A stretch of DNA of 64,000 nt from Planctomicrobium piriforme (GTDB lineage: Bacteria > Planctomycetota > Planctomycetia > Planctomycetales > Planctomycetaceae), in NCBI GenBank assembly GCA_945860955.1, contig CAMATH010000023.1:1-64000 (forward strand). Reading direction: 5' to 3'. The notes beneath the pieces are model-generated. The model saw only the letters and a list, made by a program, of their open reading frames with translations. It searched no databases and was not told the DNA's origin. Shown here in pieces: positions 1-64,000 of the stretch (position 1 is the first letter of the stretch; each line of letters opens with the position of its first letter). Position numbers and translations under genes: made by a program.

Positions 1-134
1 AAGCGACTGCGACCCCCGCACCCGAGACCGGATAATGGCAGCGGCCTGAGGCAACTTCTCCACCTCCGTAAACTCGCGCACTCAATCGACGCCTGCGACG
101 AGCGCCGCCGGACCGCGCGCCGACCGCGGGGTTA

Positions 135-299
135 TTGAGCAGTTACGCCGGCGAGCGGTTTCCCGTGGGACGCTGGCTGGCGGCGGGCGCTGCATTGTTC
201 TGCCTGCTGTGGATGGTACAACAGACGTGGCGATTGTATCGCAAGCCAGCAGCCGCACCCCCAGTCGCCCCCAACGCATCACTTCCCGTCGAAAGCTAA
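135..299 (+). CDS. Possible small single-span membrane protein
   Basis: A short open frame starts at a TTG and ends two bases before the start of the FrhB-like gene. It would encode 54 residues: one hydrophobic segment (around residues 15-31, rich in Leu, Ala and Trp), then an Arg/Lys-containing stretch and an Ala/Pro-rich tail. The frame is open back to base 72 with no ATG, so the start is uncertain. No family is recognised. The tight spacing to the next gene suggests they could be co-transcribed. It could equally be the tail of a gene broken by a frameshift near the window edge. Confidence 0.28.
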   Translation: MSSYAGERFPVGRWLAAGAALFCLLWMVQQTWRLYRKPAAAPPVAPNASLPVES

Positions 300-301
300 C
301 C

Positions 302-1615
302 ATGGATTCCCAGGGATCCAAAATCCTCGAGATTGTCGACAATCACCTCTGCCACGGTTGCGGGGCGTGTGCGTATTTGGCTCCCGACCAGTTGAAAATG
401 GTGGATACGGTGGCTCACGGCCGCAGGCCGAGCCGCGCGGGGGAATCGCCGGAAGCGGCGTCCACAGCGCAGGCATGCTCGGGAGCCGCCTGGCCCGAAC
501 GTCCCAAACTCGCGACCGGCGGAATCGCAGAACTCGATCCGGTCTGGGGACCGGTGCTGGAGGTCTGGGAAGGGTACTCCACGGATGACGAGATTCGGCA
601 CCGCGGCTCCAGCGGTGGGGCGGTGACGGCGCTCGCGCTGTATGGTGTGGAGAAAGGGGGCCAATACGGTGCGCTGCACGTGCAGGCCCGGCGCGACGCA
701 CCGTTACTCAATCACGCGGTTCTCAGTCGCGATCGGGCGTCGCTGCTGGCTGGGGCCGGTTCCCGATACGCGCCCGCGAGTCCCTGTGAAGAACTGGGAC
801 AGATCGAGCAGGCTCCCGGTCCGTGCGTGTTTATCGGGAAGCCGTGCGATGTCGCTTCGACCACGCGGGCGATGGCGCTGCGTCCGGGTCTGGAACGAAA
901 CATCGGCTTGCGCATCGCGATTTTCTGTGCCGGCACTCCCGCCAACTCGGGAACCGTGGAACTGGTTCGCAAACTGGGTGCCGACGATCCCGCCCGGGTC
1001 GACGACATACGGTATCGGGGCGAGGGTTGGCCAGGGGAGATCACTGCGAGCTGGAAATCCGCGGAGACGGGAGAACGGGTCACCCGGTCGATCTCGTACG
1101 CCGACGGCTGGGGGAACATTTTGCAGAAGCACCGGCAGTGGCGTTGCCAAGTGTGCGCCGATCACACGGGCGAGCATGCCGACCTGTCGGTGGGAGATCC
1201 GTGGTACCGACCGGTCGGACCGGAAGAAGCGGGGCGGTCGCTGATCCTGGTGCGGACCGAACGGGGCCGCGCGTGGCTACAGGCCGCCCGAGACGCGGGA
1301 TACCTTGAAATCGAACGCTGCGAGCCGTGGGTTCTCGAAGCGTCTCAAAAACACCTGTTGAGGACGCAAGCATCGGTTTGGGGACGCTCGTTCGCCTTGC
1401 GCCTGACGGGAGTGTCGGCTCCGCGGTTCCCGGGGATCACGCTGTTTTCCAACTGGCTGAAGCGATTGGGGCTTAAGGAAAAGGCGCAGTCGGTCTGGGG
1501 GACATTTACTCGCGTGTTCCGCAAGCGGTTGCGGGATTCCGAAGGGGCGAAAACGCTGCCCGACCGAGAAATCACCGAGGGTGAATCGCCCGAATCTTCC
1601 CCGAGTACCAAGTGA
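302..1615 (+). CDS. Coenzyme F420 hydrogenase/dehydrogenase beta-subunit (FrhB) family protein
   Basis: The protein has 437 residues from the ATG at 302. It starts with a ferredoxin-like motif, Cys17-x2-Cys20-x2-Cys23, followed by the FrhB-type N- and C-terminal regions (GSSGG near residue 103, a CxxC at Cys282/Cys285, and a GDPW segment). Family members are flavin/iron-sulfur redox proteins. Homologues within exopolysaccharide loci are common and are thought to act in sugar modification. The fourth cysteine of a normal CxxCxxCxxxC cluster is replaced by Ala27, and no second cluster is seen, so the metal site is atypical. A Wzy-like polymerase gene follows after 12 bases, which supports a role in surface polysaccharide rather than in F420 metabolism. 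The substrate is unknown. Confidence 0.75.
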   Translation: MDSQGSKILEIVDNHLCHGCGACAYLAPDQLKMVDTVAHGRRPSRAGESPEAASTAQACSGAAWPERPKLATGGIAELDPVWGPVLEVWEGYSTDDEIRHRGSSGGAVTALALYGVEKGGQYGALHVQARRDAPLLNHAVLSRDRASLLAGAGSRYAPASPCEELGQIEQAPGPCVFIGKPCDVASTTRAMALRPGLERNIGLRIAIFCAGTPANSGTVELVRKLGADDPARVDDIRYRGEGWPGEITASWKSAETGERVTRSISYADGWGNILQKHRQWRCQVCADHTGEHADLSVGDPWYRPVGPEEAGRSLILVRTERGRAWLQAARDAGYLEIERCEPWVLEASQKHLLRTQASVWGRSFALRLTGVSAPRFPGITLFSNWLKRLGLKEKAQSVWGTFTRVFRKRLRDSEGAKTLPDREITEGESPESSPSTK

Positions 1616-1627
1616 GGACGGGTCGCT

Positions 1628-2932
1628 ATGGGAGCGGCGACACGTAAACGCGGAGATCCGCGGGTGCTGGCCTGGCCCGTCACTCTGTTCATCCTCGCCC
1701 TGGCGACTCCCCCCGAGGCGTCGATCAACGCAGGTGGACTGCGCATTTCCGCCTATCGCGCTGTGCTGATGTGGAACATTGTGCCGTGCATGTCCGGGCT
1801 GTTCACGGGCAAATTCGGCAAGATCCACATCGCCGACTACCTGATGATCTTCCACTCGGTCTGGGTGGTAGTGGCTCTGGTGAAATACGCGGGGTTGGGT
1901 CAGGGGATGGAGTCGGGGGGCATCTACTTCATCGAGGCGCTGGGGGCGTATCTGGTCGCCCGCTGCTTCCTGCGCAACGTCACACAGTTCGAGGCGATGT
2001 GCCAACTGATGGTCAAGGTGGTGACCGTGATGTCGGGCATCGCGTTTGTGGAAGCGGTGACGGGGCAGCACTTTATTCGCGAGATCTCCCGCCAGATTCT
2101 GCGAGGCCCCCCCCTCCCGTTCATTGAACCCCGCATGGGGCTGCATCGCGCGTACGCGTCGTTTGATCACCCGATTCTGTATGGCATCTTTTGTGCTTCT
2201 TCGTTTGGACTGGCGTTCTACGTCCGACCGGCCGACAAGGTGAAAAAGATCCCCTGGCTTCGGGCGGGGATCACCGTGTTCGCCTGCTTCTTTTCGCTCT
2301 CCGCCGGTGCATTTTCCGCGCTGGGGTTCCAGATCGCGCTCGCGGGCTATGATCTTGCGACCGCCTCGATCGCCAGGCGGTGGAGCATACTGGGGGGGAT
2401 CATGGGGGTGATCTGGTCGATCATCAGCCTCAGTTCGAACCGCAGCCCCGTGAAGGTGTTCCTCACGTATTTCACGTTCAGCCCGGGGACCGGTTACAAC
2501 CGGATTCGGATTTGGGAATTCGGCAGCGCCGCTTCGATGAAACACCCGATTTTGGGGATCGGGCTGGGGGACTGGGAACGGCCTTCCTGGATGGTGAGCG
2601 GGAGCATGGACAATTTCTGGCTGGCGACCGCCGTCCGATACGGAATCCCTTCGATGGCGGCGCTCGCCGGCGCGTTGATCATCGTCGCGGTTCAAATCGG
2701 CATCACCCGTTATCCCTCCAAACAGATCGCCTATTGCCGGACCGGCTGGATCACCTGTCTGGTCGGGCTGAGCGTCGCCGGCTCGACGGTTCACTATTGG
2801 AACGCTTTGTTTTGCCTGTTTTGTTTTCTCATGGGTTCGGGGGTGTGGATGACCACTCCCGAAGCGCGTCGCCCCCCCGAACGGCCTGTCAAGAAACTCC
2901 CGACAGTGACTCGCGCCACTCCGGTGCGTTGA
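1628..2932 (+). CDS. O-antigen polymerase/ligase (Wzy-like) membrane protein
   Basis: This 434-residue protein is almost wholly hydrophobic, with roughly ten predicted membrane segments. A large loop in the second half, with an Arg-containing stretch before a short GIGLGDWE segment, resembles the periplasmic loop of O-antigen ligase/polymerase (Wzy/WaaL) proteins. The expected role is polymerising or transferring oligosaccharide repeat units at the periplasmic face of the inner membrane. It lies 12 bases downstream of the FrhB-like gene and is probably co-transcribed with it. The overall fold class is fairly clear, but polymerase and ligase cannot be told apart by eye. Confidence 0.72.
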   Translation: MGAATRKRGDPRVLAWPVTLFILALATPPEASINAGGLRISAYRAVLMWNIVPCMSGLFTGKFGKIHIADYLMIFHSVWVVVALVKYAGLGQGMESGGIYFIEALGAYLVARCFLRNVTQFEAMCQLMVKVVTVMSGIAFVEAVTGQHFIREISRQILRGPPLPFIEPRMGLHRAYASFDHPILYGIFCASSFGLAFYVRPADKVKKIPWLRAGITVFACFFSLSAGAFSALGFQIALAGYDLATASIARRWSILGGIMGVIWSIISLSSNRSPVKVFLTYFTFSPGTGYNRIRIWEFGSAASMKHPILGIGLGDWERPSWMVSGSMDNFWLATAVRYGIPSMAALAGALIIVAVQIGITRYPSKQIAYCRTGWITCLVGLSVAGSTVHYWNALFCLFCFLMGSGVWMTTPEARRPPERPVKKLPTVTRATPVR

Positions 2933-3102
2933 AACCGGACGGGTCCGATACCTGAACCTGCGGCTCTCCAAGCGAGCTTTCGGCGGGCGTTGTGTCGCGT
3001 TCTGTCCGATTGGTAGACTTCGATTCGTGGATCCGACGCGGAGTCTTGGCGGGCTTCGAAACTCCGTGGTCCGAAATCATTCACTTCCAGAGACCCGCTG
3101 TG

Positions 3103-4869
3103 ATGTCTGATCGGTCACTCTCTTGTCCGTTGCCAATCGTCGATTCTGGCCCGGAAGCCGCAGATTCCCGATCGGCAACCGCAACTCGATTGGCGGGACG
3201 ATTCGTTGCCGTTTGTTTCGCTCTCGCGGCCGCCGGTTCGGCTCTCGCCGCCCCCCCCACATTGTCGCACATGGTTCCCGCCGGGGGGCAGCGGGGAACC
3301 AAAGTGACCGTCACCGCTTCGGGTGCGTTCACCTGGCCCGTCAAGGTTTCGGCCCCCGGTGTCGAAGCGGTTCCCACCGCCGACTCGGGCAAGATCGAAA
3401 TCACAATTCCCGCCGACCTGCCGACCGATCGGGTCTGGGTTCGGTTGTACAACGCCGAGGGAGCGTCGGCGACATTTCCGTTTCAAATCGACAACCTTCC
3501 TGAAATCGCTGAGGTCGAGCCGAACAACTCACCCAAGACCGCGCAGAAACTCCCCGAGTCCTCGTTCATCGTCAATGGAGTTCTCGAGGGGGCGGATGTC
3601 GATTCGTTCGCTGTTCCTCTCAAGGCGGGACAAACGCTGGTCGCCGCCGTCGATGCCAACACCGCGCTGGGCTCCCCGATGGACGCGATGCTGCAGATTG
3701 TCACTCCCAATGGGACGGTTGTCGCCGAAAATAATGACGATGTGCAGCTCGATCCCCGTCTTGCGTATACCGCTCCCCGCGACGGAATTTACATCGCCCG
3801 GCTGTTCGCTTTTCCCTCGGCACCGGGGACCAGCATCGCATTCGTTGGCGGCGCGAATTTCGTGTACCGCATGACGTTGACCACCGGTCCGTACATCACT
3901 CACGCGATCCCGCTGGCGGTTTCCGCGCCGACGGCCGACAAGCCCAACGAACCACAAACGGTCGAAGTGGTCGGCTGGAACATCCCCGCAGGCACGCGGT
4001 TGCCCGTCGTTGCGTTGGGAGGAGAACGCCTGGCGGGGTTTCCCGAGTACGAACCGATTGACGAGTTGCGGAACTCGGCGGACTCGCGGTTGGGAATTGT
4101 GTTCGCGCCGGGTTTCGCCAACTCGGCCCGGGTGCGAATCGTTCCCCATGCCTCCGTGCCGACCGTGATGACGGCCGACGCGGCTCCGCTCGCCCCGTCG
4201 TCAACGGTGACCGGCTGGCTGAAAACGAAGGGACAGCGCGACGTTCACAAAGTCACGCTGCAAAAAGGCCAGACGTTCGTCGCTTCCGTTGAATCGCGCA
4301 GTTTGAATCTGCTGGTCGATCCGGTGTTGCTGCTGCTCGATCCGACCGGCGCGAAAGTCGCCGAGGTGGACGACATTGGGGCCACCCAGGATTCCGCCGT
4401 TTCGCACACAGCGGCCCACGATGGCGAGTACAAATTCGTGGTCCGCGACCGCTATGAACAGGGAGGAGATCGCTGCGCGTATCGGTTGAGTGTGCGGCTC
4501 GAACAACCCGACTTCGAACTGAATCTGACCTCCGACACCGTGACCATCGAACCGGGCAAGCCGACCGAGGTCGCCGTCAAAATCGTACGTCGCGCCGGTC
4601 CGGGGGGAGCGGTCGGACCGATCACCATTCAGATTCCGAATCTGCCCGAAGGCGTCACCTGCCCTCCCGTAGTCTCTGAACCGACGGGGCCGACAGCGGC
4701 CGAAGTGAAGCTTGCATTGACCGCGGCAGGGCCGGCTTTTTCAGGACCGGTCAGAGTGGTCGGCACTGCGGCGCAGCCGAAAGAGCTGGCACGGGCCGCC
4801 CGGACTCCCGCCCGACTGGGAGCGACGACGGATGTCGCCTGGTTGACGGTCATTGAAAAGAAGGAATGA
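3103..4869 (+). CDS. Secreted protein with two bacterial pre-peptidase C-terminal (PPC) domains
   Basis: The protein has 588 residues from the ATG at 3103; the frame is open further upstream, but that part looks non-coding. A hydrophobic signal segment (about residues 30-48) ends in an Ala-x-Ala site. Two PPC-type beta domains follow, at about residues 137-235 (opening with an EVEPN motif) and 366-455. No protease domain is present, so this is a stand-alone PPC protein. Such proteins are abundant in planctomycetes and presumably act outside the cytoplasm in binding. It faces the hydrolase gene on the other strand with a gap of only 7 bases. Confidence 0.75.
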   Translation: MSDRSLSCPLPIVDSGPEAADSRSATATRLAGRFVAVCFALAAAGSALAAPPTLSHMVPAGGQRGTKVTVTASGAFTWPVKVSAPGVEAVPTADSGKIEITIPADLPTDRVWVRLYNAEGASATFPFQIDNLPEIAEVEPNNSPKTAQKLPESSFIVNGVLEGADVDSFAVPLKAGQTLVAAVDANTALGSPMDAMLQIVTPNGTVVAENNDDVQLDPRLAYTAPRDGIYIARLFAFPSAPGTSIAFVGGANFVYRMTLTTGPYITHAIPLAVSAPTADKPNEPQTVEVVGWNIPAGTRLPVVALGGERLAGFPEYEPIDELRNSADSRLGIVFAPGFANSARVRIVPHASVPTVMTADAAPLAPSSTVTGWLKTKGQRDVHKVTLQKGQTFVASVESRSLNLLVDPVLLLLDPTGAKVAEVDDIGATQDSAVSHTAAHDGEYKFVVRDRYEQGGDRCAYRLSVRLEQPDFELNLTSDTVTIEPGKPTEVAVKIVRRAGPGGAVGPITIQIPNLPEGVTCPPVVSEPTGPTAAEVKLALTAAGPAFSGPVRVVGTAAQPKELARAARTPARLGATTDVAWLTVIEKKE

Positions 4870-4876
4870 GAACATC

Positions 4877-6979
4877 TCAGTCCGGGATCTTGCGAAGCTG
4901 GATCTGTTTCTCAGGCCAGCCCAGCGAATTGGCGACTCCCACGGGAAATTCCCAGCCTTCGAGATTGGTCTGGTAGATTCTCACCGGTGTCCGCTCGGCG
5001 GCGATCGTCAGGGCGAGGGGAGTATCGCAGACTCGCAGGACATTGAGGAAATCGGGGCCGTTTCGATGCGTCGTCGGCAACCGCCACAAGTCGATCCGGG
5101 CGATCTCGGGTTCGAAGAGCGACGCGTACAGTGCCAACCCCGCCATTTCGCGCTCCCCCTGCAACCAGATCGGACGGGACTTCATTCCCTCGACCTGCCG
5201 CAGTGACTGCAGCGCGCGACGTGTATCCCACACTCGCATCCCGTCGACTGTCTGGCCCAGCAACTGGAACCGGCGGCGGATGCCGTTCTGCTTCCGCTCG
5301 GCAGGATTCCAGGCCCCCGGTCCGATGCCCCGCGGCGCGACCCACGCCATCCCCCACCGAAACGTTTCAAACATTTTCCGATTGTCCTCGAACGTTTTCG
5401 GGTTCGGCTCGCCAGGTGGCTCATCGCGAAACTGGTCGGCGAACGCGTGCCGCATGCCGGCGAGAAACTCACTCCAACCGGTCGCGTCGACGACGTTGAG
5501 AACCACCAGATCGAGGTCCGCCGGTTTCAGCCCCGCGCGACCCGCGACGTACAGCCGCAGGGGGACATGCGGCTGGCTTTCGAAGTCAAACGCCAGGAGG
5601 TGAATTCCATCGCGCTCCACATCGAAGGCCGGCGTGACCGTCGGCGCCGGGGGAACGGCGTCGGCCATGGGCCACCCACGAAATGACTTCTCTCGCAGGT
5701 CGGCGAGGACTTTGTCACGCCGGTCGCCCCAAGTGGATGCGGAGACGGGCAATGTCGGTGGTGGGGCCGCGGGCACGAACGATTCGGCGACCCGGGTCAC
5801 GATTTCGTCGGCGGGCAGCATGTCGAACACCCGCAATTGCGCCGGTGCGAAGAGTTTGACGGCGGTCTTTTCGACCAGCGACTGCGGGTCGTTTTTCAGA
5901 AACCGGTTGAACCAGCGGAACGAGTGGATGTGCAGTTCCTGCGTGTCGAGATGCGGTCCTTCGGTGATCTGCAGTCCGAGGTTTTTCTCGGCACCATACA
6001 GCCGATAGATGCGCCGGACTTTCTCGTTAACGCGAACCACTCCTTCCAGCGGGAAGATCGTGTCTTTGTCGGTATTCGAGATCAACAGTGGGCGCGGAGC
6101 GACCAGGGCGGCGACCTGGGCGAAATCCCAGCGGTAAGTGTTGACCTGAAACATACAGTCGCAGTGTCCGTCAACCACACCATCGACCACATGGTTTTCG
6201 AGATCGGTGATGCCGGCGACCGGAACGGCGGCCTGAACTCGCTCGTCCAGGGCGGCGATCCACCAGGAATATGCCCCGCCCCCCGACCGGCCCGTCACAC
6301 CGATTCGAGCCGGGTCGACCTCTGGACGCGTTTGCAGGTAGTCGATTCCCCGCATCCCGTTCCACGCTTCCACCCCTGCGGGAGTGTACCCGCGGGCGTT
6401 CCACCACCATTGGTTGAGGTTGTGCGTCCCATGGTGGAAGCCTTCGATTTCTCCCAGTTGAATCGTATCGATCGTGAGACAAACGTAGCCGTTCCGGGCG
6501 TACCACGCCCCGTGGTGCTGATAACCCGCTTTGTTGCCAAAGCTGATGTTCCCTTCCTTCTGCCTGGAATGGCCGCAGACGTAAAGGATGGTCGGGGCAG
6601 GGGAGGTCAGACCTTTGGGAATGTACAGATTCCCCGTGACATACAGTCCGGGGCTTGACTGGTAGTGCAGTTTCTCGACAGTGAATTCGGGATGATCAAT
6701 CGTCCCGGTGACGGTCGCCGCGAGCGGCGTTCGGGCCGGGAGCGGATCGAGTCCCAGCATTTCCCGCAATTGCCGGCGCAGCTCCTCGCGGCGACCGGTC
6801 CAGTCGTCCAGCGTCTTGATATCGGTGAGGCAGCTTCCCGCCAGCCGAGCCGTCTCGGCGCGGAAGTACGCTTCCAGTTGCCGGTCGCCCCGCGAAGTGT
6901 CGACCGTGGACGGCTGGGGTTCGTCCCCCAGTGCGAACAACGGCATCCAGCAAAGGCAAACGAAGATCCAACGCGACAT
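4877..6979 (-). CDS. Exported two-domain alpha/beta hydrolase (acetylxylan esterase-like), active site in the first domain
   Basis: The protein has 700 residues from the ATG at 6979, chosen because it begins a good signal peptide ending in ALG. The first half has an alpha/beta-hydrolase core with a nucleophile elbow G-R-S-G-G-G (Ser232) and a preceding Trp-rich loop, as in acetylxylan-esterase/dienelactone-hydrolase relatives. The second half looks like another copy of the fold, but its elbow position reads G-E-R-E-M, without a serine. It is therefore probably a catalytically dead domain. The likely role is hydrolysis of ester-linked polysaccharide decorations in the periplasm. It is convergent with the PPC gene. 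A second hydrolase with the reverse arrangement lies at 18503-20857. Confidence 0.72.
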   Translation of the reverse strand: MSRWIFVCLCWMPLFALGDEPQPSTVDTSRGDRQLEAYFRAETARLAGSCLTDIKTLDDWTGRREELRRQLREMLGLDPLPARTPLAATVTGTIDHPEFTVEKLHYQSSPGLYVTGNLYIPKGLTSPAPTILYVCGHSRQKEGNISFGNKAGYQHHGAWYARNGYVCLTIDTIQLGEIEGFHHGTHNLNQWWWNARGYTPAGVEAWNGMRGIDYLQTRPEVDPARIGVTGRSGGGAYSWWIAALDERVQAAVPVAGITDLENHVVDGVVDGHCDCMFQVNTYRWDFAQVAALVAPRPLLISNTDKDTIFPLEGVVRVNEKVRRIYRLYGAEKNLGLQITEGPHLDTQELHIHSFRWFNRFLKNDPQSLVEKTAVKLFAPAQLRVFDMLPADEIVTRVAESFVPAAPPPTLPVSASTWGDRRDKVLADLREKSFRGWPMADAVPPAPTVTPAFDVERDGIHLLAFDFESQPHVPLRLYVAGRAGLKPADLDLVVLNVVDATGWSEFLAGMRHAFADQFRDEPPGEPNPKTFEDNRKMFETFRWGMAWVAPRGIGPGAWNPAERKQNGIRRRFQLLGQTVDGMRVWDTRRALQSLRQVEGMKSRPIWLQGEREMAGLALYASLFEPEIARIDLWRLPTTHRNGPDFLNVLRVCDTPLALTIAAERTPVRIYQTNLEGWEFPVGVANSLGWPEKQIQLRKIPD

Positions 6980-7074
6980 CAGGCACCTCGTCCCAAACTG
7001 GCGAGCGGGGAGCGTCAGCTCCCTGAACCCGCGCGACAAACCATTACCAGCCCCCGCGCGATGACATCAGGCCT

Positions 7075-7449
7075 CTAAACCGGCTTGCTATGGTCCGGCT
7101 TGGGGGGATAACCGGTCCACGCCAACTGCTTCGAAATCTTGGACTCCTTCCCTTTCTCCAGCACCGCCAGCACTTCCCGCACGGTGGGGTTCGTCGCGAC
7201 CTCTCGGACGAGTCGCTGCACGATTTGCGGGGGAATGTGATTCGCTCCCTGGCCCTGTTCTCCTTCCAGAAACGCCCCTTTCTGATCGAAAACGCACCAG
7301 AAAATGGTTCGCGCGTGACCCTTGACGGCGTCGCGAATTGACTTGGCGTCCCCCCCTTTGCCCCGGTTGCCATTCACCCGGTACAGATCCGGTCGCTCGA
7401 AGATGATCCCGATGACATTCCAGTCTTTTCCGCCGAACAGGCCGAACAT
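7075..7449 (-). CDS. Conserved hypothetical protein, 124 residues
   Basis: The start at 7449 is supported by a GGAGGG ribosome-binding site just upstream; the longer open frame has no such signal. The protein starts MFGLFGGKDWN and looks soluble. It mixes a beta-rich first half with an amphipathic, charged helical second half that contains a run of Arg, Glu and Lys residues. No signal peptide, membrane segment or catalytic motif is seen and no family is recognised. It is divergent from the metalloprotease gene at 7695, so the 245 bases between them should hold both promoters. Confidence 0.55.
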   Translation of the reverse strand: MFGLFGGKDWNVIGIIFERPDLYRVNGNRGKGGDAKSIRDAVKGHARTIFWCVFDQKGAFLEGEQGQGANHIPPQIVQRLVREVATNPTVREVLAVLEKGKESKISKQLAWTGYPPKPDHSKPV

Positions 7450-7694
7450 TCCGTTTTCCCTCCGCGTACAATGTCTGGGTCGATCCGACGAATCACGTTC
7501 GTCGGCATCTTCGGTCAGGCGACGTCGGTTGTGCTGATCTGAGGATTGTTCTATCAGTCTGCCGATGGGAATTCCACGATCTGACGATGAATCGATCGCG
7601 GACCCCCAAAATCGAAACACACCCCCGTCGTCGCAGCCGACCCCGCAAATTGACGTGGCGGCACCGGCCGGCGGCGTCTTTGAAACGTTGACAC

Positions 7695-8735
7695 ATGTCC
7701 CATACACCGAAACCGGGATCCTCCGCGTCCAGCGACTCTATTCAGCACGATCGACCGGAATCGGCCGAGGCGGGGTCAGTGATTCACACTCGGGATCCCA
7801 TCGTCATCCCCCGGGGCGAGTCGTATCCCGACTTGCGAGTGCCCCCGCGTCCTCCGCAATGGAAGTGGCCGATCCTGCTGTTTCTGGCCACCTGTGCCAC
7901 CACGTTCTATCGAGGAGCCGAGTCATTTCAGTGGCAAATCGTTCAGAATCCCGTAACGAACCAATGGCAAGAGATCGCGTCGAAAACACATTATTACCAG
8001 GACGGAATCATCTATTCGGTCTGTGTGATGGCGATCTTGCTGGCCCACGAAATGGGACACTATCTGCAGACCCGCAGATATGGTGTCGAAGCCTCTCCAC
8101 CGCTGTTCATCCCCATGCCGATCAGCCCGTTTGGCACCATGGGGGCAGTCATCCTGCAGCGTGGGAGCAATGCCGACCGCCGCCAGATGTTTGACATCGC
8201 CATCAGCGGTCCACTGGCGGGGCTTGTCGTCGCGGTGCCGCTCGCGATCTGGGGAATCCTGAATTCCCCAATCCATCCTTACTTGTCGAGTCCGCACGAT
8301 ACGAAAGTCGGCATCCCCTTGATTCTGCACTGGATGCTCCATTGGCTGCGGGAACCGCCTCCGCCCGGCTACAGTTTCTATTTCAGCCCCCAGTTGTTCG
8401 CGGGCTGGGTCGGGTTCTTTATCACCGCGCTCAATCTGCTGCCAATCGGACAACTCGACGGCGGCCACATTCTGTATTGCCTGACTCCGCGGAACGGGCC
8501 GCGTCTCTCCCGTTCGATCTACAGTTTCCTGCTGGCGGTCGTGATCTTGGGCACGCTGTTTTTCGATAAACGGCTGATGGCCTGGTCGGTGATCCTGGGC
8601 TTGCTCTGGTTCACGGGGGTGGTCCACCCGCCAACGGCCGACGATTCGGTTCGGCTTGGGCCGGTCCGGTTTTTCCTTGGCTGTCTGACGCTGGCCTTCA
8701 TCCTGATTGGTTTTACCCCCTTTCCGTTTGGTTAA
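7695..8735 (+). CDS. Site-2 protease-like M50 family membrane metalloprotease
   Basis: This 346-residue membrane protein carries both hallmarks of M50 intramembrane zinc proteases: H118-E-M-G-H122 within a hydrophobic segment, and a second zinc ligand in the L-D255-G-G-H motif near the start of the C-terminal segments. The spacing and the F-IPMP segment after the first motif resemble the site-2 protease subgroup found in cyanobacteria, plastids and planctomycetes. The N-terminal 50 residues are Ser/Pro-rich and disordered. The likely role is regulated intramembrane proteolysis, for example of an anti-sigma factor. No such partner is encoded next to it. Confidence 0.85.
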   Translation: MSHTPKPGSSASSDSIQHDRPESAEAGSVIHTRDPIVIPRGESYPDLRVPPRPPQWKWPILLFLATCATTFYRGAESFQWQIVQNPVTNQWQEIASKTHYYQDGIIYSVCVMAILLAHEMGHYLQTRRYGVEASPPLFIPMPISPFGTMGAVILQRGSNADRRQMFDIAISGPLAGLVVAVPLAIWGILNSPIHPYLSSPHDTKVGIPLILHWMLHWLREPPPPGYSFYFSPQLFAGWVGFFITALNLLPIGQLDGGHILYCLTPRNGPRLSRSIYSFLLAVVILGTLFFDKRLMAWSVILGLLWFTGVVHPPTADDSVRLGPVRFFLGCLTLAFILIGFTPFPFG

Positions 8736-8873
8736 GGGAGAAACAGAGTTGTGACGAGAAAAATCCAGAATTTCCGTCCGGTTTGAGGGGCAACCGGCCT
8801 TTAGTGTTCAGGACGTCAGCTCCATTCCAACCCGAAACCTGTTTCCCACGATTTTGTCCGGACCGCTCGGACA

Positions 8874-10460
8874 ATGACACAATCTCACCAGGATCTTTCA
8901 ATGGCTCCCCTGACTGAAGCTGAACAAGCTGTCGTTTTCCAAAAGATCCAAGCGGGAATGAAGCAGCTTCATCATTCCCTTGACGTCAAACTGCGCAGTC
9001 AGCACCCTAAGGGACACGGGGTCGTCCAGGCGACTTTTCAGGTTCAAGAAGTTCCCGAGAAATATCGCATTGGCCTCTTTGCGAAGGCGCAGTGCCACGC
9101 TGCCTGGATCCGTTTTTCGAACGGCCGGGAAACCAATGACGCCGTGCCCGACGTACACGGAATGGCAATCAAGCTGTTGGAGGTCCCCGGAGAAAAACTG
9201 GCCCCGGGCGAAGCGGACGCGACAACGCTCGATTTCGTGTTGACGGATCACCCGGTGTTCTTCGCCAAAGACGCCGCCCAATTTCTGCAGTTTATTGGAA
9301 TGCGCGGTGCCCAGGGAATGGAAATGCGCCAGGCGAAAGAACAGGGAAAAACCGCCGCGGAACTTGCGCAACTGGCGCGGCAACAGGGGGCCCAACTCGT
9401 GGCCGCCTTTCCCATCGTTCGCGAATTCTTCAAGACCGCGAATTCTCCGTTGGCGCTCGATTATTTCAGCCAGACCCCGTATGGGTTGGGTGAACACGTG
9501 GTGAAGTACTTCGCGAAGTCGGTCGAGACTCACCCGACCGTTCCCGGCGATGGAAACGCGAAGAATCTGCTCTCCGACGCCATGCGCCAGGTTCTCTCCA
9601 AAGACCGTCGGTCGGCCAAGTTCGAATTTGGTGTCGAGGTTCAGGTGGATCCCGGTTCCATGCCGATTGACGACGGAACCGCCGTCTGGAATTCGCACGA
9701 AAAGGTCATTCTGGCGACAATCACGATTCCGCCACAGGATTTTCCGCCGGAAGACTGCGAGAAGCTCGAACAGGCGTTGTCGTTCACTCCGTGGCGCACG
9801 TTGCGCGAACACCAGCCCTTGGGGAGCCTCAACCTGGCTCGACGCGACACCTACGTCGACAGTTCGACCACCCGTCACGAGAAAACGGACACTTCTCGGG
9901 AGGAGCCGAGTCTCGAGGAATTCAATCGCCGGACGCTGGTTCGGTTTTACGACTGTTTTCGCAACGGAGACTATCGCGGCATGCAGGGTTGCCTGCATCC
10001 GGAAGTGGAATTCGACGACGTTGGATTCGATGTTCGCGGCAAGGAAGTTGCCGCGATGTGGCACATGATCGTGTCGAAGGGGATCGCCGTCACATACGAG
10101 AACGTTCGCTTTGAAAACGGGCACTGGAAAGCCGACTGGGAGTGTGACTACGAATTCCGTGCGAAACCCGACTCGCATCCCAACCCGGTTCACAACAAGG
10201 TCCACGCCACCTTCGAATTCGAGGGGGGATTGATTCGCAAGCATTCCGACGATTGCGATTTCTGGGTCTGGTTTGAACAGGCGATGGGCCTAAAGGGAAA
10301 AGCGATCCACTTGTTCGACTGTTTGGAGGGAATGCTGGAAAAGGTGTTGCGACGAGATGTGCCGATCGACATCGATCGCAAGGTGCGTGCGGAAGTGAAG
10401 AAGACCGCGAAGGAGAAAATCGCCGCCTTCGTCCAGCAACATCCCGAGTATCGCGCGTAG
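8874..10460 (+). CDS. Catalase-like heme protein fused to a SnoaL/NTF2-like domain
   Basis: The protein has 528 residues from the ATG at 8874; an internal ATG at 8901 with an AGGA eight bases upstream is an alternative. Residues 1-335 are a catalase-fold heme domain. Visible features are the distal His48 in KGHG, the WIRFSN segment, a D-x-H-G-M-A-I-K block and the proximal heme-ligand motif R323-x3-Y327. It is shorter than a true catalase and fits the small catalase-like peroxidase family. From about residue 348 to 473 a SnoaL/NTF2-like cone domain follows, with RFYDCFRNGDY then beta strands, and a Lys-rich tail closes the protein. No signal peptide is seen. The likely activity is peroxide- or hydroperoxide-dependent, with the added domain perhaps binding a substrate. 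Confidence 0.75.
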   Translation: MTQSHQDLSMAPLTEAEQAVVFQKIQAGMKQLHHSLDVKLRSQHPKGHGVVQATFQVQEVPEKYRIGLFAKAQCHAAWIRFSNGRETNDAVPDVHGMAIKLLEVPGEKLAPGEADATTLDFVLTDHPVFFAKDAAQFLQFIGMRGAQGMEMRQAKEQGKTAAELAQLARQQGAQLVAAFPIVREFFKTANSPLALDYFSQTPYGLGEHVVKYFAKSVETHPTVPGDGNAKNLLSDAMRQVLSKDRRSAKFEFGVEVQVDPGSMPIDDGTAVWNSHEKVILATITIPPQDFPPEDCEKLEQALSFTPWRTLREHQPLGSLNLARRDTYVDSSTTRHEKTDTSREEPSLEEFNRRTLVRFYDCFRNGDYRGMQGCLHPEVEFDDVGFDVRGKEVAAMWHMIVSKGIAVTYENVRFENGHWKADWECDYEFRAKPDSHPNPVHNKVHATFEFEGGLIRKHSDDCDFWVWFEQAMGLKGKAIHLFDCLEGMLEKVLRRDVPIDIDRKVRAEVKKTAKEKIAAFVQQHPEYRA

Positions 10461-10674
10461 CCTTCCCTGGGGGCGACGAGGCTCCCGGAAACGCGCGGAT
10501 CGCCTTTCGCCGTTGAAATCAGATTCGGTACACTACCGTTCCCAACACAAGCCATTCGCCTCGTCCTGGCACCGTGCCCGGACGAGTCGGGAATGGCTCG
10601 GAACACCGCCGACCGATGTGAACGCTGACTCCACCTTTCCAGACTTGACCCGCCTGGTCGATCCGTCGATCCCA

Positions 10675-11391
10675 ATGGACGTTCACGTGTGGCACACGTC
10701 GGTGAATCTGGCCCACAACCTGCTTCCCGAATTGGAATTGACGCTCAATTCCACCGAGCGTGTTCGTGCCGCGGCGTTTCATCACACCCGCGATCGGGAG
10801 AGTTTCGTACTCGCCCGCGGAATGCTGCGATGGCTGCTCGGAATGTATGTCGACCTCCCCCCGGCAGAGGTCGAAATCAGGTATGGCGAATTCGGCAAGC
10901 CGTACTCTTCACCCGAAAACATCGAATTCAATCTCTCGCACAGCGGCGGCCAGATCCTGATCGCGTTCGCGCGGGGACTGTCGATCGGAGTGGATATTGA
11001 ATTGGTACAACCCGGCGTCGATTTGGCCGAAATTGTGACCAGGTTTTTCAGTGCCGAAGAGGTCGCGGAATGGAGCCGACTGCCGACCGAATTTCAGACC
11101 GACGCCTTTTACCGCCTGTGGACCCGCAAAGAGGCGTTCGTGAAGGGACTGGGGCTTGGCTTCAGTCTGCCCCTCGACTCGTTCGCCGTCACCTTCGCCC
11201 CCGACAGCGAGTGCCTGGTGACGCGGTCTCCCCCGAGCTTCCTGGCCTGTTCTCAGTGGAGCCTGCTTGACTTGACCGAGTCGGCTCGCTCACTAAAGGA
11301 CGCGTCGATGTCTCGCGCCTATGCCGCCCTCGCGGTCCCCTCCCCAAGGATCGCGGTCAGTCACCGGTTCATTCGCAACTCCCTCCCGTAA
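10675..11391 (+). CDS. 4'-phosphopantetheinyl transferase, Sfp type
   Basis: The protein has 238 residues from the ATG at 10675, close to the size of Sfp. The frame is open back to 10513, so a longer form is possible. Both signature motifs are present: G105-V-D-I-E109, which holds Mg-binding acids, and W149-x2-K-E-A-x2-K157-G. The enzyme moves the phosphopantetheine arm of coenzyme A onto carrier-protein domains of fatty-acid, polyketide or peptide synthases. No such synthase is in this window. It is followed after about 110 bases by the sugar epimerase gene, with no obvious functional link. Confidence 0.85.
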   Translation: MDVHVWHTSVNLAHNLLPELELTLNSTERVRAAAFHHTRDRESFVLARGMLRWLLGMYVDLPPAEVEIRYGEFGKPYSSPENIEFNLSHSGGQILIAFARGLSIGVDIELVQPGVDLAEIVTRFFSAEEVAEWSRLPTEFQTDAFYRLWTRKEAFVKGLGLGFSLPLDSFAVTFAPDSECLVTRSPPSFLACSQWSLLDLTESARSLKDASMSRAYAALAVPSPRIAVSHRFIRNSLP

Positions 11392-11500
11392 AGCGACTTA
11401 CGCACTCGGAACTGTTCTTGCGGCAATCCCGCAGACCCGGTACATTTCCACCGCATTCGACGACGACGCGGTCGTTGATTTCCAGGGAAGGAAGTTCTTC

Positions 11501-12568
11501 ATGCGGGTTTTGGTCAGCGGATCCAGCGGTCTGATTGGTTCGGAAGCGGTCGTCCACTACGACGGCCTCGGTGCGACCGTCCATGGAATCGACAACAACA
11601 TGCGGGCCGAGTTCTTTGGCCCGCAGGGAGACACCCGCTGGAATCTGCAGCGGCTGAAGCAGGTCACCCACCGATTCCATCCCCACGGCATCGATCTGCG
11701 CGACCGCAAAGACGTCTTCGAGCTTTTTCAAAAACAGGGACCATTCGACCGTGTCATACACTGCGCCGCGCAGCCGTCGCACGACAAGGCCCGCGAAATT
11801 CCCGTTCTCGACTTCGAAGTGAACGCGAATGGCACGCTGCACATGCTCGAAGCGACTCGGCTCTTTTCGCCCGACGCCGTGTTCATTCAAATGAGTACGA
11901 ACAAAGTCTACGGCGACGCCCCCAACGAGATCCCGCTCCAGGAACTCGCAACCCGCTGGGAGTACGCGCGACCTGAGGACTGGAACGGCGTCAACGAACA
12001 GTGTCGGATCGACCAGACGCTGCATTCCCTGTTCGGCGCGTCGAAGACCGCGGGGGATGTTCTGGCGCAGGAGTATGGTCGTTCGTTCGGACTGAAGACC
12101 GGGATCTTTCGCGGTGGTTGTCTCACCGGGCCGGCCCACTCGGCGGTGGAGCTGCATGGATTCCTCTCGTACATTGTCCACGCGGCGGTCCATGGCAAGC
12201 CGTACCGCATTTTTGGCTACAAGGGCAAACAGGTTCGCGATCAGATTCACAGTCGCGATGTGATCGCCGCGTTTGAAGCGTTCGCGTCAAATCCCCGTCC
12301 GGGAGAGGTCTACAATCTGGGGGGTGGCCGCGCAAATTCGGCGTCGGTGCTGGAGGTGATCGACCTGATCCGAGAGATTGGCGGCTGTCGGTTGGATTGG
12401 AGCTATCATGCCGAGAATCGCCTGGGTGACCACATCTGCTACATCAGCGATCTGAGGAAATTCCAGAGTCACTATCCGGAATGGCAGTTGAGGCACGACC
12501 TGCCGACGATCCTCGACGAGATGATTGTGGCGGAGCGGCGGAGCGCTCCGATCCGACGGGCCGCCTGA
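11501..12568 (+). CDS. NAD-dependent sugar-nucleotide epimerase, CDP-paratose 2-epimerase-like
   Basis: The protein has 355 residues; the ATG at 11501 has a GGAAGG-type ribosome-binding site and starts directly at the Rossmann fold. The glycine-rich motif reads SGSSGLIGSE. The DNNMR segment, the QPSHD segment and the GYKGKQVRD block resemble the CDP-paratose/CDP-tyvelose 2-epimerase branch of extended SDR enzymes. The catalytic YxxxK appears as FGASK, with Phe in the Tyr position, a variation I recall from this subgroup. The glycosyltransferase gene overlaps it by one base (TGATG), so the two are almost certainly co-translated. The role is probably supply of a modified sugar for surface glycans. 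Confidence 0.75.
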   Translation: MRVLVSGSSGLIGSEAVVHYDGLGATVHGIDNNMRAEFFGPQGDTRWNLQRLKQVTHRFHPHGIDLRDRKDVFELFQKQGPFDRVIHCAAQPSHDKAREIPVLDFEVNANGTLHMLEATRLFSPDAVFIQMSTNKVYGDAPNEIPLQELATRWEYARPEDWNGVNEQCRIDQTLHSLFGASKTAGDVLAQEYGRSFGLKTGIFRGGCLTGPAHSAVELHGFLSYIVHAAVHGKPYRIFGYKGKQVRDQIHSRDVIAAFEAFASNPRPGEVYNLGGGRANSASVLEVIDLIREIGGCRLDWSYHAENRLGDHICYISDLRKFQSHYPEWQLRHDLPTILDEMIVAERRSAPIRRAA

Positions 12569-13779
12569 TGCGTATCACTCTGCTGAATCAGTTCTACAAG
12601 CCCGATCTCGCACCGACCGCCACACTAGCCGCCTCGGTTGCGGAGCATCTCGGGGCGTCGGGTCATGAAGTCACGGTTGTCGCGAGCCGGGGAGGGTATG
12701 TCGCGGCTCCTGTTGTCAATGGCGAACAGCAAACGCCGAATCTGAAAGTCCATCGCCTGTGGACACCACGATTCGGCAAAGCGCGGCTGATCGGCCGACT
12801 GGCGGATTACCTGTCGTACTACCTGCTGGCGGCATGGACGATGCTCTGGATCCGGCGGCAGGATGTGATTGTCTCGCTCACCACACCGCCGTTCATTGTC
12901 ATGGCGGCGCTGTTGCATCGGTTGTTCCATCGCGGCTCGCGAGTCGTCTTGTGGAACATGGATTGCTATCCCGAGGCTCCCGAGGCCGCCGGCATGTTGC
13001 GTCCGGGCGGCGTCGGCAGTCGAGCATTGCGGGCACTCAACCGCTTTCTGTTCCACCGCGTCGACCATGTGGTCTGTCTCGACGGCGCGATGCGCGAAAT
13101 GCTGCTGTCCAACTACGGTGGTGACCGTCCGTTTCCCACCAGTGTGATTCCGAACTGGGAACCGCTGGCGATGTTTCCGCGGGAAGCGTCACTCGACCGA
13201 ACGCTGGGGCGTTCGCGGGATCGGCTGGTCGTGCTGTATCAGGGGAACGCCGGTGTGGGCCACGAGTTTGAAACGGTTCTGGAATGCGCCCGCCTGCTGC
13301 GCGATGAACCGATTGAGTTTCGATTTGTCGGCGGAGGAAAGTGGTGGAACTGGCTGACCGAGCAGTCGCGACGCGATGATTTGCCGGGCTGGCGCGTGGA
13401 GCCGTATGTTCCCAAAGACCAGACGCCGAGACTGCTTGCGGACGCAGACGTCGCACTGATCACCCTGCGCGACAGCAGTCGGGGGGTGATGAGTCCCAGC
13501 AAACTGCACAGCAACCTGGCGGCGGGGTTGCCGGTCCTCTACGTCGGTCCTGCGGGGAGCAACGTCGATGAGGCGTTGACCCGTTTCAATTGCGGAGTCA
13601 GTCTGCGGAACGGCGACGCGCAGGGGGCGGCTGAATTCCTGCGGTCGTTGATCGCCTCGCCGGACTATTCGATTCGGCTCAGTGAACGGTCTCGCGGCGC
13701 GTTTGAGTCGGCGTATTGCGATCGCGAGACGCTTCCGCGATTTTGTGATTTGTTAGCGGGTCTGGGCTCGCGCGGTTGA
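12568..13779 (+). CDS. Glycosyltransferase family 4, WbuB-like
   Basis: This 403-residue protein has the two-domain GT-B layout. The N-terminal Rossmann-like domain starts MRITLLNQFY and carries a G-H-E-V-T-V-V element, and the C-terminal domain has the usual YQGN-x-G start and a late P-S-K element for sugar-nucleotide binding. It resembles WbuB-type transferases of O-antigen loci. Its start codon shares a base with the stop of the upstream epimerase gene. It should act at the cytoplasmic face of the inner membrane, transferring a sugar to a lipid-linked glycan. Donor and acceptor cannot be inferred. Confidence 0.82.
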   Translation: MRITLLNQFYKPDLAPTATLAASVAEHLGASGHEVTVVASRGGYVAAPVVNGEQQTPNLKVHRLWTPRFGKARLIGRLADYLSYYLLAAWTMLWIRRQDVIVSLTTPPFIVMAALLHRLFHRGSRVVLWNMDCYPEAPEAAGMLRPGGVGSRALRALNRFLFHRVDHVVCLDGAMREMLLSNYGGDRPFPTSVIPNWEPLAMFPREASLDRTLGRSRDRLVVLYQGNAGVGHEFETVLECARLLRDEPIEFRFVGGGKWWNWLTEQSRRDDLPGWRVEPYVPKDQTPRLLADADVALITLRDSSRGVMSPSKLHSNLAAGLPVLYVGPAGSNVDEALTRFNCGVSLRNGDAQGAAEFLRSLIASPDYSIRLSERSRGAFESAYCDRETLPRFCDLLAGLGSRG

Positions 13780-13844
13780 AAGTTGGCTCAATGAGTGGCG
13801 AACGACCCGGAGCGGATTATCGCTGCACGATGATGAACCATCAG

Positions 13845-13995
13845 CGGTTGAGCATGGTTGGCGGTCATGTGACATTGAATTCCGTGATGCGCGTCTACCC
13901 CGTAGGGGTTTTATAGCAATGCCCAGGGTGGGTCGAGCGAAGCGAGACCTACCCTGGGCTATGGGGTCCAACCCCGTTGGGGTAAATTGAACGCG
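13845..13995. repeat. Dispersed hairpin repeat, family A copy 1
   Basis: The block contains CCCCGTAGGGG, a large imperfect palindrome (CCCAGGGT ... ACCCTGGG with a GAGCGAAGCGAG centre), and CCCCGTTGGGGT. The flanking GGTTGGCGGTCATGTGACAT also recurs at 39.36 kb, so the repeat unit is about 150 bases. Related units lie at 39355, 39590, 40003 and 40246. No transposase gene accompanies it. Confidence 0.7.
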
Positions 13996-14162
13996 ACTTC
14001 CTGCGTCCTGTGTGCGACCGAAACCTCGTACCGGATCTTCCAGCCGTCGTTCTTGGCGGTTCGCCTGCAAAACAAACACCAATCATCGGGTCGCCAGTCA
14101 TCTTCCAGCTCCAGCCGGAACTTCATTGCGTCGTCGATGCCTGCACCCGCAATGGTGGTCAT
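13959..14162 (-). CDS. Possible small protein, C-terminus formed by repeat DNA
   Basis: A 67-residue frame contains a Trp- and charge-rich segment that looks like real protein (about residues 13-52), while the opposite-strand frame is Ser-rich and looks like a shadow. An AAGG lies four bases before the ATG. The last residues (NLPQRGWTP) are read from the CCCCGTTGGGGT repeat, so the gene may be a remnant cut by insertion of family A repeat DNA. No family is recognised. Confidence 0.3.
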   Translation of the reverse strand: MTTIAGAGIDDAMKFRLELEDDWRPDDWCLFCRRTAKNDGWKIRYEVSVAHRTQEVAFNLPQRGWTP

Positions 14163-14192
14163 TGCCTTGCAAATCCCATCCCCAAAGAATGC

Positions 14193-14228
14193 TCAAAAGC
14201 GGCGTCGCGAATGCGACGCCGCTTTTGA
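14193..14228. terminator. Perfect 16-bp inverted repeat, likely bidirectional terminator
   Basis: TCAAAAGCGGCGTCGC and its exact complement are separated by GAAT. The A-run on one side and T-run on the other would let the hairpin terminate transcription in either direction. It sits between the glycosyltransferase gene (ending 13779) and the convergent murF gene (ending 14494). The rest of the 13780-14493 gap shows only the repeat and the small frame listed separately. Confidence 0.6.
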
Positions 14229-14493
14229 GGTGTATCCCCGGACGCCGGAGATTTCGCTCCGACGTCCGGTCGAGTTCGTTCCATCACGAAGCGACAACCA
14301 GAGTGATTGACCCAGAAACCACTTGATCCGGTGTCTTGGTGCTTCCATCCAACCGAAATTGAATCGTGCCGCAGGATTCCCGCAAATCCGATGCACGCGA
14401 CAAAACGAACTCAGTCTCCCTATGTATTGGTGGCTTGGGTGTCTTGGTGGTCTTAGTGGAATCGTAGTTTGTGTTGAACTGGTCGTTGCTGGT

Positions 14494-15900
14494 TCAGGCG
14501 GCGTTTCGAATCGGAGCTTGGGGACCAGACTTTTGATCCGCATGACTCCGCATCCACTCCACGACCCGTTCCATTCGCATTCCGCGCGATCCTTTGACCA
14601 GGACCACATCTCCGTCGGCGAGCCAGCAATCGAGGATCGCCAGTAACGGCTCGAACTCCCGGAACGCGGCGATCTGGTGAATCGGCAGTCCCGCCGACCG
14701 GGCACCACGCGCCGTGTGATGGGCGTGTTCGCCGTACGTCAGCAACCGGTCGATTCCCGACCTGGCGACCCTGGCTCCCAGTTCAGAATGCCAGTGAGGC
14801 GATTCCGCACCAAGCTCCAGCATGTCGCCACACACCAGCACGCGCTGGCCGCTGGTGGGCCATGTTCTCAAGCAGTCGCAAGCCGCCTCCATCGCGAGGG
14901 GACTGGCGTTGTAACTGTCGTCGATCAGCGTCCACGAACCAAGTGACTCGACCTGGCAACGGGACGGCGCTCCGACAAAACTCTGGAATCCTTCGACAAT
15001 GTCCGCCTGTTCCATCCCGATCTCACGGGCGACCGCCAAGGCGGCGAGCGCGCTCGTCAGGTAGTGTCGGGCCGGAGCGGCAAGTTCGTAGCGCTGTAGA
15101 TCGACGGTGAATTTTAGTCGACCGGGCTGGAAGTCGATGTCGACCGCGCGAAGCTGATTTTCCGAACCTTCTCCGATGAACGTTGTCGAACATCCCGCGC
15201 GACCGGCCATGTCACGCATTCGGGGATCGTCGCCAGCGACGATCGCGAATCCGTGGCAGGGAAGTGCTTCCAGCAGCTCTCCCTTGGCTTGGTAGATCGC
15301 GTCGAGTGAGCCAAATGACTGTAGGTGGGCGGGGCCGATGCGGGTGATCACCCCCGCTTCGGGGAGCGCGATCTCGCACAGCGATCGAATGTCACCAATC
15401 TTGCCGGCTCCCAGTTCGAGCGCGGCGAATTCATGTTCACTCGCCAGATCGAGCAGGCTTAACGGGAGTCCGATCTCGTTATTGTAGTTCTTGCGACTGC
15501 GAAGTCCGGGGTGCCGCACGGACAGCACCGAGTAAATCAATTCGCGGGTTGTGGTCTTTCCCACGCTCCCCGTCACGCCAATGACGAGGGCCTCGCTTTG
15601 TTTCCGGTACCAGCCGGCGAGATGCGCCAGCGCGGTCTGTGTATTCTCCACCACCAGCCGCGGACCCGCGATTTGGTTCGCATGCTGCCGATCGACTACC
15701 GCCGCGATCGCGCCACTGGCGATCGCCTGGGGGGCGAACGTGTGTCCGTCGTGTCGTTCTCCCCGCAGCGACCAGAACAAGTCGCCGGGTCGAATCTCGC
15801 GCGAGTCAATTGTCACCCGACGAACGAGTTCAGTCCCCGCGCATCCGACCAAGTCGGCACGCAGCACGGGAAGCAGTTCGGCGAGTCGGACCGGATCCAT
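14494..15900 (-). CDS. murF: UDP-N-acetylmuramoyl-tripeptide--D-alanyl-D-alanine ligase
   Basis: This 468-residue Mur ligase has the N-terminal UDP-binding domain (D-S-R-x-I-x-x-G-D-L-F motif at about residue 32), the central ATP-binding GVTGSVGKTTT loop, the NNEIGLP element, the D-D-S-Y-N-A-S-P motif, and a C-terminal domain. It adds D-Ala-D-Ala to UDP-MurNAc-tripeptide in the cytoplasm, the last soluble step of peptidoglycan precursor synthesis. It follows murE on the same strand with a single base between them, so the two form an operon. Other division/cell-wall cluster genes are not adjacent. Confidence 0.95.
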   Translation of the reverse strand: MDPVRLAELLPVLRADLVGCAGTELVRRVTIDSREIRPGDLFWSLRGERHDGHTFAPQAIASGAIAAVVDRQHANQIAGPRLVVENTQTALAHLAGWYRKQSEALVIGVTGSVGKTTTRELIYSVLSVRHPGLRSRKNYNNEIGLPLSLLDLASEHEFAALELGAGKIGDIRSLCEIALPEAGVITRIGPAHLQSFGSLDAIYQAKGELLEALPCHGFAIVAGDDPRMRDMAGRAGCSTTFIGEGSENQLRAVDIDFQPGRLKFTVDLQRYELAAPARHYLTSALAALAVAREIGMEQADIVEGFQSFVGAPSRCQVESLGSWTLIDDSYNASPLAMEAACDCLRTWPTSGQRVLVCGDMLELGAESPHWHSELGARVARSGIDRLLTYGEHAHHTARGARSAGLPIHQIAAFREFEPLLAILDCWLADGDVVLVKGSRGMRMERVVEWMRSHADQKSGPQAPIRNAA

Positions 15901-15901
15901 G

Positions 15902-17461
15902 TCAGGTGGTGACGCTCAGGGGGATCCCGCTGGAGAGCGGGGAACTGGGCGTATGGCCGGGACCATACATTTGCACCAGACACTCCCGCGCGATTTCGCG
16001 GTCGTCGAAGTGCTGGCGAACGGTTCCGATCACTTGTTCGGTTTCGTGTCCCTTGCCGGCGATGACTACCACGTCGTCCGGGCCAGCGTGTTGCAAGGCC
16101 CAGCGAATGGCGGATCGGCGGTCGGGTTCGATGAACGGTTTGCGGGTCACGCCGGCCATCCCGGCGATGATCTCGTCAATAATCCGCGCGGCGGATTCCG
16201 ACCGCGGGTTGTCGCTGGTGATCACCGGCAGGTCCGCATGGCGGGCGACGGCACCCCCCATCAGCGGCCGCTTGCTCTTGTCTCGGTCGCCCCCCGCCCC
16301 AAACACGCAGATCAGGCGGCCACGGGCGAATGGGCGAATGGCGGCGAGGCAGCGATCCAGGGCGTCTGGGGTGTGTGCGTAGTCCACCAGGACCGGGAAC
16401 GGCTGGCCATGATCGAGCCGTTCGACGCGACCGGGCACGGAAGACAATCGGGTGATGCCGCGGGCGATGACCTGCGGATCGATTTCAAAACTGTAGGCGA
16501 CAGCGGCGGCCGCGACGCAGTTCGCCACGTTGTGCCGGCCGACCAGCGGAGTGCTGATGTGTTGCGAATGTCCTGGCAGTGTGAGCTTGAATTTCGTGCC
16601 CCAGGCGGACTCTTCCAGGATCTCGCCGGTCACATCGGCGGTCTGTTCCAGACTGAACGTCAGGTTTCGTTTCGGAGCGTCCGGCAGACAGGAGCGGGCT
16701 CCTTCGTCGTCCAGATTGACGATGGCGAAACCAGTCGGCTTCAGGCAGTCAAAAATCCGCAGTTTGGCCCGGCGGTACGCCTCGAAGGTTCCGTGGTAAT
16801 CGAAATGGTCTTGAGTGATGTTGGTGATGACCGCCGCGTCCAGCAGCGTCCCCGCGAGTCGCTTTTGGTCCAGAGCATGGCTCGAGACTTCCAGGGCGGC
16901 ACAGGTGGTGCGTTGGGTGACCATGCTTTCGAGCCAGTTCGAAAGGGTCGCCGGGTCGGGTGTGGTCAGTCGCGCTCCGATGGAATTCACGCCATCGTGG
17001 TACTCGATCGTTCCCAGAATTCCCGCCTGGTGGCCAGCGGCCCGCAGGATTGAGCGGATGATCCAGGTGGTGGTCGTTTTGCCGTTGGTTCCCGTCACAC
17101 CCGCGAGCGTCAGGTGCCGACAGGGGTGACCGGCGAGGGCGGCGCACAGTTCCGCGTACGCCCGACGGACATCGGGGACGACGCATTGGGGAATCTGCAC
17201 GTCCGGTTGGGGGCGATCGCACAACAGAGCCGAGGCTCCGTGCGAGATCGCTTCACCGATATGGTTCGCGCCGTCGTGCCTCGTTCCCTGAATGACCGCG
17301 AACACCGAGTTGGTTCGGCACTGCGCGCTGCAATCGGTCGCCTGCGACGCGACGATGTTTCCGCAACCAATGAAGCTGGCGTGCGGAAACAGTCGGCGCA
17401 GATCGACCGGGCCGGCGACGTGCGGCAGATCGAGGCGGCGATTGGCGGGGAGGGGAATCAT
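15902..17461 (-). CDS. murE: UDP-N-acetylmuramoyl-L-alanyl-D-glutamate--2,6-diaminopimelate ligase
   Basis: The protein has 519 residues from the ATG at 17461, matching the family length; the open frame extends 83 codons upstream, but that part is not MurE-like. The ATP loop GVTGTNGKTTT, the L-T-T-P-D substrate segment, the E-V-S-S-H-A motif, the ITQDHFDYH element and the DNPRSE motif are all present. The DNPR sequence is the known marker for meso-diaminopimelate rather than lysine specificity. It is the first gene of the murE-murF pair. The AcpH-like gene starts divergently at 17787. Confidence 0.95.
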   Translation of the reverse strand: MIPLPANRRLDLPHVAGPVDLRRLFPHASFIGCGNIVASQATDCSAQCRTNSVFAVIQGTRHDGANHIGEAISHGASALLCDRPQPDVQIPQCVVPDVRRAYAELCAALAGHPCRHLTLAGVTGTNGKTTTTWIIRSILRAAGHQAGILGTIEYHDGVNSIGARLTTPDPATLSNWLESMVTQRTTCAALEVSSHALDQKRLAGTLLDAAVITNITQDHFDYHGTFEAYRRAKLRIFDCLKPTGFAIVNLDDEGARSCLPDAPKRNLTFSLEQTADVTGEILEESAWGTKFKLTLPGHSQHISTPLVGRHNVANCVAAAAVAYSFEIDPQVIARGITRLSSVPGRVERLDHGQPFPVLVDYAHTPDALDRCLAAIRPFARGRLICVFGAGGDRDKSKRPLMGGAVARHADLPVITSDNPRSESAARIIDEIIAGMAGVTRKPFIEPDRRSAIRWALQHAGPDDVVVIAGKGHETEQVIGTVRQHFDDREIARECLVQMYGPGHTPSSPLSSGIPLSVTT

Positions 17462-17786
17462 GGAAGTCGAGGTGCGGCGAGGGTGTTTGAAAAGCGCTGT
17501 GACGGGGGGCGTCCATGCTCCGTCACAGCGCGCATTTCGATTCCCGGTCCGTACAGAGGGGAGTGCCGTCGGAATCCATTCCAAGCAGCAGACGAACCGT
17601 GCAAAAGTGGGAATCGAGGAGGGGTGGGGGGGGGGAGTGTTCTTGCGAGTCGTGATTGGCTCGTTCGAAGTGGGCGGCATTCTCACCATTTCCGGGAAAC
17701 GGTCAACCACTGTTTTGACTTTTTTCCAAATGGTTTGTAACCGTTACAAACCCCTGTTTTTTCAGTCGTTTGGCGGTCTGGCTTCC
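17462..17786. other. Divergent intergenic region between murE and the AcpH-like gene
   Basis: These 325 bases should hold the promoters of both genes. Apart from the palindrome at 17733-17751, a T-rich tract (about 17710-17726) and a G-run near 17620 are visible. No clear -35/-10 pair can be claimed by eye. Confidence 0.5.
17733..17751. promoter_or_regulatory. Perfect 19-bp palindrome, TetR-type operator-like
   Basis: GTTTGTAAC and GTTACAAAC flank a single central C. The form resembles operators bound by TetR-family dimers. The site lies 35 bases upstream of the ATG at 17787 and 272 bases from the murE start, so control of the AcpH-like gene is the simpler reading. No regulator gene is encoded nearby. 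Confidence 0.5.
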
Positions 17787-18476
17787 ATGAACTACTTCGC
17801 GCACGGCGTCCGCTACATCGACCGCCCCTGGTTCGCCGCCGGTACTGCCGTGCCCGATTGGCTTTCGGTCGTGGATCGCAGGGTGCGGGTTCGTTCGAAA
17901 CTGGCGCGCCCCTACGCCAATGAGAGTGGTTCGCCGCTCGCGGAACTCGCCAGTGGGATCTTGCAGCATCTGGCGGACGACGACTGGTTTCATCGCGCGC
18001 CGGCGTTTCTGCGGGTCTCGGAAGAACTGACCCGCGCGTTTCGCGCGGCGCTTCCCGATGACGAAGGATTTCGCCCCGCGTTTTTAGGGCACATTGTCAC
18101 CGAGATCATTCTGGATGGCGTTCTCATCGCCCGCGACCCGAGCAGGCTCGAAGACTACTACGCGTTGTTCGAACGGATCGATCCGCTCTTGGTCGAACAG
18201 AGCGTGAGCCAGATTGCCGGCAAATCGGCCGAGGGGCTGGCCTGGTTTGTGACGGCCTTTTGCCACGAGCGGTTTCTCGCCGACTATCTCGAACCGGCCA
18301 AGCTGCTCCATCGGTTGAATCAAGTGATGCGACGCGTCAAACTGGACCCGCTTCCCCCCCCCATTCAAGGAGTGCTGGAATTCGCCTGGGATGTGGTCGA
18401 ACGCAACGCCGCGCAATTGCTCAGCGGATTTCCGCCGGAAGACCGCGCGGCGATCGAATCACCTCTGAGTCGCTGA
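17787..18476 (+). CDS. AcpH-like (acyl carrier protein phosphodiesterase-like) helical protein
   Basis: This 229-residue protein starts MNYFAH and carries a PDW shortly after, then H-L-A-D-D-D-W-F-H, and later a helical L-G-H-I-x-x-E-I-x-L-D. The pattern resembles the DUF479/AcpH family, whose members remove phosphopantetheine from acyl carrier protein using a metal centre held by His and Asp residues. The match is by pattern and remote, so other HD-like hydrolase functions are possible. It is mainly alpha-helical with no signal peptide. A perfect 19-bp palindrome lies just upstream. The two-domain hydrolase gene follows after 26 bases. Confidence 0.5.
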   Translation: MNYFAHGVRYIDRPWFAAGTAVPDWLSVVDRRVRVRSKLARPYANESGSPLAELASGILQHLADDDWFHRAPAFLRVSEELTRAFRAALPDDEGFRPAFLGHIVTEIILDGVLIARDPSRLEDYYALFERIDPLLVEQSVSQIAGKSAEGLAWFVTAFCHERFLADYLEPAKLLHRLNQVMRRVKLDPLPPPIQGVLEFAWDVVERNAAQLLSGFPPEDRAAIESPLSR

Positions 18477-18502
18477 CCGTCTCTTTCCCCGAGAGCCTCA
18501 TC

Positions 18503-20857
18503 ATGATGCGTTTTCGCCTGTCGTTGTTGAGTTGGCGTTCGGTCTTGTGCCTCGCCGCGCTGTTCGCCTGCAGTGAATCGCGGGAACTTGTGGCGGCAGA
18601 CCCTCTCCCCGGTACCAAGCTCCTGACACTCGACAAGCCGCTCGATGAAGCGATGGTCGAAGGGATCGACACGTTCGCATTGCGCGAAATCGCCGAGGGG
18701 GTGGCAAAGCGGTCCACGTATTGGAATCGCGACTATTCGAGTCCCGAGGCCTACGAGAAGAGCGTCGCGCCGAATCGTGAGCGGTTGAAGGTCATTCTGG
18801 GAGCGGTTGATAACCGGCCCACCGCTGCGGGGTTTCAGCAGATTGTCGTCAATCGCCATCTGACGGGCAGCAATGCTCCCCGGTTCACCGCCACCCCGGT
18901 CCGTTGGCCCGCGCTCGACGGTGTTTACGGTGAGGGCTTGTTGCTCGACCCGATTGGTGAAGCGAAAGCGCGGGTGATTTGCCTGCCCGATGCCGACTGG
19001 TCTCCGGAAGCGTTTGTCGGCCTGGTGAACGGGGTTCCCGTTCCGTCGCAATTGGGACGGCGACTGGCAGAGCTGGGCTGCCAGGTTGTGGTTCCCGTAC
19101 TCATCAGCCGCGACGAGACCTATTCGGGCCATCCCGATGTGCGCTACACGAATCAGCCGCACCGCGAATTCATCTACCGGCAAGCCTTCGAAATGGGCCG
19201 GCATGTCATTGGATACGAGGTGCAGAAAGTTCTTGCCGCCGTCGACCAATTCACGCTCCTCAACGAACAGGGGAAGAAGTTGCCGATCGCCGTCGCGGGG
19301 ATCGGCGAAGGAGGCCTGCTCGCCCTGTACAGCGCGGCTCTCGACACGCGGATTGAGGGAACACTGGTGAGTGGCTACTTCGCGCCGCGCGAAGGATTGT
19401 GGCAGGAACCGATTTACCGCAACGTCTGGGCGCGGCTTCGGGAATTTGGTGACGCCGACCTCGCCAGCCTGATCGCTCCCCGTGGTCTCGTGATCGAAGC
19501 GGCGTCGGCCCCCGAGTCGGCCGGTCCCCCCGCACCCAAGGATGGCCGCAGTGGTGGTGCGGCTCCCGGGAAAATTGTCACGCCGTCCGTCACCGATGTC
19601 ACGGCGGAGGCGGGACGCGCGCAGCCGCACTTTGAGAAGTTGAAGCAGGCGACAAAGTTCGCGCTCGTTGTCCCGACTCCCGATGGCAAGTCGCCACCGG
19701 GATCCTTCGCGGCAGCCGCCGCGCTCCTCAAGCAACTTCGCGTCTCCACTCCCGAAGTTCAGGATCTCGACGCGAAATTGCCCATGTTTGATGCGACAGG
19801 GTACGACCCCAATTTGCGCATGAAGCGGCAGGTTGATCAGATGGTCGAGTACACCCAAAAGCTGCTCCGCCGGAGCGCGAAAGTGCGCGACGCGCTCTGG
19901 AGCAAAGCGAGCCGCAAGTCGCTCGAAGATTGGGAAAAGACGGCGGACGAATACCGTGACATGGTTTACGACGAGCTGATCGGCCGATTGCCGAAGTCGG
20001 ACATGACGTTGAATCCCCGCACTCGGCAGGTTCTCGACGAGCCGGGCTTCGTCGGATACGAGGTGGTCCTCGACGTCTATCCCGACGTGATCGCCGGTGG
20101 GATCCTGCTGTTGCCGAAGGATCTGAAGCCTGGGGAGAAACGCCCTGTGGTCGTCTGTCAGCACGGTCTGGAGGGGGTTCCCATGGACACCATTTCGAAG
20201 ACCGTGGACGGATTCAAATACTACTCAGCGTTCACCGCCGAGCTGGCGAACCGGGGATTCATCACCTACGCGCCGCAGAATCCGTATCGGGGACAGGATC
20301 GATTCCGCACGCTGCAACGGAAGAGCAATCCGATGAAGCGGTCGCTCTTCACGTACATCATTCCCCAGCACGAACGAACGATCGAATTCCTGAAGACGCT
20401 GCCCAACACCGACCCGAAGCGAATCGCCTTTTATGGACTCTCCTACGGCGGAAAAACAGCGGTTCGCGTCCCCCCGATGGTGAAGGAGTATTGCCTGTCG
20501 ATCTGCTCGGCCGACTTCAACGAATGGGTCGTGAAGAACACCACCGTCCACGATGGCTACAGCTACGTCTTCACCCCAGAGTACGAGATTTTTGAATGGA
20601 ACATGGGGCACACCGCGAATTATGCCGAGTTGTCGTACCTGATGACACCGCGTCCCTTCATGGTGGAGCGGGGCCACGACGACGGTGTCGCCCCGGACGA
20701 GTGGGTCGCGTGGGAATACTCGAAAGTGCGTCGCCACTATGTGAAGCTGGGACTGGGAGATAAGACGGAGATCGAGTTCTTCAACGGTCCCCACAAGATC
20801 AATGGCGTGCAGACGTACGAGTTCCTGCACAAGCACCTCGATTGGCCGCGCCGGTAG
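18503..20857 (+). CDS. Exported two-domain alpha/beta hydrolase, active site in the second domain
   Basis: The protein has 784 residues; two consecutive ATG codons at 18503 and 18506 start a signal peptide (LAALFACSES region) with a possible Cys lipidation or Ala cleavage site. The N-terminal half is an alpha/beta-hydrolase fold whose nucleophile elbow reads G-I-G-E-G-G, with Glu269 in place of Ser. The C-terminal half has an intact elbow G-L-S-Y-G-G (Ser647), an H-G-L-E oxyanion region and a late G-H-D-D-G that may supply the Asp/His. It should be an extracytoplasmic esterase or peptidase. The layout is the reverse of the hydrolase at 4877-6979. Confidence 0.72.
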   Translation: MMRFRLSLLSWRSVLCLAALFACSESRELVAADPLPGTKLLTLDKPLDEAMVEGIDTFALREIAEGVAKRSTYWNRDYSSPEAYEKSVAPNRERLKVILGAVDNRPTAAGFQQIVVNRHLTGSNAPRFTATPVRWPALDGVYGEGLLLDPIGEAKARVICLPDADWSPEAFVGLVNGVPVPSQLGRRLAELGCQVVVPVLISRDETYSGHPDVRYTNQPHREFIYRQAFEMGRHVIGYEVQKVLAAVDQFTLLNEQGKKLPIAVAGIGEGGLLALYSAALDTRIEGTLVSGYFAPREGLWQEPIYRNVWARLREFGDADLASLIAPRGLVIEAASAPESAGPPAPKDGRSGGAAPGKIVTPSVTDVTAEAGRAQPHFEKLKQATKFALVVPTPDGKSPPGSFAAAAALLKQLRVSTPEVQDLDAKLPMFDATGYDPNLRMKRQVDQMVEYTQKLLRRSAKVRDALWSKASRKSLEDWEKTADEYRDMVYDELIGRLPKSDMTLNPRTRQVLDEPGFVGYEVVLDVYPDVIAGGILLLPKDLKPGEKRPVVVCQHGLEGVPMDTISKTVDGFKYYSAFTAELANRGFITYAPQNPYRGQDRFRTLQRKSNPMKRSLFTYIIPQHERTIEFLKTLPNTDPKRIAFYGLSYGGKTAVRVPPMVKEYCLSICSADFNEWVVKNTTVHDGYSYVFTPEYEIFEWNMGHTANYAELSYLMTPRPFMVERGHDDGVAPDEWVAWEYSKVRRHYVKLGLGDKTEIEFFNGPHKINGVQTYEFLHKHLDWPRR

Positions 20858-21037
20858 TAACGACCCGGGGGAATGCCGTTATCGCGGGCGGATTCGCTTG
20901 GAGTGCGGGACCTTGTTCCCGCCTTTCCTTCATCCTCCCTCGACCCCCATTCGACGCACCCAACTTCCTGCCTGCCGGCACTAGATTGGCCTGTGCCTGG
21001 AGGGAATCGAAGTGTTTCCTGAAAGCACACCTGCGAT

Positions 21038-22084
21038 ATGACGAAGCGGTTCTTCCATCCCCTCGGTCTGGATATTGGAGGGGCGAACCTCAAGGCGGCC
21101 AGTGCGTCGGGAGAGGCATGGTCGGAAGTGTTTCCGATGTGGCGCGAACCACAAAACCTCGCGACACGTCTGCGGGCAATCATCGCGCGATTTCCCGCAA
21201 CCGACGCTGTCGCGGTCACGATGACAGGGGAACTCGCCGACTGTTTCGCGACCAAGGAGGAAGGAGTCGTCGCGATCACCAACGCGGTGGAAGAGGCCGC
21301 TGAGGGGAGACCCCTTCGAATCTGGACGACTCGCGGCGAATTCGTCGACGCCGCGTCAGCGCGGCGATCTCACGCCTCCGTCGCCGCCGCGAACTGGCAC
21401 GCGCTTGCCACCTGGGCCGGGAGACTTGTCCCCACTGGGCCGGCGGTTCTGCTGGACGTCGGTTCCACAACCAGCGACTTGATCCCGATTGTTGACGGCC
21501 TCCCGTGTGCCGAGGGAACCACCGATCTGACCCGAATGCTCGCAGGAGAACTCGTTTACACGGGAGTCCGGCGAACTCCCGTCTGTGCGATTCCCACGAC
21601 CGTGCGAATTCGTGGGGTTGAAATCCATCCTGCGGCCGAACTGTTCGCAACGACGCACGACGTCTATCTGTTATTGAACGAGATCCCCGAAGACGAGTCG
21701 AATAGCGACACGGCGAACGGTCGGCCAGCGACCCGATACTGGGCTATCGATCGCCTCGCGCGGGCGTTCTGCTGCGACCGGACGGAGTTGACGCCTGAAG
21801 AAGTTCTGGACATCGCCCGGCAATTGGCGGCGGCGCAGCGAGACCAGTTGCGGAAACCTCTCGATCGGATCGCCGCTCGTTTCCACGGTGCCCCCGTCAT
21901 ATTCATCACGTCGGGAAGTGGTTCGTTCCTGGCGCGACAGGTTTTGACAGGCCACCCGGCGGCGGGAGCGGTGTCGCCAATCGCACTCGATGCGTACCTC
22001 TCTCCCCAGCTCGCCGAGTCGGCACCAGCCTACGCCGTCGCGGTTCTCTTGGCGGAGATCGAAACCAATCACAACGCTATCTGA
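21038..22084 (+). CDS. H4MPT-linked C1-transfer pathway protein, hydantoinase/oxoprolinase-type
   Basis: This 348-residue protein has ASKHA-type nucleotide-binding segments: G-L-D-I-G-G-A-N-L-K at the N-terminus and L-D-V-G-S-T-T-S-D near residue 148. The family co-occurs with tetrahydromethanopterin-dependent C1 enzymes. Archaeal relatives (MfnF) condense intermediates of methanofuran synthesis, so a role in making the methanofuran-like cofactor is likely. Planctomycetes are known to carry the H4MPT pathway, but no other pathway gene is in this window. Its 3' end overlaps the convergent lactonase gene by 8 bases. Confidence 0.8.
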   Translation: MTKRFFHPLGLDIGGANLKAASASGEAWSEVFPMWREPQNLATRLRAIIARFPATDAVAVTMTGELADCFATKEEGVVAITNAVEEAAEGRPLRIWTTRGEFVDAASARRSHASVAAANWHALATWAGRLVPTGPAVLLDVGSTTSDLIPIVDGLPCAEGTTDLTRMLAGELVYTGVRRTPVCAIPTTVRIRGVEIHPAAELFATTHDVYLLLNEIPEDESNSDTANGRPATRYWAIDRLARAFCCDRTELTPEEVLDIARQLAAAQRDQLRKPLDRIAARFHGAPVIFITSGSGSFLARQVLTGHPAAGAVSPIALDAYLSPQLAESAPAYAVAVLLAEIETNHNAI

Positions 22085-23234
22085 CGAAGCGAATACAGGT
22101 CGGAGTCGGCACGTCGATACTTTGTCCCGTTTCTTTCAGGCGGCCGGACTCCAGTTCGATGCCAAACACTACGATGGTGTCCGACGCTTGATTCTCCGCC
22201 AGCAACCACCGACCCGTGGGGTCCACCACAAAATTGCGTGGCGTCTTGCCGCCAGTCGGGTGATGGCTGACAGCTTTCAGTTGGCCCGTTCCCGCGTCAA
22301 TCGCGAAGACCGCGATCGTGTCACTCCCGCGATTGGAACCGTAGAGGAATTTTCCTGTGGGATGAACGACCACCTCCGCTGTGTGGCTGATTCCCTGGAA
22401 TCCCTCGGGGAGTGTGCCAATCTCCTGGATCGGGGTCAGGACTCCCTTGGCGGCATCGAATTGAAACGTCGTCACCGTGTTGCCAATTTCATTGATCACG
22501 TAAGCGAACTTGCCACCGGGATGGAACGCGAAATGGCGCGGCCCCGCGCCGGGGGTCACTTTGGCGAACGGGGGTTCGTTGGGAGACAGCTTCCCCGAGC
22601 TGGAATCAAAGCGATAGACCAGCACCTGATCGAGCCCCAGGTCGGCGGCGAACACAAACCGGTTGGCCTTGTCGAGATTGATCGAATGCGCGTGCGGTTC
22701 CTTCTGCCGTTGCGGATTCACGCTGCTTCCGGTGTGTTGAATGACACTGGTCGCGGGGCCGAGCCGGCCCCCTTCGAGAATCGGCAAAGACGCGATGCTC
22801 CCCCCGCCGTAGTTCGCCACCAGCACGTGCTTCCCCGTCGCGTCCACGTTGACGTGACACGGGCCAGCCCCTCCCGACGACTCGGCATTTAAGAACGTCA
22901 GTTGGCCTGTCGCCAAATCGCGCTCGAACGACGAGACACCCCCGGTCGGTTTCCCCGAGCTGTCTGTGACTTCCCCCACCGCGTAAATCAGAGTCGGATC
23001 GGTCGGATGGACCGCCAGAAATCCCGGTCGCTTCGCGCTGGCCGCGAGTTTTGCGGGGGACAGTCGACCCGTCGCGAGATCCAGGACCGAGGTATAGATC
23101 CCTTTTGACTTCTCTCCCCCGGTCCCGATGTAGATTCGCATGGTTTTCTGATCGTCTCCCTGGACGGTCGGGGCGAAGAGGCAAGCACCAAACAGGCCCA
23201 AGATTAACAATAGTCTGCGAGAGAGTTTGCTCAT
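22077..23234 (-). CDS. Exported lactonase-family beta-propeller protein (6-phosphogluconolactonase YbhE-like)
   Basis: The protein has 385 residues from the ATG at 23234, which starts a clear signal peptide (LLLILGLFGACLF). The remainder is a seven-bladed propeller of the lactonase family, with repeated F-L-A-V-H-P, H-F-A-F-H-P-G-G and V-V-H-P-T-G-K elements typical of YbhE. Cytoplasmic relatives hydrolyse 6-phosphogluconolactone. The signal peptide here argues for an extracytoplasmic lactone or another sugar substrate. It is transcribed in the same direction as the PQQ-repeat and PIG-L genes behind it, with 42 bases to the former. Confidence 0.8.
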   Translation of the reverse strand: MSKLSRRLLLILGLFGACLFAPTVQGDDQKTMRIYIGTGGEKSKGIYTSVLDLATGRLSPAKLAASAKRPGFLAVHPTDPTLIYAVGEVTDSSGKPTGGVSSFERDLATGQLTFLNAESSGGAGPCHVNVDATGKHVLVANYGGGSIASLPILEGGRLGPATSVIQHTGSSVNPQRQKEPHAHSINLDKANRFVFAADLGLDQVLVYRFDSSSGKLSPNEPPFAKVTPGAGPRHFAFHPGGKFAYVINEIGNTVTTFQFDAAKGVLTPIQEIGTLPEGFQGISHTAEVVVHPTGKFLYGSNRGSDTIAVFAIDAGTGQLKAVSHHPTGGKTPRNFVVDPTGRWLLAENQASDTIVVFGIELESGRLKETGQSIDVPTPTCIRFVR

Positions 23235-23276
23235 GGTTCGCGCGGTCTCGTTCAAGGCACTGAAGGGCGTTCGTCT

Positions 23277-24623
23277 CTATTCACTCTTGCGAATGCAGTA
23301 CAGCCGCGACACCGTCCTCACCAACAGTCGGTTTCCGGCGATCGCCGGTGTCGCCATGCACATGTCATCGTCTTCGAATCGATTCGTGTGCAGTTCCTTG
23401 TATTCGTCACCAGCGGCGATGACAAAAGTCTCCCCCGATTCGCTCAAACAGAAAACCTTGCCCCCGCTGCCCCAGGGGGACGCGGTGAATTCCGATGCGC
23501 CGAGCCGTTGCTTACCGTAGATCTCTTTGCCGGTGTTCGCGTCGTAACAACTGAACAAGCCGCGGTCGTAGAGAACGTAGAGCCGATCTCGATAGACAAG
23601 TGTTGACGGGTTGTAAGGAGCGGCCGTTCGCTGGCACCAGACGATATGGTCGTTCGAATTCTGTTTGTCCTGCAGTGTGATATTCCCCGCCGCCCCCGGC
23701 CGAATGGCGTAAATCGGCTTCTTGGGTGCCAGCACATATCCCGAGGTGACGTACAGCATCCCGTTGGACTCGTACGGCGTCGCGATCGTGATCGGCGACA
23801 TCCCCGCGATCTCCCAAAGCAGTCCTCCCGACAAGTCGTATGACCGAATGCGACGTGTTCCGGCCGTCACAATTTCGGTCCGCTGATTGTTTTTCCAGAC
23901 GTAGGGGGTCGACCAGTTGCTTTGTTCGTCACGCACGACCCGCCACTCTTCGTCACCGGTCGCCGCGTTGTACGCCGCCAGATACGACTCTTCCTGATTG
24001 TCGTTCACCACATACAGCTTGCCGTCCGCGAGCGCGGGGGAGGCGGCCGGACCCCAATTCATTTGCGTCTTGCGCGGTTCCACCGGTTTCGACCAGACGA
24101 CATTCCCTTCAAAGTCGAGACAGTAGATCCCCAGATTCCCGAAATACGCGTAGATGAACTTGCCGTCGGTGAGCGGAGTCTCGGAAGCATAGGTGTTTTT
24201 GACATGGACCGGCGTGGTCGGGACACCGGTGTGAACGGTCTTTTCCCACACCATTTTTCCTGTCGCCAATTCAAGACAGAGAACCTTCCAATCATGATCG
24301 CGCTGCGGCGGTTTCGATTGTTCTCCCCCGAAGTACAACCCCTTTTTCGCCTCGGGGGGAATGCCACTGTCGACGCACGTCGTCAGGATGATTTTACCTT
24401 CCCACACGATCGGACTCGACCAGCCCCGACCCGGAGTCTCGATGTGCCAAGCCACGTTTTCCTTGGCGGACCAATGGTCGGGCAGGTCAGCATCGTCAGC
24501 CACCCCGCGAGAATCGGCCCCGCGGAACGCGGGCCAGTTTTCACCAGCGACCGCCGACCGATCCGTACCGATCAGCAGCGCACAAACAGCGATTCCGAAC
24601 ACGCTTCCCAGACGAGTGACCAT
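23277..24623 (-). CDS. Exported PQQ-like beta-propeller repeat protein
   Basis: The protein has 448 residues from the ATG at 24623; a start at 24641 is also possible. A signal peptide ends near SAVAG. The N-terminal N-W-P-A-F-R-G motif and the repeated G-W-S-S-P-I-V, G-K-x-Y-V-V-N and tryptophan-docking elements mark the planctomycete PQQ-propeller family related in fold to BamB. Most members probably do not bind PQQ. The function is unknown; it may be protein scaffolding or substrate binding outside the cytoplasm. It sits between the lactonase and PIG-L genes, in the same direction. Confidence 0.78.
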   Translation of the reverse strand: MVTRLGSVFGIAVCALLIGTDRSAVAGENWPAFRGADSRGVADDADLPDHWSAKENVAWHIETPGRGWSSPIVWEGKIILTTCVDSGIPPEAKKGLYFGGEQSKPPQRDHDWKVLCLELATGKMVWEKTVHTGVPTTPVHVKNTYASETPLTDGKFIYAYFGNLGIYCLDFEGNVVWSKPVEPRKTQMNWGPAASPALADGKLYVVNDNQEESYLAAYNAATGDEEWRVVRDEQSNWSTPYVWKNNQRTEIVTAGTRRIRSYDLSGGLLWEIAGMSPITIATPYESNGMLYVTSGYVLAPKKPIYAIRPGAAGNITLQDKQNSNDHIVWCQRTAAPYNPSTLVYRDRLYVLYDRGLFSCYDANTGKEIYGKQRLGASEFTASPWGSGGKVFCLSESGETFVIAAGDEYKELHTNRFEDDDMCMATPAIAGNRLLVRTVSRLYCIRKSE

Positions 24624-24713
24624 GACACATGAAGTCCGCAAAGTTGCGAAAAGGAGCGAAGTAACCCCGACAAATCTGGCGACCCGGGATCATATCGGGA
24701 GCCGTGAGGATTG

Positions 24714-27419
24714 TCACCGCGCTCGCCGGGCTGGCTTTTGGCCGATCAGATTGGCGAAAATCCGATAAGCGCCCGGCACACCGACCGGCAATTGCCGGTA
24801 CCAAGCGTACGCGGTGTAAACATACAGCCCCTTCCCATACTCGGCAGCCAACATCCCTCCCGTCTGAGCGGGTTGCCCGCGATCGTGGCATTCCCACAGG
24901 GGAACATACCGTTCGTCCCAGCTCTGCCAGAATTTTGACCCCCGCTGCTCGGCCCAGCCTTCAAAATCCTGTTCCGAGATCCGGTTGGGGTGCGTCATCA
25001 AGGGATGATCGGGAACAAGCAGCGTCACCTTCGCGTCTTCCTCACTCACTTCCTCGGGATTTCGTCCCATTTTGTACGGATTGGGCCCGAAGTTGCGGTC
25101 GAATTCCGGTGTCTGATACTGCACCACCAGAGTGCCCCCGTCGTGCGCGTAGTGCAATAGGCGGGAATTCGCCGCTTCGAGGTCGGGGCGAACCGCATAG
25201 GCCCGAACACCAATGACAATCGCGTCGAATCCCTCAAAGTCGCCGCTCGCCAGGTCGGCCGCGTCGAGAAGCTGTGTCTCGACCCCCAGTTCGGTCAGAG
25301 CGGCGGGCACCGCGTCGCCAGAACCCATCACGTAGCCGACCCGCAAACCTTTGGGGACTCGCACGTCGACCACTCTCAGCCGTTTGACAGCGGTACGATA
25401 GAGGTTGCAGCGTCCCAAGTCCCGCGCGGTGATCGTTGTAAATCCTTCGCGATAGGTCCGCCCGGCGCAATCCACCAGTGCCTTCAACTCCACCGGATCG
25501 TCTCCCGCGTTCTCCGGAATCGAGAGGCTGAACGGAAGTGTCACCTCTTCTCCCGAACGGTTGATCGAAAACGCATGCCGTACGGGATCGCTCACGAATC
25601 CCTTGGGCAGTTCCAGTCGTATCTCACCCGAGCTCGCCTCACTAGCGTGATTGCGCACCGTGACGCGGACCACATACCGTGACTCGCCGCGCGGTACGAT
25701 TCCGTCGCCGGAATCAAATGCAACCGAAACGCGCGGCACCACGTCCAACGGATAGGAGACCTGTCCCAACGTCGGATGGCGGAACGACACCTGGGTGATG
25801 CCGGTAAACGGAATTTCGACGTCGTGGACTCGCAGGATAATCGCACCTCGCAACCGTGTTCTGGTAGAAAACGGCAACCCCGCTTCGTCGGTTTTATCGA
25901 TCATGTAGAACGGTTCACGAATGGAATCGCGATGCCAATACGGACGATCGGGTTCAACGTCGTCACCGACTTTGGCGGAGAAGTCCTCGGCCCAGGGGAC
26001 GTTGTATTCGAGCGGAACCGCCGGTTCGACCGGCGGCGAAGTGGTCCAGTCATTTGGACCGTTCAATTGCGACTTCACGAGTGTGGTTGGAATTCGACTG
26101 CGATTGACGACTCGCACCCGAACGGCGACTTCCTGTCCGGGACTGGCGCTTTGAAAGGACGATTCTCGGAATCCGAATGGGGTCGGCTCCAAACCCGCGC
26201 GACTCGAATCGGCCAGCACTTGCAGGTCAATCCCCATCGCCCGCTGAATCGCTTCGACAAACTGCTCCTCTTTTCGGCCAAGTACCAGCGACAAATGTTC
26301 TCGATTGCGCGTTTCCATCGCGGAATCGCGAATTCTGGTCATCAGGTCGCGAGTTGCTCGCAAGCCCTGTGTCAGCGGTGGGACGATCGAGTCGGTCTGC
26401 CGGGGATCAAATTCTCTCCAGGCTCGCTCTACGGTTTGCGAAACTGTTTCCAGTCCCTCGGCCAGCCACGGACGATCCCGCTCACCGGCGAATCTCGCCA
26501 AGCCGACAATCCGCGTGTCGATCCCCTCAAAAAACGATTCCTCACGCGGTGGCGCGTCCGTTGGCAGAGGTGATTTCACCAGCCGGTAGTACGAAACCGC
26601 CTCGCCCGCAGGACCGTCGTGCCCGCTGATTCCCTGGGACCGCTGAAAGCCGAGTCCATAGCGCGCGATCTGGGCGAACGATCTGCCAATCGACGGGCTG
26701 TAGTCACCCGTGGGGAGGGCGATGGTCCACAGATTCTGATCTTCCGCCCGCCACTTCGGATGGATGTTGTTGGAGTAGAGCTTTTGCGCCTGCCACGGTT
26801 GCAGCCCCCCGGCGATCTGCTCGGGAAACTGTTTGGGATCGGCGGCGACGTCGATCACCCCCCGCGCCAGCACCCCCGAGAGCTGGTGCGCCCCGTGCCC
26901 GTCCCGCGCGTCTCCACGAAACCGGGCGACGATCACATCGGGTTGTTCCTGGCGAACCACACGAACCAGATCCTCCAGGATCGGCGCACCGTCATTCCAC
27001 TGGCCCAGCGCCTCTTCGAGGGTCTTCGAAAAGCCATAATCGACCGCGTGGGAATAGCGCAGACCGATCCCGTAGTATTTCGCCGACTCCAGATGTTCGA
27101 GTGACCGCAAAATGCCGAGTTCGTCGAAGAAGTGGCTCGAAATGAGATTGGCACCCCCTTCACCCCGGGTCATGCTGAACAAGGTGGTCCGGGCACCCAG
27201 GCCACGGGCGCAGTACGTGAGCATCCCGCCATCTTCGTCATCCGGATGCGCGACCACGTGCAGCACGGTCGCGGTGGTTCTCAGTTTCAATAGCGATTGC
27301 AGAGTGCCGGCCGCGCCCGAATCGAGCGGCAGGTCGTCTGCCAGGAGGGACGAACCCAGAACAAGGAACGGAGTCGCCAGCAGTCCGACGAAAAGGACGC
27401 GTCGCAGGTTGTTGAGCAT
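24714..27419 (-). CDS. Exported PIG-L/LmbE-family deacetylase with C-terminal amidotransferase-like domain
   Basis: This 901-residue protein has a signal peptide at residues 1-27 and the zinc-binding motif A-H58-P-D-D61-E at the start of a LmbE domain (to about residue 300). A middle beta-rich region of Ig/NPCBM type follows. The last 220 residues look like a ThuA/GATase-1-like Rossmann domain, with F-D-A-I-V-I-G-V-R-A-Y and a late G-K-G-L-Y-V-Y strand. Enzymes of this class remove N-acetyl groups from GlcNAc-containing substrates. The export signal suggests an extracellular glycan as substrate. Confidence 0.8.
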   Translation of the reverse strand: MLNNLRRVLFVGLLATPFLVLGSSLLADDLPLDSGAAGTLQSLLKLRTTATVLHVVAHPDDEDGGMLTYCARGLGARTTLFSMTRGEGGANLISSHFFDELGILRSLEHLESAKYYGIGLRYSHAVDYGFSKTLEEALGQWNDGAPILEDLVRVVRQEQPDVIVARFRGDARDGHGAHQLSGVLARGVIDVAADPKQFPEQIAGGLQPWQAQKLYSNNIHPKWRAEDQNLWTIALPTGDYSPSIGRSFAQIARYGLGFQRSQGISGHDGPAGEAVSYYRLVKSPLPTDAPPREESFFEGIDTRIVGLARFAGERDRPWLAEGLETVSQTVERAWREFDPRQTDSIVPPLTQGLRATRDLMTRIRDSAMETRNREHLSLVLGRKEEQFVEAIQRAMGIDLQVLADSSRAGLEPTPFGFRESSFQSASPGQEVAVRVRVVNRSRIPTTLVKSQLNGPNDWTTSPPVEPAVPLEYNVPWAEDFSAKVGDDVEPDRPYWHRDSIREPFYMIDKTDEAGLPFSTRTRLRGAIILRVHDVEIPFTGITQVSFRHPTLGQVSYPLDVVPRVSVAFDSGDGIVPRGESRYVVRVTVRNHASEASSGEIRLELPKGFVSDPVRHAFSINRSGEEVTLPFSLSIPENAGDDPVELKALVDCAGRTYREGFTTITARDLGRCNLYRTAVKRLRVVDVRVPKGLRVGYVMGSGDAVPAALTELGVETQLLDAADLASGDFEGFDAIVIGVRAYAVRPDLEAANSRLLHYAHDGGTLVVQYQTPEFDRNFGPNPYKMGRNPEEVSEEDAKVTLLVPDHPLMTHPNRISEQDFEGWAEQRGSKFWQSWDERYVPLWECHDRGQPAQTGGMLAAEYGKGLYVYTAYAWYRQLPVGVPGAYRIFANLIGQKPARRAR

Positions 27420-27540
27420 GGATTCCCTCGCGATGAGTGTGGTCTTCGCAGACTATAACGCCGAATTAGCGGGAGTGAGACATGGAAAGCCGTTCCCAGG
27501 ATCGCAATCCGTCGGCGGCTGTGCCAAACTGTGCCACACC

Positions 27541-27804
27541 ATGGCCGATCGCCCTCATAAACAAGAACGACTGACGCCCCGAGAGGTCGTGGCGCGGATC
27601 GTGCAGATTCTGTCTCAGCAGGAAACAACCAAGTTCTGCCCGCATTGTGGGAAGCACGTGCTGTCATTGCGCCCGGGGACCAGCCGACTGAGACAGGTGA
27701 TGCTGACGATTGTCACCGCGGGGTTGTGGCTGATCGCCTGGATCGTCGACGCGATTCGGCGACCGGGCTGGCGCTGTTCGGTGTGTGATCGCCGGGTGGG
27801 GTAG
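27541..27804 (+). CDS. Small zinc-ribbon membrane protein
   Basis: The 87-residue protein starts at the ATG at 27541. A CPHCGKH element in the middle and a CSVCDRR element at the end would form a four-cysteine zinc ribbon. Between them is one hydrophobic segment (about residues 56-71), so the two half-sites flank a membrane span or a buried hairpin. No partner is evident. It is convergent with ispF, with a 10-base gap. Confidence 0.6.
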   Translation: MADRPHKQERLTPREVVARIVQILSQQETTKFCPHCGKHVLSLRPGTSRLRQVMLTIVTAGLWLIAWIVDAIRRPGWRCSVCDRRVG

Positions 27805-27814
27805 TTGGATGTGA

Positions 27815-28309
27815 CTACGACGACTCGCGACGCAACAACACAATCGCATCGGCAGACATCGCTTCCTCGCGCCCGATCGGCCCGACTTTCTCGCCGGTCT
27901 TCGCTTTGACGTTGACTGAATCGAAAGGCAGCCCGACCAGTTCCGCGACGCGACCCCGGATCGCGGCCTTGTACGGGACCAGTTTTGGACGCTGGGCGAA
28001 AATCGTGCAGTCGAGATTGACGGGGCACCAGCCAAGCCCCTTGACCCGGTCCAGCGCCGCGTTCAGAAAGATCGCGGAATCAAGACCCTTGTTCGCCGGA
28101 TCGGTGTCGGGAAAGGCGTCGCCGATATCCCCCAGGCCGGCGGCCCCCAGGACGGCATCGGTGATCGCATGCAGCAGAATGTCGGCGTCACTGTGGCCAT
28201 CCAATCCGCGATCGAATTCAATCCGCACGCCACCGATGATCAGCGCGCGACCGGTCACCAGGCGATGCGTGTCGTGTCCCAGTCCGACGCGATATTCGAA
28301 ATTCGACAA
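27815..28309 (-). CDS. ispF: 2-C-methyl-D-erythritol 2,4-cyclodiphosphate synthase
   Basis: This 164-residue protein matches the family length. The metal-binding G-H-D-T-H motif near the N-terminus, the G-H-S-D-A-D element around residue 37 and the K-A-K-T-G-E-K-V-G signature near the end are all present. The enzyme cyclises CDP-methylerythritol 2-phosphate in the non-mevalonate isoprenoid pathway, in the cytoplasm, as a trimer. No ispD gene is adjacent. The divergent GH5-like gene starts about 190 bases away. Confidence 0.95.
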   Translation of the reverse strand: MSNFEYRVGLGHDTHRLVTGRALIIGGVRIEFDRGLDGHSDADILLHAITDAVLGAAGLGDIGDAFPDTDPANKGLDSAIFLNAALDRVKGLGWCPVNLDCTIFAQRPKLVPYKAAIRGRVAELVGLPFDSVNVKAKTGEKVGPIGREEAMSADAIVLLRRESS

Positions 28310-28502
28310 GGGGTGTTCCGTTCCATTCGGGCGGGGACCAAGGAGAGAATGTCGGCAACCCGCGAGAAATCGCGGGGATCGCCACTTCCGGGCGACTGAT
28401 TGCCGTCACGCTGGTGTATGCTATGCACTGCGGGGGCCGATTTTATCCCGCTCTCGAATCTCCTGCCACATCGCGGCGGAATCCACTTGTGAAAGTCGAT
28501 CG

Positions 28503-29639
28503 ATGCGACCTGCCGACGTTCTCTTGACTCGTACGCGAAGGAAACTCCTGGTTCTCGCGGCGTTGATTGCGTGGACGATCCTCCCTCTTGGCGCTGCCAA
28601 TTCGCAAACCAAGCGCGCACTGGAGCCGATTGTTGTTGATGCCTCGGGGCGCGGGTTCGTGCAGTCGGTCTCCCAGCGGCCGTTTCGCCCTTGGGGATTC
28701 AACTACGATCATGATGCGGAGGGGCGGCTCCTCGAAGATTACTGGCACACGGAATGGCCGCTGGTGGAATCGCACTTTCGCAAAATGCGATTGCTGGGGG
28801 CAAACGTCGTGCGAATTCACCTGCAGTTTGGCAGGTTCTGTCCGGAGCCGGGCATGGTCGCCGACAAGGAACTGGACCGCCTGGAGGAGCTGGTTGCCCT
28901 CTCGGAGCGGGAGGGGCTGTACCTCGATTTAACCGGGCTGGGGTGTTACCACAAAGCCGATGTCCCCGCCTGGTACGACGCGCTCGATGAAGGAGATCGC
29001 TGGAAAGCTCAAGCGGAGTTCTGGACCGCGATCGCCCAACGGGTCGCCAAGAGCGGAGCCATCTTTTGTTATGACCTGATGAACGAGCCTGTCGTCTCAG
29101 GTGGAAAGCGACCGGCCGGTGACTGGCTGGGGCCACCATTCGCCGGGAAACACTTCGTCCAGTTTGTCGCGCTGGACCCGCACTCCCGTCCCCGCCCCGA
29201 CGTGGCGCGGGAGTGGATCGAAACCCTGGTCAGTGCCATCCGCAAAGTCGATGACAAACACCTGATCACGGTCGGAATGGTCGACTGGAGTCTCGATCGA
29301 CCCGGTTTGACGTCGGGGTTCGTTCCATCAAAAGTCTCCGCCAAACTCGATTTTCTGTGCGTCCACCTTTACCCCGAAACAGGAAAATTGGCGGAAGCAC
29401 AGGAGACCTTGCTGTTGTTCGCCGACGTCGGTAAACCGGTCGTGATCGAGGAGACGTTTCCTCTCAAAAGTGGGTTCGAAGAGTTCGAAATGTTTCTGGA
29501 TCAATCCGCGGAAAAGTCCGCCGGTGTGATCGGGTTTTTCTGGGGGGAATCGCCCGATGATCTGCGACCGCCGAAGTCGATCGGGCAGGCGATCACTCTG
29601 CAATGGCTGGAATTGTTTGAACGGCGGGCGAAGAAGTAG
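28503..29639 (+). CDS. Exported glycoside hydrolase, GH5/cellulase-like TIM barrel
   Basis: The protein has 378 residues from the ATG at 28503, which starts a signal segment ([18 protein letters not shown]). The barrel shows the N-V-V-R-I-H strand, the acid/base Glu195 in Y-D-L-M-N-E-P, and the likely nucleophile Glu316 or Glu317 in V-I-E-E-T at the end of strand seven. This is the standard GH5 arrangement. The substrate is probably a beta-linked polysaccharide or glycoside outside the cytoplasm. It is followed by a sugar-nucleotide enzyme gene and a membrane glycosyltransferase gene on the same strand. Confidence 0.8.
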
Positions 29640-29773
29640 AGTCGCCTGTCGGATGGATCCATCGCTGGAGGTTGCGTACGACGTAGCGTAGACTGAATCC
29701 GGGGTTGTTGCGCGACCCATTCCCGGCGAGCGCTTTCCCCAGCACGTCGTTCGTACACTTCACAGGAATTCGC

Positions 29774-30760
29774 ATGTCGAAATGTCTGGTCACCGGCGGG
29801 GCCGGGTTCATCGGTAGCCACCTGACCGAACATCTGTTGTCGCTGGGACACGAAGTTTGCGTTCTCGACAATTTATCGACGGGCCGGCCAGAGAACCTGG
29901 CGCACCTGGCGGGGCATTCCCGATTGACGATTCGGACTGGGTCGATCACTGATCCTGTGTTGCTCGCCGACGCGGTCCGGGACATCCATGTGATTTACCA
30001 CCTGGCGGCCGCCGTCGGGGTGAAGCTGGTCGCCGACGATCCTGTCCGCACCATCGAAACGAACATTTACCCCACGGAAACCCTGCTGCGACTGGCCGTC
30101 CAGTCGAAGTGCCGGTTTTATCTCGCGTCGACCAGCGAAGTGTACGGCAAGAACCCGCGGGAGCGCTGGACCGAGGATGAAGACCTCGTGTTCGGTGCGA
30201 CCTCACATCCCCGCTGGGCGTATGGTTGTTCCAAGGCGATCGACGAATTCCTTGCGCTCGCCTACCACCGCAAATTCGGCCTGGAAGTCGTGATCGGCCG
30301 GTTCTTCAATGTCGTCGGTCCCCGGCAGGTCGGGCATTATGGGATGGTGGTGCCTCGGTTTGTGGACCAGGCGCTAGCCGGTGAGCCATTGATCGTTTAC
30401 GACGATGGTGGCCAGACGCGATGTTTCGCCCACGTTCGGGAAGTCGTTCAAACGGTGGTCCGGCTGATGGATCTGCCGATCGCGCATGGCCAGGTGTTTA
30501 ACATTGGCAGCGATCAGCCGGTGACGATTCGGCAACTGGCCGAAGAGGTGATTCGGCGAACCGGGGCGAAATCGGCGATTGAATGCGTTCCGTACGGGGC
30601 GGTTTACGGTGCCGATTTTGAGGACGTTCGTCGACGCGTTCCCGATTTATCGCGTCTGGAACAGACGTTGGGAACGAAGCCGACGCTGTCGCTGGGGACG
30701 ATTCTCGACGACGTCATCGCCTGGAAGCGCGACTGCCTGCGTGTCGAACGCCGCGATTGA
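29774..30760 (+). CDS. NAD-dependent epimerase/dehydratase (extended SDR, sugar-nucleotide)
   Basis: The 328-residue protein starts at the ATG at 29774 with the glycine motif [10 protein letters not shown]. The catalytic Y150-x3-K154 is in YGCSK, a Thr/Ser pair precedes it, and the R-F-F-N-V-V-G-P-R substrate loop is clear. It resembles UDP-glucose 4-epimerase and UDP-glucuronate decarboxylase relatives; which one cannot be settled by eye. It ends 15 bases before the GT39-like gene, so the two are likely co-transcribed and could serve glycan assembly. Confidence 0.82.
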
Positions 30761-30775
30761 TGGAGTGATTCCAGG

Positions 30776-32668
30776 ATGGACATGAGCCTGCCGCCCGACT
30801 CGACGCTCTCTCTGGGAGCGATCGACGAGGTTACGTTGCGTCGACTGGCCGCCGAGCCGCGCCGCGAGTTGTTTCCCGTGCTGAGCCACGCGCGGGCAAT
30901 GCGCCCGTTGATTCTCCTGGTCGCTGTGATTCCGTCGCTGTTCGCGGCCACGCGGTACATGCTGAGTGAATCGAACGCCTGGCAGGGGTTGGCGGCGCTG
31001 CGTGTCTATCAGGCGGAATCGAGTGGAATGTTGATCGACCCGGCGCGGGGATCGGCGCTCGATGGCCAGCCACCCCTATCCAGTTGGTTGACGGCACTCG
31101 CGATGTTTCCGTTTGGTCCCGCGTCCACCGCGGCGATGACGGCGGCGACCTGCCTGGGGGTGGCGGTGCTGGTTTATTCCGCCGCGCTGCTCGCGCGGCG
31201 CTGCGGAGGGGAGCGGGCGGCGCTGATCGCCGCGATCTGTCTGTCGGTTAATCCCGCGGTGATGCGTCAGACATTGCATCCTGGACCGGCACCGCTCGGG
31301 GCCGGCTTGGCGGCGTTGGCACTGGTCGCACTGGTGGAACACTGGCAGCGGGCGAACACGCGCTGGTCGCCCCATCTGTTGTGGGGAGGAGTCGCCCTGG
31401 GGGCGAGTGTTTTGTGCGCACCTGTCGTGCCTCTGATCGCGATGGTTCTGGCTTTGGTGTCGGCGATTGTCTCGGCTGTCTGGAGTCGCGCGGCGCCACG
31501 GGAATCACCTGGGGATTCGTGGTACCCGGCAGACTGTCAGCAGTTCACCCGCATCACCGCGGTCGTCCGCTGGGGTTGTCTGGGAATGCTGGTCGGTGGT
31601 TGGTGGCCGCTGCTCAAAACGACGGTGGATGGCCCCGAATTCTGGTGGCGGGCCTGGTCCTTTGAATTACGCAACACAGCGGTCGAGTTCTCGGAGGTTG
31701 GCGGAACGCCGATTCGGTATCACTCCGAGGGACTGCTGGTGATGATCTGGCCGATTGTCGGCCTGATCATGCTGGGGGTGGTGGGGGTGCTGGCGAACAA
31801 CCTGCCGGGACGCCGTCCCGACCGACCGGGCCGACGGGGGTTTCTGCTGGTGGGACTGTCGGCGACCGCGCTCGCGGGACTGGTTTGGCAACAATGGGGG
31901 CCACCCATTACTGGTGGGGAGGCCGCGATTCAATTGCTGTTGCTGATTCCTCCGTCGGTCTTCGCGGCGATTGGATTTCTGCGCGTGGTTGACCGCCAGG
32001 TGTCGGTGGAACAGGCGGTCGCCGCACTCGCTGGCTCGGCGATCGCGGGGGGACTCTGCTGGTGGCTGCTCCGCCCCGAAATCGGGTCCGGAGAATCGGT
32101 CCTGCCGCGGTTGGGGGTGGGAATCGCCCTGACTGGGGGCATCCTATTGATGACGTGGATCGCGCTCGGCTTGCTGATTCTGTGGCGAACGGCCGCCGGT
32201 TTGAAGGATCTGCCACGCCGCTGCGCCCTGATTGGCGGCCTGTCACTCATGCTGGTACTGGCGGCGATCTGGGGCGTCTCGAGCGTGGGACGCACCCGCG
32301 TCGCCGATCGGGACTTCACCGAGCTGCGCCAGAGCCTGCGGCAGATCGGTGAGCGGTCGCAGATCGTGCTGCTGTCACCCGACGCGTCGGCCCCGGCACC
32401 GGCCGAATTGGAATTCCTGGTGAGGGCGTTCTGGCCTCGTGCCGAGACGCATCGCGAACCGGTCTGGCCACCGTCGAACGAAGCCCAACAGTTGCTCGCT
32501 GAGGAACCGCCGGAACCCGGGGAGTTTCTGCTGGTGACGTGGTCGGCCCCGGGGGGAGTCCGCGCGAGCGTTTCGACCCATCAACTCCGCCCGGTCGGAA
32601 CCGCGTTGCGTTTCCGCAAGGGGGAGGTGGCGAAGTTTGAATTTGGAGAGCTGGAACTTTCGCGGTGA
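30776..32668 (+). CDS. GT39-like (ArnT/dolichyl-mannosyltransferase type) membrane glycosyltransferase
   Basis: The 630-residue protein has about 11-12 hydrophobic segments. After a first span, a periplasmic loop holds an acidic region and D-G-Q-P-P-L-S-S-W, matching the first-loop layout of GT-C enzymes that use lipid-linked sugars. The C-terminal 150 residues are soluble. It probably transfers a sugar from a polyprenyl-phosphate donor to a lipid or protein at the outer face of the inner membrane. It directly follows the SDR gene. Confidence 0.65.
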   Translation: MDMSLPPDSTLSLGAIDEVTLRRLAAEPRRELFPVLSHARAMRPLILLVAVIPSLFAATRYMLSESNAWQGLAALRVYQAESSGMLIDPARGSALDGQPPLSSWLTALAMFPFGPASTAAMTAATCLGVAVLVYSAALLARRCGGERAALIAAICLSVNPAVMRQTLHPGPAPLGAGLAALALVALVEHWQRANTRWSPHLLWGGVALGASVLCAPVVPLIAMVLALVSAIVSAVWSRAAPRESPGDSWYPADCQQFTRITAVVRWGCLGMLVGGWWPLLKTTVDGPEFWWRAWSFELRNTAVEFSEVGGTPIRYHSEGLLVMIWPIVGLIMLGVVGVLANNLPGRRPDRPGRRGFLLVGLSATALAGLVWQQWGPPITGGEAAIQLLLLIPPSVFAAIGFLRVVDRQVSVEQAVAALAGSAIAGGLCWWLLRPEIGSGESVLPRLGVGIALTGGILLMTWIALGLLILWRTAAGLKDLPRRCALIGGLSLMLVLAAIWGVSSVGRTRVADRDFTELRQSLRQIGERSQIVLLSPDASAPAPAELEFLVRAFWPRAETHREPVWPPSNEAQQLLAEEPPEPGEFLLVTWSAPGGVRASVSTHQLRPVGTALRFRKGEVAKFEFGELELSR

Positions 32669-32776
32669 GCCAACGAAAGTCGATCTTGACGCGTTTGGGG
32701 AAATGGCGGAATCTGCGGCCCCGCGCGAGACTGCGCGGATCGTACGCCCCTCCCTGTCTTTCGCTGCGGATTCCGC

Positions 32777-33466
32777 ATGAATGCCGTTCATTCCGTTCGT
32801 CGCCGTTCGCGGTTGTTTCTTACGATCGGTGCCGTTCTGGCGTTGAGCGCCTTGGCGGTCAACGCCGAGACCATCGCTCGTTGGCGGCATCAGGTTTTTC
32901 CCAAGCGGTTTGGCGTTGTTGAACCGGGGCGACTGTACCGCAGCGGGCAGATCGCCGCGCGACTGGTTCGCGGCGTACTCAAAGACCACAAGATCGGGAT
33001 GGTGATCGACCTGACCGACGACAATCCCACCGATCCGCAGGAAAAGGCCGACAAACAGGCCGAGCTGGCGGCGATCGAAGAACTGGGGATTGAACGGCGG
33101 AATCATGTCCTGCTGGCCGACGGAACCGGCGATGTGGTCGTTTATGCCGCCGCTGTCAAATCGGTGGTCGACGCGACAAAACTCGGCAAGCCGGCGCTGG
33201 TCCACTGCGCCGCCGGCACCCAGCGGACGGGAGGCGTTGTGGCGCTCTACCGGCTGTTCGTCCAGCATCGTTCGCCTGAAGAAGTGCTGGAGGAGATGGA
33301 GTCCTACAAATACAACGCGAAGTACTCGCCCAATCTGTTGAAATATCTCAACGACAACATGGAAGTTTTGGCGCTGGAACTGGTGCGGAACGGCGCCATC
33401 GACGAGATTCCACAAAACCTCCCACGGCTGCCGGACGAATCGCTGGGCAGCGACGCCCGGGACTGA
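32777..33466 (+). CDS. Exported dual-specificity/tyrosine phosphatase
   Basis: This 229-residue protein has an N-terminal hydrophobic segment (about residues 13-29) that is a signal peptide or anchor. The phosphatase P-loop H-C144-A-A-G-T-Q-R150-T-G is complete. An upstream V-I-D-L-T-D-D segment holds candidates for the general acid. It is of the DSP/PTP-like class and would act outside the cytoplasm if the signal is used, so its substrate may be a phosphorylated small molecule or surface component. It is separated from the flanking genes by about 110-125 bases. Confidence 0.82.
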   Translation: MNAVHSVRRRSRLFLTIGAVLALSALAVNAETIARWRHQVFPKRFGVVEPGRLYRSGQIAARLVRGVLKDHKIGMVIDLTDDNPTDPQEKADKQAELAAIEELGIERRNHVLLADGTGDVVVYAAAVKSVVDATKLGKPALVHCAAGTQRTGGVVALYRLFVQHRSPEEVLEEMESYKYNAKYSPNLLKYLNDNMEVLALELVRNGAIDEIPQNLPRLPDESLGSDARD

Positions 33467-33590
33467 GGCGGTTCGCAGCGAAGCACCTGTCCGGGATCGA
33501 ATCCGAGGATTGGTACGGTTTGTCGTCGAGTGTACAATTCGCCGGTCGCAGTCCGGTCACTCGAGTCCCCGCCATTCCGAGGTCCTGTCG

Positions 33591-35909
33591 ATGCCCTCCG
33601 CCAGCGCCAGTTTCCCGGTGTCGAATTGGCGTTCACTCCGCCAACTGGGTTTCGAAGTGGGTGTGGTCGCCGTCGTATTGGCGTCTCTGCTAATTGGCGA
33701 CAATTGCGTCAGCGCCCAGGATCATTGGTCGTTTCGACCGATCGAACGGAACGCGCCCCCCGTAGTCGCAAATTCGCAACTCTTGGGAAACGCGATCGAT
33801 TCGTTTGTATTCCAGCGGCTGGAAACCGAGGGGATCGCTCCCGCGGTTGAGACTGACAAACGGACGCTGTTACGCCGGGTGACATTCGATCTGATTGGCC
33901 TGCCCCCCACCCCCGGGGAGGTCGCGGAGTTTCTCGCGGATGATTCCCCCGACGCGTATGACCGCGTCGTCGAGCGGTTACTCGGTTCACCCCGATACGG
34001 GGAACGCTGGGCGCGGCCGTGGCTCGACGCGTGTCATTATGGAGACAGCGACGGCCACCTGACCGACCAGTTGCGTCCGGTCGCTTGGCGGTACCGTGCG
34101 TGGCTGGTGAACGCGCTCAACCGCAACCTTCCGTTTGATCAATTCACCATCCAGCAGCTTGCGGGAGACTTGTTGCCTGGTGGAGGGCAGGAGGAGTTTC
34201 TGGCGACCGGTTTCTTACGGCAGACTCTCAGCAACCGGGAAGGGGGGGCCGACCTGGAGGAGTATCGTGTCGCCCAGGTGGTCGACCGAACGAACATGGT
34301 CGGGACGATCTGGCTGGGGCTGACGGTCGGGTGCGCCCGCTGCCACGATCACAAGTACGACCCGATTTCGCAGGAAGAGTACTTTCGGCTTTACGCGTTT
34401 TTCGACAACGCGGCGGAGGTCAATCTCGACGCGCCACTCGAGGAAGAGAAAGACGCGTTCGTAGCGTCGCGGCCGGAATACGAACGGCAACGGGAGGAGC
34501 TGATCGCCCCGGTGCGAGAGGAACTGGAAACATTGCAAAAACGCTGGGAGAAAATGGCGCTGCACGCGGCGGACCATCCGGGTGAAGACCATGTGTGGGA
34601 TCGCCAGTGGGAATTGCTGGGACTGATTTGGGGGGGACATCTGGGTGAAGGACAGTTGGAGGGGACGGAAATCTGCCGACTCCCGTGGGATCAACGGACA
34701 GCCCGCCAGCGGGCGGATCTGCTGGATTACTTTTTGAACCATGGTGCCGTTGTGGATGGCCCGAAGTTTGACGCGCTCCAACTGGGGACCCTGCGCACTC
34801 AACTAGTCGCCCTTCGACAAAAGTTCCCGAGCGCGACACGGGCCGCGGGCATGCGGGCGACACTTCAACCGCGGCGGACATTCCTTCATGAACGGGGGGA
34901 ATTCCGGTCACCCGGGGCGTTCGTCGATCCGGACACTCCCGCGATCCTGCCGGCGGTTGTCGCTTCGGAAGAACCGACTCGGCTGGAGCTGGCGCAGTGG
35001 CTTGTCTCGCCGGACAATCCGCTGACTCCGCGTGTGGCGGTGAATCGCGTCTGGCAGGAGTTTTTCGGGCGGGGGCTGGTGGGGACCACCAACGATTTCG
35101 GCAAGCGGGGAGACAAGCCGACGCACCCGGAACTGCTGGACTGGCTCGCGCGGGACTACGCCGGGTCGGGGTGGGACACCAAACGGCTGCATCGGCTGAT
35201 TGTGACCTCGGCGACGTATCGGCAATCGTCGCGTCCCCGTGCCGAACTTCGGCAGCGCGATCCCGAGAATCTCTGGCTCGCCCGACAGGCGAGCTTGCGG
35301 GTGTCGGCGGAGGCGGTCCGCGATTCGGCCCTGGCGGTCAGCGGGCTGTTGTGCGACACCCTGGGTGGCCCCTCGGTCAAGCCGCCTCAAAACGAGAGAG
35401 TCACCATGGAGGCGTTTGGCAGCAACGACTGGAAGCCGAGCGCCGGGGGGGACCGTTATCGACGGGGACTCTACACCTTCGTCTTACGCACTTCACCGTT
35501 CGCGCAGGGAATTACGTTCGACGCCCCGCCACCAACCGACGTCTGCACCCGAAGACCGCGTTCGAACACTCCGCTGCAAGCGCTCACGTTGCTCAATGAC
35601 CCGGTCTTTTTCGAGATGGCCCAGGGGCTGGCGACCCGGCTTCTGCGCGTTCCCGGAGTCGATGACGCCGGCCGGATCGATCACGCGTTGCGCCTTTGCC
35701 TGGGGCGAGGCGGATCGCCGGCGGAGATTGAGCGGTTACGAATCTATGTCGCACAGCAACGCGAAGTGTTCGCGGTGAACGCGGATGCGATCCAGTCGCT
35801 GCTGGGGAACGGCGAACCGCCGGCCGGCACAACCCCCGCCGAGTTCGCAGTCTGGACAAACGTCGCGAGCGTGCTGCTCAACTTGCACGAATTCATCACG
35901 CGGGATTGA
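33591..35909 (+). CDS. DUF1549/DUF1553 protein without cytochrome domain
   Basis: The protein has 772 residues from the ATG at 33591; a signal peptide ends near CVSAQ. The DUF1549 domain covers about residues 66-270 (with L-R-R-V-T-F-D-L-I-G-L-P-P-T-P and a C248-A-R-C-H252 motif), and DUF1553 about 464-772. The family is planctomycete-specific and exported, with no proven function. CxxCH suggests possible covalent heme. The N-terminal planctomycete cytochrome C domain found in longer members is missing, and no DUF1501 partner lies beside it, unlike the pair at 52336-57871. Confidence 0.85.
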   Translation: MPSASASFPVSNWRSLRQLGFEVGVVAVVLASLLIGDNCVSAQDHWSFRPIERNAPPVVANSQLLGNAIDSFVFQRLETEGIAPAVETDKRTLLRRVTFDLIGLPPTPGEVAEFLADDSPDAYDRVVERLLGSPRYGERWARPWLDACHYGDSDGHLTDQLRPVAWRYRAWLVNALNRNLPFDQFTIQQLAGDLLPGGGQEEFLATGFLRQTLSNREGGADLEEYRVAQVVDRTNMVGTIWLGLTVGCARCHDHKYDPISQEEYFRLYAFFDNAAEVNLDAPLEEEKDAFVASRPEYERQREELIAPVREELETLQKRWEKMALHAADHPGEDHVWDRQWELLGLIWGGHLGEGQLEGTEICRLPWDQRTARQRADLLDYFLNHGAVVDGPKFDALQLGTLRTQLVALRQKFPSATRAAGMRATLQPRRTFLHERGEFRSPGAFVDPDTPAILPAVVASEEPTRLELAQWLVSPDNPLTPRVAVNRVWQEFFGRGLVGTTNDFGKRGDKPTHPELLDWLARDYAGSGWDTKRLHRLIVTSATYRQSSRPRAELRQRDPENLWLARQASLRVSAEAVRDSALAVSGLLCDTLGGPSVKPPQNERVTMEAFGSNDWKPSAGGDRYRRGLYTFVLRTSPFAQGITFDAPPPTDVCTRRPRSNTPLQALTLLNDPVFFEMAQGLATRLLRVPGVDDAGRIDHALRLCLGRGGSPAEIERLRIYVAQQREVFAVNADAIQSLLGNGEPPAGTTPAEFAVWTNVASVLLNLHEFITRD

Positions 35910-36107
35910 GCGACTGCGCCGTTCGTCGACGGGAATCTACACCTTCCTAAGGCTTCGCCAATGTTTGGGATGTCCGGGGGAATGTCCGGGGCCATCCACA
36001 AGCCAACCCGTGTCATACCGCAACGCGGCCGAGACTGTTGCCCGTTTCTTCGCTCGAAATCGCGGAAGTTTGACGTCGTGAGACCGAAGTATCGATTCAC
36101 GAAACCC

Positions 36108-36149
36108 CGTCATTCGTCATTCGTCATGCGTCATGCGTCATGCGCCATG
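36108..36149. repeat. Heptamer tandem repeat, six units
   Basis: The unit is CGTCATG/CGTCATT. Two units end in T, three are CGTCATG, and one is CGCCATG. It is a short microsatellite next to the direct repeats. Confidence 0.8.
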
Positions 36150-36164
36150 CGCCGCTCGCAGCTC

Positions 36165-36332
36165 GCCACAGACACCATTGGACACTGGACCCATGCCTCA
36201 AAAATCCCAGGGGAGGTCTGGGGGGGACAGAGTCCCCTCCAGCTTCCGCCCAGTTGCTCGCCCCTGCAAACAGGCGCGAGGGACGAAAAGAAGGGGAACA
36301 GGATGAAGAGGATGAAAGGGATGAACAGGATG
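36165..36332 (+). repeat. Long direct repeat, copy 1
   Basis: This block starts GCCACAGACACCATTGGACA and ends with the GATGAAGAGGATGAAAGGG motif and GAACAGGATG. It matches 36522-36687 at roughly nine bases in ten. Inside it is an inverted pair, GGGGAGG and CCCCTCC. Confidence 0.8.
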
Positions 36333-36521
36333 CGCGGAGTCGCGATTCACGTCGCCTGGCCGACTCCCTTGATTCGCCCAGCGGGCAGATTCCGGGGCCA
36401 CCCACGACTCGACACTCTTGCCGCCGCAATGAGGTCAAGAACGTTTTCCTGTTTCGCGATTGGAATCGTGGAAGAGTGACCTGGTGACTCGGAAGAATCG
36501 AATCGCGAAAACCCGCCATTC

Positions 36522-36687
36522 GCCACAGACACCATTGGACACTGGACCAATGCCTCAAAAATCCCAGGGGGGGTCTGGGGGGGACAGAGTCCCCTCCAGC
36601 TTCCGCCCAGTCGCTTGCCGCTGCAATCAGGTGCGAGGGACGAAGGAAGGGGACAGAATGAAGAGGATGAAAGGGATGAACAGGATG
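36522..36687 (+). repeat. Long direct repeat, copy 2
   Basis: This is the second copy of the block at 36165-36332, in the same orientation, with about 190 bases of different sequence between the copies. It lies just upstream of the STAND gene. Confidence 0.8.
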
Positions 36688-36864
36688 TCCTCTGTTGCGA
36701 TTATCGTCTGGTGGCAAATTCCCCGTGATCGCGCGGCAGAATGGCAGCCCGCCCCGGACACAAGGCTGGACTTGCCGGTCCCACCGCGATCCTCCAGAAT
36801 GAAGGCCGAACGCTGACGCGGTGTCGTTGGGTCAATCGCTGTTTTCATCCTTTCAGGTTCCAGG

Positions 36865-39297
36865 ATGCGCCGCCGGGTGTTTGTAAGCGCTGTTTCGGCC
36901 GAGTTGAAGCGTTATCGCGAACTCGCCGCCCAAAAACTTCAGCAGCGTGGCATCGAGCCGGTCTTTCAAGAGACGTTTGGCCTCACCGACCAGGAGATCA
37001 TGGCGCTGCTCCGCGACAAGATCGTCGGAACCGCTGCCGAACCAGGTTGCGACGCCATGCTCTGCCTGGTGGGCGACATCTACGGCGCGGAACCTTTCGC
37101 GCCGCTCCCCGACTGCCCCCGCCGATCGTTCACCCAGTGGGAATATTTCATCGCCCGCGAGAAGCAGATTCCCATCTATCGGCTGCTCACCACCAGCGAA
37201 TTCCAACCTCCGAACCCGGTCTCGCAGTCCGTCGAGCAGGCTGCCTTGCAGGCGGCGTACCGGAGCGAAATCACCTGTGACCAGAACTGGCGGCCGTTTG
37301 CCAACGTCCACGAAATGCGGGCCGAATTGGGCGAGTTGCGTTTTTCCTGGGAACCGCCGGGCGACCTTGGCCAACGCCCCTGCAACCTTCCCGCCAGCCT
37401 CGGTTCGCTGTTCATCGGGCGCGACGAGTTCCTGAAGACCCTGCGCGACAAACTGACGCAGCCGGTCGCCGCCGACCGCCGCGCGCTGGCGATCACTCCC
37501 CGGCAGGCGATTCACGGCTTGGGTGGGGTTGGTAAAACGCGGCTGGCGGTCGAGTACGCCCACGCCTACGCAGGCGAATACTCGGCTCTGCTGCACCTCT
37601 ACGCTGACTCGCCCACGTCGCTCGCCAGCAACCTGGCGCAACTGACCGGCGTGCTGCAAATCGCGGGACTCGAGACGGAGCCCGACGAACGGCGGATCGC
37701 CGCCGTCTGTGACTGGTTGAACCAGCGTGGCGACTGGTTTCTGTTGTTTGACAATGCCGATTCCGAGGAGGCGGCCAACGCGGTGATCGAGATTTTGAAT
37801 CGCCTGCGCGGCGGCCACGTGGTCATCACCAGTCGGCTGTCGAATTGGCCCGCCCTGGTCGAGCCGCTGCAACTCGACGTGGTCTCGCCCGAAAACGCTG
37901 TCGCCTATCTGCAACAGGCCGCCCCCCAGCGATCGTTCACCCCCGACGACGCCGAACAGGCGCGGCGGCTGGCTGAGGATGTCGATCGGCTGGCGCTCGC
38001 GCTGGAACAGTCGGCGGCGTACGTGAACCGATTTCGCATTTCGTTCGCCGAGTACCGCCGGCGCTGGCAGACGCAGGGTGAAAAAGTCCGCGGCTGGTAC
38101 GACGCGCGGGTGATGCAGTATCCCCGCAGCGTGGCGACGACCTGGAACACCACGGTCGACCAACTGACCCCGTCGGCCCGCAGTTTGCTGGAACTGCTGA
38201 GTTGGTTCTCGCCGGAACCGCTGCGGCGGGGGTGGCTGATGAACCAGAGCGCCGCCCAGTCGCTGGCGGAGGCCGGAGTTCACGAGGTTGAAGAAGCGCT
38301 GGTGGAACTGGCCGACGTCTCGATGATCCGACTCGATCAAACGGAATTGAGTGTGCATCGGCTGGTGCAGGAGGTGACGCGCGAGCGGATGGAACCAGAA
38401 CGACGGAACGAGCGAATGGCAAGGGTGTTTGTCCTTCTGGATGCGATCGAACCCGGAGTGCCGATGGATGTCCGGAACTGGCCCGTCTGGAATCCTCTGG
38501 CACCGCATGTGGCCGACTTGGTTGATCGAGCCGACAAGGCGGGGCAGACGCAACGAGCCGCCCGTTGGATGAACGAATTGGGGTTATTCTACCAACAGCG
38601 CATTCGGTTTCCCGAAGCCGAGCAGTTATATCGCCGCGCGCTGGCGATCGAGGAGCACTCGTACGGCCCAGAACACCCGGACGTCGCAATTCACCTCAAC
38701 CACCTGGCGCAGTTGCTCCAGGCCACGAACCGTCTGTCGGAGGCCGAGCCGCTGATGCGCCGCGCGCTGGCGATCGACGAGCACTCGTACGGCCCAGACC
38801 ACCCGAACGTCGCCATTCGCCTCAACAACCTGGCGCAGTTGCTCGAGGCCACGAACCGTCTGTCGGAGGCCGAGCCGCTGATGGCGCGGGGCGTCCGCAT
38901 TTTCGAAAAGTCACTCGGCGAAAACCACCCGAACGTTGCCACTGCCCTCAACAACCTGGCGCAGTTGCTCATGGCCACGAACCGTCTGTCGGAGGCCGAG
39001 CCGCTGATGCGCCGCGCGCTGGCGATCGACGAGCACTCGTACGGCCCAGAGCACCCTGACGTCGCCATTCGACTCAACAACCTGGCGCAGTTGCTACAGG
39101 CCACGAACCGTCTGTCGGAGGCCGAGCCGCTGATGGCGCGGGTCGTTCGAATCTTAGCACTCTTCGGCCATCGAACGGGGCATCCGCACCCACATATGTC
39201 GGTCGTGCTCCAGAACTACCAGCAACTCCTTTCGGCGATCAGTATCCCCGCGGAGGAAATCGACCACCGCGTGCGCGAAGCGTGTGGCGAGCCGTAA
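36865..39297 (+). CDS. STAND NTPase: DUF4062-like, NB-ARC, TPR protein
   Basis: This 810-residue protein has three parts. The N-terminal ~110 residues (R-R-V-F-V-S-A-V start, Y-R-x3-A, late G-D-I-Y-G) resemble DUF4062, an effector-like domain. An NB-ARC ATPase follows, with Walker A G-G-V-G-K224-T, a Walker B at about 292-297 (F-L-L-F-D-N), and T-S-R-L and winged-helix segments. The C-terminus carries five kinesin-light-chain-type TPR units of 42 residues, from about residue 564 to 773. Such STAND proteins switch on when the repeat domain senses a ligand; some act in antiphage defence, others in signalling. No second defence gene is adjacent. The ATG at 36865 follows a CAGG, which gives a plausible start. 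Confidence 0.85.
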   Translation: MRRRVFVSAVSAELKRYRELAAQKLQQRGIEPVFQETFGLTDQEIMALLRDKIVGTAAEPGCDAMLCLVGDIYGAEPFAPLPDCPRRSFTQWEYFIAREKQIPIYRLLTTSEFQPPNPVSQSVEQAALQAAYRSEITCDQNWRPFANVHEMRAELGELRFSWEPPGDLGQRPCNLPASLGSLFIGRDEFLKTLRDKLTQPVAADRRALAITPRQAIHGLGGVGKTRLAVEYAHAYAGEYSALLHLYADSPTSLASNLAQLTGVLQIAGLETEPDERRIAAVCDWLNQRGDWFLLFDNADSEEAANAVIEILNRLRGGHVVITSRLSNWPALVEPLQLDVVSPENAVAYLQQAAPQRSFTPDDAEQARRLAEDVDRLALALEQSAAYVNRFRISFAEYRRRWQTQGEKVRGWYDARVMQYPRSVATTWNTTVDQLTPSARSLLELLSWFSPEPLRRGWLMNQSAAQSLAEAGVHEVEEALVELADVSMIRLDQTELSVHRLVQEVTRERMEPERRNERMARVFVLLDAIEPGVPMDVRNWPVWNPLAPHVADLVDRADKAGQTQRAARWMNELGLFYQQRIRFPEAEQLYRRALAIEEHSYGPEHPDVAIHLNHLAQLLQATNRLSEAEPLMRRALAIDEHSYGPDHPNVAIRLNNLAQLLEATNRLSEAEPLMARGVRIFEKSLGENHPNVATALNNLAQLLMATNRLSEAEPLMRRALAIDEHSYGPEHPDVAIRLNNLAQLLQATNRLSEAEPLMARVVRILALFGHRTGHPHPHMSVVLQNYQQLLSAISIPAEEIDHRVREACGEP
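38554..39183 (+). repeat. Coding 126-bp repeats (five TPR units)
   Basis: Unit boundaries fall at 38554, 38680, 38806, 38932 and 39058, exactly 126 bases apart. Units 2 to 5 are nearly identical in DNA over long stretches, such as CTGTCGGAGGCCGAGCCGCT and GAGCACTCGTACGGCCCAGA, including third codon positions. The first unit is more diverged. Confidence 0.9.
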
Positions 39298-39354
39298 GGG
39301 CCTGTCCAAGATCAATTGCGTGGTTTGTGAGATCCTTCGAACAAACCGAATCAC

Positions 39355-39500
39355 CAGTGGTTAAGCAAAGTTGGCGGTCACGTGACATCGATTCAGCGAT
39401 CCGCGTCTGCCCCGAAGGGGCTTTATAGCCAAGCCCAGGGTTGGTCGAGCGAAGCGAGACCTACCCTGGGTCATGCGACAAACCGGTTCTTACCCTGAAA
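39355..39500. repeat. Family A repeat, copy 2
   Basis: It matches 13845-13990: the same GTTGGCGGTCA(C/T)GTGACAT lead, a CCCCGAAGGGG hairpin, and the CCCAGGGTTGGTCGAGCGAAG to CTACCCTGGG palindrome. Confidence 0.7.
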
Positions 39501-39589
39501 GGGTTATATTAGGGGCGAACGCGTGAATCGATCCATCAATGGTTCATGGATTCGTTCCGCAAATAGATGAGCTGTTCCTTCGTGCGATT

Positions 39590-39715
39590 GGGATGGAACC
39601 CTTTCAGGGTACGGTTCGGTGACGATTCACCAACCCAGGGTAGGTCTCGCTCCTCTCGACCAACCCTGGGCTATGGGATCAAACCCCGTTGGGGTCAATT
39701 GAAAGCGACTGTGCG
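39590..39715. repeat. Family A repeat, copy 3
   Basis: It contains CAACCCAGGGTAGGTCTCGC, the opposing CGACCAACCCTGGGCTATGG, and CCCCGTTGGGGTCAATTGAA, as in copy 1 but with the central palindrome inverted. Confidence 0.7.
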
Positions 39716-40002
39716 CGTCCCTGATGCGAATCAAGCCACCACAGGACGTGGCAGGGGTCTGAGTCGCGATCGAGGCGTGTCGTGTGAGCCACCGATCTCC
39801 TTCACCTGCCGGACGAGCCGGCAAGGGGTCGCTCGATGAAGACCCCGACTCCATCTCGCTCGCGGTATAAGGGCCGCGCGACGTCCGCAGTTGCCCCGTT
39901 GGTTCGATCGACCCGTGGGATGGATGCGAATGTCCCGTTCCAAGGACTCAGTTGACATTCCCAAAGGTACCGAAATTCAACAAGGTGGCCCCGCCGTCGG
40001 CT

Positions 40003-40120
40003 GCCCCAACGGGGCGAAATTCGATAGCCCAGGGTGTAGCCCCGTGTCTGGGCGAAGCCCAGATCCGGGGCGGAGCCCTGGGTTCGAAGACCGCCCACCG
40101 ACGTCAAGCCCCAACGGGGC
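40003..40120. repeat. Family A-related unit bracketed by GCCCCAACGGGGC
   Basis: Identical 13-base brackets stand at 40003-40015 and 40108-40120, enclosing several small inverted repeats (TCTGGGC/GCCCAGA and others). It is an inverted relative of the unit at 40246-40366. Confidence 0.7.
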
Positions 40121-40245
40121 GCAACCCGCATTGCCATGGTCACCGTACACCGCGACCACGATGACGCGTCGTATCACATGTTCTGCGAAAATGCGGTTTC
40201 GAAACGATTCGACGACATCGTGTGCGGGTCGCGTGGTTCGGTTGC

Positions 40246-40366
40246 GCCCCGTTGGGGCTTAACGGATATGTTGTGGTGGGACGCGTCCCAGGGCTGCGCC
40301 GAGGGTCAGGGCGATGCCCTGCCCCTCGGCTCCACCCTCGGCTATCGAATGACGCCCCGTTGGGGC
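40246..40366. repeat. Family A-related unit bracketed by GCCCCGTTGGGGC
   Basis: The brackets at 40246-40258 and 40354-40366 are the reverse complement of those of the previous unit. CTCGGCTATCGAATGACG near the end matches the complement of the other unit's start, so the two are in inverted orientation. Confidence 0.7.
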
Positions 40367-40462
40367 TACGCACGCGTGGCGGCCGCGTCCGTTGCACGTG
40401 TGACGGCGGTACGTCAAGTATGCGAAATTCCCGCACGACTTTTCCCGTGGTACCCTCACTCC

Positions 40463-41047
40463 ATGATCACCGCCGCTCCACCATCCGACATCGAGACGCT
40501 GGACCAATTGGTCGAGCGTCTGGGATCGGTTCCCCTCGAGCGGATCCGCTTACGCCCTGCTCCCGGGACGGCGACCGAGGCGGATCTTCTGGCGGAGGAC
40601 GCGGCGGGGCGGAGACTTTGCGAACTGGTCGACGGCGTCCTGGTGGAGAAACCCGCTGGCTTCCTTGAAAGTCGACTGGCGCACATTTTGGGATACTTGA
40701 TTGAATCTTACCTCGAACAAAACCGAATCGGGATCGTTTCTGGAGCCGATGGCCCCATCCGGTTGATCGTCGGGCTCGTTCGCATGCCGGATGTCGCCTT
40801 TTTTTCGCGCGGCCGCCTTCCGGGGGGGCAAATTCCGCGCGACGCCATCGCGAACGTCATTCCGGATCTGGCGGTCGAAGTGATCAGCCGCAAGAACACC
40901 GCAGCCGAGATGCGGCGGAAGGTTCGCGAATATTTCGAAGCGGGGGTTCGACTGGTCTGGCTGGTCGATGGAGTGGTTCCGCTTCGCGGGAACCACAACC
41001 GGAGCGACGACGCGGAGCGTCATCGCTACAAAACTGCCCCCCCTTGA
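40463..41047 (+). CDS. Uma2-family PD-(D/E)XK nuclease-like protein with aberrant C-terminus
   Basis: The protein has 194 residues from the ATG at 40463. The Uma2 core is clear: L-V-D-G early, the G-P-I-R-L strand, M-P-D-V-A-F-F, D-L-A-V-E-V-I-S with the next basic residue, and K-V-R-E-Y-F-E-A-G-V-R-L-V-W-L-V-D. These match the PD-(D/E)XK-like fold. After that point the usual tail (typically V-x-V-Y then a D-G-G-D-V-L-P-G-F block) is missing and is replaced by about 24 charged residues, so the 3' end seems truncated or frameshifted. The true function of Uma2 proteins is not established. It is convergent with the DUF4058 gene. Confidence 0.75.
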   Translation: MITAAPPSDIETLDQLVERLGSVPLERIRLRPAPGTATEADLLAEDAAGRRLCELVDGVLVEKPAGFLESRLAHILGYLIESYLEQNRIGIVSGADGPIRLIVGLVRMPDVAFFSRGRLPGGQIPRDAIANVIPDLAVEVISRKNTAAEMRRKVREYFEAGVRLVWLVDGVVPLRGNHNRSDDAERHRYKTAPP

Positions 41048-41065
41048 GCGGTGCGTGGCGGACAT

Positions 41066-41848
41066 TCAACGGCGTCCGTTTCGCCGCAGAATTTCGTCCG
41101 CCCAAGCGTCGTCGTCCCGCGTGAGTTTTGGTTTGGGAGGCAGCCGGTAATCAAGTCGACTGTAGCGCCCCTTGCGGTAGATCTCGTCGAACACCGACTG
41201 CAGAGGCAGAACGACGTCGGTGTCCGTCGGCCGTAAAGAGATGCCAATTGCCGGGAGCGGCTCACGCAGCGGCGCGACGTAGACTTCCGCCGCCGGTCGA
41301 TGGGTTCGCCGCACGCAGATCAAGGGGCGTCTCTGCAACTGTGCCGAGAGTCTTTCTTCTGGAACACGGACAACATGCGTCCGAGACCGAACCATGTCGA
41401 TTTCGACAAGATTCACGCCATTCGCGAGAACCTTTCGGGTTTTCGCGCGATACGCCTGTCGTCGCTTCAGACTGCCTTTATTCCCGGGACTCAACAACTC
41501 GACGACCGTGATCACCCGAGCTGCGTCGGAGTCGACGATTTCAAGTCGCCGCCAAGTCTGCGGTTCCTGGTCCAAAGGGATCAGCACGGGCGTCGCGACG
41601 GCACCCGCAGCCGCTTCTGCCGAAGCGACCAGCCGCCCCTCCGGTTCGACGACGGCGACATCGGTACGTCCAAAATTTGAAGCGTCCGCAGTGTCACCAT
41701 TGATGGCCAACTCTTCCTCGACTCGGGCTTGCAGATCGGCCGGCAGTTGTTCGTTCAGCAAATCACGGGCATAGACCATGAATGCGGTATGCACGTCGCC
41801 ACAGTACTGTTCCAACCAGGGATCGAGTCCAGGAAAGGGGCTGCTCAT
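41066..41848 (-). CDS. DUF4058 family protein
   Basis: The protein has 260 residues from the ATG at 41848 and begins with the family signature M-S-S-P-F-P-G-L-D-P-W-L-E. The internal V-E-L-L-S-P-G-N-K segment and the Y-R-L-P-P-K-P end are also typical. DUF4058 proteins are common in cyanobacteria and planctomycetes. The E-L-L-S-P-x-N-K element resembles PD-(D/E)XK core strands, as in Uma2, but activity is unproven. It faces the Uma2-like gene with 18 bases between them. Confidence 0.85.
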   Translation of the reverse strand: MSSPFPGLDPWLEQYCGDVHTAFMVYARDLLNEQLPADLQARVEEELAINGDTADASNFGRTDVAVVEPEGRLVASAEAAAGAVATPVLIPLDQEPQTWRRLEIVDSDAARVITVVELLSPGNKGSLKRRQAYRAKTRKVLANGVNLVEIDMVRSRTHVVRVPEERLSAQLQRRPLICVRRTHRPAAEVYVAPLREPLPAIGISLRPTDTDVVLPLQSVFDEIYRKGRYSRLDYRLPPKPKLTRDDDAWADEILRRNGRR

Positions 41849-41977
41849 TTCCAACCGTGTGCAAGAAGGCTGTCGCATCGATCCGCACAGTATACCACCG
41901 CCGACGATGGGACTCCCGCGACCGAGCAACCACTCGAGCAAAATGCCCGCCCCCCTCTTCCTACCTCGATCGGCGGA

Positions 41978-43444
41978 CTACCGCTCAATCACCGTCAGTT
42001 CCGAGGTCGTCGCCGGTTGCGGATTCAGGGAACTGGTGACACTGGCCGTCAGTTGCACGCGGCCCGCGGAGACTCCTTCGACTTCAATGACGCCGATAAG
42101 TTCTTCGTCCGCCGGGAGACAGTCGACCGGGTCGAAGATCAGCTTGTCGTCCCGGACGGAGTATTGAACTTCCAGTTCTTCGTCCCCCCGTTTCAGCTTC
42201 GCAGAGAGGACGACTAGTTCCTCCGGCAGCCTAATTTCAATCGCCACTTTTCGCGCGGATTTGACGTCGAGGTTTTTCACACGCAGGTCATAGATCCCGC
42301 GACTTCCCACGCGGAACGGCTCGACCCGGTCCGAGAGTTTCACCGTCAGCGATCCCGATTGCGCTGCGACTTCCACGCACGCTTCCTCTTGTTCGGGTTC
42401 CATTCCCGGCGAGGTGATCTCAGCACGCACACAGGCGCGGCGGGCGGGAGACTTGCAGTCAAATTCCACTTGAATCTGCCGCTTCGCCCCCGCTTCCAGT
42501 GTTCCCAGGTCCCAGGTCAAAATCGGACTCCCCGGTGTGCCAACCGCCCCTTCGGTCACATCTCGCGGCTCGAAGACACGATCGAAAGAGATTTGAAGCT
42601 GCACCCGTTCTCGGGGCTTGTCTGAAGGGTTTCCCACATTGATGACAAACTCGGCTCGGTCGGTTTCGACACGCTTCGTCGGCCCCAGAATCTCGAGTGA
42701 GAATTGCCGATCGAAAAACTCGACGCAGACTTTGCGTTCGACCGTTGGTGGATCGCAGTCACGATGGCCTTCGGGTTGCAACCGAAAGACACAGCATTTC
42801 GATCCAGAGGAATCGGCGATCAACGACAGATCCCACTCTTTGGTCTCTCCCTGCTCCAGTCGGCCGGTCGTGGCGGCCAGTTCGTCGGAGTCGGATCCCG
42901 GGAATCTCACGCCTTGGGGAAGACGGCAGACGACACTCAGATTGTTCGCCGGCTCCGCTGTGCTGTTACGCAGCGTGATATGGTAAGTCGTCAGCCGATC
43001 GACCGCGGACTGGTCCGGAGCGCGAACCTCCAGCTCCAGTTCGCCGATGGGAATAATCTCTTCCAGGTCGATGGACGGAACCGAGAGCTTCCCGGAGGTT
43101 CGGGGTTCTGTTTCGGTCGGCTCAGTGGGGGTATCGGTCTCTTCCAAATGACGGCCAGGATCGACGTCAGTGGAGTCGGTCGGGTTCGGTTGTTGTGCTT
43201 CTTGGGGCTGGCGAGGTTCGATTTTCGACCGATCACCGGACGGAGGGCGCCTGGGAGAAGCCGGGCGCTGAACCCGGCCGGGCTGCGCTCCCAAGGGGGC
43301 GGTTGTACTGCTCCTCGAAGACTCGATCGGTTCCGCCCAGCGGAACGTTTGCTGAGAACGGCCCATCCCCGCGCAGCCGGTCAGACAAACCAGCACCAGT
43401 GCCAGTCCGGATCTGAATCGTGATGGCGGTGAATGCGAACGCAT
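41978..43444 (-). CDS. Lipoprotein with DUF11-type beta-sandwich repeats
   Basis: The 488-residue protein starts at the ATG at 43444. The signal peptide ends in a lipobox L-T-G-C, so it is probably a lipoprotein. A Pro/Thr/Glu-rich linker follows (about residues 35-110). Three or more DUF11/Ig-like segments come next, each with the N-S/N-P-x-D turn and a late G-x2-R strand, for example around residues 130, 250 and 390. Such proteins probably act at the cell surface. It is divergent from the thioredoxin gene. Confidence 0.72.
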   Translation of the reverse strand: MRSHSPPSRFRSGLALVLVCLTGCAGMGRSQQTFRWAEPIESSRSSTTAPLGAQPGRVQRPASPRRPPSGDRSKIEPRQPQEAQQPNPTDSTDVDPGRHLEETDTPTEPTETEPRTSGKLSVPSIDLEEIIPIGELELEVRAPDQSAVDRLTTYHITLRNSTAEPANNLSVVCRLPQGVRFPGSDSDELAATTGRLEQGETKEWDLSLIADSSGSKCCVFRLQPEGHRDCDPPTVERKVCVEFFDRQFSLEILGPTKRVETDRAEFVINVGNPSDKPRERVQLQISFDRVFEPRDVTEGAVGTPGSPILTWDLGTLEAGAKRQIQVEFDCKSPARRACVRAEITSPGMEPEQEEACVEVAAQSGSLTVKLSDRVEPFRVGSRGIYDLRVKNLDVKSARKVAIEIRLPEELVVLSAKLKRGDEELEVQYSVRDDKLIFDPVDCLPADEELIGVIEVEGVSAGRVQLTASVTSSLNPQPATTSELTVIER

Positions 43445-43586
43445 GGTGAGTCTGTTTGATCCGGGGAATCGGTCCAATGAAACTCTAGCACGCAATTGGC
43501 GTGATGCGCAAATTCCGAAGGAATTCACCCTGGAAGTTGTGGGGGGATTCTTCCGGAGATGCCGATAAATCCTTCTGGAGAATACC

Positions 43587-44207
43587 ATGCACAAAACCGC
43601 CCACTGGCTGTTCGCGATTTCGTTGGGAATTGGCGTCGGATTCCAGAGCCTGTACGCCGCGGAAAAGCCCAAGTCCCCCAGCCAGAAACCTCTCTCCCGG
43701 GCTGCCGGTGCGGCGGCGAACGCGCGGACCCGTGTTCCCGATACGGGAACCAGTCGTGGGAATGTACAAAAGGCCTCTGCGGAAAAAGCCGACGAGGTTC
43801 TCTGGGCGAAGGATCCGAAGTCGGCCTATAAGATGGCGCAGGCGACTGGGCAGCCGATGTTACTGGTGTTCAGTGGCAAAAGGTGCAGTTGGTGCCGAAA
43901 GTTGGAACGAGAGACGCTGGCCGACTCCAAAGTGGTCGACTTGGTGAATGGCAAATTCATCCCGCTGCACATCGACGTGGACGAACATCCAGAGATCAGT
44001 GAAGCGTTGGAAGTGGAGGGGTTGCCGACGACGGTGGTACTGACTCCGGACGGCGAGGTTCTGGCATCGGCTTCGGGTTTTCAGCCCGCATCGAAGTATC
44101 AGAAGACGTTGAAGACGGCGCTTGCCAAACAGGAGGCGACCGGGGGGCGGGAAATCCAGCAGGTGGGGGGCGATGTTCCGCTTGAGAACCCTTCCAAGAG
44201 ACGGTAG
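43587..44207 (+). CDS. Exported thioredoxin-fold protein
   Basis: This 206-residue protein has a signal peptide (ALFAISLGIGVGFQS-type region, ending ALYAA) and a disordered Ser/Arg/Lys-rich segment to about residue 70. A thioredoxin-like domain of the DUF255/DsbD-gamma type follows, with an active site C100-S-W-C103 and the cis-Pro in G-L-P-T-T. It should reduce or form disulfides, or act as a chaperone, in the periplasm. The disordered 594-residue protein gene follows 9 bases later, so the two are probably co-transcribed. Confidence 0.82.
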   Translation: MHKTAHWLFAISLGIGVGFQSLYAAEKPKSPSQKPLSRAAGAAANARTRVPDTGTSRGNVQKASAEKADEVLWAKDPKSAYKMAQATGQPMLLVFSGKRCSWCRKLERETLADSKVVDLVNGKFIPLHIDVDEHPEISEALEVEGLPTTVVLTPDGEVLASASGFQPASKYQKTLKTALAKQEATGGREIQQVGGDVPLENPSKRR

Positions 44208-44216
44208 ACTCTTGGG

Positions 44217-46001
44217 ATGAACGACTTCGCAAAGAAATTGGGTGCCGACTCTGACGATCCCTGGGAAGATCTGGCGGAGCAGCTCTTCGGCACAACACCT
44301 GGCAAAGAACACACGGCGGCTCAGAATACGGGCGGCTCGGGAACCGCAGGGGGTTCGAAGTCGAGCGCGCAAGTTCCGCCGTTCAACGAGTTGGAAGCGA
44401 TTCTGACCGGTGAAAAGCCGGTCCCGACGGCCGAGCCGCCGAAGAAGAAATCGCTCGCCGACCTTCTGTTCGACGAACCCGAAGAGGAGCCCGCACCGGT
44501 CTTCGAGGAAGACGAGGACGAGGCGCCACCGCCGGTGAAAGCGAAGCGGACAAAACGCGTTGAGCCCGCTGCTGACCTCGAATCGAGCGAACCGGAGCGA
44601 ACCGACCTGCGGTCGCCGCAGCCGAAGCCGGCCACCGGGTCATCTCCCCAAGATTCGTATTGGGACGCGCTCGCCAACTGGAACTGGGATGACAGTTCGG
44701 GTTCGAGCCAGTCCGCCAGCCCGGCGGCGGAAGAAACACAGCCGGTCGAGCCAGAAGTCTCCGACCGCAGCCCGGCTCCCAGCCGGCCGCAGTCTGGCGG
44801 TCGATCGCATTCAGGCGGAAGGTCTCAGTCGGGGCGTGGAGGCGAGAGTCGGGGGGGAGATAAAGGTCCACGTGGTCGCGGGCGCAAAGACGACCGTAGT
44901 GCCAAGGGCGATCGTCCCCGTGAGCGACCGGAAGAAGTGCGTGAAGCGCCTCGTGCCACCCGCGAAAACGAAGAGCGTGACGATCGCCCTGCGCCGCGTG
45001 AGGTTGTCAAAGAAGAGGTCGCACCAATCTGGGACTTCGAAAGCGAAACCGAAGCACCCGCCGCTCCCGCGCCGCGCGCCGCGAAGCCACAGCGCCCGGC
45101 TCCAGTTCCTCCGGTGGTCAGTCCCAAGAGCGACAGCCCGGAAGCGGACAGTGACGACGAGGAGGAGGGTGACGATTCGGAACCGCGTCGTCGCCGTCGC
45201 CGTCGCCGTCGTCGGCCTGAAGACGAAGTCACGGGTGCCGCGCCGGCTCGTCCGAGCGCCAATCCCCCGTCGAGTTCGGTCGCGAAAAAGATCGATGCGG
45301 GTGGTGACTGGGATGAGTCGGAAGAAGAACTTCCCGACGCTCCCGCGCCCCGCGCTCCTGAGCCGGCTCGTTCCGAAGACCGGCGGGGCGATCGTCCGCG
45401 CCGCGAAGGGAGCGGCCGTCCCGGTCAGTCCGAACGACGTCCGTCCGAAGGTCGCCCGTCGGAGGGTCGCCGGGCATCGAGTCGCGTCGATCGCGGTGGT
45501 GAATCCCGCCGACCCGAAGCGGCCCCGTCGGCTGCCGCACAGTCAGCCCCGGCTCGCGAGACGCCTCGTCCTGAACGTGGCGAGCGACGCGGTTCCCGTG
45601 ATGAGGCGCGCGTCGAGTCCGATGATCGTCCCGTTCGTCGGGACGTCGAGGCCGAAACGGATGTTGACGATGAGGGGGATTCCGCTGGCGGACGGGGCGG
45701 TCGCAATCGACGAGATCGCGGTCGCCGGAAGAACACCTCCCGTCCGGAAGACTGGGGTGAGGCTGATTTCGAATCGATCGAAGACCGCGTGGGCTTCGAC
45801 GATGAAGACCCCGAGGATGGCCCCAACGGCGCGTCCGACGAAGACGAAGGTGCCGAACCGATCGTCAACTTCGACGATGTTCCAAGCTGGGAAGAGGCGA
45901 TTTCGTACTTGTTGAAGGCGTCCCCTTCGGACAGTGGCCCCAGTCGTGGTGGACCTCCCCGGCAACGCGGCGGAAACAGCAGCGGTCGCCGTCGGCGGTA
46001 G
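44217..46001 (+). CDS. Large disordered Arg/Glu/Ser/Pro-rich protein
   Basis: This 594-residue protein is almost all low complexity: mixed acid runs, an Arg tract (residues 324-333, ten Arg), R-G-G/R-G-R-G-like stretches and many S-P/E-P repeats. The two ends look less disordered: the N-terminus has D-D-P-W-E-D-L-A-E-Q-L-F-G, a mid segment has D-S-Y-W-D-A-L-A-N-W-N-W-D-D, and near the C-terminus W-E-E-A-I-S-Y-L-L-K precedes an RGG tail. The Arg- and RGG-rich content resembles RNA-binding tails of RNA-processing proteins, which is only an inference. There is no signal peptide. A strong terminator follows. Confidence 0.7.
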   Translation: MNDFAKKLGADSDDPWEDLAEQLFGTTPGKEHTAAQNTGGSGTAGGSKSSAQVPPFNELEAILTGEKPVPTAEPPKKKSLADLLFDEPEEEPAPVFEEDEDEAPPPVKAKRTKRVEPAADLESSEPERTDLRSPQPKPATGSSPQDSYWDALANWNWDDSSGSSQSASPAAEETQPVEPEVSDRSPAPSRPQSGGRSHSGGRSQSGRGGESRGGDKGPRGRGRKDDRSAKGDRPRERPEEVREAPRATRENEERDDRPAPREVVKEEVAPIWDFESETEAPAAPAPRAAKPQRPAPVPPVVSPKSDSPEADSDDEEEGDDSEPRRRRRRRRRRPEDEVTGAAPARPSANPPSSSVAKKIDAGGDWDESEEELPDAPAPRAPEPARSEDRRGDRPRREGSGRPGQSERRPSEGRPSEGRRASSRVDRGGESRRPEAAPSAAAQSAPARETPRPERGERRGSRDEARVESDDRPVRRDVEAETDVDDEGDSAGGRGGRNRRDRGRRKNTSRPEDWGEADFESIEDRVGFDDEDPEDGPNGASDEDEGAEPIVNFDDVPSWEEAISYLLKASPSDSGPSRGGPPRQRGGNSSGRRRR

Positions 46002-46024
46002 TCCGCAATCTCGAATTGAATTTT

Positions 46025-46067
46025 GGGCCGTTCCATCCTGCGGGAGGGAACGGCCCTTTGTTTCTTC
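46025..46067 (+). terminator. Rho-independent terminator
   Basis: GGGCCGTTCC and GGAACGGCCC form a ten-base stem around a 12-base loop, followed by TTTGTTTCTT. It sits 24 bases after the stop of the disordered-protein gene. Confidence 0.85.
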
Positions 46068-46277
46068 AACCACCCGCCTGAATTGTAGAAGGGTGCCACG
46101 ACCAGCGACCAATGGGAGTCGGCCGTGCGAGTGTCAACTGACGCCGCCACCGGAAACGCCGCCGATTTTGGTATTCCAGCGGGCGGTTGTTTTTCTTTGT
46201 TCTCGATCGCCGGGGATAAGTGTCCGTAGCGTGGAATTCCAAGACCCAATCCACCCGCCCCTCCGACTCGGGTTCAG

Positions 46278-46466
46278 AATGTGGCTGTGCGGCTCTGGGA
46301 GTGTGTACGACCGACGGAAAGAATTTGACAGGATGAAGAGGATGAAAGGGATGAATAGGATGAATAGGATGAATAGGATGGAGTTGCTCGCCATTCCTGC
46401 CCTCGGAATCAGTGGCTGAAATCGAAACACTCCCAGTCCACACGATCGCAGGTCGCTTCAGCAATA
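46278..46466 (+). repeat. Dispersed block, family B copy at 46 kb
   Basis: The block runs from AATGTGGCTGTGCGG through a GAAAGAATTTGACAGGATG motif to CCAGTCCACACGATCG and CAGCAAT. It matches 58891-59060 at most positions. This copy carries an extra ATGAATAGG expansion (three nine-base units). Confidence 0.8.
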
Positions 46467-46551
46467 ACAATTTGATGGAGCCGAGAAATTGTCTCGTTTC
46501 CGGCCGTGCGAGGTATCACGTGGATTAAGATCCACGCTACCCTCCGCCTGG

Positions 46552-47478
46552 TCAACAATACCGGGAGAGTTCGACGATCATCTCTTCGGTCGCGGCGGCC
46601 ACAGCCTGTTCCCACTGGTGGGGGGCGAACCGCTCGCGAAAGTCTTTGCGTTCGTGCGCGAAAATGATCGCCCGCGAGCTGTTCACGACCGCCCCCACGC
46701 CGTCGTTGCCGAATCCGGCGGCGACATCGGCCGCTTTGGCCCCTTGGCTGCCATACCCCGGAATCAACAGCGGAACGTGCGGCATCACCCCCCGCAATTC
46801 CACCAACTCCCGCGGATAGGTCGCCCCCACCACCGCCCCGACGCAACCGTAGGGCTCGTCCCCTTTGGTTTCGACCGCGAGCTGTTCGACGACCGCCGCG
46901 ACTCGCTGATAGACCATCTGGTCGGCGGTGTCGCGGATGTCTTGGAATGTTCCCGCTCCGGGATTGCTGGTTCGCACCAGGACATACAACCCGCGACCAT
47001 GTGTCTGGGCGGCACGAACGAATGGTTCCAGCGTGTCACGCCCCAGGTAGGGATTGATCGTCAGGGCGTCGACTCCCCCTTGTCCAGGGCCTTCGCCATC
47101 GTCGGCGAGATACGCCTGAGCGTACGCCTCGGCGGTGCTGCCGATGTCACCCCGCTTTGCATCGCAGATCACCAACAGCCCCGCCTGTCGCGCGCGGCGC
47201 ATGACCCGCCACAATGCCGTCACGCCGGCCGGCCCGCACTCTTCGAAAAACGCCGACTGTGGTTTTACGACCGGGACTTTTCCCGCGACGATCTCCACAA
47301 TCCGACTGCAAAACTCCTCATAGGCAAACGCCTTTTGATCGAGAAACGAACCGGGCCGTGCCGCCGCCCGTTCCCGAAACAACGGCGGCAGATTGTCCCA
47401 CCGGGGATCGAGTCCCACACACACCGGATTTCCCGTGGCGCGGATGGCAGTAGCAAGTCGGGTGGAGTAACTGGTCAT
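46552..47478 (-). CDS. pyrF: Orotidine 5'-phosphate decarboxylase
   Basis: The protein has 308 residues from the ATG at 47478, about the length of the longer PyrF subgroup; a TTG five codons upstream is also in frame. The TIM-barrel motifs include G-L-D-P-R near the N-terminus, V-K-P-Q-x-A-F-F, the catalytic D-A-K-R-G-D-I-G-x-T, and the P-G-Y-G-x-Q-G phosphate loop near the end. It makes UMP from OMP in pyrimidine synthesis. No other pyr gene is adjacent, and the gene behind it encodes an unrelated membrane protein. Confidence 0.93.
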   Translation of the reverse strand: MTSYSTRLATAIRATGNPVCVGLDPRWDNLPPLFRERAAARPGSFLDQKAFAYEEFCSRIVEIVAGKVPVVKPQSAFFEECGPAGVTALWRVMRRARQAGLLVICDAKRGDIGSTAEAYAQAYLADDGEGPGQGGVDALTINPYLGRDTLEPFVRAAQTHGRGLYVLVRTSNPGAGTFQDIRDTADQMVYQRVAAVVEQLAVETKGDEPYGCVGAVVGATYPRELVELRGVMPHVPLLIPGYGSQGAKAADVAAGFGNDGVGAVVNSSRAIIFAHERKDFRERFAPHQWEQAVAAATEEMIVELSRYC

Positions 47479-47532
47479 GGAGGGGGAATTCAAGTTCCGG
47501 GAATCAAATGAGTGCGTGAGAAGGCTGTCGAG

Positions 47533-48390
47533 TTACCAGGATTCGGTCGGCCACGCCATCCAGACCGCGACACCGCTGGCAACCGCCGCGAGAGTCAATT
47601 CCAGCGGCCCCTGCCAGCGACCCGTGCGCGCTTTGACGCGGGGATGACCCAGGATTCCAATCACCGCAGGGGCGAGCGCCGGCAACAGAAACGACGCCGG
47701 GGGAGCGCTGTCTGCGCTGTACAACCAGCCCACTAGCAGGATGCCCATCACCAGCGTGCAATACCCGAGGAGGATTCCCCGCTGCGCGGTTGGAACGCGG
47801 CCGATCCGTGTTGCCAGTACCGTTCCCCCAAAAGCCGAAACCGCCAGTCCCGCGAGCAGTCCGAATTTCAGGCTCCCGGCCAGCGCCAATACGGCAGCCG
47901 TCGCGGTACCCGAAAGTCCGACCGCCACCGTCGCCGACAAAGTCACTCGCTCCCGCCACAACGTATCGAGCAGGATCCAGACGCCACAGATCGCGACAGC
48001 GCCCACCGCCATCCACACCGGGCGTTGCGGTGCCAGGCTGACCCAGCGTGGGACGATGATCGCGACGGTCAAAATCGCGACAAACGCGGCGATCGACGGA
48101 ACCACCCAGCGCGGGAACCGGGGACTGGCTGCTCCGCACACCAGTGTCGAAGCGAGGAGCGCCAACCAAGGGAGCCACTGCCAGCCATCGTTGGGAAACG
48201 CCGGTGCCAGTTTGGCGACACGGATCAGCGCCACGTACCCTGCGCAGACGCCGACGGCGAACGCCATCCCGGCGACGGCGACCGGAGCGGCGGCTGTACG
48301 GATTCCCGACAGCCGCCACACCAGGGCGAACACAATCAACGCGACGAGCGCCGGCACAACGCCGACGCTCACCAGAGTGGCTGGCCCCAT
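47533..48390 (-). CDS. Multi-pass membrane protein of unknown function
   Basis: This 285-residue protein has about ten hydrophobic segments rich in Ala, Val and Leu, with very few charged residues and no recognisable motif. It follows the YceI-like gene with only 2 bases between them, so the two are in one operon. It could be a transport or electron-transfer membrane component, but nothing in the sequence decides this. Confidence 0.7.
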   Translation of the reverse strand: MGPATLVSVGVVPALVALIVFALVWRLSGIRTAAAPVAVAGMAFAVGVCAGYVALIRVAKLAPAFPNDGWQWLPWLALLASTLVCGAASPRFPRWVVPSIAAFVAILTVAIIVPRWVSLAPQRPVWMAVGAVAICGVWILLDTLWRERVTLSATVAVGLSGTATAAVLALAGSLKFGLLAGLAVSAFGGTVLATRIGRVPTAQRGILLGYCTLVMGILLVGWLYSADSAPPASFLLPALAPAVIGILGHPRVKARTGRWQGPLELTLAAVASGVAVWMAWPTESW

Positions 48391-48392
48391 GA

Positions 48393-49085
48393 TTACTGTT
48401 GGGCGACGCCGATGGCGACTGAAATCGACACTTCGTTGTTGACTTTCTCCAGGCCGAATTCCATTCCGAAATCCTTCCGTTCAATCTTGAAAGTCGACTT
48501 CAACACCCAGCCAGCGTCACTGCTTGTGACCGTGGCGGGCACTGTGATCGACTTCGTCACGCCGTGCAGTGTCAGATCGCCGGTCAGATTGTGAGTGTGG
48601 CTGGCACCTTCGACGGCGGCGATCTCCGTGGTGACGAACGTCGCTTTGGGATGTTCTTTCACATCGAAGAAATCTGTGTTCTTCAGATGCGAAGTGAGCT
48701 GCGGGTTATCGCTCCACAGCGAATCGGTTTCGATTTCGAGGCTGATCTTCGCGATCCCCTTGCCGTCTTCGGTCGCGTCGACCGTCCCCGTGAGCGTCTT
48801 GAAGCCACCCTCGTGCTGTCCGTCGTTCTTCGTTCCGACAAACGTGATGTTGGTGTTGCTGCCCGAGAGCGCGACCTTTCCGTCGGCGAATGCCACGGGG
48901 GCATCCTGCCATTGCGGCAGAGCGGCCGGTCCCATCGCGGGAGGGGGACCCATCGGACCGGGAACCCCGCCAGCGGCGGCGGGAGGCGGCGGCGCGGGTG
49001 CCGGGACCGAGGTCGATTGCACACACCCCGTGACGAACAGCAACGCGCACACAGACAACGCCAAACCACTTCGTACGCCAACCAT
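48393..49085 (-). CDS. YceI-family lipoprotein
   Basis: The protein has 230 residues from the ATG at 49085; the signal peptide ends in a lipobox V-T-G-C. A Pro/Ala/Gly-rich linker to about residue 60 precedes the YceI beta-barrel (the D-G-K-x2-L-x-G/G-S-N-T-N-I-x-F-V-G-T-K element and the V-x-G-A/H-x2-N-L-x-G-D-L-T-L-H-G-V motif). Family members bind isoprenoid or amide lipids in the periplasm. This one would sit on the outer or inner membrane. The membrane protein gene follows directly. Confidence 0.88.
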   Translation of the reverse strand: MVGVRSGLALSVCALLFVTGCVQSTSVPAPAPPPPAAAGGVPGPMGPPPAMGPAALPQWQDAPVAFADGKVALSGSNTNITFVGTKNDGQHEGGFKTLTGTVDATEDGKGIAKISLEIETDSLWSDNPQLTSHLKNTDFFDVKEHPKATFVTTEIAAVEGASHTHNLTGDLTLHGVTKSITVPATVTSSDAGWVLKSTFKIERKDFGMEFGLEKVNNEVSISVAIGVAQQ

Positions 49086-49259
49086 TGAGAACACTCCAGG
49101 AAAACCGTCGCGCCGCGCGGTCGTTGCGAGTGCGCGGGCGGCCATTCGATTGGACGCCTACCAGCGGCCGTCCAGACAGATCTTCGCTCCGGGGACTGTC
49201 GCGACAGTGGCTCCCGAACTTCCGAATGATATCGTGCCCCGACTTGGCGGTCGACGGAA

Positions 49260-50408
49260 TCAATCGAGCGTCTTCAGAAGTTCCCGAGCCTCGTCGGCAG
49301 CCTCCGAATCGGGAGCCGTCGTGATCGCCCGTTCAAAATACTCGCGGGCGTCGGTCGGCTTGGATTTGATCAACTGCTTCCCCAACCGAAGCAGCGAAGC
49401 GGCCCGCTTGGACTCCCCGTCGGCGCTCGGATCTTTTTTGACGCTCTGGGATCCACCGGAGCGTTTCTCCAGATCGGCGACCCGCTTTTCCGCCAGAGTG
49501 GCGGCGGGGGTGTCGGGATGCAATGACAGAATCTCTCTCCAGGCGGCGAGCGCGTCGTCCTTCTTCTTCGCTGCTTCCAACTGTTGTGCCCGAGTGACGA
49601 GGACCGCCTGCGCGAACAATGGCGCGAATGCGGGATCCTCCTGTCGCTCCTCGAGTGTTTGCGCGATTGGGCCAGACGCGGACGAGTGTTTTTCAAAGGT
49701 CTTCGCCAACTCGAGAAGCGCGATCGCCCCCTCCAGCGATTTGTCTTTGGAGGCGAGCTTCTTCTCCGCGTCCTTCAGCACGATCCGAGATCGATCTTCG
49801 ATTTGCGACAACAGTTTGCGGGCTTCATTGACCGTGGCGGCGTAACAGTCGGAATGAACGCATTCCTGCCCCAGTTCAATCGCCTTCGCGTAGTCCTTCC
49901 GTTTGAAGAATTTTTGTGCCTCCTTGAGTAGCTTGTCGAGGTCGCTCAATTCCTGTGCCGAGAGGATCTTGCCGGCGTCGGCCAGATGCCGTTGGAGAAA
50001 CTGGTCCAATTCCACCGGAGCGCCCGTTTTGCCGTAAAGCTGCTTGCCATCTCCACGCAGGATGATCACCTGGGGCACGCCATCTCCTTCGACCTCGTAA
50101 CGATCGGTCCATTCCTTCCAAAGCGGAGTGCTGGTGTCGATTTTGAGGATAACGAATTTCGACGCGAGTGGGGCGAGTTTTTCATTCGTTTCCAACTGCT
50201 TGGCCATTTTGACGCAATAGGGGCAGTTGAGCGTCCCCCCAATCGCCAATAGAGGTTTGCCGGTCTTTTTCGTGAGTGCGACTGCCTGGTCGTTGTCGTA
50301 AAGAACGTGGACCGTGTCGGCCGCAGCCGCGTTTCCCGGACAAAGCCCATAGCCGGCCAACAAAACGATCAGAACGAAAAATGCTGCGGGCCGAATGGGA
50401 AACAGCAT
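49260..50408 (-). CDS. Exported thioredoxin-like protein with C-terminal TPR region
   Basis: The protein has 382 residues from the ATG at 50408, which starts a signal peptide (FFVLIVLLAGYGLC). A thioredoxin-like domain with C62-P-Y-C65 follows, and the cis-Pro lies in G-V-P-Q-V. From about residue 140 the protein is helical, with TPR-like pairs (F-K-R-K-D-Y-A-K-A-I-E-L-G, and again at the C-terminus with A-R-E-Y-F-E-R-A). It is probably a periplasmic redox or chaperone protein with a docking region. It does not share an operon with the other exported thioredoxin at 43587. Confidence 0.78.
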   Translation of the reverse strand: MLFPIRPAAFFVLIVLLAGYGLCPGNAAAADTVHVLYDNDQAVALTKKTGKPLLAIGGTLNCPYCVKMAKQLETNEKLAPLASKFVILKIDTSTPLWKEWTDRYEVEGDGVPQVIILRGDGKQLYGKTGAPVELDQFLQRHLADAGKILSAQELSDLDKLLKEAQKFFKRKDYAKAIELGQECVHSDCYAATVNEARKLLSQIEDRSRIVLKDAEKKLASKDKSLEGAIALLELAKTFEKHSSASGPIAQTLEERQEDPAFAPLFAQAVLVTRAQQLEAAKKKDDALAAWREILSLHPDTPAATLAEKRVADLEKRSGGSQSVKKDPSADGESKRAASLLRLGKQLIKSKPTDAREYFERAITTAPDSEAADEARELLKTLD

Positions 50409-50509
50409 GGGCGCGACTTCCGGAGACTGAACCACGAACGGGACATCAACGAGAGTTTATCGGAAGTGGTGGGGGGGACGCGAGGGGAACTTTCTCCGGT
50501 GCCGGAATC

Positions 50510-50544
50510 AAAAACGGTGGCCGGTCAGCGTTTGCTGGCCGGCC
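50510..50544 (-). terminator. Terminator-like hairpin for the DUF1559 gene
   Basis: Read on the minus strand, GGCCGGCCAG and CTGACCGGCC (one mismatch) flank a six-base loop, and ACCGTTTTTG follows. It lies 25 bases past the stop of the DUF1559 gene. Confidence 0.6.
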
Positions 50545-50568
50545 GGGTTGAGCGGCTGTTCCACGCGA

Positions 50569-52239
50569 TCAGAAGCCGGGAATCTGTTCACCGCCGTCGG
50601 GAGTGATCAATGCCCGCAGCGTGGCCTTGTCGAGCATGTCCGAGATGAACCGCACCGCTCCGTCACAGAACGCGGCGCAGTATCCTCCCTGGAAGAAGCC
50701 CCCAAGCTTGGGAATCTCCTTTTCGGCGTCGTAGGGAATATCCTCAGGTTTGGTCCAGGGAATCGCCCGTTTCGCCTCGACGATCATCAGGGTGTTCGAC
50801 GTTCCATCGGTGATGTCGGCAATGCCAATCGCCTGATCATTCACGAAGACCGTGTCGAGTCCGACCAGGGCGTAATAACAGGCGTCGGTCGAGTCTTCGG
50901 GTTCAGTCGGACAGCGGAAGATCGTGGGCATCCGCGCCAGAATCTTTTTGTTCCCTTCGCTGTCCCATGGCTCATTGCGGTTGTACTCGTTGTACAACGC
51001 AATTTGGTCAAGGAACGGAAGCAGCGCGACGCGCCAACTGTACGTCGCGGTTTCGTCGGGTCCATCCATGACGGCGGCGGGGAACTTGCCGTAGGTGTCG
51101 TGGTAATTGTGCATCGCAAGTGCGATCTGCCTGAGGTTATTGGTCGATTGGGCACGGCGGGCCGCCTCCCGAGCCGAGGAAACCGCGGGAACCATCAACG
51201 ATAGCAATGTGCTGGTCTCGGCGGCCGGCAGTGACCCGGTCGCGACGACCCGTCCCTGCGTCTGGGTGACTTTCACCCCGTTGACAAAGGCGGTGGCGGT
51301 TTCATGCAGCCGCTTCATCATCGCCCCTTCGGCGCCCGGCATTCGGTCGACTTCTCCCTTCACTTGGATGAGCATGCCATTGGCCATGTTGACCCCAACG
51401 TCGGCCGTGTTTTTCAGTTTTTTGCCGTCGTCGTCATTCGAACCGGTGATCGTCAAAGCAATTGAGGCCTGCTTGTCAAGTCCCACGACCAGTCTCATGG
51501 TGTTGACATTCAAATACAGAGGCGAAAAAATCGCCACAATCGGTGCCATTCCCGGGGGCGCGTTCTGCATTTCCGCAGTGAGTGAATCCCGCAACGGTTC
51601 CACATGAATGACGGCTCCCGCGACCGCGGTCGAAACATCCTTCCATTCACTGGCCCATTTCGCCTTGACCGCTCCCGTTTTGCCGGCGGCGAGCATCAGC
51701 CCGAGGCTCGCCGGATCCCCCGAAAAGATCAGCGATTTGTCGTTCATGGGGTAATAGCAGAACGGCGGTCCCGGATTGTTCTGGAAGATCGTCTGCCCAT
51801 TGATCTTCTGGGGGGCCGCACTCGGAAACAGGGTTTTGATCATCGCTGCCAGTGACGCCGGTTTTTTCATTTCCACGATGATGCCGAGCGGTTCCGGCCC
51901 ACTTCGCCCAGGGGCGATTTCCTTCGGCCGAACAACCAGCGTCGCCCGCTCGATTTCGTCGATCTCAACCCCCAACCCCTTCTTCGCGTCTCCCATCTCC
52001 TTCAGCGATTTGGCCAGAGGGGCGAATTCCGGTCGCGTCAGCAAGTCCGCGGGACGGACCGTTCCCACAAACACCGCGTCTTCGGGAACAAAAGCCAGTG
52101 ACGCCGGCTCGGCGGCCGAGACCGCGCGTCCCATCCCCGCAAACGCCAGACTCGTCACTGATAACAGCAGCGCGACACTCTTCAGTACGCCACGCGCCAC
52201 GCCAAATCTCCACCGGGTTGATTCCACGCGCCGAGCCAT
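50569..52239 (-). CDS. Exported DUF1559-domain protein without pilin-type leader
   Basis: The protein has 556 residues from the ATG at 52239, which has a GAGG seven bases upstream. A signal peptide ends near AVSAA. The first ~340 residues form an uncharacterised periplasmic domain with mixed alpha/beta character. The DUF1559 hallmark then appears: P-A-V-S-S-A-R-E-A-A-R-R, N-N-L-R-Q-I-A-L-A-M-H-N-Y-H-D, then D-G-T-S-N-T-L and the closing L-I-T-P-D-G-G-E. Classic DUF1559 proteins start with a type IV pilin-like leader; here that leader is missing and the domain is attached behind another domain. It follows the DUF1501 gene with about 97 bases between. Confidence 0.8.
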   Translation of the reverse strand: MARRVESTRWRFGVARGVLKSVALLLSVTSLAFAGMGRAVSAAEPASLAFVPEDAVFVGTVRPADLLTRPEFAPLAKSLKEMGDAKKGLGVEIDEIERATLVVRPKEIAPGRSGPEPLGIIVEMKKPASLAAMIKTLFPSAAPQKINGQTIFQNNPGPPFCYYPMNDKSLIFSGDPASLGLMLAAGKTGAVKAKWASEWKDVSTAVAGAVIHVEPLRDSLTAEMQNAPPGMAPIVAIFSPLYLNVNTMRLVVGLDKQASIALTITGSNDDDGKKLKNTADVGVNMANGMLIQVKGEVDRMPGAEGAMMKRLHETATAFVNGVKVTQTQGRVVATGSLPAAETSTLLSLMVPAVSSAREAARRAQSTNNLRQIALAMHNYHDTYGKFPAAVMDGPDETATYSWRVALLPFLDQIALYNEYNRNEPWDSEGNKKILARMPTIFRCPTEPEDSTDACYYALVGLDTVFVNDQAIGIADITDGTSNTLMIVEAKRAIPWTKPEDIPYDAEKEIPKLGGFFQGGYCAAFCDGAVRFISDMLDKATLRALITPDGGEQIPGF

Positions 52240-52335
52240 GTTGATCCTCTTCTGAGTTGGGAAAGCTGTCCACGCGATGAAAAGATCCACAAACTCCGCG
52301 AATTTGTTCACGACGCCTGGGGCCAGATCGGCTCT

Positions 52336-53784
52336 TCAAATCACCCCCGAAATTACCGCCCCATGCACATCCGTCAAGCGAAAATCCCGACCCCCGTGGC
52401 GATACGTGAGCCTCTCATGATCGACACCGAGTAGATGCAGCACTGTCGCCCACAAATCGTAAACCGTCGACACATTTTCGACTGCGTGATATCCCAGGTC
52501 GTCGGTCGCGCCGTAGATCGTTCCCCCTTTGACTCCCCCGCCGGCGAGCCAGACGCTGAATCCATACGGATTGTGGTCCCGCCCGTCACTCCCCTGCGCG
52601 AACGGTGTCCGGCCGAATTCCCCCGCCCAGACAATCAACGTCTCCTCAAACAGTCCCCGCTGTTTCAGATCGCGAATCAACCCCGCGATCGGCTGATCCA
52701 CCTGCTGCGCCATCTCGGCATGCCCCGTCTTCAGTCCCCCGTGCTGATCCCACGGATTGCCAATCTGGCCCAGCTCGGCCGGTCGGGGCAGACAGGTGAG
52801 TTCAATAAACCGCACGCCCCGTTCGACCAGTCGCCGCGCCAACAGACACTGTCGACCATACTCCGCCGTCTCTTTCGCCGGCGAATCGAGTCCATACAGC
52901 GACTTGGTCGCCGCCGTCTCTCCACCGAGATCGACCAAATCCGGAACCGCCGACTGCATGCGGTATGCGATTTCATAATTCCGAATCGCCGACTCGATCT
53001 GCTCTTCCCCCTGAAGCTGTCTCAGGTGTTCGCGATCGACCTGCTCGACGAATTTCAACCGCCTGCGCTGCCTGCGGTCCAATTCCCTCGGAACAATGTT
53101 CGCCAACGGTTCGGGCTGGGTCGGGTCGATCAGCGACGCCTGATGCAGCGCGGGGAGAAACCCGTTTCCGAAAATGTTGATGCCCCCGAGCGGAGCGCCG
53201 CCGCTGGCGAGAACAACAAACCCCGGCAAATCCCGACATTCGCTCCCCAGACCATATGTAATCCACGCCCCCGCGCTCGGAAACCCGGCCAGCGAAAACC
53301 CCGTATGAATGAAGTAGTTCGCCTGCGCGTGTTCATTCCCGATGCTGGTCATCGAACGAATGACCGCCAAGTCGTCGGCACACGCACCAATGTGCGGAAA
53401 CAGCTCGCTCACCGGAATGCCACTCTCTCCGCGCGGCTGAAACTCCCACGGGCTCATCATGATATTCCCGTTCGCGTTGAACATCGTCGGCTTCACCGGG
53501 ACCGGCATCGGTTTGCCGTGGTCGATCTTGAGCCGGGGCTTCGGGTCAAACGTGTCGACATGCGACACCCCGCCCGACATGAAGCAGAAGATCACACTCT
53601 TCACTTTGGCCGGGAACTGCACCGGCTTGGGTCCGAACGGATTGGTCGGATCGGCCGCGACCGCCACCGGCTCATTCCCCAATGCCCCATCGGCCAGCAA
53701 CGCCGACAACGCGACCATGCCGAAGCCGGTCGACGCGCCGTTCAGGATCTGCCGGCGGGTGAACCGTGAACTGTCAGTGAACAT
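52336..53784 (-). CDS. DUF1501 family exported protein
   Basis: This 482-residue protein starts with a Tat-type signal (T-R-R-Q-I-L-N-G then a hydrophobic stretch) and has the DUF1501 elements: [18 protein letters not shown], the W-D-Q-H-G-G block, and G-E-F-G-R-T-P near the end. The fold is sulfatase/alkaline-phosphatase-like, with the expected metal-binding Asp and His residues, but the function is unproven. Its start overlaps the stop of the DUF1549/DUF1553 gene by 11 bases, so the two are translationally coupled. Confidence 0.9.
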
Positions 53785-56700
53785 AGACGAATTCCTTCAG
53801 ACAGAAGATCGCATGCGCCAGATCCTGCCAGACAAGTTCCTGTTTGGCCGCGTCGGCGGGGCCCGCCTCATGCTCGGCGATCAGGTCGTTCAGGTAGGCT
53901 AGAGTTTCCCGCATCTCGGCGGCATTCGGTTCGCGACAGAACGCGCACAGGTACATTTTGCGGATTCGCTCGGCCGGCTCCAAACCGTCGGCGACCAATT
54001 TCTTCGCCCATTTCGCCGACTGGTCAATGACAAACGGGTCGTTGAGCATCGTCAACGACTGCGCGGGGACATTGGTGGTGTCGCGTTTGCCGCGCGTTGT
54101 CGCGGGTTTGGGGGCGTCGAACGCCTCCAGAAACGGATTGTGGGCGTTGCGACGAATCCGAAGATAGACACTCCGTCGGCGGTCGCCGTCGAGTGGACCT
54201 TTGGGACCACCCCCTTCCGTCTTTGCGACGTAATAGACGTTGATCCCGGGACCGTACATCGCCAGATCGAGTTGACCGGTCGTCGCCAGCGTGGCGTCGC
54301 GAATCGCCTCGGCCTCCAGTCGCCGGACCGGCATGTGCGACAACAGAAGATTCGCCGGATCGATCCGGTGTGCGTCCGACGAAGCCTGCGAAGACTGTCG
54401 AAACGCCCGCGATGTCACCAACAACCGCAACAGCGATTTGACCGACCACCGCTCTTCCATAAACCGCACCGCCAGATAATCGAGCAGTTCGGGATGGGTT
54501 GGTTTATTTCCCAGATGGCCAAAATTGTCGACCGTGGCGACCAGTCCCCGTCCAAAGGTGTGATGCCAGAGTCGGTTCACCATGACCCGGGCGAGCAGGG
54601 GATTCGTCGGCGAAGCGATCTGCTCCGCGAGTTCCGCACGTCCACTGTGTCGCGTCGCGAACGGGGTGGCGTCCAACAGGCTCAAACCGCGTCGAGCGAC
54701 CCGTTCCGCGGGACGGGTGTGAACGCCTCGAGTGAACAACGGCTGATCGAACGGTTCAATCTCCAGAACGCCCGGCGCGCGACGCGGGACGGGAATCTCG
54801 CGCTCAAGCTGGCGATAGCGTTCAACGGCTTCCTTCAGTTGTGGCAAAGCCGTCAGCGTCGTGGGGAGCAGATCTCGCGCGGTAAAGAACCCCAATAAGG
54901 CGGCGTCTTCTTCATTCAGCGAGTCCTCCCGCCAGGCCCGCACGGCGTCCCGCAGTCTCTGACTGTAACGGTCCGCGAGATCATCGACGGTTCGCGGCGC
55001 GTCTCCCCGCAACACCGGCAGGATGGCGACGGCGGTTTCGCGGGGGAGTTCACTCTGATTGCTGGCCAACGTCTGAACGACCCCAAAGTGCGCCCGTTCG
55101 GTCGCATCGGTAACGAATTCGAAATAGGCTCGCGAACCTTTGCGGTAATTCGTATCGAGTCGCAACCAACCGGCTTCCGTCTGATTGAGCCGGGTCGCCG
55201 GGTAGATGCCTCCGTTACCGATCGGATAGTTCTCGATCACCAGCCGGGCCATGCTGTTCTGTCCCAGCGCCCGCAGGAAAACACTGTCCGTCTCAATCGT
55301 GAAACGGGGGGATGTGAAGACCCCCGGGTGTTTGCGGGTGAGAGTGTGACTGAAGATACCGGCCGACAGGAGTCCGGTCAGAACGCGATCTCCGTCCGGC
55401 TCAATGCTGAATTCGCCGTTGTGAGTCGGTTCCTGAGGCAAACCGACTCCGGAACGGGACCATTGGCTGTGTCCCGCAGTTCGCAAATCCCACAAAGGTG
55501 TGAAGCGGGAGGCGTTGAATTCCACCCGCGATTTGCGTTCGGCGTTCCAATACTCCACGAGTTTCAACCACTTCTCCTGGAAGTCCGAATCCGTGACCGA
55601 CCGCCCCGCTTCCGTCGTCGCCAGCCGCAAGGGATGCAGCGGATTGGCGCTGTTGGTGGTGGCGTCGGCGAGAGCGACTCTCCACGCGTCGGCTCCCGCG
55701 TCAGCGCGGCTGAGGGCCTGCGACTGGCGCGTCAGATCCGTGAGTCTCGCTTTCAGCCGGGCGACCGTTTGCCGTTCTTCCTCGGACAGTGCCGCCGCGA
55801 GTTCGTCCGCCGACACTCCCGCGGCCCCCGCTCGAAACGAGGCGGCGATTTCCTCCTCCGACAGAGCCCGCGCATACGCCCGCGCCTCTTCGACTTCACC
55901 CGCCAGAGGAGGATTGATATCCGACAGTCGCTGACCAAACAGGAACCGCGACTTCCCTTTCAGAAACGGCTGCAGCGTCCCCTTTTTGTAGGTCTGCCCG
56001 TAGCGCTCGCCGTTGCGGTAGAAGGTGATCGCGTTGTCTTTCGAATAGACGATCGCCACATGCACGAATTCGCCAAGTGGGGCCGACTCGGCCGGGCCGC
56101 CGGGATCCTGCGTGCGGTTGAAGAAATCGCTTCCGGGCATCCAGTGTTTGGGATTCATCTCGCCAAACACAATCGAATCGAAAAACCGCCCCTCGGGAGT
56201 GTCGAGACCGATCACCCCGCCGCCGCGCTGATCGAGATTCGCGAGGGAGACCCACGCTTCCAGGGTCTTTTCGTGATAATCGCGCTCCAGGGAGCTGGTG
56301 CGCATGTTCGCCGTCGTTCCATTCAGAATCAGCCGGCCGTCGCGGAGGACCGCCCCGCCGAGCAATTCGCCGTGGTGCGATCCCACACCGTCGCGGGCGT
56401 CTCCCTCGAAACTCCAGCGCGAGTCAGGAACCGGAAGTCCCCCCGCGATTTTCAGGCCACGTTCCCGAAGGACTTTGGCGCGAGCGGGATCCTCGATCGT
56501 GGCGATCGCTTCGCGAACTTTCGCCGCGAGGCCATTCAGGTCGATGAGCTGCGCGTCGCGTCGGGTCTGTTCGCGCAGGCGTTCGCCAAACTGACCGGCC
56601 ACCTCGAGCCATTTGGCCGCCAGTCCCTCGCGAATCGTCCGCTTGAGCGCCAGAAGCTCGTCGCGATTCTTTTGCAGCAGCGCCGGCGAATCGATCAGAA

Positions 56701-57871
56701 CCTGACTGGAGTGGCAACTCGCGAAGACGCCATAGAGGGCGTAGAAATCCTCCTGGCTGATCGGATCGAATTTGTGATTGTGGCAGCGGGCACAGGAGAC
56801 CGTCAGTCCCAGAAACGCCTTCGAGACCACGTCGATCTGGTTGTCGACCACTTTGACCTGATCATCCAACGCGTCAACCGGAACAAACCCCAGTTCGACC
56901 ATCCGCAGATGAGCCGGCCCGATCGACGACTCGTTGAAATTCTCTTTTGCGTTCCAACGGGGGTTTGGTAACAGATCTCCCGCGAGATGTTCGCGGACGA
57001 GTTGATCGTACGGAACATCGTCGTTGAACGCGCGGATCAGATAATCGCGGTAGCGGTACGCGTTGGGCAGTTCGGGATCCCCCTGGCTGCCATGCGACTC
57101 GCAGTACCGCATCAGATCCATCCAATGCCGAGCCCAGCGCTCGCCAAACCGCGGGGAATCGAGCAACCGGTCGACGGCGGCTTCATACGCCCCGTCCGAT
57201 TCGTCGGCGAGAAACGCGGTCGCCTCTTCCGGTGTCGGTGGCAACCCGGTGAGGACAAACGTCAGACGGCGCAACAGCGCCCGTTGGTCGGCGGCCGCCG
57301 CCGGGGACAAGCCTCGCTCCTGTTGTTTTGCGATCAGAAAACGATCAACCGGATTCGCCGCTTCGTCAGCCTGGTTCACGATCGGCACAACGGGCTTCAC
57401 CACGGGTTGAAACGACCACCATTTCTTGCGATTGTTGAACAGATTCTCCCAACTCGTCGCGGCGGCGAGTTCCTGTTCGGTGGGGGGCGTGTCGCGTGGA
57501 TCGGGGACACCCATCTCGATCCATTTCCCGAAATCCGCGATGACCGCCTCGTCCAGTTTGCCCCCGTCTTTGGGCATCTTCACGACATTGCCTGCGTGGC
57601 GCAGAATGGGCAGCAGCGAACTGTCGGCGGGCTTGCCTGGAACAACAATCGGTCCGCTGTCACCGCCCTTGAGCAGAGCCGCGCGGTGGTCGACCGCCAA
57701 TCCTCCCTCTGCCGATTTCGTCGAATTGTGGCACTTGTAACACTGCTCGACAAGAACCGGTCGAATCCGCGCTTCGAAGAATTCCAGTTGAGCCGGTGGC
57801 AACGGCTCGGCGGCGGTCGCGTGAATACAGAGGAGAGTCAGAACGGTGAGTAACCGTAACCCGGTCCACAT
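53774..57871 (-). CDS. Planctomycete cytochrome C/DUF1549/LamG/DUF1553 giant exported protein
   Basis: The protein has 1365 residues from the ATG at 57871, which starts a signal peptide. In order: a planctomycete cytochrome domain with C44-Y-K-C47-H48 (about 30-130), DUF1549 (about 173-380, with C360-A-R-C-H364), a LamG/concanavalin-like domain (about 485-680), a helical stretch, and DUF1553 (about 1075-1330). Two CxxCH sites could bind heme. Family members occur in tens of copies in planctomycetes; roles in polysaccharide breakdown or redox at the surface are suspected only. The LamG domain may bind carbohydrate. The DUF1501 gene follows, overlapping by 11 bases. Confidence 0.9.
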
Positions 57872-58033
57872 TGCCTGCGGAATCGAGCGACACGTTCCGA
57901 TGATGCCAACACGGAAAATGCGAAAGTCAAAAGGCATTGGGACGTGAGTCGCTGGGGGCATTCAAGGTGTGACGGAAAGTACGGTGAAAGTTTTTCAGGG
58001 TCGAGTTCGATCGCAATCAATCCACTCGCGAAC

Positions 58034-58312
58034 TCAATTCGTCGCCGATTCATCGGTTGACGGCAACATTCGGACCGTGTCACACCGCGTACAGGACTCC
58101 GTCGCCGACGCCCCCTCGGGGAGGACGACTTCCCAGCGATGGACGCTCCCGTCGACGCTCATCTCCAGGATTCCCTCGCAGGGAGGGAGGGCGATCGGTT
58201 TCGCGAATCGAATTTCGTCGGTACAAATAGCACCGAGGCGGTACGAGATGGGACCGACATGGAGGTTGAGTTGAACCTCCGCCGAATGTGACGACTTGCC
58301 GATTCGAATCAT
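58034..58312 (-). CDS. Small beta-rich protein, divergent from the kinase-like gene
   Basis: The 92-residue protein starts at an ATG whose first base is 58312; it starts M-I-R-I-G-K-S-S and alternates hydrophobic and polar residues, with an L-x-V-D-G-S-V-H-R-W turn. It ends with a C-x2-C. The composition is that of a small beta protein rather than a shadow frame. Start codons of this gene and the plus-strand gene share the bases CATG. No family is recognised, though I recall similar proteins in planctomycetes. Confidence 0.55.
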   Translation of the reverse strand: MIRIGKSSHSAEVQLNLHVGPISYRLGAICTDEIRFAKPIALPPCEGILEMSVDGSVHRWEVVLPEGASATESCTRCDTVRMLPSTDESATN

Positions 58313-58817
58313 GAGCAACTGGAATGAAAATCTGACAGATCGGTTGGTGGAATATGCCGAACGGCACAACATTCAACTGGTCGACGAACTCGGTTATGGA
58401 TACGACGGCACGGTCGTTTCCACAACCCGCCAGACCGCGCTCAAAGCGCTCCGGTACCTAGGATTGTACCAAAACGAGCGGAATGTGTACCTGCGACTCC
58501 GCGATCTGGAGGTTTTTCAGGTTCGGCGATTCAATATTCCCAAACTCCGCGGCTACGACGACAATCTCTGGATCCTGGAAATGGACATCGTCTCGCCCCC
58601 GTTCGTTCTCGATTTCGCGGGTGCCTACCTCGATCACCAGCCCGACTACGGCGAAGAGGTCTACCGGGAGTGGGTCGAAGAAAAGCGGGAGCAGTTCGGC
58701 GAGAACTGGCCCGAAGTCCGCAAGGTGATGCGGGAACTCGCCGGGCATGGAATCTATCTGGCCGACGTGAAGCCGGGGAATATCGAATTTGGTCGCGACG
58801 ACATTGCCGCCCCGTAG
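58311..58817 (+). CDS. Minimal protein kinase-like protein
   Basis: The protein has 168 residues from the ATG at 58311. It has an N-terminal beta-rich part and then Y-L-A-D152-V-K154-P-G-N157, which matches the catalytic HRDxKxxN loop of protein kinases (Asp, Lys, Asn present, His/Arg absent), followed by an E-F-G that could stand in for DFG. An early V-S-T-T-R-Q-T-A-L-K-A-L stretch may supply the ATP-site Lys. It is far shorter than a normal kinase (250 or more), so it is either a minimal kinase or a pseudokinase. It is divergent from the small beta-rich protein gene. Confidence 0.55.
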   Translation: MSNWNENLTDRLVEYAERHNIQLVDELGYGYDGTVVSTTRQTALKALRYLGLYQNERNVYLRLRDLEVFQVRRFNIPKLRGYDDNLWILEMDIVSPPFVLDFAGAYLDHQPDYGEEVYREWVEEKREQFGENWPEVRKVMRELAGHGIYLADVKPGNIEFGRDDIAAP

Positions 58818-58890
58818 GTCGGTCATTCTACGAGTGGATGGAGAACTCGCCCCGACGCGCGCCGCTGTGAAATTTCTGACCGGACGACGG

Positions 58891-59060
58891 AATGTGGTTG
58901 TGCGGCGCTGAGAGTGCGTGCGACCGACGGAAAGAATTTGACAGGATGAAGAGGATGAAAGGGATGGACAGGATTGGGTTGCTCGCCATTCCTGCTCTGT
59001 GGATCAGTGGCTGAAATCGAAAAACTCCCAGTCCACACGATCGACTGTCGCCTCAGCAAT
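58891..59060 (+). repeat. Dispersed block, family B copy at 59 kb
   Basis: It matches 46278-46466 at most positions but lacks the ATGAATAGG expansion. The block ends in CAGCAAT, where the inverted motif begins. Confidence 0.8.
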
Positions 59061-59093
59061 CCTGTCCATCCTCTTCATCCCTTTCATCCTGTC
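58941..59093. repeat. Inverted pair of family B motifs
   Basis: ACAGGATGAAGAGGATGAAAG at 58941 and its near-complement at 59060-59093 (CCTGTCCATCCTCTTCATCC ...) are separated by about 85 bases. TAAAAAA follows the right arm. The two halves of the motif are in swapped order, so pairing is partial. It could act as a transcription barrier or a repeat-homing site. Confidence 0.55.
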
Positions 59094-59162
59094 TAAAAAA
59101 TCAACGGCCCGCCTGCAGGCTATACTCCGCGCGGTCCGCGTTGAAACACTTTGATAGCACCT

Positions 59163-59672
59163 CTATTTCGCCGACTTCGTCGGGCCTTTGGCGTCGGGCT
59201 TCGGAGGGAGTTCAACGCCGGCGGGGGGAGCCACCTTGGGGGCTTCCGCCTCGCATTGGGCGCATAGGTCTTCCACCACCCATTTGTACGTCGGAACCTT
59301 TTTCGTAATGGTCTTCTTCATCAGCTTGGTTTTTGTATAAATCTTCGGACAGGCTTTGGGCGTCCAGTCTGACCAGGTGAATTTTTTCGGCGTGTGGGCC
59401 GGGGCTTTGGGATTGTCGCAGTCGTCGCAGACCATTTCGCAATGTTTGCATCCCCGCTCGCCACATCCCGGGGCGCAAAAGTCTTCTTCCTTATATCCCC
59501 AGCAGGTGACGGTGACTTTTTTGTCTTCACAGACCAGCCGGCAGACTTTGCTGTACTCAAGAGAGCCGCACTCGCAGCAGCAGCCATTGCCAGCGACGGC
59601 GAATCGGGCGCAGGAAACGAGGGTCAAGAGCAGCAGGCCGCTGGCGCAGCCCCAGAAAGTTCGAGTGTTCAT
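59163..59672 (-). CDS. Exported cysteine-rich protein
   Basis: The 169-residue protein has a signal region with a possible lipobox L-V-S-C (Cys21) or an Ala-x-Ala cleavage site after about residue 27. The mature part has 16 cysteines, including C-C-C-E-C, several C-x2-C and C-x3-C pairs and a final L-C-A-Q-C. The C-terminal third is Lys/Pro-rich. The cysteine content suggests many disulfides or metal binding, as in proposed planctomycete cell-surface proteins. No family is recognised. It is read in the same direction as the porin gene, 74 bases downstream of the porin stop. Confidence 0.7.
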   Translation of the reverse strand: MNTRTFWGCASGLLLLTLVSCARFAVAGNGCCCECGSLEYSKVCRLVCEDKKVTVTCWGYKEEDFCAPGCGERGCKHCEMVCDDCDNPKAPAHTPKKFTWSDWTPKACPKIYTKTKLMKKTITKKVPTYKWVVEDLCAQCEAEAPKVAPPAGVELPPKPDAKGPTKSAK

Positions 59673-59746
59673 GGAAAGATCCCTGGAATGATGTGTGCTT
59701 GAGAGGGTCGGTGAGAACCGAATGCGTCACGGGTTCGATTCACGGC

Positions 59747-61219
59747 CTACCAGTTGAAGTCGAACCGCATTCCCAGAATGTCAGATTTGGTGGCCCCAAA
59801 CGTTGTCTGGCTGCTGGTGACCGGGTGAATCCAGTCGAACATGATTCGGACCCGATCGCTCCAGTACCAGTTGCAGCCAACGGTGAGGTCGTTGTAGGTT
59901 CCCTTTTTCACGTTGGTGAGATCGAGATTCGACCAGCGGGTCTTGAGTTCCCAGGCCCCCAGCCCGGCTCCGCTCCGCGTGAAGAACACATTGTTGTACG
60001 GCGTAGGACGCCCGAATTGGGCACCGTGCTGACCAAACCGTTCAAAATTGCGGTTTTCTCCCGTCAGGAAGTAGCTCGCCTGAACGTAGGCTCCCCCCAC
60101 ATTTGTCCCGGAGGTTTGAATCATATCGACATATGAAAGAAACGCCTCGGTCTGCAACGCGAGTGGCCCCCACACCAGGGCGCCTTCCAGATTCCCCGTG
60201 GTGTATGAGTTCGCAGCGAGCTGTCCGCTGTCAATAAGACGGGGGCCTTCATGAATCTGAGGTCGGCTCGAAAATCGAATTCGTTCGTCCTGGTCGTTCG
60301 TGTACAGGACACCAGCACCGGTATGGAGCATGTAGCGACCGTTCGACGGTTCATCGTAGTACGGAATCCAGGTCGCACGGCCGCTCACCCGGACGCCCTG
60401 GTTGTTGTCAATGCGTTCCTTCAGCCCCTCGTTGATCGAGTCGATGAACACGCCGTAGGTCCAGGTGAACCGCTGATCTTCCGTGCAATTGTACGCGGCG
60501 ACCCCCACTTCTCGATCGGGACTGAAGACCCCCTGCGAGGGGATCGACCGTTCCAGGAACACGGTGTTCGTGTCGTTGGTGACCTGCTCCAGACTGAACG
60601 GCACGAAGAAGTTGCCGATGCGAATTCTTCCGAACAACGGAACTTCGTTGATCGAAAAATAGGCGTCTTTCACGTCGGGCGAGGTGACGACGCCCGCCGG
60701 GCTGGTGCCCACCGTTTCCGGCTCCAGCGTCATTTGAAGGCGGAAATCGTAAACGCCATATCCCGTCCCATCGGCGACAAGTCGCAGTCGGCGGAATTCA
60801 AAGTAGTTCACCGCCCCCACTATGGACGGCGAAGAGTCGGCCCAGGTGATCAATTCCATTTGAATGTGCCCGCCCAACCGCACATTCCACTTCTCGGCGG
60901 AAACGTCTTGCCACTCCTCCGCTTTTTTGGCTTCATCCTCCTTGGTCTTCTTCGCGGCGTCGGCCCGTTTCTTCTCGGCTTTTTCCAGCGACTCGATCCG
61001 CAGCAGCAAGGCGTCGACGTCTGGTTTGGCTTTCACCTTGCCACCGCCTCCCCCTCCCCCTCCTCCTTCCGACTTTGTCCCTGACTCGTCGGCGTCATCC
61101 AGGAATTCGCCGTCCCAGGAAAGGTCGGGAAGGTCGTCGGCGGTGGCTAAGGACGGACAGGCACTGAATATCAGTACCCCCAGTATCCAGACCAGTGTGA
61201 TTCTTAGCAACCGGGCCAT
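59747..61219 (-). CDS. Outer-membrane porin of the phosphate-selective porin O/P type
   Basis: The protein has 490 residues from the ATG at 61219. After a signal peptide comes an acidic stretch, a run of nine Gly (52-60), and a Lys/Ala/Glu-rich helix of about 50 residues, probably a coiled coil. The rest is a beta-barrel with W-x-V-R-L-G-G-H, F-R-R-L-R-L and N-F-F-V-P-F-S-L-E elements, ending in a C-terminal aromatic (F-N-W) as in outer-membrane proteins. It should form a substrate-selective channel, possibly anion-selective. The coiled coil may bind peptidoglycan or drive trimerisation. The Cys-rich gene follows. Confidence 0.8.
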   Translation of the reverse strand: MARLLRITLVWILGVLIFSACPSLATADDLPDLSWDGEFLDDADESGTKSEGGGGGGGGGKVKAKPDVDALLLRIESLEKAEKKRADAAKKTKEDEAKKAEEWQDVSAEKWNVRLGGHIQMELITWADSSPSIVGAVNYFEFRRLRLVADGTGYGVYDFRLQMTLEPETVGTSPAGVVTSPDVKDAYFSINEVPLFGRIRIGNFFVPFSLEQVTNDTNTVFLERSIPSQGVFSPDREVGVAAYNCTEDQRFTWTYGVFIDSINEGLKERIDNNQGVRVSGRATWIPYYDEPSNGRYMLHTGAGVLYTNDQDERIRFSSRPQIHEGPRLIDSGQLAANSYTTGNLEGALVWGPLALQTEAFLSYVDMIQTSGTNVGGAYVQASYFLTGENRNFERFGQHGAQFGRPTPYNNVFFTRSGAGLGAWELKTRWSNLDLTNVKKGTYNDLTVGCNWYWSDRVRIMFDWIHPVTSSQTTFGATKSDILGMRFDFNW

Positions 61220-61442
61220 GTACGCGATCCCACTAATGATTGTCGTGTGTTCAGAGGTTGACTGAGGCGTCCCCAACGTAAGGCGGGCCTCACAGTGCCT
61301 CCGGTGGTCCGGTTAGCACGACTTTTCCGATTATTCCTCCTGTTGCTGAAAGTTATCGACGAAATTGAGCGGGATAATGATTTTTTCTGATGTTGGAACC
61401 TGCGATGAAACCACACCCTTTCCCCTGCGGCGCCCGTGATTT

Positions 61443-63887
61443 ATGATCCCACGTCGCCCCAGAGGAGGGCGCGTCGCTTCGCTTTCGAAACGGAGTTCTC
61501 ACGTGCAGGCCGCCACAGATCTCAATCCCGCCCAAAACGAGGCGGTCGAGCATCGCGACGGACCGATGCTGGTTCTCGCTGGCCCAGGCTCGGGGAAGAC
61601 TCGCGTCATCACCCGTCGCATCGCGCGGCTGATTCAAACCGGGGTCTACCCGTCGCGGATTCTCGCCCTCACGTTCACCAACAAGGCGGCCAACGAAATG
61701 GCCGCCCGGGTCGAGTCGCTGCTCCCCGGAACACGGGTCTGGGTCAGCACGTTTCACCGGTATTGCGCGAAGATCCTGCGGCGTTTCGGCCCAGCGGTGG
61801 GACTGAAGCCGAACTTCTCGATCCTCGACATGTCGGATCAGGGAGCGGTGATGCGCGAGGTGTTGTCGGAACAAAACATCGACGCCACCCATTTTTCGCC
61901 TGGCAAGATGCTGGGGCGCATCAGCAAGGCGAAACAGCGCTTACAAACGGCGGATGAGTTCGCGAAGCAAGTCGAAGAGGGGCATGGCAGCTACTTCGAT
62001 CAGGTGGCTGCGCGTGTCTATCAGAATTATCAAGAACTGCTCCTCCGTTCGAATGCCGTCGATTTTGATGATCTGCTGGCCCATGTCGGCAGGCTGCTGC
62101 TGGAAAACGACGAAATCCGCGAGGAACTGGGGGAAAAGTTTCGGTACGTGCTGGTCGACGAATACCAGGACACGAATTTCGCCCAGTACCAGATCGTGCG
62201 GACGCTCGCGAGCGGGCATCGCAATTTGTGCGTGACGGGGGATCCCGATCAGTCGATCTATGGCTGGCGCGGTGCCGAGATCGGGAACATTCTGCAGTTT
62301 GAAAAGGACTTCCCCGAGGCCCGCGTTGTCCGACTGGAGCAGAATTATCGCAGCACGCAGGCGATCTGCCGGGCGGCCGACGCGCTGATCGCGAACAACC
62401 AGCGACGGAAAGCGAAGACGCTGTACACCGAGAACGAAGAGGGGCCACCCATCGAATCGCTGTTCTTCGATGATCAGCATCTGGAAGCCGAGGGGGTGGC
62501 GACGCTTATCCGTCAGCTCTCGAAAACCGAGAATCGCGCCTGGTCGGAGTTCGCGATTTTCTTCCGGGTGAACGCGCTGTCACGGGCGATCGAACTGGCG
62601 CTGGGCCGGCATCGGATTCCGTATCAGGTGGCGGCCGGACTGGCGTTTTACGAACGGGCCGAGGTGAAGGACCTGCTGGCGTATTTGCGGTTGATCTCCA
62701 ACCCGGCGGACCGGACGGCGTTCCAACGCGTGGTCAACACGCCTCTGCGGGGGATTGGCAAGAGTACGGTCAGCAAACTGATCGACTGGGCCGACCAGCA
62801 GCGGATCACACCGCTGGAGGCGGCGCGGGACGCCGGGCGGTTCCCCGGGCTCACCAAACGCGCCGTGACCGCGCTGGCGAAGTTCGCCGACATCATCGAT
62901 CGCCTGATCAATACCCCGTTCGGCGGCGTCACTCCCCTGTTCGACGAGTTGTTGAAATCGACCGGGTATGGCAGCGGGCTGGACAAGGGGGATGAAACCG
63001 AATTGCAGAAGTCGGCGAACATCGCTGAGTTGAGGACGGCCGCCGCCCAGTACGACGCAGCGAATGCCTCGGACCGGACTCTTGAAGGATTCCTCGAAAA
63101 CTCCAGTTTGGTCGCCGACCTGGATGGGGTCGACGAGACTGCTGGAAAAGTGACGTTGATGACGCTGCACGCGGCGAAGGGGCTGGAGTTTCCCGTGGTG
63201 TTCGTCGCGGCTGTCGAGGAAGGGATTCTGCCGCACGAGCGAAGTCTGCGGAGCGAAGTTCCGGGCGAAGTCGAAGAAGAACGCCGGCTGATGTTTGTGG
63301 GGGCGACGCGGGCTCGCGAACGGCTGTATCTGACGCGAACCTGGATGCGGGAAATGCGGGGGCAGCATGTCCTGTCGACCCCCAGTCGATTCCTGGAAGA
63401 GATGGCCCTTGACCAGCGCGGGAGCAAAGGAAAAGGGAAAGGGTCCACACTAGCGCGTACCAGTGTGCCGCGTGCCAGCGCGCCGCCCGCCGACCCGTTT
63501 CCCGGACCGGCGGAATTCGCCCGGCGGGATGTCGCTCCAACGATCACGGAGTCACCTCGTTCACCAACGGTCACCGCCCCGGTCGTGACCGCTGGTGTCG
63601 CGGAGGAAAAGGCGTCCGCCGCCAAATTGAAACGTGCGGCCAAGCTGAGTGGAATTCCGCATTTGACGACCGGAGCGAGCCTCCTGGCGGGAACATCGGA
63701 ACCGGTTGAGATTCCGCGACTGTTCAGCGTGGGAATGTCGGTGCGGCATCCGCAATTGGGGCTGGGAAAGGTGATTCAGGCCTCGGGCGAAGGGAAGATG
63801 CAGACGGTGATGGTCGCCTTCTCGAACGGCGACGAACGCAGCTTCGTCACGCACAAAGCCCCCTTGCAACCCGTCGGCCTGCGCTAG
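61443..63887 (+). CDS. UvrD/PcrA-type ATP-dependent DNA helicase
   Basis: This 814-residue protein has the superfamily 1A motifs: Q-motif L-N-P-A-Q, Walker A A-G-P-G-S-G-K-T (46-53), T-F-T-N-K-A, V-D-E-Y-Q-D-T-N, G-D-P-D-Q-S-I-Y-G-W-R-G, and V-T-L-M-T-L-H-A-A-K-G-L-E-F-P-V-V. The C-terminal 55 residues form the short tudor-like domain (V-R-H-P-x-L-G-L-G-K-V) seen in PcrA/UvrD. It unwinds DNA 3' to 5' in repair and replication. A GTG at 61503 is an alternative start. A Ser/Ala-rich linker lies before the tail. Confidence 0.95.
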   Translation: MIPRRPRGGRVASLSKRSSHVQAATDLNPAQNEAVEHRDGPMLVLAGPGSGKTRVITRRIARLIQTGVYPSRILALTFTNKAANEMAARVESLLPGTRVWVSTFHRYCAKILRRFGPAVGLKPNFSILDMSDQGAVMREVLSEQNIDATHFSPGKMLGRISKAKQRLQTADEFAKQVEEGHGSYFDQVAARVYQNYQELLLRSNAVDFDDLLAHVGRLLLENDEIREELGEKFRYVLVDEYQDTNFAQYQIVRTLASGHRNLCVTGDPDQSIYGWRGAEIGNILQFEKDFPEARVVRLEQNYRSTQAICRAADALIANNQRRKAKTLYTENEEGPPIESLFFDDQHLEAEGVATLIRQLSKTENRAWSEFAIFFRVNALSRAIELALGRHRIPYQVAAGLAFYERAEVKDLLAYLRLISNPADRTAFQRVVNTPLRGIGKSTVSKLIDWADQQRITPLEAARDAGRFPGLTKRAVTALAKFADIIDRLINTPFGGVTPLFDELLKSTGYGSGLDKGDETELQKSANIAELRTAAAQYDAANASDRTLEGFLENSSLVADLDGVDETAGKVTLMTLHAAKGLEFPVVFVAAVEEGILPHERSLRSEVPGEVEEERRLMFVGATRARERLYLTRTWMREMRGQHVLSTPSRFLEEMALDQRGSKGKGKGSTLARTSVPRASAPPADPFPGPAEFARRDVAPTITESPRSPTVTAPVVTAGVAEEKASAAKLKRAAKLSGIPHLTTGASLLAGTSEPVEIPRLFSVGMSVRHPQLGLGKVIQASGEGKMQTVMVAFSNGDERSFVTHKAPLQPVGLR

Positions 63888-63912
63888 ACATCGCAGGCGA
63901 TTTGGGGTGGCG

Positions 63913-64000
63913 TCAGCCCCCTGCATCCGCGCCCCGCGCCACAAAGTCCAATTCGCGATACGCCGCGAGCAACTGCCGTTGGGCATGCCCCCACGTGAAT
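63913..64000 (-). CDS. Partial glycosyltransferase C-terminus (runs off right edge)
   Basis: The minus-strand frame from the edge to the TGA at 63913 gives 28 residues, F-T-W-G-H-A-Q-R-Q-L-L-A-A-Y-R and a short tail. The F-T-W-x-x-A-x-x-x-L pattern is typical of the last helices of GT-B (GT1/GT4) glycosyltransferases. The gene is convergent with the helicase gene, with a 25-base gap. Identity depends on a single short motif. Confidence 0.45.
   Translation of the reverse strand, partial: FTWGHAQRQLLAAYRELDFVARGADAGG

Follow-up and report, generated by a model that had tools for sequence, protein, structure and literature searches.

How can two genes on opposite strands begin within the same four bases, and what would such an arrangement mean for the two proteins? 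The question is raised by one locus in the stretch of DNA analyzed here, which is 64,000 nt long and is termed the window below. At this locus, a small kinase-like protein (P0001) and a small beta-rich protein (P0002, termed beta below) are encoded divergently from a common CATG (Table 1). The original prediction for this DNA held that the plus-strand protein keeps D152-x-K154-x2-N157 of the kinase catalytic loop in only 168 residues, and that the two ATGs overlap by two bases. The motif is present in the translation, and the CATG is seen at 58310-58313, which gives the kinase ATG and the beta ATG two bases in common. To the left of the pair lie a 1395-residue ORF and a DUF1501 gene. Just 3′ of the kinase there is a 40-nt inverted repeat (58937-58976 and 59057-59096, 88% complementary, 80 nt apart) containing the word GACAGGATGAAGAGGATGAAAGG. 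With up to three mismatches, this word occurs in four copies in the window compared to 0 expected, with sites also at 36297, 36652, and 46327, and these copies perhaps form a REP-like repeat family.

Table 1. Positions of the gene pair and of the kinase motifs in the window.
Feature	Position	Strand	Basis or conservation
Minimal kinase-like protein P0001, 168 aa	58311..58817	+	ORF translation; PADLOC PDLC01137 ST_Kinase, E 9.7e-51
Small beta-rich partner P0002 (beta), 92 aa	58034..58312	-	ORF translation and relatives
Shared CATG (plus ATG 58311-58313, minus ATG 58312-58310)	58310..58313	both strands	Kept in relatives
Glycine-rich loop G28-x-G30-x2-G33-x-V35	58392..58415	+	58, 59, 57, and 57 of 60
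K45, beta-3 lysine equivalent	58443..58445	+	60/60
E56, helix-C glutamate equivalent	58476..58478	+	60/60
PPFVLDFAGA, proposed displaced DFG (D101-F102), right after the hinge	58596..58625	+	P97, D101, and F102 60/60
Catalytic loop D152-V-K-P-G-N157	58764..58781	+	D152 and N157 60/60; C-terminus of P0001 11 residues on

Taken alone, the CATG geometry of the window is ordinary and not beyond chance, as 17 of the 160 CATG sites in its 64,000 nt are open for at least 85 codons both ways. The shared CATG is significant because it is kept among relatives, and not on account of this single site. Furthermore, the tetramers AGGA, GGAG, and GAGG are absent from the 12 bases listed on each side of the window's CATG, so the evidence for ribosome binding rests on the relatives as well. 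The frequency of such sites and the missing Shine-Dalgarno (SD) tetramers are points in favor of a chance or gene-calling artefact, in which one frame would be no gene or the starts would lie elsewhere. This is very improbable, given that both proteins are conserved (in the first alignments, relatives are 18–57% identical to the copies in the window) with a start that is locked among relatives, and that beta is also found in tandem with the kinase.

The relatives come from genome-by-genome kinase searches in the Planctomycetota. These provided 52 loci with kinase and opposite-strand beta matches, of which 49 head-to-head pairs, the window's included, have both N-termini and were scored, while three truncated loci were excluded. 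An exact in-frame shared CATG occurs in 41 of the 49, and these 41 pairs represent 38 groups differing by more than 30% over 120 bases. Most of the eight pairs that lack the exact CATG have starts that are adjacent or a few bases apart. Outside the 49 are six loci without an opposite-strand partner and one with a broken kinase (L026), which was dropped even though it has the CATG. L026 is the nearest named relative, a Planctomycetota MAG of a sister species that is 95% identical; it has a TAG within the kinase frame, and its beta is 99% identical to that of the window. Its placement agrees with the planctomycete origin assumed in the original prediction.

A later sample from another class comprised 27 rows representing 25 loci: 21 head-to-head pairs with both N-termini, two tandem pairs, one locus that lacks the 5′ end of the kinase gene, and one partnerless kinase fragment. 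The CATG is common to 20 of these 21 head-to-head pairs, the exception being L252. None of the 25 loci was used for the models, three members of their class are in the kinase alignment, and a comparison over 100 bases found no later locus that repeats one of the first set. The pair was thus found with its shared CATG in other planctomycetes (41/49 and 20/21), and a search for homologues with other starts, or with one frame unconserved, did not refute it.

Several features of the relatives bear on the start sites themselves. The distance from motif to motif across the CATG varies from 100 to 145 nt, and the CATG stays. SD tetramers peak at −9 to −16 from the kinase start and at −8 to −13 from the beta start, inside the coding DNA of the partner in both cases, and the SD duplex energies beat those of shifted windows (p 1.5e-9 and 4.6e-4, uncorrected for relatedness). 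In six close pairs, which are partly non-independent, the first seven codons past either start show little synonymous change (8/60 compared to 248/753 further on, p 0.001). Both starts look right, since they are locked together despite varying N-termini and since the SD peak of each lies inside the other gene. The SD peaks also place each leader within the coding DNA of the other gene, as the original prediction had proposed. That prediction had left two alternatives, coupled expression or one wrong start; the second no longer fits, and coupled expression of kinase and beta now appears to be the better reading. A promoter-like site was not found in the window, and the relatives show no enrichment of −10 boxes close to the consensus. 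At one locus (L080, genome G105), the beta ATG lies at CATA, and none of ATG, GTG, and TTG occurs close to where the kinase frame begins; an ATA, possibly a rare start codon, stands where the shared CATG would be.

The beta gene can also lie upstream of the kinase gene on the same strand, as in L250 and L251 (beta profile E 1.8e-10 and 7.2e-16), where stop and start overlap by 4 bases (ATGA) and 1 base (TGATG), respectively. The occurrence of tandem and head-to-head forms means that the two genes stay together, and in contact, in either order. The interlock might nevertheless be a frozen historical accident that does not couple expression, persisting because a mutation in one of the overlapped starts harms the other gene. 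This explanation is compatible with any functional reading and fits the fact that no promoter or operator was found, but 8 of the 49 pairs are arranged otherwise, so that escape is possible, and the tandem form overlaps again, by 1 and 4 bases. We regard it as possible but somewhat unlikely.

Divergent gene overlaps have been reported to be strongly under-represented, which was attributed to the requirement for control elements upstream of genes (PMC2174442). In another survey, divergent cases make up 1% of overlaps, and all 75 divergent overlaps longer than 60 bp were ascribed to wrong starts (PMC2478687). A start-to-start divergent overlap conserved across a phylum is a clear counter-example to this scarcity, and the interlocked pair offers a test case for expression control without intergenic DNA. 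The pair is real, conserved, and unusual. In the literature searched (permuted kinases, start-overlapping divergent pairs, and the Rhodopirellula kinase), no paper on this pair was identified; the kinase family is already catalogued, and the partner, the interlock, and the possible permutation are not described there.

Among the features of a catalytic kinase, the minimal kinase contains the glycine-rich loop, the beta-3 lysine, the helix-C glutamate, and the catalytic aspartate and asparagine. K45, E56, D101, F102, D152, and N157 are invariant in sixty intact kinase sequences. Of the loop motif originally pointed out, D152 and N157 are kept in 60/60, but K154 in only 24/60. The description as a minimal kinase gains support from hhalign, which gives a probability of about 97% against ordinary kinases of the same genome. 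Intact kinases are mostly 157–176 residues long (one has 189), and the median pairwise identity among 43 of them is 39%. In these 43, the C-terminus lies 3–23 residues past N157, where an ordinary kinase would enter the strand leading to the DFG motif, and no DFG follows the catalytic loop.

The absent DFG and the early C-terminus are what would be expected of a pseudokinase that, together with beta, binds nucleotide or protein without catalysis. The invariance of K45, E56, D152, and N157 (60/60) makes this quite unlikely, as does the invariant D-F that follows the hinge. This D-F, which has the form PPFLIDFGKA in L011, is possibly a displaced DFG. Aligned with hhalign to a reference of 24 ordinary kinases from the same genome, the minimal-kinase family scores 78.1 with the full reference, 76.0 when the reference is cut after beta-7, and 84.7–92.8 when the DFG segment is moved to the hinge. 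When 235 and 240 segments were placed at the hinge, the DFG windows were among the best, and an unrelated segment starting PPFRGASALELL equaled them. Support for the permutation is suggestive only, because in the control scan this unrelated PPF segment does not fall behind the DFG segment. Covariation in the 43 kinases gave no trustworthy strand pairing, and the single-sequence structure models were unusable (pLDDT 39.9 and 43.2). Should D101 turn out to bind the metal, the protein would be a very small kinase of rewired topology.

General family databases say little about either protein. At thresholds up to E 1, Pfam and NCBIfam contain no match to P0001 or P0002. Fourteen kinase relatives have only scattered weak matches in these databases; the best in Pfam (E 0.0038) is to an unrelated viral family, with APH at 0.14 in one. 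The relatives of beta have no Pfam match below E 0.068, 17 beta members have no match in PADLOC, and beta has four strands in a low-confidence structure model.

Within the taxonomic family to which the organism of the window belongs, 48 of 170 genomes have the kinase, with up to four matches per genome, and 58 of the same 170 have beta. Kinase matches occur in 14 of 392 genomes sampled phylum-wide; a different family gave 3 of 9 and a different class 25 of 397. The PADLOC kinase model matches 0 of 14 named control genomes. The presence of the kinase is sporadic, with many ruined copies. The ordinary protein kinase family is matched 102 times in the genome of the window (G000), meaning that the minimal kinase resides in a kinase-rich cell. 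With few query proteins, no kinase relative was confirmed in viral contigs or found in plasmids or phages, and planctomycete plasmids and phages are probably few. A PHROG labelled kinase has weak matches in 4 of 14 members (best E 1.8e-4), and no phage relative was recovered by tblastn. An origin from a virus or a plasmid was considered and is without support from the few kinase queries tried.

The two genes also differ in how they decay. Among 82 loci, both genes are intact in 45, beta is intact and the kinase broken or missing in 27, only the kinase is intact in one, and neither is intact in nine. The two genes of a type II toxin-antitoxin module are kept together, and here 45 of 46 intact kinases have an intact partner. 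Leaving out L161 and L168, where a contig end cuts the kinase side, gives 25 beta-only loci compared to one kinase-only locus (p 8e-7, or 4e-4 if the kinase is granted twice the hits for its length). At the sole kinase-only locus (L096), ATG and GTG are both absent ahead of the glycine-rich loop, and there is just a TTG. The kinases of L028, L084, and L109 were counted as broken on a single stop each, possibly a sequencing error, and in draft genomes misassembly may account for some kinase breaks. Elsewhere, as in L111, L112, L157, L174, and L175, kinases ruined by deletions and frameshifts face intact betas. This one-sided decay is what a toxin with a neutralizer would leave, and independent use of beta would leave it too; a function of its own could likewise explain the survival of beta. 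In one genome (G469; L161-L164 and L071), there are six beta matches and one kinase match, as if betas accumulate alone.

A subset of the loci lies near CRISPR-Cas genes. All 14 kinases tested match the PADLOC model PDLC01137 ST_Kinase, in the case of P0001 over 155 residues (6-160 on profile positions 3-162 of 162, E 9.7e-51), and the text of this model describes a kinase with a putative adaptation-module operon beside I-C systems in Rhodopirellula. By coordinate comparison, ten of about 76 loci in the taxonomic family of the window share a contig with cas1 or csd1 at a distance of no more than 15 kb. Of these ten, seven have the kinase (G499:C771, G533:C82, G531:C37, G496:C538, G471:C1005, G523:C14, and G520:C82) and three have beta only (G536:C62, G531:C118, and G373:C1). 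As cas1 occurs in 65 of the 170 genomes, with at most three matches each, and the genomes measure several million bases, our rough estimate is that chance would give well under one such locus. The pair lies between cas3 and cas5c in L062, between a WYL gene and cas5c in L058, and just before cas3 in L057, while PADLOC places a Cas1g-type cas1 near L089 and Cas5g/Cas56g near L082. Part of the loci are thus close to I-C and I-G genes, with those in G499, G531, and G533 beside type I-C. The pair of the window, on contig C23, is not beside I-C genes, as cas1 of this genome is on C132 and C224 and csd1 on C224. No CRISPR array was detected when the wide loci and the window were scanned for exact repeats. 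WYL/HTH_11 regulator genes are the commonest neighbor family (4 of 124 neighbor ORFs), and one stands beside the pair in a cas locus.

These neighborhoods, in which pairs lie within or next to I-C genes or close to I-G genes, and the adaptation-module context given in the PADLOC text would suit a CRISPR-linked signaling or regulatory kinase that phosphorylates a Cas protein or a regulator, with beta as an adaptor or substrate and not an antitoxin. We consider this rather unlikely, since only ten of about 76 loci are near cas1 or csd1 and since the near absence of the kinase without beta is better explained by neutralization.

The best reading is that of a defence-linked module with interlocked starts. 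The pair would be a compact, toxin-antitoxin-like two-gene module in which the very small kinase is toxin-like and beta is its neutralizer, a proposal that we consider about equally likely to be right or wrong. Counted in its favor are the conserved CATG, the SD peaks, the one-sided decay, the tandem pairs, the proximity to cas genes, and the sporadic presence. The kinase would be the active and probably harmful part, binding ATP and modifying a host target, and beta would hold it in check. The conserved interlock points to a need for the two proteins to be produced together, and it may serve to couple their expression. Because there is no intergenic DNA, each promoter in the head-to-head form would have to lie within the coding region of the partner. 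In addition, the mRNAs of the pair would have complementary sequences across both starts and both ribosome-binding sites, and it would be difficult for either gene to be lost or to be separated from the other by recombination.

A divergent order is unusual for protein toxin-antitoxin pairs, and toxin-antitoxin modules are common on plasmids and phages, a property that is usual and not strictly defining. The toxin-antitoxin reading is weakened by the divergent order of the pair and by the lack of a confirmed viral, plasmid, or phage relative, as the kinase queries found no plasmid or phage occurrence. It is also weakened by the lack of a promoter-like site in the window and of −10 enrichment in the relatives, and its CRISPR aspect by the small share of loci near cas1 or csd1, to which the window's locus does not belong. 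A more specific proposal is a CRISPR-associated toxin-antitoxin family with a naturally permuted minimal-kinase toxin (DFG strand at the hinge, fold of about 165 residues), locked by one CATG, in which the complementary 5′ ends of the mRNAs would control the ratio of the two proteins. As a whole, this appears unlikely. The link to CRISPR-Cas makes a defence role directly testable.

The module can be compared to several known systems. Like the protein kinase fold (PF00069 and the wider superfamily), the minimal kinase has a glycine-rich loop, lysine, glutamate, HxD-like aspartate, and asparagine in order; unlike it, it has no DFG after the catalytic loop and lacks the rest of the C-lobe. In HipA/HipB, a kinase-like gene is likewise kept with a small partner gene. 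However, HipB is a DNA-binding protein encoded in an operon with HipA, whereas the partner here is beta-rich and usually divergent. The PADLOC ST_Kinase entry represents the same CRISPR-neighboring family as the minimal kinase, but it covers the kinase only, and its text mentions no partner, shared start, tandem form, or displaced D-F. Finally, CreTA is also a toxin-antitoxin module tied to CRISPR-Cas; as described (PMC9458426, PMC10097628), CreT and CreA are RNAs, whereas both parts of the present module are proteins.
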